In this document: positions 1 to 64,000 of the stretch, piece after piece | How the letters are laid out: every line of letters begins with the position of its first letter | Position numbering within the stretch: position 1 is the stretch's first letter | Assembly: GCA_004565275.1 (NCBI GenBank) | Contig: SDOX01000010.1 | Coordinates: 111,338 to 175,337, forward strand | Direction: 5' to 3' | Length of the DNA: 64,000 nucleotides | DNA from: Nannochloropsis salina CCMP1776 | Lineage: Eukaryota > Sar > Eustigmatophyceae > Eustigmatales > Monodopsidaceae | Position numbers and translations under genes: made by a program | The notes under the pieces: generated by a model | Told to the model about the DNA's origin: nothing | Seen by the model: only the letters and a program-made list of their open reading frames with translations | The model's database searches: none

Positions 1-1030
1 ACAGGTCGCGCCAGCCTTTCTCCTGGAAAAGAGGAGTAAGGGAGGGGAGGGAAGGGGCAGGAGGGAATTTGTGCGAGCAGGTGGTAGCAGAGCAGGACCG
101 AAGGGGGGAAGGAAGGAGGGAAGGAGGGAGGAAGGGCGGGAGGGGATGACAAAGAGGTCAAGGAAGTGGCCACGATGACTGCGCGTGCATAAATCCCTTC
201 CCCGCCGTTGCTCGACGCCTCTCTCCCTCCCTCCTCCCTCTCTCCCTCACCTCCTCCCTTCCTTCCTCATCTCCCCGTCCCACCCTCGGCTCCCTCCCTT
301 GCCAGGGGAATCACGCGCCAGGCCCGCGAGCTCTCGAGGTCGCAGGGAACGCGCCAGGAGAGGGCTGAGGCAGGGGTGGAAGGCGGCTCCGTCAATAACT
401 CCCCTCCCTTCCCTTTTCCCTCCTACCATGGCTCCATCGGCCCGCCGGACCCTTCCTTCCCTCCCTCCCTCCCTCCCCCCGTCGCCATCTCGACCCCGGG
501 CCACGCCAATCGCTCTGTGCGTGGTGATGCCTCTTTATCGATGATGGAGGCTTTGCACGGTTCTATGAATGCCAGATCAGAGGGAGAGAGGGAGGGAGGG
601 AGGGAGGGAGGGAGGGGAGGAGAGGAGGAGCACCGCAGTTGCGCGGGCATCTCCTCCCTCCAGCCCAACCCGTTCTTCCCTCGTCCGCTGCTGCCTTCTC
701 CGATACCTCCCCTTTCCATTTCGAATGCACGGGCCTCCAGTCCCTTTATAGACTGCTATCCCGCGCACGCTCCGCCGCCACACTTCCAGCCACATGGAGA
801 ACAATACCGCGAGCTCCAGCAGCTGTCATATCAGGTCGACCGGCAAAATTTGGAGGCATCAGGGCAAGACACATCATCCAATCAAGACATGTCTTGGGAA
901 AGTGGGAATTTGTAGGCCCGTCTCAGGAAAAAGCGTCCAGGAGGCAGGAGAAGGGAAGGCGACGGAGCCTCCGGCGGAGCACCTTCGTGGGCCTGGGGTC
1001 CTAGGCCTCGCGCTGCGATACCTATAGTCC
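1..1030. other. Low-complexity GC-rich region, possible 3' exon of an unseen gene
   Basis: This stretch is built largely of GGGA-type purine runs (30-150, 585-630) and CCCT-type pyrimidine runs (215-480). Overlapping open frames on both strands are repeat translations and none looks like a known protein. The only piece with a more protein-like composition follows a possible acceptor (cttccag) near 792 and reads to a stop at 915, with residues such as HGEQYRELQQLSYQ. It could be the last exon of a plus-strand gene lying mostly to the left of the window. That is a guess from composition and one splice-like site. Confidence 0.25.
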
Positions 1031-2319
1031 CACATTACTTTGCCTTTTTTCCCCTCACCTTTCGTACGATTATCCTTGGTGATTCATGCGAGCTGGTAGA
1101 GACTAGATCTGTATTTAGATTAGAATCTGCTTGTATGAACATATGTCTCTTGGTGTCTCAATTGTGTTTGATATTCTTGTATTTACATTTTTTGGGTTCG
1201 AAGCCGTCACTTGTTAGAATTTAAATTGTTTCTGATTGAGCAAAATGTTAAATGCGAATCCTTGACAAGGCAAAGTTGTTTATGTAGTTTTCTATTTAGT
1301 TGCTGAAAATTTGAAATCCATTTTCGGGAGATATGTTGCTTTTAGACTTAGAAATGCGACGGCAGCTTGGCTGCAGAGGAAAAAAAAGTTGACGTAGCCA
1401 AAATTCAGGCGGTGGGGAACGAGTCGGTTTTGATGGCTTCGCTACGCGATACATGTAGCATCCTCTAGGGGATGCCAAAAGTGGCGTATTATAGATAGGC
1501 CACTAGGAGACCTTGACTTCAAACCCGATAGAGGAGAACGGCGACCGTGGTGGTGCTGAGCAAAGCAAGCGATAGGAAGCCTTTGTGGTTTTAGAAACCC
1601 CGATTTGTGTATAAGAAAAGTCATTGGCATCGAATGTACCGCGTGCCTGCTAGTCACTGTCTACAGAATGGACCACATGTCTTAGGATAAGCAGGATTGC
1701 GGGATAAAAGAGCGATCGTTCGAGTTTCGAGACGCCGCAGGGTACAAGAGAGAGGTAGCTTGCATGTTTTTTAGCTTTTGAGCAAGAGATAAGAGGAGGA
1801 CAAGGACGAGTTTGTGTGCTTGAGGTATCGGTTATTGAATTGTTGAAGGCGCCCGTGACTTCTCCACATTGGCAACTCGACCCCGCGAGCCCGAAAACGA
1901 TACACAAGTGTAATATTATTTGCCCTCTTCCCGCAAGGAGTGAACGAGCAATCGATGGCCGACTAAGAAGTAAAATTTGAGATCAAGCAAAAACCAGCCA
2001 ATTATGGGAAAACGAGAGAGCGAATGGAAGAAGAGGGATGGATGGAAATGAAACCACTGCGCAAGGATCTCTTGAACCCAAAAAGCAGAAATTGCGAGCA
2101 GGACGATGCCGGACATGGTACCACTGACAGGCAAAGCTTCTATTGTATGCAAATTTCGTTGATGCTATGAAAAGAATGGGTGAAGTTTCGAATTACTTCC
2201 CTTCATGTGATCCAATGGCTCTGGCAAAAACGGATCGAAAAGCTGTCTTCCTCGTCGCCAACACCGACCATAGCACTTGCCAGCAAACGGGGCAATGTGC
2301 TTTCTATCCCCCTGTCCCA
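1031..2319. other. Intergenic region
   Basis: Base composition drops to more AT-rich sequence after about 1030. Short open frames on the minus strand (1296-2152) resemble no family and have no convincing splice signals. The right end is the 3' flank of the minus-strand phospholipase D gene. I see no RNA gene or repeat here. Confidence 0.5.
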
Positions 2320-5300
2320 TCACAGGCTCCATCCCTGAAGCCCGTTTACGGGCCGCAAGGAGGTTAAATCGTCCGCCAGAAACTCTTTCGGGTATTCAAC
2401 CAGGTGTCCCTGGAGCCGACCCAGCCACTTCAACTTCTCCTTGACAGCGTCTCGGTGCTCCCCCCCCCGGATCATCCCCCCCACGTCCTCAAACGTGCCT
2501 CCATCGTTCTGTCCTTCCTCTTCTTTCAAGAGCGCATCCATCAAAATTTCTTCCTCCTCCTGGGCCCGCTCTTCTCCCAGCACTTCCTCGACAAATGTCC
2601 GGGTAGCCTCCGAGACCGTGCCGTCCACGACCACGTGCTTAAGCGCCTCGATGCTTCGCACTGTGTGGGCGGGCAATGCCTGCGGAAAGACGTGCGCCAG
2701 GATGGCCGTGTTCTTTCGAGCCACCCGGCGGAGGTAGGCCCAGGTGGCCGCACCAGACGGATCCAGCAACGGTGCGTACACTTCCTCAGGCGCAGGCTCG
2801 TGGTCGAGGAGTTCTTCCCTGCCGTCCTCCATCATGGCGGCTTCCAGCACCCGCCGTTGCACGTACTCGTCCAAGAGGCCGACGTGCTCGCCCCACAGGC
2901 GCAAGCGCAGGGAGCGGGCAAAGCGACCGGCGTGATAGTCCGCGTGATTCATAGCCCCGGGCTCCCAGACCGTGTCCTCCAACACCAAGGCCATCTCGCT
3001 GTCCCGCGTGCCCATCAAGGAGCGGTCGTTCAAAGCGGCGGAGCCCAGGACCACGTATCGGTCGTCCGCCACGAGCAATCTGCTGTTGACGAAGATCTGT
3101 TCGGACACCAAGTGGGGAGCCAGTCCCTTCCCAGGATCCCCGTTCAAGCGTGTGTAGGAACGAAGGCCGAAGAATTGCAAGTATTCGTCGGGACGGGGCA
3201 CCATGTCCTGGAGGCGGCGCCAGAGCGTGTTGACGGAGTTTAGCTGCTGGTATAGGGCGGAGGTCAGCATGGGCGGGGTGGCGCCGTGCAAGCCTCCTTC
3301 GTACACAGGGAGGAGGGGGAGGAGGAAGACGACACGAAAGGTCTCCTGGCTGTCGTGCGCTCGGACAATGCGGTTCAAGAGGGCCTCGGCCAGCCGGTTG
3401 CTCACATCCGCGGTGCCCTGGACCCCGCTGATGAAGGTGGGGTTCTCGAAGTACAGGTAGTGCTCGGCGTTGGAGATGACCTGTTCGTAGGCTTCCAAGA
3501 CGCTGCGCTGGGGCTCTAGCAGGGCCCCGCTCCATGCACCCAGGCTCCGGACCACCCGGCAGTGGCAGGAGGCCAAGGGACCGAGGGACACTTCTTCTTC
3601 CTCCTCCGCTTCCAGTTCCCGCACGTGCAGTGCTCGACGGAGACGTAGGTATTGGTACATGCGCTGCTGACGCTTTTGGCCTTGCTGCGAGGTCCCGGTC
3701 CTGTCTTTGGCAGCCTCTGCCAGCAGGTCCAGCTGCTGTTTTGAAGGGGAAGAGGGAGCGGATCCCGACAGAGGAGAGGAATATACTCGGACGTTCTTGT
3801 CTTCTTTCACGTCCCTGCACAGCTGGGGAGAGCGGTGGCTGGAGCTGCTGCTTTTTCGGTCCTGACACCCGACCGCATCATCCTCCACCTCTTCATTCAT
3901 CGCCCACCCCCGGGGCGGGTGCCGCCGAGGGAAGGACAAGGACGTCTTCGTGTCTACCTCCTCGTTTGCCCATGAGCGACTGGCAGGAGGGGCCATGGGC
4001 GGCTCGACCAGAGCTTGGAATTGCAAGACTTGGCATTGACTGGTCAGATTCACGTCATGCTGCAATTCGAGCAGGCGCCGTTGTCGCCGCTCTTTTCGGG
4101 GTCTCAACCATTCCTTCAGCTTTTGGCTGGCCTCTTGCTCCACTGCATCGAACACGTCCCGGGGGGGTCCGCCGTGGTCCTCCTCGGTGGAAGGGACGGG
4201 GCGGGCAACGCTGGAGGCGGTGCCGAAGACGAGGCGGGTGACGGTTTTCCGAGCCAAGCCATCCACCCCGACCGGACCATCCGTTTCGGCGCTGCTTGTG
4301 TCCGCCTGATTGTGGCTGGGAAGGTGGTGTGGGGGGATGCCGCCCGCCGGGGAGGGCCCCACCCTCAGGCGCACTGGGAGCAAGGGGGGAGGTAGGGCAA
4401 AGGCGAATTCTTCCTGACGCAGGCGGGCGTTGGGGATGGCGTGGCGCGCCTCCATTTCTCGCGCCCGTTCCAAATTCCATTGGTTCACAAAGTGCCAGCA
4501 CAGGTCGTGGCAGGCACTGCCCGTGACGGCCACGCAGGCTGTGTGTTGGGGCAGGCGGGGCACCGTGCCCCGATGATGGTAAGGAAGCTCCTGGGACGTA
4601 TGGGCGAGCTCCACCAGGCACATGTCCTTGACCAGCGGATTCTGGTAGTCTCGGCCGCACCATGTAGGTCGGCGTGCCTGGACTCCCGTTCCCGGACGGG
4701 CTTGGGCATCCTGCACGCGTCGCGGGGCCACCGCCGCCTCGTCTTTGAGCACGTGCTGCGGGGTGTCGAATTTTCCCAGCCCGAAGGAGAGCCCGGAGCC
4801 CACAAAACCCACCTCCTGGTCCACGCACAGGAGCGTCTCGTTTCTAATCCAGGCATGGGGAAAGGGGGCAGGGCGGGTGCGCAAGACGTGGATATGGCCC
4901 ATATGGGCCAAGGCCATCAAGCGCGCCTGGGTTTCTCGGCTCTTCCACTGGAGGTTTCCCCCTTCCGGTTCTTGAAAGAGCAGGACGGAAATTCGAACCC
5001 CTTCCGCCGCTTTTTTCTCCAAAAGCCGATCCAACCGGGAAGCAGGAAAGCGATGGGGCGGGCGCAATAAGTACAACTCCGGACACACCCAAGGCGCCGA
5101 CAGAAAAATGGAGCGCCTAGCACCCTGGATTGCCGCTTCCATGCTTCGGTAGGCAGCAGCACCGTCCACAAACCACTGGGCTGTGCTCTGAGCGCTGTCA
5201 TCCAAGTAGGAGAGGGGCAACGAGCGTGCAAACTCGAAACGGTTCCGTTCCACCCATGGGGAGGCCTTCAAGACCGAGGCCAAGGTCGCCGCCCATTCCC

Positions 5301-6885
5301 GCTGTTCAAGCCGGGACCGGAAGGTGAGCTGGAAATGCCAGTGGGGATTGATGAGCACCAGGCACCGTGGGGCTTCGAAGATGGCGGCTTGGAGGGTAGT
5401 GCCCGTGTCGAAGAGCAAGACGGCTTCGGGGGTATTGGCCTCCGCCACATCCGCGGAGCGACCCCGCTTGACGTGGGGCGGATGGAAGCCTCCGTCTTTG
5501 TAGATGGCCAAGTAGGAAGATTTGAGTACGGCCCATCCCTCCCTCAGCTTCGATGCTCTGTAGGGCCCCCGCTTACCCAACGCACTGAATCCCAGCGGTG
5601 AGCCCCCCAGCGGATCCAGTCCCTCCAGGTCCATGCCTCCCTCGTCCTCTCGGCCCCCCTGTAGGCGGTGGTCCCCCTCTCGGGACCGCCAAGCGCAGGT
5701 CAGCACCCTCCCTTCCCGGTGGGAGGGCCCCCCCGACCGGTCAAACGTGTAGGGGCTGACTTGCAGGAGCGCGAGGAGCTGGGGACAGTGCCGGTTGACC
5801 ACGTCCTCGAGCACCGTCCGGACATATTGTTCGCAAGCGGTGCGTTGGTGGGCGAGGGAGACAGGATCCGTCAAGCGGGCCTGGGCGGGCGTCAGAGGAC
5901 AGCGCAGATCGCCGGACCGGGGGCTAGGGGAGACGGGTTTCCGAGAGGAGAAGGAAGTCCGGTGCGACAGCCTGGCCCATCGACGTTCGCGTTCCTGTGC
6001 CGCCTCTTCTCGACGCTGCTGCAAGCGGGCCTGGCGCAGGCGCCATCGTACGTTTCCTCGGTCGAGCTCCTGAGGGTCCAACTCGTCACCCTGGGGCCCA
6101 TGCCGGGGAGGCAAGTCGTCTCCCACGTCTTCCTCCGACGGTGTTTCTTCTGCCGACAGAGGAGGAGCTGAGACGGCGTTTCGTTGAACGTGCCTGTCCC
6201 AGGACGCGCGTTCACGCCCACGGCCCCGTGAATTGCGGGCAGGTCGCCAGCCGACGCCCGTCCCTTCTTGGGTCTCCCCTACCGCCTCTTCATAGGAAAG
6301 GTCGCAAGCATAAGACCACCCGTCCACGTAGTCATCATCTTTTGAATGTGTCCTCGGGCGGGGTTTCACCCTTTGCGCATGTTTGTGACTTGGTGGTCGT
6401 GTCTTGGAGCGCTGTGGGTTCAACGGCGGGATAAGCGACCGAAAAAAGAAGACCTTCCAACGCCAGCGCCTGAGGGCTGTTGCCAAATCGTTCAATTGGG
6501 CCCAATGAATGGACACATGCCATCTCCATGCATTTAATTCCAAACAAAGGGTGTGGAGGACCAAATCTCCGGGTTCGTTTTTGTTGATGATGTTTTGGTT
6601 GTTGTGCGGGGTTGTGGTGATGGCGTAGACGGCATGCGAGCTCGTACTATTTATGGTGCTGCTGTTACCAGTGCCTTGTGCAGGAATAACCGTTGATCTT
6701 ATAATGCGGACTGAAGGTGGAGCCTCATGCAGGGGATTTACTGCCATCACTCCTCCAGGTACTCTTCTCTGTTGTGAGGTGACGCAAGAAAAAAAGGCGC
6801 CGGATTCAGAACATACGAAAGTGGTTCTTGGACCAACACATTCTGCCTTGTTTTGAAGTCCAAGCCTATATGAAACTTCTCTCAA
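2320..6885 (-). CDS. Phospholipase D-family protein (PX/PH type) with degenerate HKD motifs
   Basis: One uninterrupted frame of 1521 codons matches eukaryotic PX-PH phospholipase D along its length. A PX remnant (about residues 320-380, ending LLALLQVSPYTF) leads into a PH domain (about 440-540, with FQLTFRSRLEQREWAATL). The first catalytic half (about 545-800) holds AQWFVDG, CPELYLLRP and FGLGKFDTP. A low-complexity insert follows, then the second half (about 1085-1350) with ENPTFISG, FLLPLLPVYEGG, NDRSLMGTRDSE and a family-like end, LVEYPKEFL. Active enzymes carry HxKxxxxD twice. Here the matching positions read N-E-T-L-L-C-V-D (residue 682) and N-S-R-L-L-V-A-D (residue 1267), so both nucleophilic or acid histidines are Asn. 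The fold looks kept but catalysis is doubtful. A phosphoinositide-binding pseudoenzyme is possible. The first 100-150 residues resemble no domain, so the true start may lie further in. Confidence 0.9.
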   Translation of the reverse strand: MREVSYRLGLQNKAECVGPRTTFVCSESGAFFSCVTSQQRRVPGGVMAVNPLHEAPPSVRIIRSTVIPAQGTGNSSTINSTSSHAVYAITTTPHNNQNIINKNEPGDLVLHTLCLELNAWRWHVSIHWAQLNDLATALRRWRWKVFFFRSLIPPLNPQRSKTRPPSHKHAQRVKPRPRTHSKDDDYVDGWSYACDLSYEEAVGETQEGTGVGWRPARNSRGRGRERASWDRHVQRNAVSAPPLSAEETPSEEDVGDDLPPRHGPQGDELDPQELDRGNVRWRLRQARLQQRREEAAQERERRWARLSHRTSFSSRKPVSPSPRSGDLRCPLTPAQARLTDPVSLAHQRTACEQYVRTVLEDVVNRHCPQLLALLQVSPYTFDRSGGPSHREGRVLTCAWRSREGDHRLQGGREDEGGMDLEGLDPLGGSPLGFSALGKRGPYRASKLREGWAVLKSSYLAIYKDGGFHPPHVKRGRSADVAEANTPEAVLLFDTGTTLQAAIFEAPRCLVLINPHWHFQLTFRSRLEQREWAATLASVLKASPWVERNRFEFARSLPLSYLDDSAQSTAQWFVDGAAAYRSMEAAIQGARRSIFLSAPWVCPELYLLRPPHRFPASRLDRLLEKKAAEGVRISVLLFQEPEGGNLQWKSRETQARLMALAHMGHIHVLRTRPAPFPHAWIRNETLLCVDQEVGFVGSGLSFGLGKFDTPQHVLKDEAAVAPRRVQDAQARPGTGVQARRPTWCGRDYQNPLVKDMCLVELAHTSQELPYHHRGTVPRLPQHTACVAVTGSACHDLCWHFVNQWNLERAREMEARHAIPNARLRQEEFAFALPPPLLPVRLRVGPSPAGGIPPHHLPSHNQADTSSAETDGPVGVDGLARKTVTRLVFGTASSVARPVPSTEEDHGGPPRDVFDAVEQEASQKLKEWLRPRKERRQRRLLELQHDVNLTSQCQVLQFQALVEPPMAPPASRSWANEEVDTKTSLSFPRRHPPRGWAMNEEVEDDAVGCQDRKSSSSSHRSPQLCRDVKEDKNVRVYSSPLSGSAPSSPSKQQLDLLAEAAKDRTGTSQQGQKRQQRMYQYLRLRRALHVRELEAEEEEEVSLGPLASCHCRVVRSLGAWSGALLEPQRSVLEAYEQVISNAEHYLYFENPTFISGVQGTADVSNRLAEALLNRIVRAHDSQETFRVVFLLPLLPVYEGGLHGATPPMLTSALYQQLNSVNTLWRRLQDMVPRPDEYLQFFGLRSYTRLNGDPGKGLAPHLVSEQIFVNSRLLVADDRYVVLGSAALNDRSLMGTRDSEMALVLEDTVWEPGAMNHADYHAGRFARSLRLRLWGEHVGLLDEYVQRRVLEAAMMEDGREELLDHEPAPEEVYAPLLDPSGAATWAYLRRVARKNTAILAHVFPQALPAHTVRSIEALKHVVVDGTVSEATRTFVEEVLGEERAQEEEEILMDALLKEEEGQNDGGTFEDVGGMIRGGEHRDAVKEKLKWLGRLQGHLVEYPKEFLADDLTSLRPVNGLQGWSL

Positions 6886-7143
6886 TATTCATCAAATTGA
6901 GATCTAATGAACCCACCGCCACCGTTGATTCAAGCGTATATTTCCCAGGGATTTTGGCCTGGGATATGATGGGCCTTGCCGCCTGACCCGAAATTCAAAA
7001 TTTCCGGGGGAGGCGTAACGGTTTTCTGTTAAAATTCTATTTCAGGGAGGGAGGTTTGTTGGATCCACGCCTATTAAGTAGAAGACGTCGTGTGCACGAT
7101 CTTCGTGACAAGCATGTGACAGTAATTGATCATATAGCTCCAC
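6886..7143. other. Divergent intergenic region
   Basis: This short spacer lies between the 5' ends of the minus-strand phospholipase D and the plus-strand PAP2-type gene, so it probably holds both promoters. No clear TATA box or other named element was recognised. Confidence 0.45.
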
Positions 7144-8583
7144 ATGTACTTGGTCGATGATATTCTTCATCTTGTAGGTGATCATAATAATTTTTACTCT
7201 CGTTGTCCGTCATACGCACAGATGGCAAATAAGCAGCTACCACAATTGATTTGGCTGCCATCGCTGCCCACATTTACTGAGGACACGCAGGAAATCAAAA
7301 ATGAAGCCCACGATTTTTCGTTTCAGCCAAGACCCTTCATGGTGCCCGAATCGGCACAATACGAGTATGCCGCATTTCCGCGTCAGGCTTCACCTCAACC
7401 TAATAGAGTCCAATTTTTAACATCTGACAGCATTTGCAAGTCCAGTCGTCACATAAAATGGAGTCTTCGCTTGGAGTGGTTACTTTTACGTCGAGTCTGG
7501 GTGTGGCTCGTAGGTTTCGCTTTCATATAGTATTTGCACCTTGTTGCCCGCAATCTCGTTTATTACGCACAAGGGAAAGCATACCACTACCCGCACAGCG
7601 ACTCCACTTGGCGTCATCATCCACCAGTTGACTTTCCCTATCCACCAATCGAAGATCTGGGTTTCACGGCCTTCCATGCTGGAGATCTACTGCCTACCTC
7701 TTTGGAGTGGCTTACCACTTTTTTTGTCAGCTCTCTGGCCGCCCTTATGTTGCTCCTGTGGCTTGCTCGCATATTTCTCAATGTTCGATTCGGTGGACCT
7801 AAAATAGCACTAACAGTGCAAAATACTGAAAATAGACCCATCATTATCCTGCCGACACCGCTTGCCCTAATCATGAGGCGGATGGCTATTGCAGGCATAA
7901 TCGTCATCCCATTAAGGTGCCTGACGTTCCTCGTCACGCTCCTCCCCCCACCCAACCGTCACTGTCAGTCTGCCTGGTCTCCTCCAACTACCACGCAGGA
8001 GATTTTTAACGCTTTTCGTTCTCCCCGTGTAGGATGCGGAGACCAGATGTTTTCAGGGCATACCCTGCATGCCGTACTGATCACGAGTATGATATGTCAC
8101 TTCTTCCCTTACCAACATTTCTTGCCCGTATTGGCGATCGCGAATTTGACACTGGTCGGGATTTCTCTTGTTATTTTTCGATATCATTATACGGCTGATG
8201 TCTTAACTGCCATGTACGTGACGTTGGGGGGATGGCTTCTCGTCCCACGGGATCCCAGCACGCTCGACAAGTATGGAGTGCACGTGCATGTCAGGTCGCG
8301 TCCACCAGATTATCTTACGCAGGGCCCTGAGCCATATATTTCCGTAGTGCAAGACTTAGAAAGTGGCGGAGAGTCAAGAGTTCGAGATCTGCAAGAAGAA
8401 GAAGATAGTGCAAGCGACGTTGATGCAAGGGGCATAGAGAGGCTTGCCAATGTTTGTGGGGCGCGGCGACGCAGAGGATCGAACATTCACTATTTACCAC
8501 CCCTTCCTTCTGCACGCCCGGCGCTCGTAGAGGTGGAGGATCGCACGGGAAGTGTGCTCGCGATGGGTCGTCTTCCATGGTAA
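7144..8583 (+). CDS. Sphingomyelin synthase-like / PAP2_C membrane phosphotransferase
   Basis: The protein resembles the sphingomyelin synthase / ceramide phosphotransferase family, which moves a phospho-headgroup onto ceramide in Golgi or plasma membrane. It shows a PPIEDLGF segment after the first membrane span, further hydrophobic spans, the family motif CGDQMFSGHT near 8037, and HYTAD near 8191. Together these supply the His-His-Asp triad. The matching part runs from about 7531 to 8583. An in-frame TAG at 7528-7530 falls inside what should be the first membrane segment, and the same frame stays open upstream to an ATG at 7144. The stop could be removed by splicing, be a sequence error, or mark a disabled gene. 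The real N-terminus is uncertain. The C-terminal 90 residues are hydrophilic and not conserved. Confidence 0.75.
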
Positions 8584-9072
8584 AAATGAATGCCAAATCA
8601 GTATAAAGAAAATTTCCATACAGAACGAAATTGATTGTTTTCGGGTAGGGAAGCTACGAAAAATCGACAGACTATAGAAATTAACGAGAAAGAATTTGAA
8701 ATCAAGCTTTGCAAAGTGTTTCGGAAACGCTTACACATAATCGAGCTTCACAAAATTTGTCCACGCGCACAGGCTAGGAGAAAGGAGGTTACGAAAAGAT
8801 TGGTAAAGCACTGTCTTCAGACCCAGAATTTCGTGGCTTGTAGCAACTGATTCTTTCAAGCTTCCCACAAGAGTCCCGTAATTGTCCAAGCTACCTATAC
8901 AGCTAAGAAGTCGAAAATGCCCGGGAAAATTAGTGACAGACTTCCCTCGCTGAAGCTCCTTTTAAAGCGTGCGCTCCTTTTTGTTCCACGATGGCGAGAG
9001 CTCTTTTGCCGCCCTTGAGTCTTACCCTCCGATACACATTTCTCCACACTTCTCGGCAAAAGACGAAGAGGA
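8584..9072. other. Intergenic region
   Basis: This AT-richer spacer carries the 3' flank of the PAP2-type gene and the likely promoter of the RAD51D-type gene. A short open frame at 8635-8850 is rich in Lys, Arg and Glu but matches nothing I know. Confidence 0.45.
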
Positions 9073-12000
9073 ATGCCGCGCCTTGCAGCATTAGGGGTGA
9101 CTCCTCAAACTTGTGCGGCTTTGGGTCCAGATGTGGAAACTGCGGAAGAGCTCTTCATGAAGGCGCCTGTAGGATGCGGGAGTGGCAAAGTAGGAGAGTT
9201 AGACAAGCAGGTACCCAGAGGGGGAAGGAAACGCAAGTGGGAGATAGAGAAGGGAACTTATTGGGGAACATCATCTTTTTTGGGGGAAAATGATGAAGGC
9301 GACGGTAGGAAAAGGAAGAGTCTTGATGCGACAACAGGGGTCAGGGTTATCCGAAGGGATGCGCACTCCATTGTTCAAGAGCATAGTTTCCATTACTCAG
9401 TGCATAAATCTCTTTCCCTTACCAATTTTCGACAGGCATTACAATATCTTCAAGTCGCAGTCGCCCAGAAGACTTGTCCTGAGCCCTACCTGCACTCTTC
9501 AGTCTACCCATTCCCTGATGGCGAGGGAGGAGAGAGCGAACAGGGAAGAGGAGCAGGCGATAGTGGCCCGGAAGGTGGGAAAAGAAAGCGTAGGAGGCTG
9601 GTCTTACCAGGCGTGGAGAGCGCCTGGAGCCATTTGGAACACGAGAGCATGGGACTAGGGGAAAGAGTGGCCCTGGGGACGGCTGTCAAGGGGTGAGTGA
9701 GGACGGGGGGGAGGGAGGGGAAGACGGCTGGGCGAGCACGTGTCATGAAAGAGGGGTAGAAAATAAGAGGGAACGATTCTTGCACGGCTGCAATCTTCCT
9801 CTCCTCTTTTTGGTATATGTTTCGGATCAAACAGCCTTGATCACCTCTTGAGTGACAGCCTCCATGGCCTTCCCTTTTCACGCGTCACCGAGATCATGGG
9901 GCCCTCGCCCTCAGGAAAAACACAGGCAAAGTGGAGGGGCAGTTGGGGGGAGGACGGGAGGGAGGGCGGGAGGGAGGGGGGGGGATTGGGCACAGAAGGG
10001 GAAAACCGAGTCACCGGCCTTCCACGGGCGTGGAGGGGCGGACAGAAGGGAGGGGAGCCACGGAGGAGGGGACCAAGGATACAAATGGAGCGGGACAGAT
10101 TTGGGGGAAAAAGAAAGAGAGAGACATGCGCGTAGGGAAGAGGAAGGAGAGGAGAGGGCGAGTAGGAAGGACGGGGGTGAGCACAGAGCCAGCTCACAAA
10201 CCCCTTCCTCCCTTCCTTTTCCTTCTCTCCTCCTCCCTCTTGCCTGGCCTCTGTTGGCACCAGCTGTGTCTATCACTGGCCGCAGAAGCTGCCCTGACTC
10301 ACGAGGTAGAAGCTCTTTATATCGACACGAATGGGAGCTTTTGTCCGCGGCGACTGCGGCAGATTATGGGGGGAGAAGGTAGGGAGGGAGGGAGGGAGGG
10401 AGGGGGAGAAGGGAGGGAGGGAAGTGTGGGAGCCATTGAATTCTTATTGTGTGCTCCCATCCGTTCTAAGTCTCCCTCAATCTTTGCAATACATTTTCCT
10501 TCTGTGTTGTATGTCTCCCTAAATCTTCGCAATATACCTCTCTTATCTCCTTCTCTCCCTCCACGGAACACAGTACCGTCTTCAGCAGCAGGAGCCACCG
10601 CAACCAGCACGAGGCCCCTCCCCCCCCTCCTCCCCCTTCCCTCCTGGACGCTTGCATGGCCCGCGTCTCTGTCCTACGGGTTGGGGACGAGAAGGAGCTT
10701 CTGCAGGCGTTGGACGCCCTGGATCAACGGATGAGCACAAGGGTGGGAGGGAGGGAGGGAGGGAGGGAGGGAGGGAGGAGGGACATGAAGAAGATATTTC
10801 GAGGAAGACAGGGGCTTGAACTCACCTTATTCAGGGGCTTGAACTCATTTTAACTTGGGGTTGGAAACAGGCGCCCGTTCATCGTGGCCTCCGACTGCTT
10901 CTCATTGACTCCCTTCGCGCACTTTTGGCCCCTGTGCTCGGACAGACCATGCCCAACGGTAACCGTTACTCTTCTCTTTTATCCGTTACTTGTCTGTCCG
11001 ACTGTTTACTTTATCCTGGAGGGTGTTTGAACCTCCTTGCTAGCTATCGTCCCCCTTATCTTCAACTTCAATTAAATGACGCATTGGCTGCTTTTCCATT
11101 CACCCTCCTTTCCCCTCTCCCTCCCTCCCTTCCTCTTTCCCTTCTCCTCTCCCTCCCTCTTGCTCTCTCCACTTTTCTTTCTATTTCCAGGACACTATCT
11201 CTTAGGAGCAGTGGGGAAAACACTCAACTACCTTGCCTTACGCTATGGTCTGGCCGTCGTCGTACGTCCTCCCTCCCTCCCGCCCTTCCGCCCTCCCTCC
11301 CTCCCGCCCTTCCGCCCTCCCTCCCTCCCTCCGTCTTTCCATTCCCTGCCCCCTCCTTCGCTTCCACCCGTCCCTCAACCCTCTAAGACCAGCCTTGCTT
11401 TCTCAAAAACCCGCAGGTAACCAATGGAGTGGTTCTAGACCGATCCTCTACCCCCTCCATCCCTTCCTCTTCCGCCTCCTCCGCCCCCGTCCCCTCCCTC
11501 TGGGGCTGTAGACCTGCCTTGGGTATGCCTGGGAGGAGGGCGGGAGGGAAAGCGGGGGGGAAGGGGAGGACGAGGAGGAAAAGGAAAGAGGGAAGAGAGA
11601 GAAGATAGGCGGGAAGGGGAGGATGAGAAGGAAAGAGGGAAGAGAAGGAAGAAAGAAGCCTCCAAGAGACGGAATGACGACGTGGAAAGGAATCGCAATG
11701 GCCGATGAAGTACCTACCACCTTATATACCTCCCTAAATCCCCCTGTCCCTCTCCATTTTTCTCCCCCGACCTCGCCTTCCACATCTTCTTCCAGGCGTC
11801 TATTGGTCCATCTATCCCTCCCTACGGCTCATGTTGCGCCTACATGGAGGGAGGGAGGGAGGGAAAGGAGGGGCAGAGGAAGACTACGTGCTCGGGGAGG
11901 TAGCGATATACAGCGCTTGCTCCCAGGTGAGGCGAAGGGAGGAAGGGGGGGAGGAAGGGAGGGAGGAAGGAGGGAAGGGGCGGGAGTGGCAGCAAGGGGG

Positions 12001-12247
12001 ACTGGGAAAGCAGAGTCGAGGATCGTGCAGTCAGTCAGAGTATACGACTTAAGCGTTGAATTCACCTGAAAATCGATGGCAACCTCCTGTTCTCCCCTTA
12101 TCCGTGAAGGCCACGCACCCTCCCCCCCTACTCAACCCGGACCAGCCTCTTCCACCTCTTTCTCCCTCCCGGCCTCCCTCCCGCCCTCCCTCCCGTCCTC
12201 GGGTTTTCTTCCGAATTGATGCAGGTGGCTTGAGGGATGCCTTGTAG
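9073..12247 (+). CDS. RAD51D-type recombinase (RAD51 paralog), many small exons
   Basis: Scattered short exons line up in order with human RAD51D. Exon 1 (9073-9168) begins MPRLAALGVTPQTC. An exon near 9815-9925 reads SLDHLLSDSLHG and then the Walker A box GPSPSGKTQ. From 10264 come LCLSLAAEAA and ALYIDTNGSF. Near 10630-10740 comes VGDEKELLQALDALDQRM. Near 10870-10957 comes the Walker B strand LRLLLIDSLRALLAPVLG. From 11191 to 11261 come GAVGKTLNYLALRYG and LAVV. From 11417 comes VTNGVVLDRS, and across the next junction PALG joins GVYWSIYPSLRLMLRLHG (11796 on). A possible last exon near 12205-12247 reads FFRIDAGGLRDAL. The intron after Walker A starts with GC rather than GT. The protein would work in homologous recombination within the RAD51 paralog complex. 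Exons 2, 5 and the last two are weakly supported. Confidence 0.8.
10378..10420 (+). repeat. (GGGA)n tract directly after a RAD51D 5' splice site
   Basis: A run of GGGAGGGA units starts at the donor near 10379. The same intron ends with pyrimidine-rich CTCCCTCC sequence just before 10573, so the two ends could pair in RNA. Similar purine tracts start the introns near 9926 and 10744. Confidence 0.8.
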
Positions 12248-12670
12248 CGGAAGTAGAGAGAGGGTGAAATAAGGGTGGGAGAGAGGGAGGGAGAGAGGGA
12301 GGGAGGGAGGGAAGGCAGTAGGGGAAGGGGCAGTTTTTCAGCAAAACAAGAAAGGGGAAAAGAGAGTGAAGAAGAGAAGGTGAATACGCGGCAAGGTATA
12401 AAGATGGAGACCCTGGCGCGATAAAGCAAGCAAGGTAGCGACCGTTTCATCGAAATCTGGAGGGAGGCTCTCCTTTTCGAAACTGGAGGGAGGCTCTCTT
12501 TTTCCCGTGCCCTCCCCCCTCCATGGGCGCCAAGAACCGTCCTCCTCGTTGTCCTCTTGTGCGGGGCATCTTATGTTGTTAATAAAAAATATCCTGACCC
12601 TCTCCTCCCGGGGCGTGGACCCGGGACACTGCCATGCGCCTTCCTTTTCCTCTGTCTACCCACCCCTTGT

Positions 12671-12744
12671 CCTCCCTCCCTCCCTCCCTCTCTCCCTCCC
12701 TCCCTCCCTCCCTCCCTCCCTCCCTCCCTCCCTCCCTCCCTCCC
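12671..12744 (+). repeat. (CCCT)n microsatellite
   Basis: About eighteen tandem CCCT units lie here with only one or two interruptions. The tract sits in the spacer between the convergent RAD51D-type and CLASRP-type genes. On either strand it translates to SLPP or GGRE repeats, which explains the many spurious frames around it. Confidence 0.95.
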
Positions 12745-12912
12745 GGTACCCTACCCCGTCCCTCTTCCCCCGCCTTCGATAGGGCTCTGGAGGCGGGGGA
12801 GGGGCAGTCAGCTGTTGCTCATAAATCGCCTTCTCAATCTTCTCCTCCTGGTGGTTCGTAAACGAGGGCATAAGAGGCACCACCACGATATGATTATTGT
12901 TAGTATTATGTC

Positions 12913-12931
12913 AGGGTTAGGGTAACCCTAA
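12913..12931. repeat. Interstitial telomere-like palindrome
   Basis: The sequence AGGGTTAGGGTAACCCTAA places TTAGGG and CCCTAA units head to head. It is a single short instance in the 3' flank of the CLASRP-type gene. It may be chance or the scar of a telomere-unit insertion. Confidence 0.5.
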
Positions 12932-12975
12932 TAGTAGGATAAATCATTCACGGTCCTTTTCCGATACGTCGACGT

Positions 12976-14498
12976 TCAACCAGACGCAGGATTCCAGCCT
13001 CGGTATCGTGGTCGCTCCCCTCCCTTCCTCCCTCCCTCCCTCCCTCCCTCCCTCCACCTCACCTGCAGTCTCTTGGCAGCCTTTTTTTCCTCCTCCCTCT
13101 GATCTCGCTGAATGGTCCGGTCCAGCTGGCGCCGCATTTTTTCCCGCAGGCGTTCCGCTGTCAGTAGCGTAAGAGGCTCGTGAGGAGTGACCAACCCTTC
13201 GACCCTCCTTCCCTCCCTGCCTCTCCCTCTCTCCCCTCCTTCTTGCAGCCCTCCACCCCTCCTTCCCTCCCCTCCTCTCCCTCTCTCCCCTCCTTCCTAA
13301 AATGGGGCTTACCAGGCGTCATCAACGTCTTGCTCGAGTGCTTCGCATGTGATGGGGCAGCTGCTGGAGGAGGGCGGGGGGGAGGGACGGGGGCCCGTAG
13401 CCGAGTCCTTCCCTTCCTTTCTCTTGTCCTGGCTCCTCCTCCTCCCCCCGTCCCTCGCCCCTCCCTTCGCCTTCCTCCCTCCTCTTCTTCCCCTCCCTCT
13501 CCTCCTCCTCCTCCCTCCTTTCTCCCCGCCCTTCCCTCCTCCGCCTCCTTCCCTCCTCCTCCTCCCTCTCCTCTTCCCTCCTCCTCCTCCCTTCCCGCCA
13601 CGCCCGCCGCTCCCTCTCCTTCTCCTCCCTCCTCCTCCTCCTCCCCTCCTTCTTCTCCTCCCTCGCCTTTTTTCCGCTTCGCTTCTTCCTCCCTCTCCTT
13701 CTTCAGGGCCGCGTACAGGTGGGGAAAGAAGTTCGAAAGCACCTGCAAGTCCCTCCCCCCCTCCCCCCCTCCCTCCCCCCCTCCCTCCTCCGCACCCTCC
13801 TCCGCATCCTCCTCGTCTTCTTCNNNNNNNNNNNNNNNNNNNNNNNNNNNNNNNNNNNNNNNNNNNNNNNNNNNNNNNNNNNNNNNNNNNNNNNNNNNNN
13901 NNNNNNNNNNNNNNNNNNNNNNNCCTCCCTCCCTCCCTCCCTCCCCCCTTGCCTTCTTTCCCCCCACACGCGCCCCCCAGGCCACGCATTCCCCTCCGCC
14001 GTAACGTAAACCCGCACAGACAAATCTGCCGCGTCTCACACGGTTATTCTGCACCTATTTCTGCTTGCATTTTCCCTACCTTTCTACCTAAACAGGGCAT
14101 CAGGGCATCCTCCAGCTGCTGAAGTTGGGAGCCTTGTCGCAGGATTTTACAAGCACGGCCTTCAACCATCAGCGAATTGTATGGGTCTTGCACGGCGTGT
14201 ATACGACGACGCCTCTCCTGGGCTTGACGGAAATTATTCTGAGGGGGGAGGCGGAGAAGAAGGAGGGAGGAATAAAGAGGGAAGAGGAGGTGTTGAGGTA
14301 TAGAGAAAAAGAGGGAAAGAGCGAGCCATCGTGATACGAAAGCTCCTGAAACGTCTTGCTTTGTTGGAAAAATATTTTTGACTTTGGCCATCTCCCTCGC
14401 AAGTGATGAAGAATTCCCATACCCTCATTTTTTACCCGATGTGACTGCATTGTTTTCCGGAGGGACTGCTCGTGCTTGCGTGCCTCTTGGTAATACAT
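12976..14498 (-). CDS. CLASRP/SWAP2-type splicing regulator (DRY_EERY domain)
   Basis: Exon 1 starts at 14498 with MYYQEARKHEQSLRKTMQ and ends QSHR before a GTAAAA donor. Exon 2 starts near 14238, continues in phase with NNFRQAQERRRR, and has VEGRACKILRQG and LEDALMPC. This matches the opening of animal CLASRP (W/Y-HEARKxEK, then AERRR, then VHGRxCKIH), a nuclear regulator of alternative splicing that binds CLK kinases. After an acidic low-complexity part cut by an assembly gap (13824-13923), FFPHLYAALKKEREEEAKRK resembles the region after the domain. An exon ending near 13063 gives ERLREKMRRQLDRTIQRD, like the RLRxRMQxALNRxxKAD segment of CLASRP. The final exon may be the short RPRYRGW piece that stops at 12976. 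The middle is incomplete because of the gap. Confidence 0.75.
13824..13923. other. Assembly gap (100 N)
   Basis: Exactly 100 undetermined bases, the usual placeholder for a gap of unknown size. It lies inside the CLASRP-type gene, with pyrimidine-rich (CCCT/CTC) sequence on both sides. Confidence 0.99.
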
Positions 14499-15232
14499 AT
14501 TTGAGGTTGGGACAAGTCACCTCTGTCAAAGCTGCTGCAAGTTGTGCCTCTCTTGGAAGATTATACGCGGAATTCTATTGTAAAACGTGGGTACGATGGG
14601 CGAAAAGGTTTAAAATCGAGCACAAGTGGGATGTCGGAGGACCCGTGCAACCCTCTGTGACGGGATAAATTCATGCGAAGTGTCCGAGTCCTGATCAACA
14701 TTAGTCAGATTGAGCATGATGCATTAAGTTGTCCCCATTTTCGCAGTGTGAGTGCTTTTACCGCGATACCTCCAGACTTTACAAATTTCAAGTTTTCCTT
14801 TTCGAGAGATAGCAGACCGAGGGAGGAGGTTGTCCTGTGCCTGCGCCTTTACCTTGCAAACATGAAATAATCCAGAGCACCCAACGTCAGACTCTTGAGG
14901 GGCATCTTCGGGAAAAGAAATATTTACTCGGTTTAAATTCATGCCATTTTTATAGGTCCAAAGCGCATTCAGACGCCACAAACCCTGTGCACCAGAGCAC
15001 TGCAGGGGAGCAGGCGAAGTCAAGTGGTGCTCGCCCACTACGATCGAATGATTTCCTCTTTGACAAAAATAAAGCAAGTTCTTGTCTCAAGGACACAACA
15101 AAAATTTAACCCGAACAACCATGAGTTGCCACTGTACATTGCCACTGTCACGGAGGACCCAAAAGGACAAAGGAAGAGTGCACTGACCGTACTGTCCACG
15201 TCACCCCTCCCTTCCCCTTTACCTTTACAGCT
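14499..15232. other. Divergent intergenic region
   Basis: This spacer separates the 5' ends of the CLASRP-type gene (-) and RRP46 (+), so it likely holds both promoters. Short frames are present (for example 14673-14870) but none has a recognisable domain. Confidence 0.45.
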
Positions 15233-16045
15233 ATGAGTATGGAAGTGGAGTCACCACCGATTACCCCGCTTCCACCCTCCTCCCTGTCCCTGTCTTTGCC
15301 TCCACGGCCTGACCGACGCTTGGCCAATCAACTTCGCCCTCCTACGTGTGAATTAGGTCCTCTAAACCGAGCAGACGGTTCTGCCTGCTTTGCCCAGGGA
15401 CAAACGAGTGTCTTGGCTGCCGTATATGGACCGGCGGCACCGCGATTTTCTCGAAAAGAACGTGTGGAAGGAGCTGCCGTGGAGGTGACCGTCCACCCAC
15501 ACTATGGTTTAGCTACATCGAGTGAAAAGGAGGAGGAGGGGGCTGTGAAAGCCCTCTTGGAGGCGGCGATTTGCCTCGAACGCTTTCCCCGGACTGTTAT
15601 TCACGTTATTTGCCAAGTGTGCGAGGACAACGGGGGCCTCATGGCGTGTTTGATGAATGCAGCGAGCCTCGCCGTCATTAACGCCGGCATTGACATGAAA
15701 TACGTGCCATTGACCGTGTCCATGGCCCTGATCTCCCCGCCCTCCGCCACGATGAAAACACGTCCCTCTCTGCCGCCCTCTTCCTCTACAACGGCCCCTA
15801 CCAGCAGCAGCACATATCTATTGCTCGATCCCATTAACGAGGAAGAGCGCCAAAGCATAGCTACCATTACAATGGGCATAAGTAGTGTAGATCAAAACGT
15901 GTTGTCCTGTCAAAGCATGGGCATAATGATGCCTTCCCAGCTCTTTGAGGCAATTGATGTGGCTAAAGGAGCAGCAAAGGCTCTTATGGCATTTATACGA
16001 ATGACCGTTGAGGAGCACAGTCGGCACATTTCCAAAGAAAAATAG
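15233..16045 (+). CDS. RRP46: Exosome core subunit RRP46 (EXOSC5-like)
   Basis: A single exon of 270 codons from an ATG encodes an RNase PH-fold protein. After a proline/serine-rich start it has ANQLRPPTCELGPLNRADGS, then FAQGQTSVLAAVYGP, a typical RRP46 block. ICQVCEDNGGLMACLMNAAS follows, then AVINAGIDMKYVPLTVSMAL and LLDPINEEE. RRP46 is one of six RNase PH-like subunits forming the inactive ring of the RNA exosome, which processes and degrades RNA in nucleus and cytoplasm. A proline/threonine-rich insert at about residues 168-195 is not seen in plant or animal versions and gives a protein somewhat longer than usual. The stop is followed within 60 bases by one arm of an inverted repeat. Confidence 0.9.
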   Translation: MSMEVESPPITPLPPSSLSLSLPPRPDRRLANQLRPPTCELGPLNRADGSACFAQGQTSVLAAVYGPAAPRFSRKERVEGAAVEVTVHPHYGLATSSEKEEEGAVKALLEAAICLERFPRTVIHVICQVCEDNGGLMACLMNAASLAVINAGIDMKYVPLTVSMALISPPSATMKTRPSLPPSSSTTAPTSSSTYLLLDPINEEERQSIATITMGISSVDQNVLSCQSMGIMMPSQLFEAIDVAKGAAKALMAFIRMTVEEHSRHISKEK

Positions 16046-16101
16046 TTTGCAGGCACGACGCAAGTGTGTCTCGTTCTACATTTACAAAGAGGGGACAATG
16101 A

Positions 16102-16164
16102 GTCACCTACTTTGGCTATGCATTTAAGTCGCCCCACATCCGGGTCGCCTAGTGTTGACATCCT
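16102..16164 (+). repeat. Left arm of a 63-bp inverted repeat
   Basis: Begins GTCACCTAC and ends TGACATCCT. The reverse complement of 18675-18738 matches it at about 93 percent, with four substitutions and one single-base gap. The arms lie either side of an unidentified gene. No matching short direct repeat was seen outside the arms. Confidence 0.9.
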
Positions 16165-16456
16165 CCGTCTTCAACGTTTGGACAGCCGAAATTGCCATCT
16201 TATTGAATGTGCACATCATGTCTTGCCTCGCAGTCGAAGTTTGTTTTATATTGTGTTTTGCTTGATACTAGCATTTCTCACTCTCTTACTGTTCTTGTAT
16301 CTTTAAGGCGCATGAAGGCACGAAGTCTTTCCCGCGCACGGCATCTTGAAGCGATTTTGAGCGACGGCTGTATTCGTTTGAAATTTATGGATGGCCACCA
16401 CCATGGCCGATGCTGGCATTGATTTGTAATTCTCTCTCCTCTACGCTACAGGTGCA

Positions 16457-18557
16457 ATGCCATGTTGTAATACTGACATCGTGACTGCATTCAGCAGCAG
16501 CAGCACTGCCACAAATGCGACGCTGCGCATCAAGACCAAGGCGGGAACGGAGGAAACGGTGGAGATGCCCATGCCGCCGACGCATATTTGTCAATACGAG
16601 CCTGCCCCCGGCGAGGCAGTAGGATACAAAATCACTGTTCGTGCTGATGTGTTCGGGACGCGCGCAGACATGTGGCTCCGTAACGGTGAGAGGAGAGAGG
16701 AAGGGAGGGAGCGATGGCGTAATTGGAAAAGTATGGGGGAGCGTCCCCGGCAGCCCACACGCTTCGTGTTCAGAAATGACTCACACTTGTTATATCGTAC
16801 CATGCAGTCATAGACAGGAGCGAGTGGGCGGAGCCTGTTGATCCCTCCCAGCGGGACCAGGGCCTTATTCGGCGGGCGGCAGAGGTAGTCCAGGCACCGG
16901 GCGTCGGGGAGTACCTCACCGTCGTAGAGAAGGGCGACATTGCAACGCTTCTTTACGTCGTGCAGTACCTGCATCCGCTGGTGAGTTGACACAGGACCGA
17001 AATTGCATGCGTGTTCTCCCCTTTGCCTGTTCGCTGCCTGACGATTCGACCCTTTCTTCCTAACTTCCCTTCATCAGGTGCCCGAGACAGCCCCCTTCAA
17101 GGCAATCTTCCATCTACAGGAAGCGCTATGGAGGGTGGTAGAGGTGCCGTGGGTGTCGCCCCTCGAAGTCAAGAATCCCAACGAGGTCACGCCCTTCCCC
17201 CGCGATGGGAGGCGCCTGTACCTCGTAAACAGAGGGGACCTCGGCGACAGGCGCAACGCAATACTTCAAACCATGGTCCCGCTCTCGGAGATAGCGGAAC
17301 CCTGGCGGCCGATGGCGGACAGCGCTCTTCAAGGCCTGGTAGGGGAGGCGGTGGAGAAGCTGATGGCGGACAAGGCGCTGGTCCTGCCGGGGGGGAAGGG
17401 CCGGGAGGACGTCGTCGTTACAATCAAGCACGACAAGACGCGCGTGCCGCTGCGGCCGATAGAATCATGGTGCGTGAAGAGTCCCACTAAGGATAGGGAA
17501 GCACGTGTTGGTGGCTATGGAGACGGACCGGCCGCTCGTTCTTTCTCTCACGTCCGTCCCTCCCACCCCACCCAGTTCGACTCTCCCCCGCGTGGAATGG
17601 ATATTTTACATGGAGTTTCGTCTTCTATACCCAGGCCTTCACTGGGCGCTCGAAGAGGATCACGTCTTCCCTCGCAAGGGCGTGGCGGCAGCAGATGCCT
17701 CCCTGAGTGTGGCGTTGCAGAGGGCGTTGGACGACATCATGGTAGCCACCTCCATCAACCACACCCAGGGCCGCATGCGAGCTCTCCGGCGTGGGCCAAA
17801 AGTTAAGCTTTCGGGCCAATGCACCGCAGGGTCACGCCATCTACGGCAGGCGGGAAAGAAGAAGAGCAAACACTACTGGCCGACGTCGTGCCCCTCCGCC
17901 ATGAAGATTTCTGTGGTACGGACCACCGCCGCCGCCCCCAACAAGGATCCCGCGATCACCAGACTGGCGGAGACAGAAGCAAAGTCTCTGAAGGTAGTTA
18001 TTTCAAGACTACATAACCACAGCTGCATCGACCAGGAATTCCGACGCCACGTGGAGCCCCGTGTGCTAGAGAAGCTCCAAGGGCTGGCCGGGAAGAAGGC
18101 TTCCCCTGGGGGGGGCGGGGGGGTGACGACGGGGGCGCCTCAACCCGCGGCGAGGGGCGGGAGCCGGCGGAAGAGCGCCACTTGTGTCTCGGAGGGGAGC
18201 AGAGGCCCGCCCAAGCCTAACAAGAGGAAGAGGAATCTGAGCAACAATCTACCGCTCGCGCCAGCATCAGCGATCCCAGCGTCAGTGGGTGGTAGAGACG
18301 ATGCAGCTCCCCAGGAAATGGCAGCCGAAGAAGTATCTGGCGGCCACCCCGAACATCAACGAGAACCTTTTCAAATCGCTTCGCAGAGGATAAAGGAGCG
18401 GGGACGCCTCGCCAGACGGATAATAATGGTAGGACCACTCCGCCAGCTGAAGGTTGCGCGCTCATTCGAGCAGCTGAACCACCAGGTGGGGGGGGGGACG
18501 GGAGGCCAGCGTAGAGACTGTCTGGACTTGAAAAGAAGTATGACAAGAGTCATGTGA
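16457..18557 (+). CDS. Unidentified multi-exon protein between inverted repeats
   Basis: I do not recognise this gene. Exons with good splice sites can be followed. An exon from about 16451 holds GYKITVRADVFGTRADMW and ends at a GTGAGA donor. A second begins near 16808 (VIDRSEWAEPVDPSQRDQ) and ends HPL before GTGAGT. A third begins near 17079 (VPETAPFKAIFHLQEAL) and ends near 17469 at GTGCGT. A fourth region after an acceptor near 17635 has LHWALEEDHVFPRKGVAA and a long basic tail to 18557, but its phase does not fit the previous donor cleanly. The tail is rich in Lys/Arg and includes KPNKRKRN, a possible nuclear signal. No transposase motif was found, although the gene lies between the two arms of an inverted repeat. 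Confidence 0.5.
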
Positions 18558-18674
18558 TCTTTCCAACTTGCCTGAAGGACAAAAATCTCTGATCATCCTC
18601 TTAAACGTGTAACATTTTTGCTCTATTTTGAGATGACCATCCAACCTATACCTCCTCTGACGAACGAAAGAAAA

Positions 18675-18738
18675 AGGATGTCAGCACTAGGCGACCCGGA
18701 TGTGGGGCGACTAAAAGTGCATAGCCAAGGTAGGTGAC
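18675..18738 (-). repeat. Right arm of a 64-bp inverted repeat
   Basis: Read on the minus strand it begins GTCACCTACC and ends GACATCCT, nearly the same as 16102-16164. It lies about 120 bases after the stop codon of the enclosed unidentified gene. Confidence 0.9.
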
Positions 18739-19004
18739 CGGGACACTGGCATCCATCACTGGATAGAACGTATTGACAGAATCCTAAATCCAAGATTATC
18801 GCAATGACTACCTATTCCCAAGTCTGATGCTGTTGCATTTGTTTCATTCTGTCAGTGTTTACTTTACGCGTGAAGCTGAGAGGTGTCAAGGGAGGAGGTT
18901 ATCCTTGTGAGATGGCAAAGCCCCTTTGTCGCACCAACGTTGCATCTTCACAGGATACATTTTCCTTTCCCACCGAATCTCCGAACGATACAGATAAACT
19001 TTTC

Positions 19005-20398
19005 ATGCTGCCACCTCTGCGGCCATTTTTGCGGTGCTCAAGACGGAGCCTTCTCAGTTTCTCCCGCGTTTCACCACCTGGAACCTCCTCCCCTCATCCC
19101 CCGGTCTGCTGCCTGACTTCTCCTTTTCTCCTCCTCCTACTTCCCATGCTCGTTTATGGACGTAATTTGGCTAATACACAACATTCAAGATCGTCATTCA
19201 CTCCTTCATGTGGCTTTGCAACATTCTCTTTTCCTCCTACCCGTCGACATGTACTAACACCATCGCAAACATGCTTGTTTTGGCGGTGTCGATTTCGTGT
19301 ATCGCCTCCAATAGGCAAATATTACAGCAGTCAAGATAAAAACAGTGATTTTGAGCTTGTATCGTCCGAAGTTCAGGTAGCGTAGGACAGAAAATCATGG
19401 AGCTGCGGACATGTGACATGCTTCCTGTCCAAGCCACCCTGTGTCCACCCTGCCACCTCGATTCAGACCTCAAGCCATCCTTTTTTCTCTTCCCACCTCT
19501 ACAGCGCTCTCCGCGTCTTTACGTCCCAGAAGCTCTTCTGGGTAGGCATGTCCCTGTTCCGATTTCTGCAGACCAGCGCCATTACCTTCTCAAGGTAATG
19601 CGCCTCCGCCCAGGAGCGTATGTGCGTGTGTTCAACAGGAGAGACGGCGAATGGATTGCGGTGATCGCCGACGAAGCACCAGACATGGAACCGAAAAGAG
19701 AGATAGGCAGGTCAGATAAAAAGAGGACGAGGCGGGGAAGTGATGTTTCTCTTATAGCAAAGGCTCAGATCCGAGAGGGAGGGGGGGAGCAAAGGAACGA
19801 CGAGGGGGAGAGCAAACTGCGCTTATGTTTCGCACCTTTGAAACGCGCACGGCTCAAGATATTATTCGAGAAAGCGACCGAAATGGGGGTCACACACCTG
19901 CAACCTGTGCTGACCGAATACACTGACGTGGCGCCGAGGCACGCGGAGGAAATGATGACGAAGATGGAGAGGGGGTTGGTCGAGGCCGCCGAGCAATGTG
20001 AGCGGATAGGTGTCCCTGAGGTCCTCCCAGCGATGACGTTTGACGCCCTCTTGGAAGAAGAAAGGGACGGTGGGGGTAGGTTGTACATTTGTAGGGAGAG
20101 GGGAGGAGCCCGACCGATCATGGAAGTGTTGGAAAGGGACTCGAAGGAGATAAATGAAGACCGCAAGAACGGAAAAAAGGAAGAGCACAGAGGTACACCC
20201 TCCATTGTGATAGGTCCTGAAGGCGGATTTTCGCCCAGGGAGCTAGCTGCGATGAAGGGGCACCCGAGGCTGGTCTCGCTAGGACCTTCAGTGTTGCGTG
20301 CCGAGACTGCGGGCCTGGTAGCGGTAGGTGTGTATGTGACCTGGCAAGAGGCGAGATCTTTGCGCCAGGAAAGGCAAAAGATATCGCCCGCGGAGTAA
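19005..20398 (+). CDS. RsmE-type 16S rRNA m3U methyltransferase
   Basis: Bacterial RsmE makes N3-methyluridine at position 1498 of small-subunit rRNA, so this protein probably acts in plastid or mitochondrion. Exon 2 (from about 19503) opens with RSPRLYVPEALLG and HYLLKVMRLRPG, the PUA-like part. The SPOUT methyltransferase part follows: LLFEKATEMGVTHLQPVLTE (about 19855), AAEQCERIGVPEV, and the AdoMet-binding knot loops IGPEGGFSPRELAAM and LGPSVLRAETAG. Exon 1 ends SSEVQ at 19376 before a GTAGCG donor and joins in phase 0. ATG 19005 gives a hydrophobic N-terminus; ATG 18912 is an in-frame alternative. A Lys/Arg/Glu-rich insert near residue 190 is not part of the bacterial enzyme. The last 246 bases are copied at 24653-24917. 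Confidence 0.85.
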
Positions 20399-20474
20399 AT
20401 GCAGCAAGAATAGCAAAGTAGAAACGATGAGGAATTTGATGTGAGACATTGGATTCAAAGCGTGCTTGCTTTGG

Positions 20475-21859
20475 CTCACGAAGGAATGAAGCTGTCATAG
20501 TTTTCGCTGCTATTTGACAATGTGCCTTTACCTGTGCTTGTGCAACTCATCCCATACACAAATGAAGGTACACGAACTAATTGTGGGGAAATGGCTTTTA
20601 TGGCACCGCACTCGCAACTGCGATTGACATCGAAGTACCGTCGAAGATGTCCTTACACTCGAATTTGGAACACCATGCTGGTGGGTGTAGGAAGTATACC
20701 CTCATTTTACCGGGAAGCTGATCTTTTCCAAAAACATGTAGGCATGTCTGCGGCATCACGTTTTCCTCTGGCATTGGACTTTTCTTCAGCACTGCTTACA
20801 GCAGATAGAAGTAGCCGTTATCTCGCATACCTTATTTATTTCCTCATTCTCCCTATAAATTCTTATGATGCTTAATCTTACGTTCAACCATTCTGCCACT
20901 AAGCCTTTGATTTTCCCTTATGCGTGGGAAATTTTCCACCGTAGTTCGACACTCCCAAGTAGTCTTGAATGGCTTTAAAAAAATAAAAAGAAGGCTCCTC
21001 CAGTAGCAAACAAATCTATAACAAGCAAAACATGGAATCAGACAAGATTATGTCATGAATAGCGCTGTATGTCTACTTCAAGGCTCCATGCGATGACTCT
21101 ATCAATAGAGAGAAGGCTCAAGTAGCAAACAAATCTATAGCAAGCAAACATGCAAGCAGACGAGATCATGCCATCAAAGAGCACTGTATGTCTAGCTGTA
21201 TGTCTACCGCAAGGCTCCATGCGCTGACTATGAAAGGGACAACGACTCAAGTGACCCTTACCTTCCGACCAAAGCGGACAACACATCGAGTATGCCCACG
21301 CACGGCGCCTGGTTTCATAGTATCGTCACTCTTGCTACTTTGCATTTGCTTTTAATATGAATTGAAGTATGAGTCTGGTCGTAATTCGCACCACTCGTGG
21401 GCATCGTTGGACCTTCCACAGTGAAAGAAGCAGCAGACACCGTAACGATCAGATGGCAGTTGAAGAGAAGTGACGACATCGCAAGAAAAAGACGTTGAGT
21501 CAACGTTAATAACCTTGTCAAGCAAGGTTGTCTACCGACGTCATGCGTACTGGAAAACATTTTGTGCGTCCACATCTGCGTGCGTGCATCCATCATGCAC
21601 ATATGGCTTGTTAATGGAGCATCAAAATCGAGGTGTTGTGACCACAGATTAACTCAGACTTTTCGAGGCACTCCACTTGTGCACACGACCGAGGAGATCT
21701 GTTTCCCTTCTTTCGTCTTACTGGGATAATCCTCGAATACATAGACGCACGAACATGCCTTACCTATCAGATGTACCGATGACTACTCTGTTATGGGTTA
21801 CTTCTCTCTCCACAGCACACACCCTAGGCATAAGACGTCCGACTCACAACACAGATAAT
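20475..21859. other. Intergenic region with a tandem duplication
   Basis: This AT-rich spacer has no convincing coding sequence. It contains the duplicated unit at 21003-21232. Its right part (about 21360-21859) is the 5' flank of the Pro/Thr repeat gene, and a diverged copy of it occurs at 24130-24652. Confidence 0.6.
21003..21232 (+). repeat. Diverged direct tandem duplication, about 105-115 bp unit
   Basis: Two copies (about 21003-21105 and 21121-21232) share AGTAGCAAACAAATCTATA, GCTCCATGCG and the text between, with scattered substitutions. The second copy also carries a short internal repeat of CTGTATGTCTA. No open frame spans them. Confidence 0.8.
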
Positions 21860-23479
21860 ATGCGCGTCTCTTTCGTATCTGCATGCCTCGTTGTACTTGG
21901 CATTGCCTATGCCCCCACTGCAGTCGCGCAGGAATGTCCGACTCTCACCCTCACTGGCAAGGCGCGTCCGGGCCTCAAACGCGGAGTCTTGGCAGGTAAA
22001 GGTCATGCTAGGGTCACCGTCACTCTTCGAAGTAAAGAAGTCGTCGACGATCTCAACTTCAAATTGTTGCTACCGACGGGTTTGTCACTTGTGCGTACCT
22101 CCAGTCGTCCAAAGTCGCGCATTCACCCCGAAGTTGTCGAGAACCCGGACGGATCAACGGCCGTGTTTTGGCTCGGCTTCGACTTTGCGAAAGCCAAAGG
22201 TAACAAGCGTGTTTTCAAAGCCAAAGCTAAAGTCGACGCATGTGCCCCAGAGACTCTGACAGTCACCGGCCTAGCTTATCTGATGAATGCGACAGACCTG
22301 ACGACCTACTGTGCGACGCCGCTGGCAAGTCCCGCAGTCTTGAACGTGCGGTACTCGAAAGCCAAGAAGGTGGCTACATGTGCGCCGACTCCTGCTCCGA
22401 CCGTCAACCCCGCGCAACCCTTTGTGTTGTTTGGCGATGGACAGCGATGTTTGGAAGCAAGCCGACTGGCACCATTCGACGATCGCCGCTTATTGTCGAG
22501 CTCCAACGGACGCGAATACGCGCACTCTATCCACCGTGAGCACCGGCATCTCCAATCGATAGCAACGCCAAGTGAGTGCTTCACATACTGCTCTCTGAAC
22601 GGGGGAGAGTCGGTGCCTTTCTTTTTCAACTGGAACACGGTCACATCCCAGTGCTTCTGCTGCGGGAACGTATGCACGTTGATTGTTGACCCAGCGTTCA
22701 GTACGTATGAAGTGACCGTGGACGCAACAAGCGCTCCAACGGCAGTTTCTACGGCTACTCCTACGCCTGCCCCTACGGCGTCGCCTACACTTACCCCCAC
22801 CGCGTCGCCCACGGCAGTCCCCACGGCATCGCCGACTGCTGCTCCTACTGCATCGCCGACTGCTGCTCCTACTGCATCACCGACTGCTGCTCCCACGACA
22901 TCGCCGACAGCTGCCCCCACGACATCGCCCACTGCTGCTCCTACTGCATCGCCGACTGCTGCCCCCACGACATCGCCGACAGCTGCCCCCACGACATCGC
23001 CGACAGCTGCTCCTACTGCATTGCCCACAGCTGCGCCCACGGCAACCCCGACTGCTGCCCCCACGACATCGCCGACAGCTGCTCCCACGGCAACCCCGAC
23101 TGCTGCTCCTACTGCATCGCCGACTGCTGCCCCTACGACATCGCCCACAGCTGCTCCTACTGCATCGCCGACTGCTGCCCCTACGACATCGCCCACTGCT
23201 GCTCCTACTGCATCGCCGACTGCTGCTCCTACTGCATCGCCGACAGCTGCCCCCACGACATCGCCGACAGCTGCTCCTACTGCATCGCCGACTGCTGCTC
23301 CTACTGCATCGCCGACAGCTGCCCCCACGACATCGCCGACAGCTGCTCCTACTGCATCGCCGACTGCTGCTCCCACGACATCGCCGACAGCTGCTCCCAC
23401 GACATCGTCGACTGCTGCTCCTACTGCATCGCCGACAGCTGCTTCTACTCCATCGCCAACTGCGAACACCCCTCTTTAG
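21860..23479 (+). CDS. Secreted protein with PAN/WSC-like cysteine domain and Pro/Thr/Ser/Ala repeats
   Basis: The 539-residue frame starts at ATG 21860 with a signal peptide, MRVSFVSACLVVLGIAYA, cleaved around AVAQ-E. The next 160 residues form a beta-rich domain of no known family (VTVTLRSKEVVDDLNFKLLL, AVFWLGFDFAKAKG). A six-cysteine module (about 280-345; CFTYCSLNGG, FFFNWN, QCFCCGNVC) resembles PAN/WSC-type carbohydrate-binding modules. The rest is about 27 imperfect repeats of PTASPTAA type. This is typical of an extracellular, probably heavily O-glycosylated, cell-wall or surface protein. The segment 21677-21859 upstream in the same frame is unlikely to be translated, because the signal peptide sits at 21860. 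Confidence 0.75.
   Translation: MRVSFVSACLVVLGIAYAPTAVAQECPTLTLTGKARPGLKRGVLAGKGHARVTVTLRSKEVVDDLNFKLLLPTGLSLVRTSSRPKSRIHPEVVENPDGSTAVFWLGFDFAKAKGNKRVFKAKAKVDACAPETLTVTGLAYLMNATDLTTYCATPLASPAVLNVRYSKAKKVATCAPTPAPTVNPAQPFVLFGDGQRCLEASRLAPFDDRRLLSSSNGREYAHSIHREHRHLQSIATPSECFTYCSLNGGESVPFFFNWNTVTSQCFCCGNVCTLIVDPAFSTYEVTVDATSAPTAVSTATPTPAPTASPTLTPTASPTAVPTASPTAAPTASPTAAPTASPTAAPTTSPTAAPTTSPTAAPTASPTAAPTTSPTAAPTTSPTAAPTALPTAAPTATPTAAPTTSPTAAPTATPTAAPTASPTAAPTTSPTAAPTASPTAAPTTSPTAAPTASPTAAPTASPTAAPTTSPTAAPTASPTAAPTASPTAAPTTSPTAAPTASPTAAPTTSPTAAPTTSSTAAPTASPTAASTPSPTANTPL
22730..23470 (+). repeat. 24-bp coding repeat array (PTASPTAA-type)
   Basis: Units of GCATCGCCGACTGCTGCTCC type, varying between ASP, TSP, ALP and ATP forms, follow one another for about 740 bases. 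Several blocks of 70-100 bases are nearly identical to each other, which suggests recent expansion by unequal exchange. The opposite strand is also open through most of the array, a by-product of the repeat. Confidence 0.95.
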
Positions 23480-24129
23480 AGTGTCCTTGTAATCCATGGG
23501 CCATCACAACGATAGTCTCTTTATAAATTGTCAAGTTCATTCTCTCCGCCGATGCGACTTGCGAGAATTTTAAGTTTACCGAGCAAATAATTACAATTAT
23601 TATACTCTATAAATGATGTGCTCCAAGAAAGATATATACTGTAACACGTGTAATAATAGCGACAAAGGGGCCGCTTTGAAGGAGTCGAATAAATGAAAAG
23701 GAATTAAGACTTCTCTCTCTGAGTGTCTTGATGATGGTATTCAGACGGAAGGACTACTAAATCATAGGAGAAGAAAACTAAAAACAAAACGCATGGCTTC
23801 TTTGATACGTCCTCATTCGAGTGGTTTTTTTTACGGAGAGTTTATGGAACTTGCAGGAATAGTGGACTCGTAATCATCGGTTTAAAATAGTCGCGTTAGC
23901 TAATTCTTTTTCCAAAATACCCTTAAATAATCGAGCCGGTAGTCTAGCCACCATGAAATAAAATGCTTTAGCCTGAATTTACCAGGGAGATGAAAAATGC
24001 ACAGTTTCACGGATTAAGGCTGGAAACCCGAAGCAAGGTGAAATATAAGGTCTTTCGGAAAGTAACATCCTCTGAACAAGCGATCCTTTCCGTGAACGTC
24101 ACCTGTTCTTTATTCGTACGTGGTTGTCT
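23480..24129. other. AT-rich intergenic region
   Basis: Nothing coding was seen. The sequence is AT-rich with TA and AAT runs (for example 23570-23690) and is the 3' flank of the secreted repeat protein gene. Confidence 0.5.
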
Positions 24130-24652
24130 ATAAGGGCTCAGAAGATTGATTGTAATCGTATCTTCGACGCATGCATACATGAAGCTTGAGGAAGGACACA
24201 TCTGGATCCTTTGGCCGACCCTGATGGCAGTTTCAAGAGAAATAACGACATCAAAGGAAAAGATCATGAGTCTACGTACAGTATACTGTTGCGAACAGAG
24301 AACTTTCCTCATTACTTGCATTTTGGAGGATGTTTTTGGGGTCGGTATCTGTACACATGCATTACAAACATGACAGGCAAGTCGAGCCTAGAAGCAAGAT
24401 GTTGTGATCCCGATTCTCTCAGACTATTCTAGACTATCCCCTTATTTGCTTCCACTATGTAGACGACAGACGAGATCCTTTTCTTTTAGTTCGTCGTATT
24501 GACTGCGCGGACCCTCGAAAAAAAGCGCACTCAACCATGTGTGAGCTGTCGGACCTATTGATGACTTTTTTGGGCATGTGTCAATTCTCCTTCCACAGCA
24601 TCTACTCTACGCATAAGAGGCGTCCGTCTCACACACGAGATCCGCGTTTCCC
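24130..24652 (+). pseudogene. Diverged copy of the 5' flank of the Pro/Thr repeat gene
   Basis: The text runs parallel to about 21360-21880. GATGGCAGTT...GAGAA.TRACGACATC, GATGTTGTGA...CTCAGACT, and CCACAGCA...GCATAAGA occur in the same order and spacing, at roughly two-thirds identity by eye. The copy ends where the signal-peptide ATG should be, and that ATG is absent. It therefore looks like the remains of a second Pro/Thr repeat gene whose coding part was lost or replaced. Confidence 0.65.
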
Positions 24653-24917
24653 TTTCGCCCAGGGAGCTAGCTGCGATGAAGGGGCACCCGAGGCTGGTCT
24701 CGCTAGGACCTTCAGTGTTGCGTGCCGAGACTGCGGGCCTGGTAGCGGTAGGTGTGTATGTGACCTGGCAAGAGGCGAGATCTTTGCGCCAGGAAAGGCA
24801 AAAGATATCGCCCGCGGCAAAAGATATCGCCCGCGGAGTAAATGCAGCAAGAATAGCAAAGTAGAAACGATGAGGAATTTGATGTGAGACATTGGATTCA
24901 AAGCGTGCTTGCTTTGG
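24653..24917 (+). pseudogene. Recent duplicate of the RsmE 3' end
   Basis: These 265 bases equal 20229-20474 (246 bases) apart from one 19-base tandem duplication (unit GGCAAAAGATATCGCCCGC, near 24798-24836), which shifts the frame. I saw no substitutions. The copy starts at the shared bases TTTCGCCC and includes the stop region and about 75 bases of 3' flank. It lacks the rest of the gene, so it is a broken fragment. Its perfect identity implies a very recent event, or an assembly artefact. Confidence 0.95.
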
Positions 24918-25347
24918 TGTTGTTACTCCTCCGTGGATATATGTCTAAACCTGGAAACAAAGACTGATGCTATAAACCGTGGACTCGTCATCAGCAAAAT
25001 TCGTCCATGTCCTAGTCGTACAATTAATACTTTTGGTCATGGCGAGAAGGATTTGAAAATGGGAAAAAGATTATTTTTCCCTTCATGTTATTTTGTCAAG
25101 GCGTACAGGAAGGAGCTCACTCAAAAATTGGTCGCTCACTTGGCTAGTTCTTGACCAGTCTAACACCCGACTTGAGATTCTTCCTCAATACGTACGTTGA
25201 TGCACACATTTATTAGAGCTTAAAAATTTACGCCTTCAGCCGGGTATCGACCATTTCATGCCGAAAAGTTTTTTGTGCTTTTGCTAGACGAGTTTACAAG
25301 ATAATTGACGCGGCGTCGTTACTTTTAGGGTCTACCTACTACCCGCT

Positions 25348-25749
25348 CGCCAAGATTTCTGAGCATAGCTATCGTCGTATTGCAGCCTTATTTGCAGGCA
25401 TCAAGCAAGATAATCTATAATTGCATGCATCCACAACATAGATTACGACTGCAGGTCATAGTGTTTAGAAAATTACGTCGTTTGACTCCTTCCATGAGCT
25501 TGCCTCTTTCAAAAGTCCATTCCATTCGTGCAGGAGATCCAACGCAGACGCCTCTCCCTCGCATGTCGTCACCGTCCAAGTATCGCCAAGATTTCAGCGT
25601 AGCTATCGTCGTATTGCAGCCGTATTTTGTAGGCATTGAGCAAGACAATTCATGATTGCACGCATTCACGACATTAATGATAACTGCAGGTCATAATGTT
25701 AAAAAATATCACGGCTTTTGACTCCATCCGTAGATTTGCCCCTTCAAAA
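25348..25749 (+). repeat. Direct duplication of a 167-bp unit
   Basis: Copies at about 25348-25514 and 25584-25749 share CGCCAAGATTTC, GCTATCGTCGTATTGCAGCC, ACTGCAGGTCATA and TTCAAAA in order, about 80 percent identical by eye and 70 bases apart. The second copy ends about 100 bases upstream of the U2 snRNA gene, so the pair could be part of its upstream control region. Confidence 0.85.
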
Positions 25750-25816
25750 CGTCGATAACATCCGTCTAGAAAATCTTGAGCAGAGATGAATCATATTCTT
25801 GTTATGTGTGTCGTAG

Positions 25817-25824
25817 TATATAAT
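25817..25824 (+). promoter_or_regulatory. TATA-like box of the U2 snRNA gene
   Basis: TATATAAT lies about 30 bases before the inferred U2 5' end, the spacing expected for a TATA box. Plant U2 genes use a TATA box near -30, so the role is plausible, but it is inferred from position alone. Confidence 0.45.
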
Positions 25825-25846
25825 GCTTTCCTTACCCCACTCACCA

Positions 25847-26012
25847 TCACTCTTCTTGGCCTTTTGGCTTAGATCAAGTGTAGTATCTGTTCTGTAACCA
25901 GGAAGACTGGTTACCTTCGCCTACTGGGCGAAGTTTTGTCTTCCGATTATTTCTGGACTTGCCAGTGGTAAGGAGCTTGCTCCTCCCGGCTAGGTGTCCT
26001 TGGGCTTACACT
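25847..26012 (+). ncRNA. U2 spliceosomal snRNA
   Basis: The 5' half carries the nearly invariant U2 text CTTGGCCTTTTGGCTTAGAT followed by CAAGTGTAGTATCTGTTCT, including the GTAGTA branch-point recognition element. A perfect 8-bp hairpin follows (GTAACCAG/CTGGTTAC, stem IIa position), then CTTCGCC/GGCGAAG (stem IIb). The Sm-site region is unusual, ATTATTTCTGG in place of a plain ATTTTTGG. The conserved loop GGAGCTTGCTCC comes next, and a terminal stem GTGT...ACAC ends near 26012. About 166 bases is close to the normal size. U2 base-pairs with the intron branch point in the spliceosome. The exact ends are inferred. Confidence 0.93.
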
Positions 26013-27138
26013 ACCCTCAAGCGATGCCGAAACCCCCCCAACTCCCCCACCCATACCCCTACACCCCACCCACACCGGAGACACTACTTCCTCTTATTCG
26101 TGACGTCTCATTCATGGAGGAGATGCGTGCGAATTCCTGCGGAGGAGCATAAAAGGTGGACGCCTGTTCCGGTTGCGGACCGCGGCCTTGTGAAGCGATA
26201 ATTTATGGCCGTGTACTTCCCCATCATTAAAATCCAGCACAGCTTAATAGCTACCATATATCATGGAGTGAAGCGAAAATTTCCATTGTCTCCTACGACC
26301 GGGAGCGCGACAGCGTCACGCATGCTTCGGAGTGCTACTCTATCTCGACGTTCTATCAGCTCGCCTTTGATGCAGCTTTATCATAACAAGAGACTTGAGG
26401 GTGTGGAATCATATGGCCAGAAATATCGTCGGAAAGATGTGTTCGTGATGTTTTGGCTGTGAAGTTGTGCGAACTTTCCTGCCTTGTTTGATCGTTTGGT
26501 TAACTGGGGCGTCCACAGTTGCAGGAGGAAAGGCTTTATGCACTTCATCCCCGGTAAGAATTTCCCGCACAACATTTACAAGATCTCATCTTCACCTAAG
26601 CGGACTAAGATAAACCTGTTAATGGCTTTGCTTATGGACTTGTGTGCTGGAAATGTAATTCATTTTTCAGGATCACCGACGAATAAATTTCTCGACGACT
26701 GGCAAGATATTTTTTAAAAAAAATAATCCACACATACATTTTCGATAACAACCGAAGAAAAATTGCTCTGAAGCTCTTTCGTAGTGACAATATTTAGTTG
26801 AAGAGATATAAGCCTACAATCAAAACAATCATGCTTCTGACCCTTACCTCCCACGTGCTCTTGCTTCCACGCGTTCGTATGTCTAACTCACAAATACAAG
26901 ATCCACGAGAAAAGAGATATTCCATACTGAAATACAAATTTTACTCACCCGCCGTAAATTTTGTGCTTATTCAGTGCGTCAAAGTACCCAAAATGTACCT
27001 GAAACCATCAAATTGATGGCCCATATCCAAGGACCCCGCACCCAGGGCGCTGCCTCCTTCCCGGCGGCGTGACTAGCCATCACTCATCCTTCTCGAGCTA
27101 CTTCTCACATCAACACCGCGACCACATCCACATATGGC
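26013..27138. other. Intergenic region
   Basis: No family could be assigned. Short frames occur (26205-26462; 26484-26717, with GKNFPHNIYKI and INLLMALLMDLCAG) but have no clear splice context. The right end is the promoter side of the RsfS gene. Confidence 0.45.
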
Positions 27139-28773
27139 TTGACAGCCATGCTGTCATTTTCTCGCACGCGGCCGGCATCACAGAGAAGAATAGACGGGAA
27201 TATTTCTCCGCCCATTACGACCTTCACCACCAGCGTCCTTCTCTTCCTCCTTGCCCTTTATCCCGCACCCGAGACCTCCGCCTTCTTCCTGCCCTCACCA
27301 ATCTGCCAAAGTCCCGCCACCTACATTGATAGAACAGGGTCCGCATGGTTGCTTGTCTCGCCTAGACCACAGGTACGTTAATAACGTCAATAACCTTGCC
27401 ATAAGGGATGATTCGCCCTTTCAATTCGTGAGGTATCCTATCTTTCCTTCAAAGACACCGTCTCACATCGTCGTCCTGCACGTTACAGTCTTCCCTCTAT
27501 AGTTCGGAGAGTAATAATACGCCGCAACGTCCCAAACAGAAGAAAGGAGGGAGGGAAGGCTACAACAGGAATCGACGACGTGAGGAGGCACTAGATGGCA
27601 TGAAGGTCGGCCACCGCTTTGAAATGGGTGAGTGAAGGAGGGAAGCGTCATGCGTGCATGACAAAGACCTCTCCAGGCGTCGAAACACGATCGAGCAAGC
27701 ACAAGCCTATGCTCGTATTTGATTGAGAAGCGTGGGGCTTTTCGTCTGGAGCTTACCTGCCTTGCTCCCCCTTTCCGTCCTTTCCATTCTGTCTCACCCT
27801 CCCCACCCTCCTTCCTCTCTCAGGCTACGACATCGAGGAGGAAACGGTGCCCCTGGCAGAGGACGAGACGCTGCCCGTGATCGAAACCATCGCGTCCGCG
27901 GCGGACATGCGCAAGGGCGAAGACGTCGTGGCCCTCAGGGTCTCTCGCTTGACCACCGTCTCCTCCTTCTTCCTCCTCGTCTCCGGGAACAGCCGACCGC
28001 AAATTCAAGCCATTGCTGGTATGTCCCTAGTGTGTGGTGCTCCATACGACGCCGCCTTCCGTTTGTATTCGTCTGCTCTCCCTACCTTACCTTTCTCCCA
28101 CCCTCCCTCGTGCGGCAAGCGACCTGGACGAACTCCTCCCTCCCTCCCTCCCTCCTCTCTCCCTCCCTCCCTCCCTCCCTCCCCCCCCACTCACAGGCGC
28201 CATCGAAGAAGACATGCTGGAGAAGCACGGCCTGGAGGTCCGGAACGGTGGGGAGGGCACGGCGGACAGCGGGTGGATCCTGCTGGACTATGGGAGCGTG
28301 GTGGTGAATGTCATGACCCCTGTGGCTCGGAAATTCTACGCGTTGGAGAAGCTGTGGAAGAATGTGGGTGCCTTGCTTCCCTCCGTCCTTCCCTCCCTCC
28401 TCTCCCTCCTCCTCCCTTCTCTCCCTCCCTCCCGCCCTCTGCCCTTCCCTCCCTTCTTCTTTCCCTCCTCCCTCCCTCTTTCCCTCCCTCCCCTCCACTC
28501 GATCTTGTACTCCGGCACCGATTGACGGGCCAACCCCTCCATCCTCCCTTCCCTTCTTCCCTTCTTCCCTCCCTCCCTCCCTCCCTCCCTCATCCCTCTT
28601 CTTCCCTTCCGCAGGGCGAGGAGGTGGACCTCTCCCACATCCTTCGACCCAACCTCCCGCCAGGCTCGGAGGGAGGGAGGGAGGGAGGGAGGGAGGGAGG
28701 GAGGGAGGGAGGGAGGGAGGGAGACGGACCCGGTCCTGACCCCTCCCTCATGGAGGACGCCTTTTGGTCGTAA
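27139..28773 (+). CDS. Plastid ribosome-silencing factor RsfS / Iojap, five exons
   Basis: RsfS binds ribosomal protein L14 and blocks joining of ribosomal subunits. Exon 1 (27139-27372) encodes a signal peptide (TTSVLLFLLALYPAPETSAFF) whose SAFF end is a plastid cleavage motif. Exon 2 (about 27510-27627) is basic. Exon 3 (27824-28018) has VIETIASAADMRKGEDVVAL, then LTTVSSFFLLVSGNSRPQIQ. Exon 4 (28197-28363) has GWILLDYGSVVVNVMTPVAR and FYALEKLW. Exon 5 (28615-28773) ends after EEVDLSHILRPNLPPG and a run of EGGR repeats encoded by (GGGA)n. Junctions 2/3 and 3/4 are phase 1 and 4/5 is phase 0, all with clear GT and AG. The start is set at 27139, where the frame opens; the first in-frame Met fits the signal peptide. 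The exon 2 acceptor is the least certain junction. Confidence 0.88.
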
Positions 28774-28812
28774 GGAGGGAGGGAGGGAGGGAGGGAGGGA
28801 GGGAGGGAGGGA
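28676..28812 (+). repeat. Two (GGGA)n tracts across the RsfS stop codon
   Basis: A (GGGA)n run of about twelve units at 28676-28723 is translated as EGGR repeats near the C-terminus. A second run of about ten units follows the stop codon (28774-28812). Length changes that are not multiples of three would alter the RsfS tail. Confidence 0.9.
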
Positions 28813-29429
28813 GGTCGTCGTTTTCTTTTCTTTGGATGAGGGGTGGGAAAGGGGGGGAGGGGGAGGAATGGAAGAGAGTGAGGGGGAGGCAAAGCGTCGG
28901 CGAAACAAGCATTAAAGAAAGAGGGGGAATAGGGGGAACGAGGCAATGTCAGGAAGGGAAGGAGGGAAGCGGAGGAGGCGACCATGGAAGTGGCGCCTGG
29001 TTGCTTGCACTGAGTCGGTGGTAGGGGGGATGCAGAGGGAGGCCGGAGGGGAGGTGCGGGGGGAGGGAGGTGCGGGGGAAAGGGCGAGGGGGAGCTCGAC
29101 GGCATCGCCTGGAAAAGAAGAAAGAAGACGGAAGCCTTATCCAGGCTTTTCCCGCGATTTTCTTTGCTTCCTTAAGTCCGGGACTGGCCCCTTTTTTTCC
29201 TTCGCTTTCACTCTCTCCTCTTCCACCCGGCCAATCCCTCCTTCCCTCCCTCGCTTCATCCCTCCGTCCCTCCCTCGATCCATTCTCCCACCCAATCTAC
29301 ATGTTATATGAACCGAGTATTTGCGACATTTTCCTACGATACTGGCAGTTCATCTTGTCCGCCCAGGGCCATTTCCATCCCCGCTAACGGCCGTCCGTTT
29401 GAACTCCCCCGTAACGGCCGTTTAAATGT
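28813..29429. other. Convergent intergenic region
   Basis: This spacer separates the 3' ends of RsfS (+) and ATP11 (-). It is purine-rich on the left and pyrimidine-rich on the right. Just before the ATP11 stop, TAACGGCCGT occurs twice (about 29384 and 29411). No gene was seen. Confidence 0.5.
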
Positions 29430-31270
29430 TTAAACGTCGCCGTTGGACGGGGGCTTCGGGACCGGCTCGGGTTTCCGGACGCCCCGCACGTATCTCTCGA
29501 AGGAGAAGGCCTTGGGCTCGTGGTTGAACGTCCAGAGGGTCTTGTACATGTCTGAGTGCGTGTAGTGCTCCACCAGCTGCGTGATCAGGTACTCACCCTC
29601 CTGCAGGAGGGAGGGCGGGAGGGAGGGCGGGAGGGAGGGAGGGTCGGGCTCCCCGGATGAGGTGGGTGTGGGGGAGGAGGCCGACGAATAGGAAGGAGGG
29701 AGGGAGGGAAGGAAAGGATAGAAAGAGTGGACCGAACAGCTTCTACGCAGACAGGTACTTTCCTGACGGGGTAAACTGACTCGCCCTCCCTCCCTCCTCC
29801 TTCCTTCCCTCCCTCCCTCCTCCCTCCTCCTTCCTTCCCTCCTCCTCCCTCCTCCCTCCCGCCCTCGCCCCCACCTCTCGGGTCAAGTGATGACTGACGT
29901 CCCCCCTCAGGAGCCCGAGACCCTTGTCCACCAGGAATTCGTCGTAGAGAGTCAGGCACATCCAGGGCGTGGCGGCGCGGGGGTTCTTCCGGTAGTCCTC
30001 TGGGAGGGAGGGAGGGAGGGAGGGAGGGAGGGAGGGAGGGAGGGGGGGGAAGCAAGATCGTGAGGTCTCCGGCCATCTCCTTCCGTATTCGAAAGGGATC
30101 TTTTCTTCTCACGTATTCCCCCTCCCACATCATCATCCACTCCCCCCCTCCCTCCGTTCCTCTCTCCCACCTTCCTTCCCTCCCTCCTCTCCTTCCCTCC
30201 CTCCCCCTCATCCTCGCTCACCTAGGAAAGTGAAGAGGAAGCAGGTGTCTTGGAACTGCGAGATGAGCGTCATGTAACCCCCTTCCCGAAAAACTGGATA
30301 CAGGAAGACTCGGCTGGAAGGAGGGAGGGAGCGAGAGAGGGAGGGAGGCAGGGAGGGAGGAAGAGAGGGAGGTAGGTGGGTAGGTAGGTAGGAAGGGAGG
30401 GAGGTAGGTAGGTAGGGAGGGAGGGAGAAAGGGATGTAGGTAGGGAGGGAGGGAAGAGGTGAAGAAATAGAATATTAGGTTCACACTCAGAAAGCAGCGC
30501 CCCCGCTTGTGCTCCTTGCTCGACGCACCTGGCTTTCGCTCTGTCTTTCAAAATTTTGAACTGCTGGGAGGGAATGGAGGAGGCGAGGGCATCCCGGCGT
30601 TCTTTGTGATACTCCTGCCACATCGCCTGGATGGCAAGGGGAGCGAGGGGCAGGGCGGAAGGTAGGGGAGAAGGAGGGGAGGAAGGAAGGGAGGAGGAAG
30701 GGCGGAGGGGAGGGAGGGAGGGAGGGAGGAGGGGAGAGAGGGAGGGAGGGAGAGAAGAAGGGAGAATCTATAAGGTGTACATGACTGTAAAAGGATACAG
30801 GGCGACTGTCGGCACCTCGGCAATCACGGACAAAGCACTCCTGAACCGGCCACCCTGCAATGCCGCCATTACGTCGTGACGATGAGTGATGCTAGAGAAC
30901 CAAGACCACGTAGTTCAAAACATTTGTGATGGAATTCTTGCACGTTTGAAAGCTTCCTCAAAGACTATTGATACCTTACCTGTATTTCTGGGGGTTCGCA
31001 TCGCCGGACCAAAGGTACTTTCATGATATCCGTGAGCTTTCGAGGGGCAGGGTAGGTAAAAACAGAGCGTTGCTGGGACGAGAAGGGAGAGAAACGAGAT
31101 GAAGAGCAAGTTCTAGGCTGATGGGCGGAGCGCGAACAATTTGTAGGACGTGATAAAGTTTGTGTGTGTGCGGTTGATCTCAGTGGGAGGGCGGGGAGGT
31201 GAAGCTTGAGGGTGGAGGAGAGTAGGGCGACGGCACCTCTGCGTGACAGAATCGGCACGACGGGCGCCAT
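29430..31270 (-). CDS. Mitochondrial ATP synthase F1 assembly factor ATP11/ATPAF1
   Basis: ATP11 holds the F1 beta subunit during assembly of mitochondrial ATP synthase. Exon 1 (31270-30980) begins MAPVVPILSRRG, has an Arg/Ser-rich mitochondrial presequence, and ends RKLTDIMKVPLV...EIQ, the conserved start of the domain. Exon 2 (from 30626) continues in phase with AMWQEYHKERRDALASSIPS and KILKDRAKA. Exon 3 (about 30314-30223) reads RVFLYPVFREGGYMTLISQF, then DTCFLFTFL. Exon 4 (about 29999-29874) reads DYRKNPRAATPWMCLTLYDE and KGLGLLRGDV. The last exon (29600-29430) reads LITQLVEHYTHSDMYKTLWT and NHEPKAFSFERYVRG, then stops. Each junction keeps frame. The acceptors are preceded on the coding strand by long (CCCT)n tracts. 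Confidence 0.88.
30003..30042 (-). repeat. (CCCT)n pyrimidine tract at an ATP11 3' splice site
   Basis: On the coding (minus) strand this run of about ten CCCT units ends immediately before the exon 4 acceptor, so it forms the polypyrimidine tract. Comparable tracts precede the other acceptors near 30330-30430 and 30640-30760. Confidence 0.8.
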
Positions 31271-31840
31271 GCTCCTCCTGAAACAGACGTGATATGAGAG
31301 AGGACACGGCGTAAGTACGTATTTTAAAAGAAACCAAAGGCTCTCGAATTGCCACGCTTTTCCTTTTCAGCCGTACAGTTCCCCCCCCCCCCTCCGGCCT
31401 CGCTGCGGAAGTCGCTCTTAAAAAAATAACCCCCAACACCAAAACCAAGTTGCTTTTCCCCACTCCCCTACACTTCAAACTAAGAGGCAGCGGCATCTGC
31501 ACTACATATCGTGCTGTATGGAGGGGTTAGGATAATGTGCGTGCCGTTGTCGGCCCGTCGTTTTGTCGTAGTGTCATGTGTGATGGGATCATGCGGCGGT
31601 TTTGCGCAACTTGAGAAGTCAATGTTATTCATATAAACACCCTTGGGAGCTTCAGGCCTCGACAAAAGCCGTACTTGGATCGCATTCAGCGTCAAAATCA
31701 CGTTGACTGCATGCACATGCTCGTACTGTCAGGGCATTGCTTTTAACATTCCTTATCGACATGGTACTCGTAGCCCCTGTCATAAAATCTGCTTGTTCTT
31801 CCTGCTCATTCTTCCCTCCCCCCTCCCTCCTCCTCCAGCC
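31271..31840. other. Divergent intergenic region
   Basis: This lies between the ATP11 start (-) and an unidentified plus-strand gene, and probably holds both promoters. It contains a 12-C run near 31381. Confidence 0.45.
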
Positions 31841-32700
31841 ATGTTCGGAGCCCCTCTTTTCCAAAATCTGGCAGCCCTGGTGAGGGAGAAAGGTACCGAG
31901 CTGGCAGCGGAGGGGAAGGCCTTGGCAGATAAATTGTCTCTGGACAGGTTGCAAGAGGTAGAAGGGGGGCTCCAGGGAGGGGATAGAAGAAGAAGTTACT
32001 GGAGCGAAGCCGCCCAGGCGCAGGAGGTACGAGTGTCAATCGCGCCCTTCCTCTCCTCCCATTTCCTTTTCCCCTCCCTCCCTCCCTCCCTCCCTCCCTC
32101 CCTCCCTCCCTCCCTCCCTCCCTCCCTTCCTCCCCCCCCCTCCCCCCCTCCCTCCTCATATCATCATCCCATCCTCCCTTGCACCGCTTCGTCCTCCTTT
32201 ATTTCTCATGTTTTCCTCCTTCCTTCCCCCTCAGGACGCTTTGCCATCTCGAAGCGACGTGTATTCCGCCGCCGCCCTTACCCGCGCTAGGGACAGAAGC
32301 GCCCCCCCCCTCGACCCACTTCCTCCCACCCCTTCCCTTCCCGCCCTCCCTCCTTCCCGCCCGCCTCCCCTCCCACCCGCCTCGATCGCAGCCGAAGAGA
32401 GGGACCGTCGCCCTAAAAATGGCGCGAAACCGGGGAAGGAGGAGGAGGTGGAGGAGGTGGAAAGAGACCCTATTATGGCTGCCCTTCGGAGAGGGAGGGA
32501 GGGTAGGAAGGAGGGAGGGAGGGAGGGAGGGAGGGTGGGCGAAGAGGAGGAAGAGGAAGGAGTGGACGTGGAAGCGGCAGTGGCCGAGTCGTTGGCGCTT
32601 TTGAAGAAGAAAGACATGCCTGCCGCACCCTACAACAAAGCAGGAGGAAGGGGTTCAGGGCGGGAGGGAGGGCGGGAGGGCGGGAGGGAGGGCGGGGGGG
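31841..32700 (+). CDS. Unidentified coiled-coil-like protein, truncated by assembly gap
   Basis: I do not recognise the family. Exon 1 (31841-32026) starts MFGAPLFQNLAALVREKG and is helical with Ala/Glu/Lys spacing, ending AAQAQE at a GTACGA donor. Its intron is filled by a (CCCT)n tract of about 60 bases. Exon 2 (from 32235) begins DALPSRSDVYSAAALTRARD, continues through Pro/Arg-rich and GGRE repeats, and reaches VDVEAAVAESLALLKKKDMP and the gap at 32701. A coding-looking stretch after the gap (EDKEKLLSTAQGRRRN, 33058 on) may be its continuation on the same strand. The opening resembles the N-termini of golgin-like coiled-coil proteins, but that is not enough to name it. Confidence 0.55.
32080..32135 (+). 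repeat. (CCCT)n tract in intron 1
   Basis: About eleven perfect CCCT units followed by C-rich sequence, within the intron of the unidentified gene. The next acceptor lies about 100 bases downstream. Confidence 0.9.
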
Positions 32701-33057
32701 NNNNNNNNNNNNNNNNNNNNNNNNNNNNNNNNNNNNNNNNNNNNNNNNNNNNNNNNNNNNNNNNNNNNNNNNNNNNNNNNNNNNNNNNNNNNNNNNNNNN
32801 NNNNNNNNNNNNNNNNNNNNNNNNNNNNNNNNNNNNNNNNNNNNNNNNNNNNNNNNNNNNNNNNNNNNNNNNNNNNNNNNNNNNNNNNNNNNNNNNNNNN
32901 NNNNNNNNNNNNNNNNNNNNNNNNNNNNNNNNNNNNNNNNNNNNNNNNNNNNNNNNNNNNNNNNNNNNNNNNNNNNNNNNNNNNNNNNNNNNNNNNNNNN
33001 NNNNNNNNNNNNNNNNNNNNNNNNNNNNNNNNNNNNNNNNNNNNNNNNNNNNNNNNN
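32701..33057. other. Assembly gap (357 N)
   Basis: The left edge is a GGGA/GGGC tract. The plus-strand unidentified gene enters from the left and the minus-strand CSN5-like gene should enter from the right, so more sequence than 357 bases is probably missing. Confidence 0.99.
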
Positions 33058-33197
33058 GAGGACAAGGAGAAGCTTCTGTCAACGGCTCAAGGGAGACGCA
33101 GGAACACTTCCATTACAGGGTCTGGAAGGAGGTTGCCCACTCCCAACCCTTCCTTCCCTCCCTCCCTCCCTCCCTCCCTCCCTCCCTCCCTCCTCAC

Positions 33198-33903
33198 TCT
33201 TGACTCCAGGGCTTTGCGGCCATGACCTCCTCCAGCCGGTGCTCATTGAATGTGTACCAGGTGTCGCGAGCCTGCGATTTCACGCCTGGCCAAGGAGGAG
33301 GAGAGGGAGGGAAGGAGAAGGGGAGGGAGGGAAGGAAGGAAGGAAGGAGGCTGTTTTGTTATGTTCTTGATCTGACTTTGTCTGATATAGGTCACCAACG
33401 CTTGAAGAATAGGCGCACGGAGGGACGGACAAGAGCAGGCACATCACATTTACATGTGAATAAACACATATATATGTTTATATTTATATATCCACATCTC
33501 TCCAAGCAAGAACAGGCACACCATATATATATATTCACATCTCTCTATATATTTATCGTCTCATTTCCTTCCGAGAATCAGGCTGCTTGCTTCCAGTCCA
33601 TGTCGCACCGAGGAATCTGACCAAGGCCCCCCCATATCAGCTCTCTTCCACCCCTACAAATCCATCCAGACACAACGTAGCACCTTAATTTTCACTTCGT
33701 TCCCCTGCTTCACCCTTGTCTTAAAGGAATGCGTGCTTCATACATGGAACCTCCCCGCTCGTATTCCCCTGTCTTTTTGGCTTACCTGCTGCGGTGGATG
33801 CATTCCCCGCTTGCGCGTGCCCTGTTGAATGGTTACTGCCACCACTTGTGGTGGAGGTGGAAGAAGAAGACGTGGCTGCAGCAGCCCCCCCGGGAGTGAC
33901 CAT
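33198..33903 (-). CDS. 5' exons of a CSN5-like (COP9 signalosome / JAMM) gene, truncated by gap
   Basis: CSN5 is the JAMM metalloprotease subunit of the COP9 signalosome, which removes NEDD8 from cullins. Exon 1 (33903-33786) starts at an ATG, encodes a Ser/Thr/Ala-rich leader (MVTPGGAAAATSSSSTSTTS), and ends at a GTAAGC donor in phase 1. Exon 2 (33285-33198) follows a ccag acceptor in phase 1 and reads GVKSQARDTWYTFNEHRLEE, then VMAAKPWSQ. This resembles the segment before the JAMM domain of CSN5 (TWEL..., then IYKYD, then LAAKPW). A GTGAGG donor follows. The catalytic domain with its HxHxxxD motif is not visible and would lie in the gap to the left. The identification rests on about 25 residues. 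Confidence 0.5.
33430..33560. repeat. AT microsatellites with a duplicated core
   Basis: CATATATATGTTTATATTTATATAT and CATATATATATATTCACATCTCTC lie 50 bases apart. Each is preceded by GAxCAGGCACA and followed by CACATCTCTC, so a segment of about 60 bases has been duplicated. It is within the first intron of the CSN5-like gene. Confidence 0.7.
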
Positions 33904-34315
33904 GGTGCCGGTATTTCTTGTTATTGCGGGTGCCAAGTATCGCTGCCTCTCAGCTAGGTGCGGTGGGCTGAGTGATACAAGAGAAGATAAGCAAGAAGCA
34001 CGAGATGAGTAAGCCAAGCACCAGGCCTTACGCACGGAAAGTAGGATATGGATTGCAAGGAGCTCGAGATGGAAGGAGGGCGACAAAACGTCTCGGTAAA
34101 GTCATCCTGCTGAAATGGAAACGACCTCGCTGACTGTCCTCCAGCGACACCACAAAAAATGACAAAAACTTCTCGCTTGAACCCCCCAAACACTCCCACC
34201 CGGCCAGTGCAACTTCCCAGTGCGAGGCCCACACCTGTCCTGACACACGATTTTGCGCCATGCGACCTACACGTCCCTGTATCTCGGCGCGTACCCGTAC
34301 CTAAACACAGGAGCC
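33904..34315. other. Divergent intergenic region
   Basis: This lies between the CSN5-like start (-) and the pseudouridine synthase start (+). Both promoters should be here. No element was recognised. Confidence 0.45.
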
Positions 34316-36019
34316 ATGTATCTGAGACGGAGACCACCAAGTCTCGTCGCCCTCCTAATGTGCCTTTTGACCACGCAAACACTTGCCGGCTGTCTTGTAA
34401 ACGGAGATCAAGATGCATCCTCGCGCACAATTTCCCGTACCTTTCTGCGCACGTATTGCCCGTCGTTTGTTTCGTTTCACGGGGGAGCGAGAAAATGTTT
34501 TTTAGACCGTCCTGAGGCATCCTACAGGAGCCAAGGGGGACTCGGCGGAGATGCTTTAATTTGCCTTCAAGGAGAACGACGATGGCGTTATTTTTCACGC
34601 AGGGATAGCAACGACAGTGGGCAACATTTTCCAAAAGATAAGGCGCCTCGCGGTAGCAATTATCCTCCGCGCAGGGGGGGGCGGACCTCGGACAGTGCAA
34701 GCAATCACCGGAAAGGCAGCTCTGACGAGAATGGGAAGGACTCTCCCGGTTCCACCGACACACGGGGCCAAGGCCTCCGCAAGGCGCTTTCGACCTTGAC
34801 GGGATTGCGCGGTCGTCACCTCGCTTCTCCCACGTCCCGTGTGGCCCATCCGAAAAACCCTCAAAGTCCCTCCACTTCCCCCCCCCCAAAGGCCGCCAAA
34901 AAGACCCCCGTCTCCCACTCTCCCCAGGGCTCCACGACCCGCCTGAACAAAATACTGGCCCACGCAGGCGTCGCTTCCCGACGGGGGGCAGAAGCCTTGA
35001 TCGCGGCGGGGAAGGTGGAAGTGAACGGGGTCGTGGTCAGGGACCTTGCCTCCCAGGTCGATCCGGTCATGGATACGGTCGTGGTGGAGGGCCAAAAACT
35101 GTCGTTTGTCGCCCGGAAACCCTACGAGGTGGTCTGGATGAAGGCGCACAAGCCCAAGGGCACCCTCTCCTCGGTCCACGACGAAAAAGGCCGGAAATGT
35201 TTGGGGGATTTGGGGGAAGAAGTCGGGGCGAAACGGCTGTTGCCGGTGGGGAAATTGAACCGGGAGACGGCAGGCTTGATCCTCCTCACGAACGATCACG
35301 AAGGGATCCATTTGCTCTCGCATCCGTCCTCCGGATATGTGAAAGTCTTCAAGGCGGTGGTGGAGAAAGGGATGCCGTCTGCGCATGCCTTGCACCTGTT
35401 GGCCAAGGGCCTGGTCCTGGCGGAGGACGGGGAGGAGGGCGGGGGGGAGGGCGGGGGGGAGGGCGGGGCGGAAGGGAGGCGGAAGGGAGGCAAAGAGTAC
35501 GACCGACGGGGCCGGGCCCGGCCTTTGGGAAGGGAGGGAAGAGGGGAGAGGGTCCTGGAGCCGTTGGGGGTGGAAATTCGGGATTATTTTGCGGACAAAA
35601 AGGAGGCTGTGCTGGAGGTAACGGTGCGAACTACCAAGAGCGAGGAGCTTCGCCAGGCCCTCCGACAGGTTGGCCACCCCGTCAAGAGCCTGACGCGCAC
35701 GGAATATGGGCCCATTGTCCTCCGGGACGTGCGGGCGGGGGAGGTGAAGCGGCTGTCCATCGCCGAAAAGTCCAGGCTTGAAGCTTCCTTAACGGCCGTG
35801 CGAAAGCGGACGGCGAGGAGGAAGAGGAAAGCTTTGGGACCGGGGGAAGGGAGGGGGAAGGAGAAAGGGCAGGGGCGGAGGAAGGGTGGGCAAGGAGGGC
35901 GGGAGCGGGAGGAAGGGAGGGAGGGAGTGAATGCGGAGATAGAAGCCTTTTGGGACGCCGTGGAGGAGGAGGAGGACAAGGAGGAGGACGGGGTGTGGTG
36001 GGGGGAGGAAGAGGAGTAG
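34316..36019 (+). CDS. RsuA/RluB-family pseudouridine synthase with Asp-to-Asn at the catalytic position
   Basis: A single frame from ATG 34316 encodes 567 residues. The hydrophobic N-terminus (SLVALLMCLLTTQTLAGC) suggests import into an organelle, probably the plastid. After a basic low-complexity region comes an S4 RNA-binding domain (LNKILAHAGVASRRGAEALI, then AGKVEVNGVVV). The synthase domain follows: MKAHKPKGTLSSVHDEKGRK, LLPVGKLNRETAGLILLTND, YVKVFKAVVEKGMPS, QALRQVGHPVKSLTRTEYGP and the end motif GEVKRLSIAEK. Family members have G-R-L-D-x-x-T, where Asp is the catalytic nucleophile. Here it is G-K-L-N-R-E-T, with codon AAC at 35258-35260. The rest of the active-site motif is intact. 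GGGE/GGGA-type repeats interrupt the domain near residues 380-420. Bacterial relatives modify rRNA. Confidence 0.88.
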   Translation: MYLRRRPPSLVALLMCLLTTQTLAGCLVNGDQDASSRTISRTFLRTYCPSFVSFHGGARKCFLDRPEASYRSQGGLGGDALICLQGERRWRYFSRRDSNDSGQHFPKDKAPRGSNYPPRRGGRTSDSASNHRKGSSDENGKDSPGSTDTRGQGLRKALSTLTGLRGRHLASPTSRVAHPKNPQSPSTSPPPKAAKKTPVSHSPQGSTTRLNKILAHAGVASRRGAEALIAAGKVEVNGVVVRDLASQVDPVMDTVVVEGQKLSFVARKPYEVVWMKAHKPKGTLSSVHDEKGRKCLGDLGEEVGAKRLLPVGKLNRETAGLILLTNDHEGIHLLSHPSSGYVKVFKAVVEKGMPSAHALHLLAKGLVLAEDGEEGGGEGGGEGGAEGRRKGGKEYDRRGRARPLGREGRGERVLEPLGVEIRDYFADKKEAVLEVTVRTTKSEELRQALRQVGHPVKSLTRTEYGPIVLRDVRAGEVKRLSIAEKSRLEASLTAVRKRTARRKRKALGPGEGRGKEKGQGRRKGGQGGREREEGREGVNAEIEAFWDAVEEEEDKEEDGVWWGEEEE

Positions 36020-36418
36020 GGAAAGGAGAGGCAGATAGGGCATGTGTACATGACGCAACGTGAACGAAAGCATTTCTGTACCAAGATGTTAGGGTGGCCT
36101 GGAGGTGGTGCGTTCCATTGAGATGTTCCTTTCGCGCAATTTTTGCATGCCGGGAGTGGACGCTAGGACAGGGACGCCCTCCCCCTCCTCAGCCGCCCTC
36201 CCCCTCTTTCTCCCCCTCGCCGTGGCCCATTCCAGTCTCCTACTCCTCGTCGACTTCCTTAGTAGCGCTCTGCATCATGTGGCGTGGCGATGGGATCCCT
36301 CAGGGTCCGAGTCGCGCCATGTGCTCGGGCCAGCCCCCCCCAGTCTCCGCCACCTTGTTCGTCTTCCTTCCCCTCCGCGCCCGCCTGCCGGCCCGAGACA
36401 AAGACCACGGAGAAGCTG
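36020..36418. other. Convergent intergenic region
   Basis: This spacer holds the 3' flanks of the pseudouridine synthase (+) and the CEP41-like gene (-). No further feature was seen. Confidence 0.5.
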
Positions 36419-37588
36419 TTAGAATTTGCCCTGTGCGCGACGGGCGTTTTGGATGACCGAGTCAGCCAGGGAGGCGGAGGACGCGAGGGAAGCAGCTAGG
36501 CTCGGCGTGCCCATGCTCCCTCCCCCCGGCGGGGCATGACGGTGGGAAATCTTTGATGACGCCAGCCTTCTCGAAGCCTTCTCATCGCTTGTAAGCCGAC
36601 TGGGTGGCGGTCGGCTCTCCCCCGTCCCCTCGCCTCGGCCCATACACGACGAAGGCGCTATTGATTCCCTCCCATACTGGCTGGGACAAGAGGGAAGACT
36701 GCTCCCTGCGCGGCGCCCCTGTCTAGGCCCTCTCTGTCCAAGAGTCTTCCCCCATAAAGCCTTTTCCGAGGCGCGGAGCCGGCTCAGCGAGTGGGCGGAG
36801 AGGCGGTTTCCTCCCAAGGGCTCCATATCCTCCCTCCTCCCTTTCCCTTCCCCCACCCCTGCCTTACTTCCCTTCCCGCCACATCGCATCCCTAGACCAC
36901 CTTCCACGTACGCCGGCCAGGCCTGAGCGAACGCCTCGATCCCTCCGGACAGTACAAAGACGTTCTCCCATCCCCGTTCGACCAGCTGGGACGCCAGGGA
37001 CGCGGCCTGCCCCATCTTCTCATCGTCGTCGTAGAAAATGATCAGGGTCCCGACCCGGTTTCGGTAGCACCTGAGCTCGGGCGAATATTTCTCTTGGTGT
37101 AAATGGGCCAGTGGGAAAGGCCGGGCGTGGACGATGCGCCGTTTGGAATGATCCTGGTCTCCATCGCGAACGTCGAGGATTAAAAATGGCTTGTCGTACA
37201 CTGCCTCGTCTGCACTTTCGTGCGTCACTATCAGAGGACCCTCCTTTTTTTCGTCATCTGGTCCTTCATACCCAATATCTTCCGATTCTGCCTTCAAATT
37301 ATCAGAATATCCCGCTAACAATGCCTGTAATTGGCGCGGACTCACGCGATAAAACTTCTCCTGACGACGACTCACGTATTGCTGCAATGTCACAGTTTTC
37401 AATTTATTCACCGTCATCCCAGAATTTATTTTACTTTCCACGTGGTTATATTGTTTTTGAGTGCGTGATGGAATCGGCGGCAAAGGTGGAGGCTTACTGC
37501 TGATACTCGAGGCACAAGTAGAGAGAGTAGCACGCATGGTAATGTGGGCATGCTGCATGCCTCCTGTGTCCCTGAAAATGTTTAGCAT
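36419..37588 (-). CDS. CEP41-like rhodanese-domain protein
   Basis: One 389-codon frame resembles CEP41, a centrosomal and ciliary protein linked to tubulin glutamylation. After a Pro/Ser-rich start, QKQYNHVESKINSGMTVNKL and RRQEKFYRVSPRQLQALL match the CEP41 N-terminal block (RYQHIKSRLDTGxSMTKY, then KKDELFKRLKVTTFAQLV). The rhodanese domain follows with FLILDVRDGDQ, IVHARPFPLAHL, GTLIIFYDDDEKMGQAAS and GWENVFVLSGGIEAFAQAWP. As in CEP41, the loop where active rhodaneses have a catalytic Cys reads YDDDEK, so no sulfurtransferase activity is expected. The Ser/Arg-rich tail after about residue 240 is unassigned. The start may be one of several near Met codons. Confidence 0.82.
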   Translation of the reverse strand: MLNIFRDTGGMQHAHITMRATLSTCASSISSKPPPLPPIPSRTQKQYNHVESKINSGMTVNKLKTVTLQQYVSRRQEKFYRVSPRQLQALLAGYSDNLKAESEDIGYEGPDDEKKEGPLIVTHESADEAVYDKPFLILDVRDGDQDHSKRRIVHARPFPLAHLHQEKYSPELRCYRNRVGTLIIFYDDDEKMGQAASLASQLVERGWENVFVLSGGIEAFAQAWPAYVEGGLGMRCGGKGSKAGVGEGKGRREDMEPLGGNRLSAHSLSRLRASEKALWGKTLGQRGPRQGRRAGSSLPSCPSQYGRESIAPSSCMGRGEGTGESRPPPSRLTSDEKASRRLASSKISHRHAPPGGGSMGTPSLAASLASSASLADSVIQNARRAQGKF

Positions 37589-38300
37589 TATAAAGTTTTA
37601 GAGTAGTCATGATGATGGTGGAATGATTGGTCGTTGCCATCGAATAAGCCATTTTTTCTCGAGTCCAAAATGCTCCTGAGACTTGGATGAAGAAGCTTTT
37701 TGCTCTACTTTCGCGGAGGGCTGTGGCCCCTAATGAAAAGATCATGCAGGAAGAAAGAGTGTCTTGATTGAAAAGACACACACAAATATGGCGGTGCAAG
37801 AGCGATCTGGTCAGGGTCTCGCGCGTGGGTGGGAGCGAAAGGTACATTTTACAGGGGTCGCGGCCTCGGTAATATGGAAACCGGGCCTCGGGAGAAAAGA
37901 AAAAAATGCAATTAAAAAAAGCCCAAAAACAAGAAAAAAGTATCTTTCTTCTTTTAACGTTCGTGGCCCCCCCCCCCTCATCCTCCCCCTGGCAACTTAA
38001 CTGCAACTCCTGAGGTCACCACAGTCAGCGCCCAGCATGTGGCGTGGCGAGCCTCCACGCATCTTGTTTTTAGACGCATTGTGTCATGTGGGTTGTTGTT
38101 TCTTCTAGGGCATGCGTTCGGATCTGTAACTGAACAGATATAGACCTCGTTGAACTAGGAACGGCTCAGATCTTTCCGCCTCCCCCCTCGACCACAAAAT
38201 GATCGGCGCAGCGCCCACGCTTATCCAGATCCTTCTCCTGTTGTTCATCCTGACATTCACCACCTTCCATTCCATGCCTATGACCACAGTTCCGAAGACG
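37589..38300. other. Divergent intergenic region
   Basis: This holds the probable promoters of the CEP41-like gene (-) and plastid PGK (+). A C10 run lies near 37970. The frame upstream of the PGK start (38199-38300) is open and hydrophobic, so translation might begin earlier than 38301. Confidence 0.45.
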
Positions 38301-40216
38301 ATGAAGATCACCGGCCTTGTCACTCTCTTGAGCGTGGCTTCTGCACAAGGTAAGCCCTCACAGGACGTGGAGAGCCCGTAGTGTGGTGTGTTTTTTGGAT
38401 CAGTTGGAACAACGATCGCACACGAACCAGAAAAGCCAATCCATTTCCGCAACCATTGCCAAGAGGACCAACCTGTACATCTTCTCATCTTTTCGCCCTA
38501 CAACACACCCTGCACATAGCCTTTGTCGCTCCCTCCATCTTCAAGGCTCCCTCTGCGGGTGCCATGACCTCAGGCTCTGCTGCCGTAGCCGAGCCGGTCT
38601 GCCCTTCCACGAGCCGTCGCAGCGTGATGACCATGGCCAAAAAGAGCGTGGGCAGCCTCGCGGACGCCGACCTCAAGGGAAAGCGCGTCTTTGTACGTTG
38701 CGACTTGAACGTCCCCCTGGACGGAAAGACCATCACGGATGACACCCGCATTCGGGCCTCGGTGCCCACCATTGAGTACCTGGCTTCCAAGGGCGCCAAG
38801 GTCCTCCTCACGTCCCACTTGGGCCGACCCAAGGGCAAGGAGGACAAGTTCTCCCTTTCCCCCGTGGCAGACCGACTGACGGAATTGCTGGGCAAGAAAG
38901 TCGCCTTCGTGGAGGACTGCATTGGAGAGGCTGTGTCCACGGCTGTGGCCGGCCTCAAGGAGGGAGACGTGGCCCTGTTGGAGAACGTGCGGTTCTACCC
39001 GGAGGAAGAAAAGAACGTGGCGGAATTTGCCGAGAAATTGGCGGCAAACGCCGATTTGTACGTGAACGATGCCTTTGGGACGGCCCACCGAGCCCATGGC
39101 TCCACGGAAGGCGTGGCCAAATTCTTGAAACCGGCTGTGGCGGGTTTCCTCCTGCAAAAGGAGCTGGACTACCTGGACGGAGCGGTCTCCCAGCCCAAGC
39201 GCCCTTTTGCGGCCATCGTGGGGGGGTCTAAGGTAGGTGCTTGTTCTAGGGGGGGGGAGAGGAAGGGGGGGAGGGAAGGCTGGCTGGTGTAAGTAGGGTA
39301 TGAAAATTGGAGGACAGCGAGGCACTGGATACTCCGTGTTTAAAGGGTGCGCCTCCTGTCATCGGATGGGAACGGACGGGTGGTAGCACGTGCTTTTCCG
39401 CCTGCGAATATAATGGAATCTGCCCCGACTGACCCCCGCTTTCCCTTTCCTCCCTCCCCCCGTCCCCAAGGTCTCCACCAAGATCACAGTCATCGAGACC
39501 CTGATCAACAAGGTGGACAAGCTCGTCATCGGCGGCGGCATGGTCTTTACTTTCCTCAAGGCCCGTGGGCACAACGTGCGTACTTTGGCCTCTAGATTGC
39601 TTTGGGCATGGGGGAAAGGAAGGGGAAGGCAGGGTTTGGGCAGCACGAGCATGTCTTCTTCCCTCTTGCATGCAGATTGATTGACTCCCCTCCCCTCCCT
39701 TTTTGCCCCCCCTCCCCCCAGGTCGGAGGCTCCTTGGTCGAAGAAGATAAGCTGGACCTGGCGCGTAGTCTGGAGGAGCTTGCCAAGCAGAAGGGCGTGA
39801 AATTCATCCTGCCTACGGACGTGGTGATCGCGGACAAATTCGCCCCCGACGCCAACAGCAAGGTGGTGGCTTCCACGGAAATCCCCGAAGGCTGGATGGG
39901 CCTGGACAACGGCCCGGAGTCGACCAAGATGATCCAGGCCGAGCTGGCGGATTGCAAGACCATCATTTGGAACGGGCCCATGGGTGTGTTTGAGTTCGAC
40001 AAGTTCGCGGCGGGGACGTCGGCCATCGCTCAGACCTTGGCGGAGCTGACTGCGAAGGGGGCTACCACCATCGTCGGGGGTGGGGACTCGGTGGCGGCGG
40101 TAGAGAAGGCCGGTTTGGCCGACAAACTCTCCCACGTCTCTACGGGAGGGGGCGCTTCGTTGGAGCTCTTGGAGGGCAAGGTCCTGCCGGGTGTGGCGGC
40201 GCTGAACGAGGCCTAA
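38301..40216 (+). CDS. PGK: Plastid phosphoglycerate kinase, four exons
   Basis: PGK interconverts 1,3-bisphosphoglycerate and 3-phosphoglycerate, in the Calvin cycle when plastid-located. Exon 1 (38301-38349) is a signal peptide, [16 protein letters not shown]. It joins exon 2 (38520-39232) in phase to give AFVAPSIF, a classic AFAP plastid cleavage motif. The enzyme is complete: [31 protein letters not shown] and [14 protein letters not shown] in exon 2; [20 protein letters not shown] and [11 protein letters not shown] in exon 3 (39471-39575); and [18 protein letters not shown] and [15 protein letters not shown] in exon 4 (39722-40216). All junctions have GT and AG and keep frame. Met codons at 38274 and 38199 are in the same frame, but 38301 gives the cleanest signal peptide. 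Confidence 0.95.
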
Positions 40217-40948
40217 GTCTGCGTAGGTTCGAATGATCAGGCGCGAAAGAAGGACGGAGCTCTTCCTGTAAGAGAAGGCGGGAGGCCTGATCTTCCTGCC
40301 CTGAAGCCACCGAGTCCCACGCTTGCCTAAGGGGAAGGGTTGATCAGCGTGATTGCACGGCTTCATGTCATGTTTGAGATGGGTTTTGCGTGTGTTTGGA
40401 TGTCGTCAATGTGTGTGCGGTGGCCTCGGAGGCCCGGAGGCACCTGGGAAGTCGCTTTCAAGGCTGAATTTGGCGCGAAAGTCGAGTCATCCCGGTCAAT
40501 TGGGCAACAGAACAGGAAGGTCAGAGCAGAGCAAAGAACATCACATCTTTGGTTGCTGCATAGACATGTCTGGAAGCTTGGTCCGCTTCGAGGTCCAAGC
40601 CTGTGACTGTCGAGGCAGGAAGCATCAGGCCTTCGTGAGACCCACTACAAAAGCCAGGGTGCGCCTTGATGCTTTCATTTACTTTGCCGCACGGGCTCCT
40701 GCGTCATACAATCATCATCGCCTCCTCAATCCACACTGCTACTTTTTCCCACCTTGAATACCATCCCAACACCTAGACTCCAGTCTTCCCTCATCATGAC
40801 TCTGCCCAGTCCAGTGGTCCCCCTTGAGGTTCTCCGTTCTCGCCCCCGCCCACTGCTGGCATCCCATCCCTCCTCGGAAAATATTCCTTGGGCGTTTTTC
40901 CCTTCCTTGACACCGTCTACTCGACCTCTCACCCTCCAGTCCTCCTTC
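40217..40948. other. Convergent intergenic region
   Basis: This is the 3' flank of PGK and of the bHLH/F-box gene. A 134-codon frame at 40353-40757 has no splice context, domain or composition that supports it. Confidence 0.5.
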
Positions 40949-43496
40949 TCATTCGCGCCGACCAGGGCCATCGACGGGCGTCAGGGTCACTCCCACCTTC
41001 CTTCCCAGCCCATCCTCGCACTCCTCGCCCCCCCGGCCCACGCGCGGCCCCCTTGCCCCGCTTTCCTCGATCCCGTCCTCCCCTTCCCTCGTCCTTCCCC
41101 CCGCCTTCTTCGGCACGTAGACAGTGAATTCCAGCTGCTTCGCCAACTTCCTCACCGTCTCAGCACGCAGCCTCGCCGGCTGTCGCCTTCCCAGCCACGG
41201 TTCCCCAGGCTCCCCGCCCAAAGCCGTCCCCACATTGCCGTGTACCAGCACGTAGAAAGCCAGCACGGCCGTGTCGAACAAAGCCATGCGCAATCCTCCC
41301 ACGCCCTCATAACACAACCACGGCAGGCTTCCCTCCCCCCCCCGGGCTCGTCCGGGCCCGTCAACAATGCGCATTGGTACGAGGTGGCGTTCAATCCCTG
41401 GCTTTTCAGTTGTGTCATGGTCGGCTCGTTCAGCAGCACCGCCCCTCCCCCATGTTCCTCCCTCCCTTCCCCTTCCTCTTCGCTGCTCCCACACATGGCC
41501 GTGGTCGTGGAAGACGTGTGCGAGATCGACCGACGAGGAAGCCCCTCCTCGCCCTCACCCTCTCCCTCGCCCTCCTTCGCGCCCTCCACCTCCTCCCGGG
41601 TGCCTCCCAGTGTTGCGCGGACCCCAACCTGGAAGCGTTGGAAGGGTAGCGTTATCACGTCCTGCGCCACGTTTTGTACCACCAGACGGAAGGAAAGTAA
41701 CGCCTGCGGCCCCGTCGCGCTCCCTACGGGGGACGGAAGTGGAATGAAAGAAGACTCGCCCGCCAAGAGCCACCCGCAGACACCCATGGCAGCTCCTTGT
41801 GCCTCCACTGCGTCCGTGGCGGGGGCCCGGGGGAGGAGGGGCAGACGCAGAGCGAGGGCATGGTGTACGTAGACATCCCGCCACCCATACGCTCCCTCCT
41901 TCCATCGCTTCCCTTCCTCCCGCCCCTTTGCGGCCGCCACAAACATCTCCTCCATCGTCTCCTCCTTCACCTGCCACCGGAGCCGGCAGAGTTCCTTCCA
42001 GGGAGTGTCCGCCGAAGCGACCGACTTCCACGCAGAGGACGCGACGCACCGACAAGTCTCCAGGGAGGCGGGGTCCAGGCACGCCAAGAGGGTCCGGGTA
42101 GCTTGTGTCGAGTCCAAGCACTCCTGGAGAAGCTGGCGGCCTGTCCAACCTTCGCTGGCGCACCACGGAGCAGGCAACGTGCATGGGCTCAGTGCCAGGG
42201 GGCCCTGGGGGGGACGAGGGGGGTGGAAGCTGTTGACGGGGAGCCACTGGACAGATGTCCTACGGGCCCGGCCTCGCCCGTTCCGAAGCCCCTCCATCCC
42301 TTCCTCCATCTCGCCATCCCTTGGCTCCTGCTGTCTGGACCCCGGCGTCGAGCTGCGGGAGAGGCGTTTATTGGGGCGCACGCTCTGCCCTGGAGGGAGC
42401 GGATAGCCAACCTCTCCTCCCTTCCAGGGACCGAGGGCATGCGGTCTGTGCTGCATCGGAAGTGGGGACCGCAATACTCCCTCCTTCTGGGCCGCGGCTT
42501 GGCGCCGAAGGGCAAGGATGAGGTCGATAGCGCGGGTCAACAAGCCCACCTTGTCCGATCGCCGAATGTGCGGATCCCCACACACCTTCAGCAGGGTGTC
42601 AAAGCGCTCCTTCAACACCTTGCGGCATGCCTTGGCCCGGTTTTTCTTCCGTTCATAACTCTCCGCCTTTTGCTTCAAACGTCGACTCATTTGGTGGACG
42701 TCCAGAGATCCCCTCCGTCGTCCGCGGAACCCCCCCCCCCCCGGGTCGCGCCACGCCCCAAGTGGCTCCGAACCCCGTTCCCGCCGTGCATATCCCCCAG
42801 TGGCAGGGCCCCGGCTGAATAGGAGGACAACACGCGCATCTCATTCGAGGAATTCATGGTGTTCATGACCGATGGAGGCAGGTAGGCCGGCCGCGGGTAG
42901 TTTGGGTTGCTCCGCTCGTCACAGTCCAAGCTGGAGAGGTCGTCTTCTTCGATCACAAAGTCACTGTCGCTCCCGTACATGTCACCATCCTCTGCATTCT
43001 CCTCGTTGTCCTCCTCCTCTGTATTGTGGAGGCCGCGACGGGTGGTTTGATTCAAGGGTCTGCGCTCGCATCGTCGCGGGGAGGGCGAAGGCAATGGGGG
43101 GGGAGGAGTGGGAGGGTTTTGCAGCTGCAGGTTGCCCGTCATAGGGTCAAAGGTAAAGGTGTCATAGCCATTGCCAACGTTAGCCATACCTTCAGGACCA
43201 CCCTCACAATTAAATGGCAAGACAGGAGGAGGCGGATGCTGTTGGTGATGGTCTTGTCCCCAAAACTCATCCATGACCATGTCAGAAAAATCGGGCACCG
43301 GCTGGTGGTAGTTGACCAAGAAAGGAAGACCAGACGGCGGAGAGAGAGGCGGCATTGTATTTCCTGGCAGCGGAGTGTGTTGTAAAGGTGGAGGAGGGGC
43401 GGGGATGTCCATCTCATTCAGACTCGCCCACGTACTTGGCGGTATCCTGGACAAGAATGCAAAATAGCGATGAAATCCACTGCCTATGAAAAACAC
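40949..43496 (-). CDS. bHLH plus F-box protein, reading frame broken at two homopolymers
   Basis: From 43496 an acidic, proline-rich N-terminal part (about 260 residues; YGSDSDFVIEEDDLSSLD) runs to a 13-base C run (+ strand, near 42730). One frame over, the coding sense continues with MSRRLKQKAESYERKKNRAK and KERFDTLLKVCG...KVGLLTRAIDLILALRRQ, a basic helix-loop-helix. An F-box follows (about 42080-41960): LLACLDPASLETCRCVASSA, then WKSVASADTPWKELCRLRW. A beta-rich domain follows (LLSFRLVVQNVAQDVITLPF). At a second C run (near 41335-41345) the frame again seems to slip, and the more protein-like reading continues MALFDTAVLAFYVLVHGNVG to the stop at 40949. bHLH with an F-box in one chain is a combination I do not know. 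The slips may be sequencing errors. Confidence 0.65.
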
Positions 43497-44389
43497 GTGC
43501 CTAAATTGTTAGGAGCTACAAGGTTACCAAAAGTTATTTAAAAAAGACACGTGACTTTTGTTGCTCGTAGACAGGACTTGCAGCACGCGGTGCAACACGC
43601 ACGTTCCCATGTTTCCTTGTTTAACACAAAAAAAGAATGTGCTCCGACACGAAATCTGGGTCAAAAATATTTGCCTAGAAATTTTACATGATCAAGAGGG
43701 CGCCAAAGGACGTCTTGTGGTGATCGTTTGTGCCATCCGTCACGAAAAGGACATGAAAACATGGGTAAAGGGAAGGGGAAAAAAGGCCCGTTCCGATCTT
43801 CTCAAAAAAATGAAGAAGTTGAAGTAAAAGGAGAGCGAGGAAAATCGGACGACCACCGAAAAAATTAAGCGGACCCGTGTGCGTGGTATACTGCGTCACA
43901 GAAGGCATGCATCGCTAGTAGCCATGCAAAATGAACCAGGCTGGTGTCTCTGCAGGCGGTGTAGTGATGGCGTTCTTGGCGTGGCGCGTGGCAAGTCTTT
44001 TTGCCTCCTGGTGGCCATGGCAAAGAAGTCAACAAGCGACGGCGGGCACGCGTCGGGACAAAAACTGGCGCCTTACATCATTAAACCCCACCATGTCCTC
44101 CCCAAAGCTCCTTGCCGGACGCGAGGGTCATTGCCGCGAAGTGGAGTGCGTGAGATACGTGCCGGCATCGTCCGTAGGGAAGGAGCGTGTTTGTTTTCCC
44201 CTGAGCCCCCTCTTTGTCGCGTGGAAGAAGACTAGGCATAGTTGTACTTGCCCCTGGAACGCACAAACCCGAAGTAGTCTCTTTCACACCCCGTGGCAAT
44301 GTGATGCCCAGGCACCTGGACACGAGCCCAAGACTGCCATACCATGCGTGCACTCCTCTTAATTTCTTGTTTTTGGGCTGCAGGGTCCA
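43497..44389. other. Divergent intergenic region
   Basis: This lies between the bHLH/F-box start (-) and the ribonucleotide reductase exon (+). Small frames (43558-43827, Lys-rich; 44344-44661, signal-peptide-like [14 protein letters not shown] with GFSPPFF) are present. The second could be a leader exon of the next gene, but its frame does not join without splicing I cannot place. Confidence 0.4.
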
Positions 44390-45199
44390 ATGGATTCTCA
44401 CCCCCCTTCTTTTCCGCCTCTCGGCCACGCACCAGATATGACCATGCCGACAAATCGCGACCACATCTATCATGCAGAGCCGCACCAGCTTGGGCAAAGG
44501 AGACGTCGCCGTCGTCCAGCTTCGTCACATATCATGCTGGCCGCTTCAGCCACGGCTGCCTTGTTCAGTTTCCAGTGCGCACCCTGGACGTCCCCCTCCT
44601 CTGTGCCCTATACCCGCCTGCCTTTCGTCGCGTCAGCCGCGGCGTTGCCAGCCTCCGTTAACAGCCAAATTTCTGGCCCCGTGGCACCGTCCTTTCTCCG
44701 TCGGGTGAATGTGAAGGGAGGAAGCAAGGGTCCTGCGGACGTGCTGGGCACGCCGGGGAGGCAAGCGGGCGGGGGGGAGGGAGGGAGGGAGGGCGGGCCC
44801 GGGGGAGGGAGGGAGGAATCGGCACAAGGGAAGGCGACGAGCACCCCGTGCCTGCCACGCTGGGTGAGGGGTGGGATGACGCGCTTGACCCGAGCAGGGA
44901 TGGGGAGGGAAGACGTGGAGGAAGCGAGAGACCGGGAGGATGCGCGGGGAGCGGAGGTGCCGGCCGGGCCCACCGGGCTAGAGACCCATGACACGGATGC
45001 GCCCGCCTCGACGCCAGGAGAAGGGGAAAGAAGCCTGGAGGGGGACGGGTGGGTGGAGCCGATATGTCGCGAGGATCCTGCCCGCTTTGTTCTCTTCCCC
45101 ATTCGGCATCCGGAGCTGTGGGAGATGTACAAACGCCACGAAGCCAGCTTTTGGACGGCGGAGGAGGTGGACTTGAGTCAGGACATGGAGGACTGGCGG
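44390..45199 (+). CDS. N-terminal exon of ribonucleotide reductase small subunit (R2), rest missing
   Basis: R2 carries the di-iron tyrosyl radical cofactor that lets ribonucleotide reductase make deoxynucleotides. The exon ends with an unmistakable R2 block: [40 protein letters not shown] and [15 protein letters not shown] donor at 45200 follows, leading straight into a (GGGA)n tract. Upstream is a long extension with [15 protein letters not shown] and ASAAALPAS, possibly an organelle address, plus GGRE repeats. Downstream there is none of the remaining 250-300 residues (no helix with the second iron ligands, no Tyr-radical region). Within 130 bases the window passes into a different gene on the other strand. 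Confidence 0.82.
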
Positions 45200-45331
45200 G
45201 TGGGGAGGGAGGGAGGGAGGGAGGGAAGGAGGGAAGGAGGTTGAGAGGTTCGAATCAGTGGAACACTTTCTCCATGGGAGCTGCACAACAACCTTCCCTC
45301 CCTCCCTCCCTCCCTTGCTCCCTCCCTTACC
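45200..45331. other. Junction between two truncated genes at opposed repeat tracts
   Basis: A (GGGA)n run (45200-45240) and a (CCCT)n run (45295-45325) enclose about 55 bases of unique text. The R2 gene is cut on the left and the DapF gene on the right. The geometry suggests joining through the repeats, by misassembly or true rearrangement. Confidence 0.6.
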
Positions 45332-46787
45332 CTCGACAATGGGCGAGCCCATGTCCACAGTGACCAGACCGTCTCCGCGCACCACAGGGACGATGACGCC
45401 CGCCACGGTCCAGATCCGGTAGGAGCGAGACTCTCCATTCTTACCATCGCCTGCAGGGAGGGAGGAAGGGAGGGAGGGAGGGAGGGAGGGGCAATGGGCA
45501 CAGAGGTAGGGAGGAAGCGGCATTCAGAGGTTGATTAGAATGGAGTTGGAGAGACCAAGGACCCTGAACCTTCCAGCACGCTCTCACGCTTACCCCCTCC
45601 GTTTCTCCAATTCTCCCTCCTGCCTTCCCTCCTTCCCTCCTTCCCCCTCATCTTCCCTCTATCCTTCCCTCCCCCCCCCTCACCTTCAAGCTGACGCAGA
45701 AATTTGGCCAAGCATCGGATGCCGTTCCCGCACATTTCTGGCTCCGAGCCTGGCATGGAGGCGTAATGAGGACGAGAAGGAGGGAGGGACGAGGGAGGGG
45801 GAGGAAGAGCAAGAGAAGGAAGGTGAGGTGTGCATGAGGGCACGTCTTCTGTGTGCGTCATGGTATAGTCTTCCCCCCTTCCTGCCCTCCCTCCCTACCG
45901 TCCGAGTTGTAGATGCGCATCGAGTAGTCTGCTCCGTCACGACCGGGCATTGCGAAAATGACGCCATCCGCCCCGACCGAAAAATGCCGAGAGCACACCT
46001 GGAGGGGACCGAGCCGCCAACGGATGGAAGAAGGGAGGGTAGGATCAAGAGGGGAGGAAGAAGCTCCGTATCTTCAACCCGTTGCTCTCTCCCTCAATCC
46101 CCCCCTCCCTCCCTCCCCCTTTCCTCCCATCCCTTCTCCTTGTCTCACTCGCTCCACTTTCATCCGCCCTCTCTTCCTGCCTCCATCCCTACCTCCTTGC
46201 ACTGCTCCGCATTCAGGAGGGGCGTGTCGCTCTCCCGGTTGTCGATCAGGATGAAATCGTTCCCGATCCCATGGTATTTCGAGAAGGGTATGCTGGGAAT
46301 CTCCACTTCTGCTCCCGGACATGCCAAAGGGGGGAAAAAAAAGGGGCGTGTCAGTTTTACAGTGGCTGTGACTTGTCCATGACGTACACTCAAGTCGTGG
46401 AAAGCATTCATGCCGGTCCGATGTCGATCATGACGTACACTCAAGCCGTGGAAAGCATTCATGCCGGTCCGATGTCACTGAGCCTTCTCCCTGCATATGC
46501 CCCTGCCGTCCACCACTGCCGTGCACCCAAGGGATAAAACCACGCCTCCCCTCCGTCTTCCACCCCCCAAACCATCCATCTTCCAGAAATGCGTCCCCTC
46601 TGTCTTTCATCCCCATTCACGTACTCGTCACGCTTGCCTCTTGCATCCACACGGAGGTTGCTCGGGGGACCGGCCGCCCGTGATGAGTCGCCAGACGAAA
46701 AGAAGGGGCCAAAAAGGCTTGCGTCACCATGATGCAATAAGCAAAATGACACAAAATCGACAGCATGATAGACTTTGCCATCGGCAT
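45332..46787 (-). CDS. dapF: Plastid diaminopimelate epimerase (DapF), C-terminal half missing
   Basis: DapF converts LL- to meso-diaminopimelate in plastid lysine synthesis. Exon 1 (about 46787-46626) is a plastid leader, [20 protein letters not shown] then [10 protein letters not shown]. It ends in phase 1 at a GTACGT donor. Exon 2 (from about 46309) joins it and reads [18 protein letters not shown]. Exon 3 (about 46000-45900) has [20 protein letters not shown] and MRIYNSDG. Exon 4 (about 45750-45685) has [20 protein letters not shown], with the first catalytic Cys in MCGNGIR. Exon 5 (about 45440-45332) has [20 protein letters not shown] and [10 protein letters not shown]. Nothing after that matches the second half with its GACGTGAC-type catalytic Cys. 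The lower coordinates belong to another gene. Confidence 0.85.
46378..46477 (+). repeat. Two tandem copies of a 51-bp unit
   Basis: Each unit runs CATGACGTACACTCAAG(T/C)CG to GGTCCGATGTC. The two differ by one or two bases. They lie in the first intron of the DapF gene. Confidence 0.95.
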
Positions 46788-47326
46788 TGTTCTGGGCCCG
46801 TCTTTGGGTTGTAAAGGTCGACGAAGAAGTAAAGGTGCTGCAAAGCAGAGGGGGCTTGAGCTTTCAGTCTAGTGAGGATGTCTGCCACTCCAGGTCTGTC
46901 GCTTCACCGGTCGCTACAGACGCACTCTTGGACTGCCCTCTCCTCCTGCATTTATGCCGTAAACGAATGTCTTCCTGAGAAATATTCTTAAAAAGCCCCG
47001 TCCCGGACATCATCCATCCAACGCATGGCTTATGTTTGGTTGTGGACGCAGACATATCAAAAACGCACAGGACCAGTCAACTGCGACATGCTGATAAGAA
47101 CCAATCAGTAGGAAAAACAGCACAGACACCAATTTTTACCAGGTTTTGAAAGGCTTCGCACGAAAGCGTTGGATACACGGGTTGGGTTTATCCGACGCCT
47201 CCAGCCACAGACGTCGATCAACGTTCCTCCTTGCCGTTGCCAAGCCCGCGTCGTGCCGCGTGAGACGGACACTTTCATGCATGCTCTTACATTTCCCTCC
47301 GCCTTTCATACGTTTACAAACACAGC
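46788..47326. other. Divergent intergenic region
   Basis: This lies between the DapF start (-) and the DUF2256-methyltransferase start (+). No gene was recognised. Confidence 0.45.
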
Positions 47327-49842
47327 ATGGTCGGCATAAGGCAAAAAAGACGGAGAAAATTACTCGAAATTGTTTGTGGTTACGCTTTGATGACTGCTAG
47401 CATTGCGACTCTCTTGCGCGTTGGCACGGCTGCTGCAATCAGGAATCGTTCTGGATGTCAACTTACTCCGGCCTTTACCCATTTAGCGGCATCCCGCCTT
47501 TTCCTGGGGATTCAAACCTGTAGCAAACGCACTGCTCTTGACGGTCGTGGAGGCGGCGGGAAAGGGGACGCAAAAATCTCCAAAGGCAAACGAAAAGGTG
47601 ACCTCCCCACCAAGACCTGCATCGTCTGTGGCAGGCCGTTCACGTGGCGCGCAAAATGGGCGAAGGTACGACGTTCGACGAGGAGGAATACGGATATGTG
47701 ATAGAGTGATAAGCGGTAATGAAGCTCATGACTTTATCGGTGTCCAAGGGGTGGATGGATGGTGGGAGGTGCCCAGTGCCAGTACGGCAGCAGGCAGAAA
47801 TTAATAGCTGGATCGAAGTGGCCCTGTCTACGAAGTCTCGATTCAATAGGTCTATGAAACACTCGATATATATATTCATTTAAAAAAAGGTGTGGGACGA
47901 TGTCAAATATTGCTCCGACCGCTGCCGCGGGCAACGGTCCAAGGGAGGAGGCCATGGGGAAGGCGAAGGCGAAGGCGGCACCGGGGAGAAAGGGGGTGGG
48001 AAACAAAGCAAAAGCCTGACCACTCCTCCAGCCATTACAAAAACAGCACTTAATCCAACCGCAGTGGGAACGTTGACCCCGCGGCGTGGGTTTTTGTCCT
48101 GTGTAAGTGTTGCCGGGGGGGGGCTTGCGGCGGCGGCGATACTGGCAGGGAGGAAAGCAAGCAATCAGACGGAAGGCACGGACAAAGGCAAAAACATGGC
48201 GTGGATAGCGCACGACGAGACACGTTTCCGTCCTCGAGCGGCCCAAGCAAGCGGGGAACAAGCGCGGCGGCCGGGCAAGGGGGAGATTGACGGGTTGTTG
48301 GAGGGCAAAAGCGAGGAGGCCTTGTGGCCCGAGCCCTTACCTCCCTACGTCAAGTCGGACTTTGCCCGGCTCGACGAGACCGACGACGCGCTTTTTTACG
48401 ATACACCTAAGGTACGATGGGAAGGAATCCGGTGTCTCACCGTTGCCCAACCGGTCGTCACATGCCCGCCCTCCCTCCTTCCTTCCCTTCCTCCTTCCCT
48501 TCATTCCCTCCCCTTCCCTCTCGCCCCCCCTCCAGCTGGTGGAGCACATCGACAAAGCAGCCGTGCGGTCCCTGAGCGCCTACTACCGGGAGACCTTTCA
48601 GGAGGTGGGAGACCGGCTGTATGGCGAGAGCGGCCGGCTGTTGGACATCTTGGACGTGGGGGCGTCCTGGTAGGAATGCACATGGAATCTTCCCCCTATC
48701 CTTTTCAATCCCCTACACGTTGCTGTGAGAGGGAGGGAGGGAGTCCGTGCTCCCCCATGATTGACCGCCTGCACATTTATCCACCAGCTACCTCTCCCCC
48801 TTCCTCCCCCCCCACCCGCCTCCTCGCTTTTTATACCTTGCCATTTCTCACGGGTCGGCACGCAGGGTCAGCCACTTCCCCCCGTCGTACACAAGGTCCC
48901 GGGAGACGGACGGACAAGACCCTCTTGGCAAGCGGTGCCGCGTGGCCGGACTGGGAATGAGCGCCGAAGAACTGTCTTTGAACCCGCAACTGACCGAGTG
49001 AGTGCCACAAATCCTTAACCGAATGCTCACTTGGTGGGGACCAGGTAACGGCCGTGCTACGTGCGACGCGACGACCGTCGATGCGGCCTCTTTTTCATCT
49101 TCTACCTGTCATGCGCCCTGTCTCTGGTTCATGCTTCCCCCCCCTTGGTTACCCCCGACCGCCACGCGATGCGGGAGGAGGGCTTGACATGATCTAGAAG
49201 GGAGGACAGACTCGACCCTTTCCTTCTCCTATCTGATAACCGTCTCCGCAGGTTTACGGTCCAGGATCTGAACAAAAACCCGCGCTTGCCGTACGCGGAC
49301 GCGAGCTTCGACGTGGTCGTTTCCGGTGCGTCTCCCCTCCCTGATGCCTCTCTCCCTTTTGCTCTTCTTCGCAGGAACCCCCTCTCTTTCCCTGTCATTT
49401 CTTGGGTTGAACGGACCTCCAAAGCCACCTACCAGGAACATTCTTAATTTCAACCACGGTACCTAAGAACCTGCCAGTGTCAGTGCCTGTCTTATATTTT
49501 TTCCTTTCCCCCATTTCAAACCCGTATTGATCAGCTCTGACGATCGACTACCTGGTGCGGCCCATCACCCTGTGTCGGGAAATGGGCCGCGTTTTGCGCC
49601 CCGGGGGCCGTGTCTGCGTCCTCTTCTCTAACCGCTTGTTCTTCACCAAGGCGGTGGCCAACTGGGCGGGCAAAGACGACGTCGACCACGTCTTGGATGT
49701 GGCAACGTATTTGCACTATGCCAACGGGGAAAGTGGGTCAGGGGTCGGGGAAAACATGCTTAGCAAACCGCATGCCAAGGATATCAGCCCCAGTCCCACT
49801 AAGGGAGACCCTTTGTACGTTGTATGGGCGGATAAATTATAG
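47327..49842 (+). CDS. DUF2256 zinc-ribbon fused to a SAM-dependent methyltransferase, six exons
   Basis: Exon 1 (47327-47665) ends with KTCIVCGRPFTWRAKWAK and joins exon 2 (47890-48411) in phase to VWDDVKYCSDRCRGQRS. Together this is a complete DUF2256 domain (CPVCxRPFTWRKKWxxxWDxVxYCSxRCR), a small cysteine-rich module usually found alone in bacteria. The same frame continues through a basic linker and a hydrophobic stretch (AGGGLAAAAILAG) to PYVKSDFARLDETDDALFYD. Exon 3 (48534-48669) has LLDILDVGASW, the AdoMet-binding loop. Exon 4 (48866-48997) has VAGLGMSAEELSLNPQLTE. Exon 5 (49252-49325) and exon 6 (49535-49842) give VQDLNKNPRLPYADASFDVV, REMGRVLRPGGRVCVLFSNR and FFTKAVANWAGKDDVDHVLD. 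Junctions fit in phase. The methyltransferase half resembles uncharacterised plant and cyanobacterial type-11 proteins. The substrate is unknown. Confidence 0.85.
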
Positions 49843-50855
49843 GCGGCCGGTTCGAGTCAAAGCTGTGCCAAATTAGCGTAGTGTAAATAGGGAGGAGGGT
49901 GGATTATTGTCGATTGAAGGTACGGAACATAGAGGCAATGGACGAGGATAAAAGCTCGAATTGCACCCTGAAAGCATGCACTTTCCGTCTTCGCAGCCAC
50001 ACTTGCAACCCAAGTCGATCGTCCAGGCCGCGAACAGTACTCGGATGACTGTCATGACTTTTTTCTTTCTTTGGAGGTGTGTTTTCCAGCAAGTTTCCTG
50101 ACCAAGAGAGGACAATGAGCAATGGATGGTAGGAAATTAAAATAACCTATCTGAGCCGCACAACTTTTAATCGGCACCTAATTATTCCCCGACAACATTT
50201 GCCAGTTTTCTTACAGTACAAGACACGTCGTTAACATATCTTAAAATTATATCTTTTTCCCGTTTATCCTCTTCAACACGCGTTCAGCTGTCATGTAGAG
50301 ATTCTTTTCATCAAATACCCATGCGCCGGACAAAAAAGAATAATAAACACATCGGAATGACCTTTGACACACGGGAAATCCCGCTTAACCCCCCCCGAAA
50401 GCCCGCAGCACAGCGCGACGGAAAAGTCGACGAACAATGATGGCGTCATCGTCAGCAGGCACTCGGCGAGCACCTTGAGCTTCCAGGAGCTTTCCACGTC
50501 CATGTCCGAACCCCTTTCTCTAGGCCTTACCTCCTGCAAATGATCCCGATGCCCGCGTGCGTACGCGGTGCAACATACTCATTGTGTTCCATATCTATAC
50601 AGAGCAGAAGGTGCTTGCTTCTCGCCTGAAATGACATCCGGACTGGCCCCACTCGACGAACGGCGCCCGTGAGCCTCTCCTTTCCCCCTCTTCAAAGAAC
50701 AAGAGCACAGCGAGGAGTGCGGGACTGGCCAAACTCCTGCGAGGCTCGTTCCACTGCCGTTCAGCATACCGAAGGAAACCAAATCGTGGCAGTGACGACG
50801 CTTAGGAAGAATGCGGGCGTGTGTGTGTGTCGTGGCCCGCGGATGCGGGAGACAG
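49843..50855. other. Intergenic region
   Basis: No family was recognised. The left part is AT-rich 3' flank. The right part, from about 50290, has short frames without domains. The promoter of the helicase gene should be at the right end. Confidence 0.45.
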
Positions 50856-53800
50856 ATGAAAAGGTGGCGGTCCCGAGGTCTTTACCTCCTTCCTCATCTT
50901 TTTCTTGCCGTGATGTTCCTACCAATCATCTGGATATCCGCCATTCCCACACCCGCCTTTGTTTCAAGCCGAGGGAGCTGGCTTTTCTCGCCTCATGGGC
51001 CTGGGGTCCGAGAGGCGCCTTGTCGTTTGTATTCCTCCACCTTGTCTCGGGATATACGGGTGCAGCGAGTGGTCAATACACCCCCACCCCTCAATCCTTA
51101 CGCCCCAAACCCACCATATCCGCCCTCTACCGCTTCGCCCGCACCCCGGACCCCGACTCTGGAGGATGAAATCGGGCGGACGAGGGAGGACGGGCGGAGG
51201 GAGTGGGAAGACCAAGCGACGCGCGAGGAGGAGGCGGAGGAGGATCGCGGGGGAAGGAGCTCGTCTGAAGGGGCATGGGAAGAGGGGCGAATGGCGGGAC
51301 GGAAGGCGGCCGGAGAAGCACCACAGCTGAAGACGGTGCGTGCGACGGTACTATACATGAGTCCAGCGTGGTAGTGCCTCTTGGCTCATTGCGTGCGCTT
51401 TCTTTCCTTCCCCTCTCCCCTCCCCCACCCTCCAGGCCACCCTTCCCTCCCCCTCCTCTCCTCCCCACCGCCCCCCTTCTCTTTCCGAGCTGGACCATCC
51501 GGACCCGCTTCAAGCCCGTGTCATCCGAAGCACCGCCCCGTACACGCTGTTGGTGGCCGGGGCCGGGACGGGGAAGACACGGGTCTTGGCGGCACGCATC
51601 GCTTACTTGGTGAAGACCAACCAGGCAGGGTTGCAGGACATGCTGGTCCTGTCCTTTACCAAGGCCGCGGCCCACTCCATCGACGCGCGGGCAAGCTCCT
51701 TGGTGGGCGAGTCGGAGGGGTGGGGGGAGGGTGGGACGGAGGGCGGGGTGGAGGGCGGGACGGAGGGCGGGACGGAGGGCGGGACGGAGGGCGGGAAGGA
51801 GGGCGGGCCCAGGAAGCGCGGGCGCTTGACGGCCGGGACTTTCCACGGACTGGCCGCTTCCATCCTCCGGGAGCACCAGCATCTGGCCCTCGGTCAGCCC
51901 CTCCGAGTGGCGAACAAGGCGCAGCAGCTTCGCGCCATGCGGGAGGCGATGCGGGAAGTGTTGGGCATCGCCCCCTCCCCCTCCCCTCCCTCCCCTCCCT
52001 CCCTCCCTCCCTCCCTCCCCCCAGGCCCGGCCTCCTCCAGCAAGACCGAGACCTGAACCAGGAAGCGGAGGCGATGCTCAAGTACATCTCCCTCTGGAAG
52101 GCTTGTGCCCGTCGGGCCCACAGTTTCTATCCTGCCCAGACGGAATCTCCAGGGGAAAAACGGGCTGCCCGCCTGTATGCGGCCTATGAACACGCGCTCC
52201 ACCACACGCTCGGCCTACTCGACCTGGACGACTTGGTCCTGGTGGCGGGGGACCTGTTGATTGCCTACCCGGAGGTTCTGGCCGTGTACCAACGGCGTTG
52301 GCGCCACATTCTTGTGGACGAATTCCAAGACACGAACGAAGCCCAGTATGCCCTCCTGAGGACACTCGCCTTGGGGGCTGCTCCGCCTGGCCCCTGGGTG
52401 TGGCAGAGCCGGTCTTCGGTCCCTGTGCAGGTCGTGTGCGCGGGGGACGACGACCAGAGTATTTACAGCTTCCGAGGGGCGCGGGCCGGTCGGGCATTTG
52501 CGGCGTTTTTGGCGGATTTTCCCGGGGCGGTGGCTGTGGGACTCCCCATATCCTACCGGCTCCCGGGGCACATTTATGCCGCGGCCCAGGAGGTGATCGC
52601 GCGCAACGCAGCCCTGCCCTTGTTCCCGCCCTCCGCCTCGACCGTACCTGCCGTCGGCGGGGGCGATGCGGCCAAGGAGAAAGAGACGGGGCGGGAGGCA
52701 GGGGAAGAGGGAGGGAGGGAGGGAGGGAGGGAGGGAGGGGTCGGACGAGGGGCCATCTCTTTTGGACTTCTTCTCGCACCAAGAAGCCGTGGCCGCCGCT
52801 GCCCAAGACGCAGATACCTTGACCCTCCCCCCCTCGTTCCCGCCCTCCCTGCCTGCCATCCCTCCCCGAGATTTCGTGCCTAGACGGGCCCCAGAGGTGG
52901 GGGTGGTGGCCGGACCAGGGCGGGTGGGCAGGGCGGAGGGATGGGCGGAGGCCGGGGTTGAGGGAGGGGCGGAGGGAGGGAAGGAGGGCCTGGCGGGCCG
53001 GGTGAGCGTGCGAGAGGTTTGGGACGATGAGGATGAGGCCCGTTGGATAGCCCAACGGTTGAAAGAACTGCGCGCCTCGCGCGGTCCCTCCTCCACCTCC
53101 CTCTCCGCCAACCTGGGCCCGGTTGAAGCTTCCTTAACAACACCTTCCAGGCCCCAAGCCGTCATTCGCGACTCCCCCCCTTCGGTCCACGCTGGGGCAG
53201 TTCCCTCCTCGCCCTGGGCAAGCCCCACCGTAACGGGGGACTCGCAGGGGTTGGCAGTTTTGGTGCGGTCCGGCTGGCAGTTACGGGTCCTGGAGGAGGC
53301 GCTGATCCGCCAGCGTCTGCCCTTTTCTGTGGAGGGGAGTACCTCGCTGGTCCAGGCCGCGGGGGCGGAGACGGGCTTGGCCCTCGTCGGGTCTTTGGTG
53401 GAGGGGGAGGACGGGGCGGAGGGAGGGCTGGAGCGATGGGCACGGGTGGCGCGGGTCTTGGGGTACGGCGAGGGGGGCCCGGTCACGCAATGGAGGAGGG
53501 AGGGAGGGAAGGGCTGGCAGGAGGCGATTGCACGGACACGGGCGGAGGGAAAGGAGAGCCGAGGAGGGCGGGGGGGAGGGCGGGGGGGAGGGACCGGTTC
53601 AGGGCGGGGCCCAAGTTTGGAGGAGCTGGTGGAAGCCGCCCCTCGGTGGCGGGCGTTGTTGAAGACAACATGGGCCACGCCGCAGCGCCGCAAGGCGTTA
53701 CAAAGCGTCATGGTCGAGGCTGGGCTCTTACCCGCGTCGGCGACCTATCCCCCCTTGGTCGAATCCAGGAGGGTCGGGGCGGGGGCGGGTGCAGGGTCCG

Positions 53801-55664
53801 CCCCGGGGGGAGCGACCGCCGCTTTCCTCCGCTTATTGACCCTTCTGGCGGATTCCTTTCCAGACTTGAACCACCTGGCTGCCTGGGCCCGCTGCATGAC
53901 CTCCCCCCACCCTCCGTCCCGCCCTCCCCCACCACCTCCCCTGGTGCCTCTGGCCGAGTGGTTTTGAGCACCATGCACGGAGTTAAAGGCCAAGAATTCG
54001 ACTTCGTCTTTTTGGCTGGGTGGGACGAAGGTGTCTTCCCCCTGCTTCCACGCCCGACCTCCCTCCCTGCCTCCGCCCCGACCTCCACCCTGGCCTTGGC
54101 GGAGGAACGGCGCCTGGCCTACGTGGCGTTGACTCGGGCGCGTCTCAACGCCTGCATCACCTTTACCCACCGCCGGCGGCTCCCAGGGGGGGCCTGGATC
54201 ACCACCACCCCGTCGCGGTTTATCGGGGAAATTCCTCGGCGGTTGGTCCGTCTGCAGGTCTTGGGAAGTGCCCGGTTGCAACGTGGGATCCGTCCGAGCA
54301 ACGACGTGGATTTTCGACGCTGGCGTCCCACGGGGGTGAGGACCCGCCAGGATGGGTTGTTGGTGGAGCCGTGGCGACGAGGACGGGAGGGAGGGCGGGA
54401 GGGAGGGGGGCCGGAAGGCGGAATGAGCGAGGGCGGGGGAAAGGGAGCAATCGGCTCGAACGGGATGGAAGAAGCGCGGGTGGAGGAGGGGCGAGGGCGA
54501 GGGCGAAGGGAAAGCACGACGTCCGGAGGGCTTCAGGCGCTGGCTATGTCAAAGGAGGGAGGGGAGAAGGGCGAGGGACAGCCCGCCGCCGCTGCTTCAG
54601 AGAGCCTGGATCCAATCCCATCCCTCCCCTCCTCGACCCCAGCAGTAGTGCAAGCGGCCGGGACAAGAACGACTCCCCCACCCACGTCTCGCAAAAGCAG
54701 TCGCAGAGCTACCCAGCCAGCCTCCTTGCTGCCGTTGTCGCCTACCGCCTGCGGGAAGGCTTCGGCCACAGAGGACCTCAGCCCCGCCCTCCCCGCCCAC
54801 GTCCTGCGTGACGACGCCGAGTTGCCCAGCCTCATTATCCTCTCCCCCACCGACGAACTTTCCCTCAGCCCGCACGCCGTTGCCACTGCTGCCCGTGCCC
54901 TGGCGACCACGGCCGCCATTGCGAAGGGCATGGTGCTGGAGGAAGGTGGGAGGGAGGAAGGGGGGGAGGGCGGGAAGGAGGGCAAGTCGCGGGAGAGGCA
55001 AAGACAACGGACTCAACGCCGGCTCGCCTCTTCGTCCCCGAGCACGGGGAGGGCGAAAAGCCCGATCGTAAAAGCCCGAGCGGCCCCGGACGTGCTTCCC
55101 TCCCTCCAGGCCCTCCTCTCCGACCCGACCGTGCTCCGAAAACAACTCCGCCCCTTCTACCGCGCCTGTATTCAGGCCACCGGGCATACCTTGAACGCCC
55201 TTCCGGCGCGGGATAACCCCCGCTGTCGCCTTCCCCTCTCTCAGACCCCGACCCACCATTTGGGCCTCCTGGCAGTGGCCTATTTGACGTCCGATCGGAG
55301 CCTCGTCGCACGGGAGGGGTGGGGGGCGCTTCGCCGCCTTTTCCGCGCCATTTTGGGCGTCTATGGGATGGCCCGAGGGAAAGTGCCCGTCTGGGAGAAA
55401 GGCGGACGGGGGCAGGTGGGAGGGAGGGAGGAAGGGGAAGGGAAAAACGCGGCCAAGTTGAAGTCGGTCTGGCGGTGCGGCGGCGAGGAGCTTGGCGACG
55501 TGTTGCTGGCCCTGTTGGCGCAGGAGGAGGGGTACCTCCAGATCCAGGGGGAGAGCGGAGGGAAGGTCAGGCAGGGGAAAAGGTCAGGGCAGGGACGAAA
55601 AGGGAGCAAAGTAGGAGGGAGGAAGGGAAGGGAGCGTAGCAACGGTCAGGAATTTGGGTCTTAA
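50856..55664 (+). CDS. UvrD/Rep-type SF1 helicase with organelle leader
   Basis: Exon 1 (50856-about 51339) starts MKRWRSRGLYLLPHLFLAVM and has AIPTPAFVSS, a likely plastid address. It joins exon 2 in phase 0. Helicase motifs follow in order: Walker A LLVAGAGTGKTRVLAARIAY, LVLSFTKAAAHSIDARA, GTFHGLAASILREH; after a short intron near 51957-52038, motif II ILVDEFQDTNEAQYALL, motif III VVCAGDDDQSIYSFRGA, motif IV ISYRLPG; then VVLSTMHGVKGQEFDFVFLA and LAYVALTRARLNACITFTHR (motifs V and VI). These 3'-5' helicases act in DNA repair and replication restart. The frame shifts twice: at the GGGA tract near 52705-52740 and in C-rich sequence near 53890-53960. The C-terminal 500 residues are low-complexity with a helical end (LRKQLRPFYRACIQATGHTL). 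Confidence 0.8.
51721..51800 (+). repeat. Coding GGGCGGGACGGA-type repeats in helicase domain 1B
   Basis: About seven imperfect 12-base units encode GGTEGGTEGG inside the helicase core, between the SFTKAAA and GTFHG motifs. They keep frame because units are multiples of three. Confidence 0.8.
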
Positions 55665-56408
55665 GCCGAGGGAGTTACTGTATATTGGTGCGTGACAACG
55701 CCTGTAGGATGGTAAACAGATAAGATGCAGATAAGAGACATTAACACTGAGGTAAAATTCTGAAAATATAGACGAGATATGTTCACCGCGTAAGTGTACG
55801 ATACGAGCAGCATATGTATCGTTTGTAATGACATGGAAGAAAAGCACTTGGATGTACTCCCACTGGGAAAAGGCCGAGCATATTTGAAATAAAAAACCGA
55901 CGGTCGCCGACTCTTTCGACGCCTTCGTGTGTGGAGCGAGGGACCACCGTTGCAGGATTTTGAAACAAGCAAGAGGTGCGTTTTGAAAAAGAACATTCAC
56001 GAATGAAAGCAAACCCTCCTCACAGGACCAGGGGGTGGACAGAATACCGGTTTGACGTGAGATTGATTTAAAAGTCCGATGGCGGGAAGAGTAATGTCCG
56101 TCGCTCTCCCCGTCAGCTTTCTACACTTTATTTGACATTTTTCTGTCACAGCTCTTTACACTCCATTACAACGTATCTTAGCCCGCTACCCATGCACAAC
56201 GACGGCGCGATTGGTAAGACACGCCTCCACTGTATCTGGCTTCCCCGACCTCCCCCTCCCTCACCATGGTCTCACTCCCCCCGCACGCCCGTCTTCCTCC
56301 TCCTGCCCCTTCTCTTCCCTCTTCCACAATTGTACATTTCTTTTCTTCACAGATAATTTGTCTCGCTCTTTCCTTTCTTTGCTACGATCCTTCCTGTCTC
56401 TTCCCCGC
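55665..56408. other. Convergent intergenic region
   Basis: This is AT-rich in its left half, with no gene recognised. The right part (56250-56408) is pyrimidine-rich and includes the start of a (CCCT)n tract that runs to 56465. Confidence 0.5.
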
Positions 56409-57922
56409 CTACGCGACCCTTCCTTCCTCCCTCCCTCCCTCCCTCCCTCCCTCCCTCCCTCCCTCATCCTCACACCGGCCCTCGCACCGCATCGTCCCTC
56501 CCAGCTCCACGGCCACTCCACTCAACACCGCCTCCCTCACCACGCGCCAACCTCCCTCCTTCCCCCCCTCCTTCGCTGCCTCCACCCGCGCCTCCCCCTG
56601 GAACGATTCCTCGCACAAACGTTCAAATCCCGTCCCGGTCGGTCCCAGCAGACACGCCGAAGAACCCCTTGGCTTGTATAGCTCCAAGCTCAACCGTCTA
56701 CGGCCCTGATTATGAGGAGCGAGGGAAGGACGGAACGCCTCCCCGTCCTCCCCCCCGCCCTCCTGCTCCTCCGCTCCCCACCCCTCCAGGACGAAGCGGG
56801 CCCGACCTTGGCATCCCTCCACGGTCTCCTCCACCAAGACCGAGGTGCTCGGCTTGAAATCCCAGGCCAGACCCAGGTCTTGGTCACGAAAATGTGCGAA
56901 ATGGGTAAAGACCCCCGCGGTGACCTGTCCATAGGAGAAGACGAAGGCGATGGAGGAAGCATTGCGGGTGGACGAGGTCGAGGGGGAGGTCGAGGGGGAG
57001 GTCGAGGGGGAGGTCGAGGGGGAGGTCGAGGGGGAGGTCGAGGGGGAGGTCGAGGGGAGGAGGAGGACGGGTCAGAGAGAGGGAGCGATGCCACGCCCTG
57101 GGACCAAAGCCATGCATCGGGAAAGCGTCTACCCCAATTCTTCTCCAAATGCACCTGTCCTCCGTGACTTTCGATTATCCTCTTTCCCCTCCCTCCTCCC
57201 TTCCCCTCCCCCGCCCTCCCCCCCTCCTGCCCTCCCTCCTCTTTCAACTCCAAACGGGCGTACACGACCCGGGAAGAGAGGGAATGAATGTACCAGTGCA
57301 AGGGGACAGCGTCCATGACGTCGGTCCACGAGTGAGGACGTGGGGGACCGTCGTACGTCCAGGGAGGGATATCGATCTGGGCCCAGAAGGCGGCCGTGGG
57401 GAGGGTCACCCGGAGGAACAAGTGGCGAGCCCTTTGAATGGCGTTCATGGAGGAAGACGCCTCGGGAGAGAAGGAAGAAGTCGTGCTTTTGCTGCCATGG
57501 GGCGCCTGCCTTGCGGCTCTATCCTCTGCTTCATCTATCACCCGCCAAGTGAATCCCGGGGGAGCCTTCCAATCGACAGCCTCTGTGACGGGCTGGCCGT
57601 TCTTCTGCCGTATCTCCACCGCCTCCAACGGTGGCATGCTTTCGTACACAACAGTCTTGTTGGTCAAGACATCGCCATGGAGGATGGCCAGATAGACAGG
57701 AGGGAGAGAGGGAGGAGGGGCAGGCGGGAGGAGGGAGGCACCGAAAATAAGGGCAATGGAATCGCCAGTCTCCAGACCTGAGAGGCGCACATACCAGCCT
57801 TCCACATACGGAGGAGTTGATGGCCAGGGATGTGGGTCCCAGGCAGAGGGTGAGGAGGGCGGAAGGAGAAAGAGGAAGTGGAGCGTTGCCAAAAGACTTG
57901 GGAGGGCGAGCGAGGGCTTCAT
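56409..57922 (-). CDS. Tocopherol cyclase-like protein with signal peptide
   Basis: Plant tocopherol cyclase closes the chromanol ring of vitamin E; this is a relative, not certainly the same enzyme. ATG 57922 begins a signal peptide (SLALPSLLATLHFLFLLPPS). YVEGWYVRLSGLETGDSIAL follows, then LPTAAFWAQIDIPPW, VPLHWYIHSLSSRVVYARLE, and the family signature VHLEKNWGRRFPDAWLWSQG. After a PPRP-type repeat (56974-57057 in DNA) the meaningful frame changes by one: NASSIAFVFSYGQVTAGVFT and RDQDLGLAWDFKPSTSVLV, then RLSLELYKPRG and GFERLCEESFQGEARVEA match the C-terminal part of the family. So either a small intron or an indel lies near 57060-57090. The end at 56409 is uncertain because the last exon runs into a (GGGA)n-type repeat. 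Confidence 0.7.
56974..57057 (+). repeat. 12-bp tandem repeat, about seven units
   Basis: The unit GAGGTCGAGGGG is repeated perfectly. On the coding (minus) strand it is read as PPR/PPP repeats and separates the two halves of the tocopherol-cyclase-like protein. Confidence 0.95.
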
Positions 57923-57997
57923 GACGCTGTCAAAGCTATAAGGAAAGGGAAGAAGACAAAAGGGCAAAATTAATGCGAACCCCCCGTGTTCAATCAA

Positions 57998-59127
57998 AGA
58001 GATGTGTGCGTCGTGTCCACGTTCGTGAGGCGTGTGTACGTCGAATATGCTGGATGGACATGCACTTCGAATGCAGTTGTATGAAAGCCCCGCAGGTCTT
58101 CACTTTACCTCCCGGGGGCACCGATAAGGAATGACGTTACTGAGAGAAACACAACAAAACAGGTTTGACAGGGCGAAGCCGTAACATGAGTACACCGTCG
58201 TCAAAGTCTCCATGGTCGTAATAATATGCATGCCGTACTTGACGTGGGTGAGTGAGAGCATGGTGGACATGGTCCCCTTCTTTCCTTTTACTTTTGTTTG
58301 GTAATGGGTATGTCCAAGCAGGAGGTAGGGATCGAGCCAAATCAACCAAGTAATATGTAACACCCTCGTCTCTGCATGGCTTTGCCGAGCAAGGATTGTG
58401 GTTCCTAGACATCATAAAGCAACGCATAAAAGATTGAGAGAGTCACGTATCGTGTCGGGTGGTTGGCTTTGTTTGGCAGACAGTGCCCTGGTTCAACCAG
58501 ACCATGGGCCGCGAGGGAGGGATGGAACTTAATCCCACGACCCTGACCCCATCAATACGAAGGATTTTCCCTTGAGCCTAGCACGCAATTAGATCAGCAT
58601 GGGTGAGCGACTACTCTGAGCAGTAAGTTTGGCTGTCAGACCGTGGCCGTTTATGCGACTAAGTAAATCCATCCTGGTTGCCTCTTGGCAACTGCCCTTT
58701 TCTCCACCAACATCATCAAAATTGCACAAATTGTTCGCATGTCCAGGCATCATGAGCTTGATGCGGACCCAAGCACTTATCGGATTGCCTCTTTTTTCTC
58801 ATCTTACTTCAGGACCACCGTTTCGAGCGAAATGAATCCAAGACGCTTGCTACAGCGTAGTGTCTCCATTCTTCTCGAGACAAAGGGACGAGCCTCAATG
58901 TCAACATGTGTACAGCCCTGAGATTGTATGCACGATATCCCTGACCTCGTCGTGATGTATGTGCCTTCCCAATACATGCATTCGAGTTTTTCATGCTCAT
59001 ATCCTCTCGCTTCCTTCTCAAGCGATGTGTTCTACATTCGATCTATGCACAAATTTAATGCATCATCGACGTTGCAGCAGCTGTCACTACTTGCGAACCC
59101 TTGCTTTCACTCCGCGCAGGGGGCACG
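57998..59127. other. Intergenic region
   Basis: No gene was recognised. Small frames on both strands (58137-58427 -, 58629-58835 +) lack domains. The right end may include the last exon of the phospholipase A2-like gene. Confidence 0.45.
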
Positions 59128-60605
59128 TCATCCCCTGGCCCTTGCTTCACCGGATGCGCGTCGGCGTCCTCCTCGAACCAGTATGCTCTTCCTCTTTCCC
59201 GGCCATCTTGCGCTTGCTGTGGAGCCGAGACATGTTGATCGCAATGAGTCGCTACCAAGCGTCCGTCCCGGCAGGGGATTCTTTCCCGTTCGCGCCATTA
59301 TCCCCCACCCGCTTACCAGGTCCAGGATCTCTGCGTCCACAGCCATGTTGCGCCGGAAAACATCCAGGAGAGAATCGAACTTCCAGCGAGTCAAAGGATC
59401 CCAGTAGGAGGGAGGGAGGCGCCCTGGAGACACGGGGGAGGGAGAGAGAGAGCGGCACGACGGGGATGGGATAATGGGCCGGGGGGGGTCGAGTTAGAGG
59501 TGGGGTATACAGACGACGCCCGAGGGCTGGACGCGCAACCCCCAGTCAGGAAGGAGGGTGGAACGTTTACACGCCTTGGATGCTTTCGATGTACTGCCAC
59601 CCGCCGGCATTGTGTCGCCGTTCCTCCCATCATCCGCCTTTCATGTCCCTTCCTTCCCTGCCTGCCTCCTTCCTTCCCCTACTTACCCTCAGACACCAAC
59701 GTATCGAACTTTCCCAGCATTTCCTGATCCGCCTCGTGCACGCACATATAATAGTCCTTGTCCAGATTGGCGAAGTACGTCCTTCGAAAGTCGGCGGAGA
59801 GGGAGCGTGTGGCGATCAGGGCGGAGGAGGGAGGGCTTTTGCCCTGCCTGGGAATTATGGCAGGAAGAAAAGAGGAGACAGACGTGGGACAAAATGACTT
59901 ATGACTTCCACGCAAGGACCGCGACAGAAGAAGTGAAAGACGGTCGATGCCAAGGTGGTGATAGCAGCAAATCAGGATACGTCACCTTCTGCCCTCTTCC
60001 TCCCCCTTCAAGGTCTTTCCCTCCGTCCATAGACAACAGGAGGGATCATCCATACCTGTGGTACACGCTATCACATTTGCAATAGAAATGATCGTGCAGC
60101 CGGCAGATCTCATCCGTGTCGTCCAAGGCAGCCAGGTTGAGGGGATGGCGACAGCCGGTGTCCGGGGTGATCTTTGAAAGAGGGAGGAAAAGCCGGGAGG
60201 TTAGGGAAACAAGGAGAGGGAGACAGGAGGGAAGAAAAAGAGCGTAAAATTACCTCGGGTGTGGGTCCACAGTAGTCACCATAATGTCTGATATATACGA
60301 GCGTGAAGAGGAGAAGGCAAAGATTAATGGTCGATTCCCAACATCCCTCATGCCGATGCTCCGTGGAGAGAAATATTCCCTCGGACATGGAGCTCTCGAA
60401 ACAAACCTACGTACATTGGATCGAGGACGCGCTGGTACACCAACTTCACCTCGATGGGTGAAGTCGGCATTTGCAGGTCTGGAATGGCTGGTAGCGTGAG
60501 CCCGAGGAAGCTAAAAGCAGGGCAGCGTCGCCTCCTTTCTCCCATCGTCGTGCTCCTGGCCATCATAGGCACCAAGGAGATGAAGAGAAACCTAGAGGTT
60601 TTCAT
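59128..60605 (-). CDS. Secreted phospholipase A2-like protein, at least five exons
   Basis: Secreted PLA2 enzymes use a Ca-binding YCGPG loop and a Cys-flanked HD pair. Exon 1 (60605-60415) starts MKTSRFLFISLVPMMA and ends in phase 2 at GTACGT. Exon 2 (60287-60254) completes DPIHYGDYCGPTPE, the calcium-loop-like motif. Exon 3 (60171-60056) reads ITPDTGCRHPLNLAALDDTD and EICRLHDHFYCKCDSVYH, matching D-x-x-C-R-x-H-D-x-x-Y-x-x-C. Exon 4 (59781-59687) has RTYFANLDKDYYMCVHEADQ and LGKFDTLVSEG. Exon 5 (about 59425-59318) has LPPSYWDPLTRWKFDSLLDV and FRRNMAVDAEILDL. All five join in frame. Sequence beyond 59318 is unresolved. The family call rests on the two motifs in order. It differs from the animal CC pair by having a single Cys before Arg. 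Confidence 0.55.
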
Positions 60606-61221
60606 GCCTGCGATGTGATACAGAGGATGAGCAATGGGACGGGCGTAACAAGGAAGGGGGCTTCGACACAGTTGCTTCGACTGGCCGTATTGTGACGGGG
60701 GGGGGCACGGTGGTTATGTGGTATGTGCTCTGAGGTAACTTGAACCTTTCCCAGATACCCATGGGAATTATAGTACCAGACATTTATCTCTTCACGCCCC
60801 ACCGACGTCACACAAAGGAACGCACAGCAAAAATCAGAATAGATTCGCTCGCACACGTTATGTCTCAGTGCCCCGTTATTACCCAGCGGGGGGGAAAATG
60901 GAAGTAGAAAGCAGCACGCTTTGAGCGACGTCACTGTTTAATAACCAGCTTTGAACACTGGCGCGCATTATCCCGCACTGACCGTCTTACCACATTTGGG
61001 AGCCCCTGGTCACCGTCTTCCACGGACACGGGATTTTTTTCCGGTGAAGGGGGTTGATTGTTGCGGAGGTATGCTCGTTGACGTTGCATGTTTGCATTTC
61101 AGGCCGCGATGCCTAACGTGTCGGTCGTCATCATCTTTGGAATTTTATTTTGACAATTTTCGCCTCTCACGTCGGAGCATTGCCCAACCAGGATACACGT
61201 CCGATTTTCGTTAAGGGACAA
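60606..61221. other. Divergent intergenic region
   Basis: This lies between the PLA2-like start (-) and SFT2 (+) and contains a G9 run near 60699. The frame leading into SFT2 is open from about 61150 but lacks an ATG before 61222. Confidence 0.45.
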
Positions 61222-61839
61222 ATGAACTTGGAAAGCGGATTGGGGCCGGGCGCTAGCTCTTCGTCTTCGAGCGGGCCCGCCGCTTTTGCTACCTCGTCCT
61301 CCTCCAATTTCATGGACAGCGCCCGCCGTCTGCTGGGAGTGGAGGCACGACCTAAAACCTTCTGCGAACGCCTGGAAGAAGATATGTGCTGGTGGTGCCC
61401 GACCTTTACCTGGCAGCAACGTCTCTTTGGCTGCTTGTGCTGCTTCTTAGTGGGTATGATCCTGGAGTTCGGTTCCTTCTTCCGCTTCACCAAACTCCTG
61501 ACCGGCCACCCAGAGCCCTTTGCGGTCATGTACACGATCGGCAACCTCATCTCCCTGGCCGGTTCCTGCTTCCTTTCCGGGCCCTTCTCGCAGGTCAAGT
61601 CCATGTTTCACCCCACCCGCGCGGTTTGCACGAGTGTGTACGTCCTCACTCTGGTGTTCACCCTCCTCATCGCCTTCTCCGACGTGCCCGGGCAAGGCCC
61701 CCTGTTGGTCTTGATGATCATCGTTCAATTCTTGTCCCTGTCCTACTACATCCTCTCATACATCCCCTTCGCCCGGCAGATGGTGTGGCAGACGTGTGGG
61801 AGTTGCCTGGGCCTAGGGGAGGCGGGGTCCTATGGATGA
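61222..61839 (+). CDS. SFT2-family vesicle transport protein
   Basis: SFT2 proteins are four-span membrane proteins that help vesicles fuse with the Golgi. The frame from ATG 61222 encodes 205 residues. After a Ser-rich cytosolic start (SSSSSSGPAAFATSSSS) come TFTWQQRLFGCLCCFLVGMI (span 1), PFAVMYTIGNLISLAGSCFL (span 2), SGPFSQVKSMFHPTRAVCTS, YVLTLVFTLLIAFS (span 3), and LLVLMIIVQFLSLSYYILSY with IPFAR (span 4). These match the SFT2 pattern (QRLxGF, FAxLYTxGNxxSLxSxxFLxGP, QLKxMFxPTR, SYIPYAR). It is intronless. The length and topology are normal. Confidence 0.92.
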   Translation: MNLESGLGPGASSSSSSGPAAFATSSSSNFMDSARRLLGVEARPKTFCERLEEDMCWWCPTFTWQQRLFGCLCCFLVGMILEFGSFFRFTKLLTGHPEPFAVMYTIGNLISLAGSCFLSGPFSQVKSMFHPTRAVCTSVYVLTLVFTLLIAFSDVPGQGPLLVLMIIVQFLSLSYYILSYIPFARQMVWQTCGSCLGLGEAGSYG

Positions 61840-62226
61840 AGGGGGGTTAGAGGGGCACGTGTGCAGAGAGCACGGATGTTGAGGCGCGGAAAGCGTGTAC
61901 ATACCACAGACAGTACGTGGAAAAAAGCAACCATCTTTGTCATGCGCGCTGAGGACGGGGGCGGGGGGGGCGGGAGGTTCAGAAACACCGCCCGGCCCAC
62001 TGCCTTGCTCCAGGTTCGCTCAGACCCTTCAAGCCATATCAGGCATGAAAACCTTTTTCGATATCCTCGTGCAACTTTCTTTCTTGGTGTATCATACTTT
62101 TACAAGAGCGCAATTAAAGTCTCCGTCACAGCCATTGCCTGTGACCCCGGGTCCCTCCTCTCCCTCGCACCCCTCCCCTTCCCTCCATCGCCCCGCCCCA
62201 TCCTCTTCATGGAAAAAAAGAAGACA
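61840..62226. other. Convergent intergenic region
   Basis: This is the 3' flank of SFT2 and of the acidic protein gene. Nothing else was seen. Confidence 0.5.
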
Positions 62227-62704
62227 TCACCGGGGCAAGGCGATGCCGCCAAAGTCATCCGACACCGACTGTCCCTGCCCCACTCCCTCCAAAAAGGCCG
62301 TCACGTTCCCTGGCACCAGGTCGCTGTACAGGAATTCGTCCAGTTTTTCCACCTCCCCCTCCGGCCCGACCACCCCCTTGCTCACCACCGTCGGCCGCGG
62401 CGTCGCTGTGGACATCTGGCTGCTCCTGCCCGCCCCTCCCTCGCGGCGGCTGTCGCTGCTGTGGCTCCGGGTACTCGGTCCATCGCCCATGACCGCCCGG
62501 GTCAGAGGGTCCAGGAGGGAGAGGAAGTTGTCAAGCTTTCCCTGAACCGCCTCCATCGGCTCGACCTCCTCCTCCTCCTCCTCCCCTTCCTCCTCCTCCG
62601 TATCCTCATCGTCATCGACCCCCGCCTCCTCCTCCCCCTCCTCCTCCTCCTCCTCCTCCCCCCCTCCTTCCCGCGCCTCCCCCCAATCATCGTCATCCCA
62701 CCCG

Positions 62705-62736
<32 letters not shown>

Positions 62737-64000
62737 CTCTCCCTCTACCATCTCTTCCACCCCCCCTTCCTCCCTCCCTCCTTTCCACCTTCCCTCCCAC
62801 TCTTCGTCTTTCGCGCCGTAGCCTTCCTCGTAGTAGGAGGGCTCTCCATGGGCCGCCCGCCGAATGTCGTCCTCCCGGGCCGCGTCGATTTCTCGGTAAA
62901 GCTTGCCTGGGGGAAGGGAAGGAGGGAAGGGAGGGAGGGAGGGAGGGAGGGAGGGAGGAACAGTGAGNNNNNNNNNNNNNNNNNNNNNNNNNNNNNNNNN
63001 NNNNNNNNNNNNNNNNNNNNNNNNNNNNNNNNNNNNNNNNNNNNNNNNNNNNNNNNNNNNNNNNNNNNNNNNNNNNNNNNNNNNNNNNNNNNNNNNNNNN
63101 NNNNNNNNNNNNNNNNNNNNNNNNNNNNNNNNNNNNNNNNNNNNNNNNNNNNNNNNNNNNNNNNNNNNNNNNNNNNNNNNNNNNNNNNNNNNNNNNNNNN
63201 NNNNNNNNNNNNNNNNNNNNNNNNNNNNNNNNNNNNNNNNNNNNNNNNNNNNNNNNNNNNNNNNNNNNNNNNNNNNNNNNNNNNNNNNNNNNNNNNNNNN
63301 NNNNNNNNNNNNNNNNNNNNNNNNNNNNNNNNNNNNNNNNNNNNNNNNNNNNNNNNNNNNNNNNNNNNNNNNNNNNNNNNNNNNNNNNNNNNNNNNNNNN
63401 NNNNNNNNNNNNNNNGTCCATCTCCTCCATGTACAGCCAATACAAAACTTCCTCCCTCATCTCTCCCCTTGCCTCCGCCCCCGCCCGGGCCTTTCCTCCC
63501 AGCCGTTTCTTCGGGTGGCCTTCCCCGCCCCGAGAAATTTCCCGGGAAAATTCTCGGTACTCCCTCAGGAGCGCAAGGCAAGTGTCGCCATCGTGTACCG
63601 TCGGGTGAAAGGCGCATAGATCTGCAAAATCGTCTTGCATCTCCAACTGCGCGGTCGAGTAGAGGGAAAGGTCATCCTCCTCCCCCCTCGGGAGGGAGGA
63701 GGAAGAAGGAAGGAGGTCCGGGAGGGAGAAAGCAGCGTCCAGGAGAAGGGGGGCGACGCGACCGAAGCAGGCAATGGCGGAGGGAGGGGAGCTCGGTGGG
63801 CGGCAGGCGTAGTGCCTCAGGTCCTTCAAGGCAGGGAGCCGGCGGGGGGCGGACCGAGGGAAAGGGGAGGAGGAGGGGGAGGACGGGGGCTGCTCTGGCA
63901 CTGCATGCAAGAGACAGCTCACGTCCAGGGTGACGCGGCCCGCGGGGGCATCGTCTGTGATTATGTAGGCGGGCCCCGACGTCGATCCGTACTTCAGAGA
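62227..64000 (-). CDS. Unidentified acidic protein, split by a gap and by the window end
   Basis: I do not recognise this protein. Reading from the right edge it has AYIITDDAPAGRVTLDVSCL, RLPALKDLRHYACRPP and DDLSLYSTAQLEMQDDFADL, then LREYREFSREI and EVLYWLYMEEMD up to the gap (62968-63415). Past the gap comes KLYREIDAAREDDIRRAAHG with PSYYEEGYGAKDEEWE, then a long Glu/Asp run, MEAVQGKLDNFLSLLDPLTR, and a C-terminus KLDEFLYSDLVPGNVTAFLE ending at 62227. The acidic middle and Ser-rich stretch suggest a nuclear or regulatory protein, but that is only composition. The N-terminus lies beyond the window. Confidence 0.6.
62968..63415. other. Assembly gap (448 N)
   Basis: The left edge lies a few bases after a (GGGA)n tract (62925-62957). 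The gap interrupts the acidic protein gene. Confidence 0.99.

Follow-up and report, generated by a model that had tools for sequence, protein, structure and literature searches.

A phospholipase D of the PLD1/PLD2 type from Nannochloropsis salina with both HKD histidines replaced by asparagine, a likely pseudoenzyme

The locus and its reading frame

The analysed window (64,000 nucleotides of contig SDOX01000010.1 of Nannochloropsis salina CCMP1776) encodes on its minus strand a protein of the PLD1/2 type in an open reading frame of 1521 codons (2320-6885; phmmer E-value of 2.9e-73 with human PLD2). This frame opens with TTG, and its earliest ATG comes at codon 47 (6747-6745), so that the protein may be 1475 amino acids long. 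The true start possibly lies downstream of the TTG, because G+C is flat by codon position over codons 1-150 (0.47, 0.49 and 0.48) and becomes uneven by position downstream. The 1521 open codons counted in an earlier note on this DNA were borne out, and they far exceed the stop-free runs obtained when the region was resampled 500 times under a first-order Markov model and read in six frames (maximum 572, median 248 codons). With a codon-usage model built from the 1466 codons of five other ORFs, three of which lie in the window, the frame of the gene was the top-scoring one in 9 of 11 scoring intervals, the exceptions being codons 751-900 (narrowly) and the final 21 codons; the score was about zero over codons 1-450. 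Long open frame and codon usage together support a coding gene at this position, which is a statement about coding and not a proof of present selection.

A PAP2_C/PAP2 protein (7534-8583, plus strand; Pfam E-value of 1.1e-11), which we take to be of the sphingomyelin-synthase-like kind, is encoded head to head with this gene. Elsewhere in the window, an ORF on the plus strand (21677-23479) has a C-terminal part with a long Pro-Thr-Ser/Ala repeat of the APTASPTAAPT type. In the genome, a light-harvesting ORF matches PDB chain 8zo9_2 'VCPI-2' (455 bits, 223 residues), a VCP name that points to a eustigmatophyte of the Nannochloropsis type, although no open-licence paper was retrieved for the VCPI name together with Nannochloropsis; Chloroa_b-bind matches number 34. 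The window contains 905 N, and runs of undetermined residues break the ORFs 32208-33203 and 61861-63933.

Family assignment and domain layout

A search of solved structures with the translated ORF gave five distinct sequences under an E-value of 0.01, the best matches being human PLD2 (2.9e-73) and two PLD1 constructs (2.6e-70 and 2.2e-65). Homology to the PLD1/PLD2 family (PXPH-PLD) extends across both catalytic halves. Indeed, in BLASTP against human PLD2 the first half (residues 567-808; 4462..5187, minus strand, as for all features of the gene below) shares 34.5% identity over 249 columns and the second half (residues 1110-1336; 2878..3558) shares 40.5% over 232 columns; the corresponding values with PLD1 are 29.7% and 36.4%. 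The gap between the aligned pieces is a linker without detected homology (residues about 815-1105; 3571..4443), and a C-terminal stretch with LQGHLVEYPKEFL (2338..2424) has a weak match to the PLD2 C-terminus (1.2 bits, alone not significant). A stretch resembling the start of a PX domain (residues 112-150; 6436..6552) and a PH-like stretch in the PH position (residues 440-545; 5251..5568) were recognised by eye, the former against a PX pattern, both lacking a profile match. In Pfam the ORF gave sub-threshold PLDc and PLDc_2 matches, a chance-level DUF2490 match and neither PX nor PH, and in NCBIfam a single chance-level match. Genome searches at E<=10 placed PX at 13 places (12 over the cut-off) and PH at 32 places (24 over the cut-off), none of which is this ORF.

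A tree built from 33 rows gave PLD1 and PLD2 as the closest by path length to the algal protein, which sits on a long branch and within no well-supported grouping, and the tree program warns that the placement of such long branches is unsure. Branch lengths were 2.62 for the algal protein, 0.29 for PLD1, 0.69 for PLD2 and 2.18 for L011, a relative with an intact second HKD motif that is described below. The long branch would also fit relaxed constraint.

State of the active site

The two HKD sites of human PLD1 and PLD2 read HEKxxxxD and HSKxxxxD. At the first site the algal gene reads NETLLCVD (4842-4819; residues 682-689; AAC GAG ACG CTC CTG TGC GTG GAC) and at the second NSRLLVAD (3087-3064, with the Asn codon at 3087-3085; residues 1267-1274; AAC AGC AGA TTG CTC GTG GCG GAC), as the earlier note had reported. 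The alignments set both asparagines on the catalytic histidines of human PLD2 and PLD1, which upholds the proposed replacement of both HKD histidines by asparagine, and likewise that of the first lysine by threonine; the second lysine is replaced by arginine and the motif Asp is kept at both sites. No HxKxxxxD motif occurs in any single frame of 2001-7500 (six frames scanned), and the family's two such motifs are thus both missing from the ORF, for which reason the protein is not classed as an active PLD.

As read from the alignment, the loss at the site exceeds what had been noted before, since the second Lys, the Asp of GGxD, the Asn of GSAN and the equivalents of PLD2 W364 and D542 are changed as well. 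Ser700 (4786..4788) replaces the Asp of GGxD, Pro598 (5092..5094) replaces W364, and PRLPQHT (residues 776-782; 4540..4560) stands in place of PRMPWxD, with Trp replaced by Gln and the Asp corresponding to D542 by Thr. In the second half, FENPTF (3433..3450) replaces IENQFF and GSAALND (3025..3045) replaces GSANIND, with the motif Asn changed to Ala, so that the PXPH-PLD motifs IYIENQFF and IGSANIN read LYFENPTF and LGSAALN. The earlier description of the flanking motifs as well kept (FGLGKFDTP at 4785-4759; NDRSLMGTRDSE at 3030-2995) holds in part, conservation around the first motif being weaker than implied (FGLGKFDTP against LAYGRWDD).

We take H442, K444, H756, K758 and N773 to be the PLD2 numbers of the catalytic His and Lys residues and of the GSxN Asn. 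In these terms, W364, H442, K444, D542, H756, K758 and N773 are changed in the algal protein, and F402, R777 and E786 (the last as E1297) are kept. Passages of PMC11653685 name W364, F402, D542, R777 and E786 as site residues of PLD2 and place the Asp residues of the HKD motifs away from its catalytic site. The algal protein also keeps the NDRS..G.RDSE segment. The three Arg of the PLD2 helix ARDLARHFIQRWNFTK, which follows PRMPW and presumably binds PIP2, are missing from its equivalent CHDLCWHFVNQWNLER, and this loss argues against ordinary (classical) PIP2 control of the algal protein.

Conservation was compared in an alignment of the algal protein with 25 references, namely human PLD1, human PLD2 and 23 bacterial relatives (ORFs with a second-half E-value <1e-35 and a first-half match; the other 16 of 39 loci described below were left out). 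Overall, 41 of the 62 columns invariant in the references were kept. None of the six residues of the HKD sites (His and Lys of each motif, the GGxD Asp and the GSAN Asn) is among those kept (0/6), compared with 41/56 of the remaining columns (Fisher p 9e-4). Counting the motif Asp of both sites as well gives 2/8 against 39/54 (p 0.015). These p-values are a guide only, as the six residues were picked after the sequence had been viewed and many of the bacterial rows are closely related to one another. When the threshold was relaxed to columns with 90% conservation or more, 65/112 were kept, so that residues outside the site have changed too.

Three artefactual readings were considered. Rescue by a frameshift was ruled out by the six-frame scan of 2001-7500. 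Rescue by splicing is unlikely, homology in one frame flanking each site, with the proviso that a single-frame scan would miss a motif split by a junction. Sequencing error was ruled out by the eight replaced site residues (P598, N682, T684, S700, T782, N1267, R1269 and A1284), the codons of several of which, we infer, differ at two bases from the usual ones.

Relatives and other HKD genes

Relatives were sought in a collection of bacterial and archaeal contigs with patterns lying outside the HKD motifs, so that the sample was not biased towards intact HKD sites. This gave 39 loci, all of which (39/39) have at least one HxKxxxx[D/E/N] match and 35 of which have two, the first match being in a doubtful place at one of these 35 (L041). 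Two loci, L011 and L048, have one match each on partial ORFs; at L049 (ORF of 752 aa) the second motif has Lys replaced by Asn (HANVVVADD), and at L037 (ORF of 537 aa) the first HKD motif is not recognisable. Single-site HKD variants therefore exist in nature, and loss of both histidines was seen in 0 of the 39 sampled loci, which are bacterial save for the chimeric L011. No algal orthologue was present among these 39 loci judging by title, and none of any kind was found in the collection of viral contigs.

The L011 contig (1-3580), filed under an Elusimicrobium MAG, has bacterial-type ORFs up to about 3000, followed by an AT-rich fragment of the PLD1/2 type (3001-3579). It looks chimeric, and this fragment, with its intact second HKD motif, is probably eukaryotic.

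In the algal genome itself (26.5 Mb in 103 contigs), the query search found one copy of the gene. No second PLD1/2-type gene was detected in these 26.5 Mb with the query, the human PLD2 halves, PF00614 or PF13091, in searches that were run exon by exon and scored the best candidates only, so that a split or divergent PLD may escape them. The search with the first half of PLD2 gave one C14 place (E-value of 0.26) and that with PF00614 one C2 place with stops (E-value of 1.29). Just one further HKD protein turned up, a PssA/PGS1-like one (L004:1168-3018; PF13091); its motifs HVKTLAFD and HGKGLWLL have His and Lys in both and lack the second Asp. A working paralogue was set aside on this basis, the exon-by-exon searches having given these places and the gene itself only.

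Comparison with known systems

The algal protein has the two-half PLD core in common with human PLD1 and PLD2 and differs from them at the active site, where the His and Lys of the two HKD motifs, the GSxN Asn and the GGxD Asp are replaced, as well as in the long linker between the halves and in that PX and PH lack a profile match. Vertebrate PLD5 is likewise a PLD-family protein without a working HKD, called catalytically inactive in a passage of PMC6008594; its PX and PH are replaced by a putative transmembrane segment (PMC2978679), whereas the protein of the alga is of the PLD1/2 type. The same passage of PMC6008594 describes the FAM83 pseudo-PLDs, which anchor CK1 and in which the pseudo-HKD His is replaced in all except FAM83D; they differ in having one pseudo-HKD in a DUF1669 domain and in being restricted to vertebrates, a separation made here by description and not by sequence.

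Among stramenopiles, Phytophthora has PXPH-PLD, TM-PLD and PLD-like proteins, some subfamilies of which have one modified HKD, and Table 2 of PMC3056787, as printed, has His in both motifs of every protein. In that paper, PXPH-PLDs are stated to occur in all eukaryotes, and the P. infestans PXPH-PLD retains both HKD motifs, IYIENQFF and IGSANIN, unlike the algal protein. For a diatom, a passage of PMC8811913 gives six PLD genes in the transcriptome. Phospholipases D have been identified in Nannochloropsis sensu lato according to a passage of PMC8100218, in which neither their identity nor their activity is stated; this is either a point against a group-wide loss or an annotation of the kind that the present gene would receive. 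The word phospholipase is absent from the main text of the genome papers PMC3499364 and PMC3886936, and among the open-licence literature matches listed for Nannochloropsis PLD and for PLD HKD variants and pseudoenzymes, none describes this protein. PLD pseudoenzymes as such are already known; the new and unusual point is that here the PLD1/2 type is affected, in a genome where no second gene of that type was found.

Interpretation

In PLD chemistry, one HKD His is the nucleophile, the other His is the general acid, and the Lys residues hold the phosphate. With nucleophile, acid and phosphate-holding Lys all altered, this mechanism could not be expected to run in the algal protein. The His and Lys of the two HKD motifs are replaced, as are the GSxN Asn and the matching Asp of the first half, in a two-half PLD core that is still recognisable, so that by sequence the protein shows what defines a pseudoenzyme of the PLD superfamily, namely catalytic residues lost and fold-level homology kept. 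So extensively changed an active site in a gene that otherwise looks maintained likely marks a pseudoenzyme. The earlier note had left the choice between a pseudoenzyme and new chemistry; the former is well supported by the lost site beside the 41 of 56 other invariant columns kept, and the latter is unlikely, as the pocket is changed at many positions.

The reading that we consider probable is that this protein, of PLD1/PLD2 (PXPH-PLD) descent, has become a pseudoenzyme with a non-catalytic job, most likely as a scaffold, and does not make phosphatidic acid. The protein would still be made and fold as a bilobed PLD, it would keep a non-catalytic job of PLDs, most likely that of a membrane-associated scaffold for protein partners, and its gene would no longer yield phosphatidic acid. 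A folded protein with such a job is favoured by the kept core and NDRS..G.RDSE segment, and a scaffold rather than an enzyme is suggested by the replaced chemistry residues together with the lack of a working copy in the genome searches. Recruitment to membranes is a guess, given that neither PX nor PH has a profile match. The scaffold-type role has precedent in the CK1-anchoring FAM83 pseudo-PLDs and in the action of PLD1 on HIF-1alpha, which is independent of lipase activity according to a passage of PMC4323006.

Other readings were weighed against this one. That the gene is decaying, its enzyme function lost and its frame just not yet hit, seems unlikely: the long branch and the 15 of 56 other invariant columns changed (47/112 at the 90% cut) point that way, but the 1521 codons are open, codon usage favours the frame in most intervals, the NDRS..G.RDSE segment is kept, and eight separate site replacements have accumulated without a frameshift or a stop. 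Still less probable is a lipid-binding sensor, in which the dead pocket would bind a phospholipid head group or phosphatidic acid and signal to partners; the recognisable core and the kept equivalents of F402, R777 and E786 are consistent with it, whereas no HKD Lys or His is left, W364 and D542 are replaced too, and the usual head-group contacts are therefore largely gone. An active phosphodiesterase using different chemistry, through Asn, Thr or another residue, is very improbable, as fold-level homology and E1297 are all that speaks for it and the site, with its Lys changed to Thr and Arg, offers no obvious nucleophile or general acid.

Beyond the retained non-catalytic protein that we favour, it may tentatively be proposed, with distinctly less confidence, that this algal lineage has lost the canonical PLD reaction altogether and has kept its sole PLD1/2-type protein as a dead scaffold.

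Implications

Homology-based annotation would label this protein an active PLD, and where the only PLD1/2-type gene detected is naturally dead, phosphatidic acid credited to 'PLD' would need another source. The case for non-catalytic roles of PLD1 and PLD2 has been built mostly on overexpression and on mutants in cultured or other mammalian cells; in a genome of this kind, such a role would become testable by knockout in an alga. If the reading of a lineage-wide loss with a retained scaffold is true, PLD proteins would be shown in nature to have a selectable job without phosphatidic acid production.
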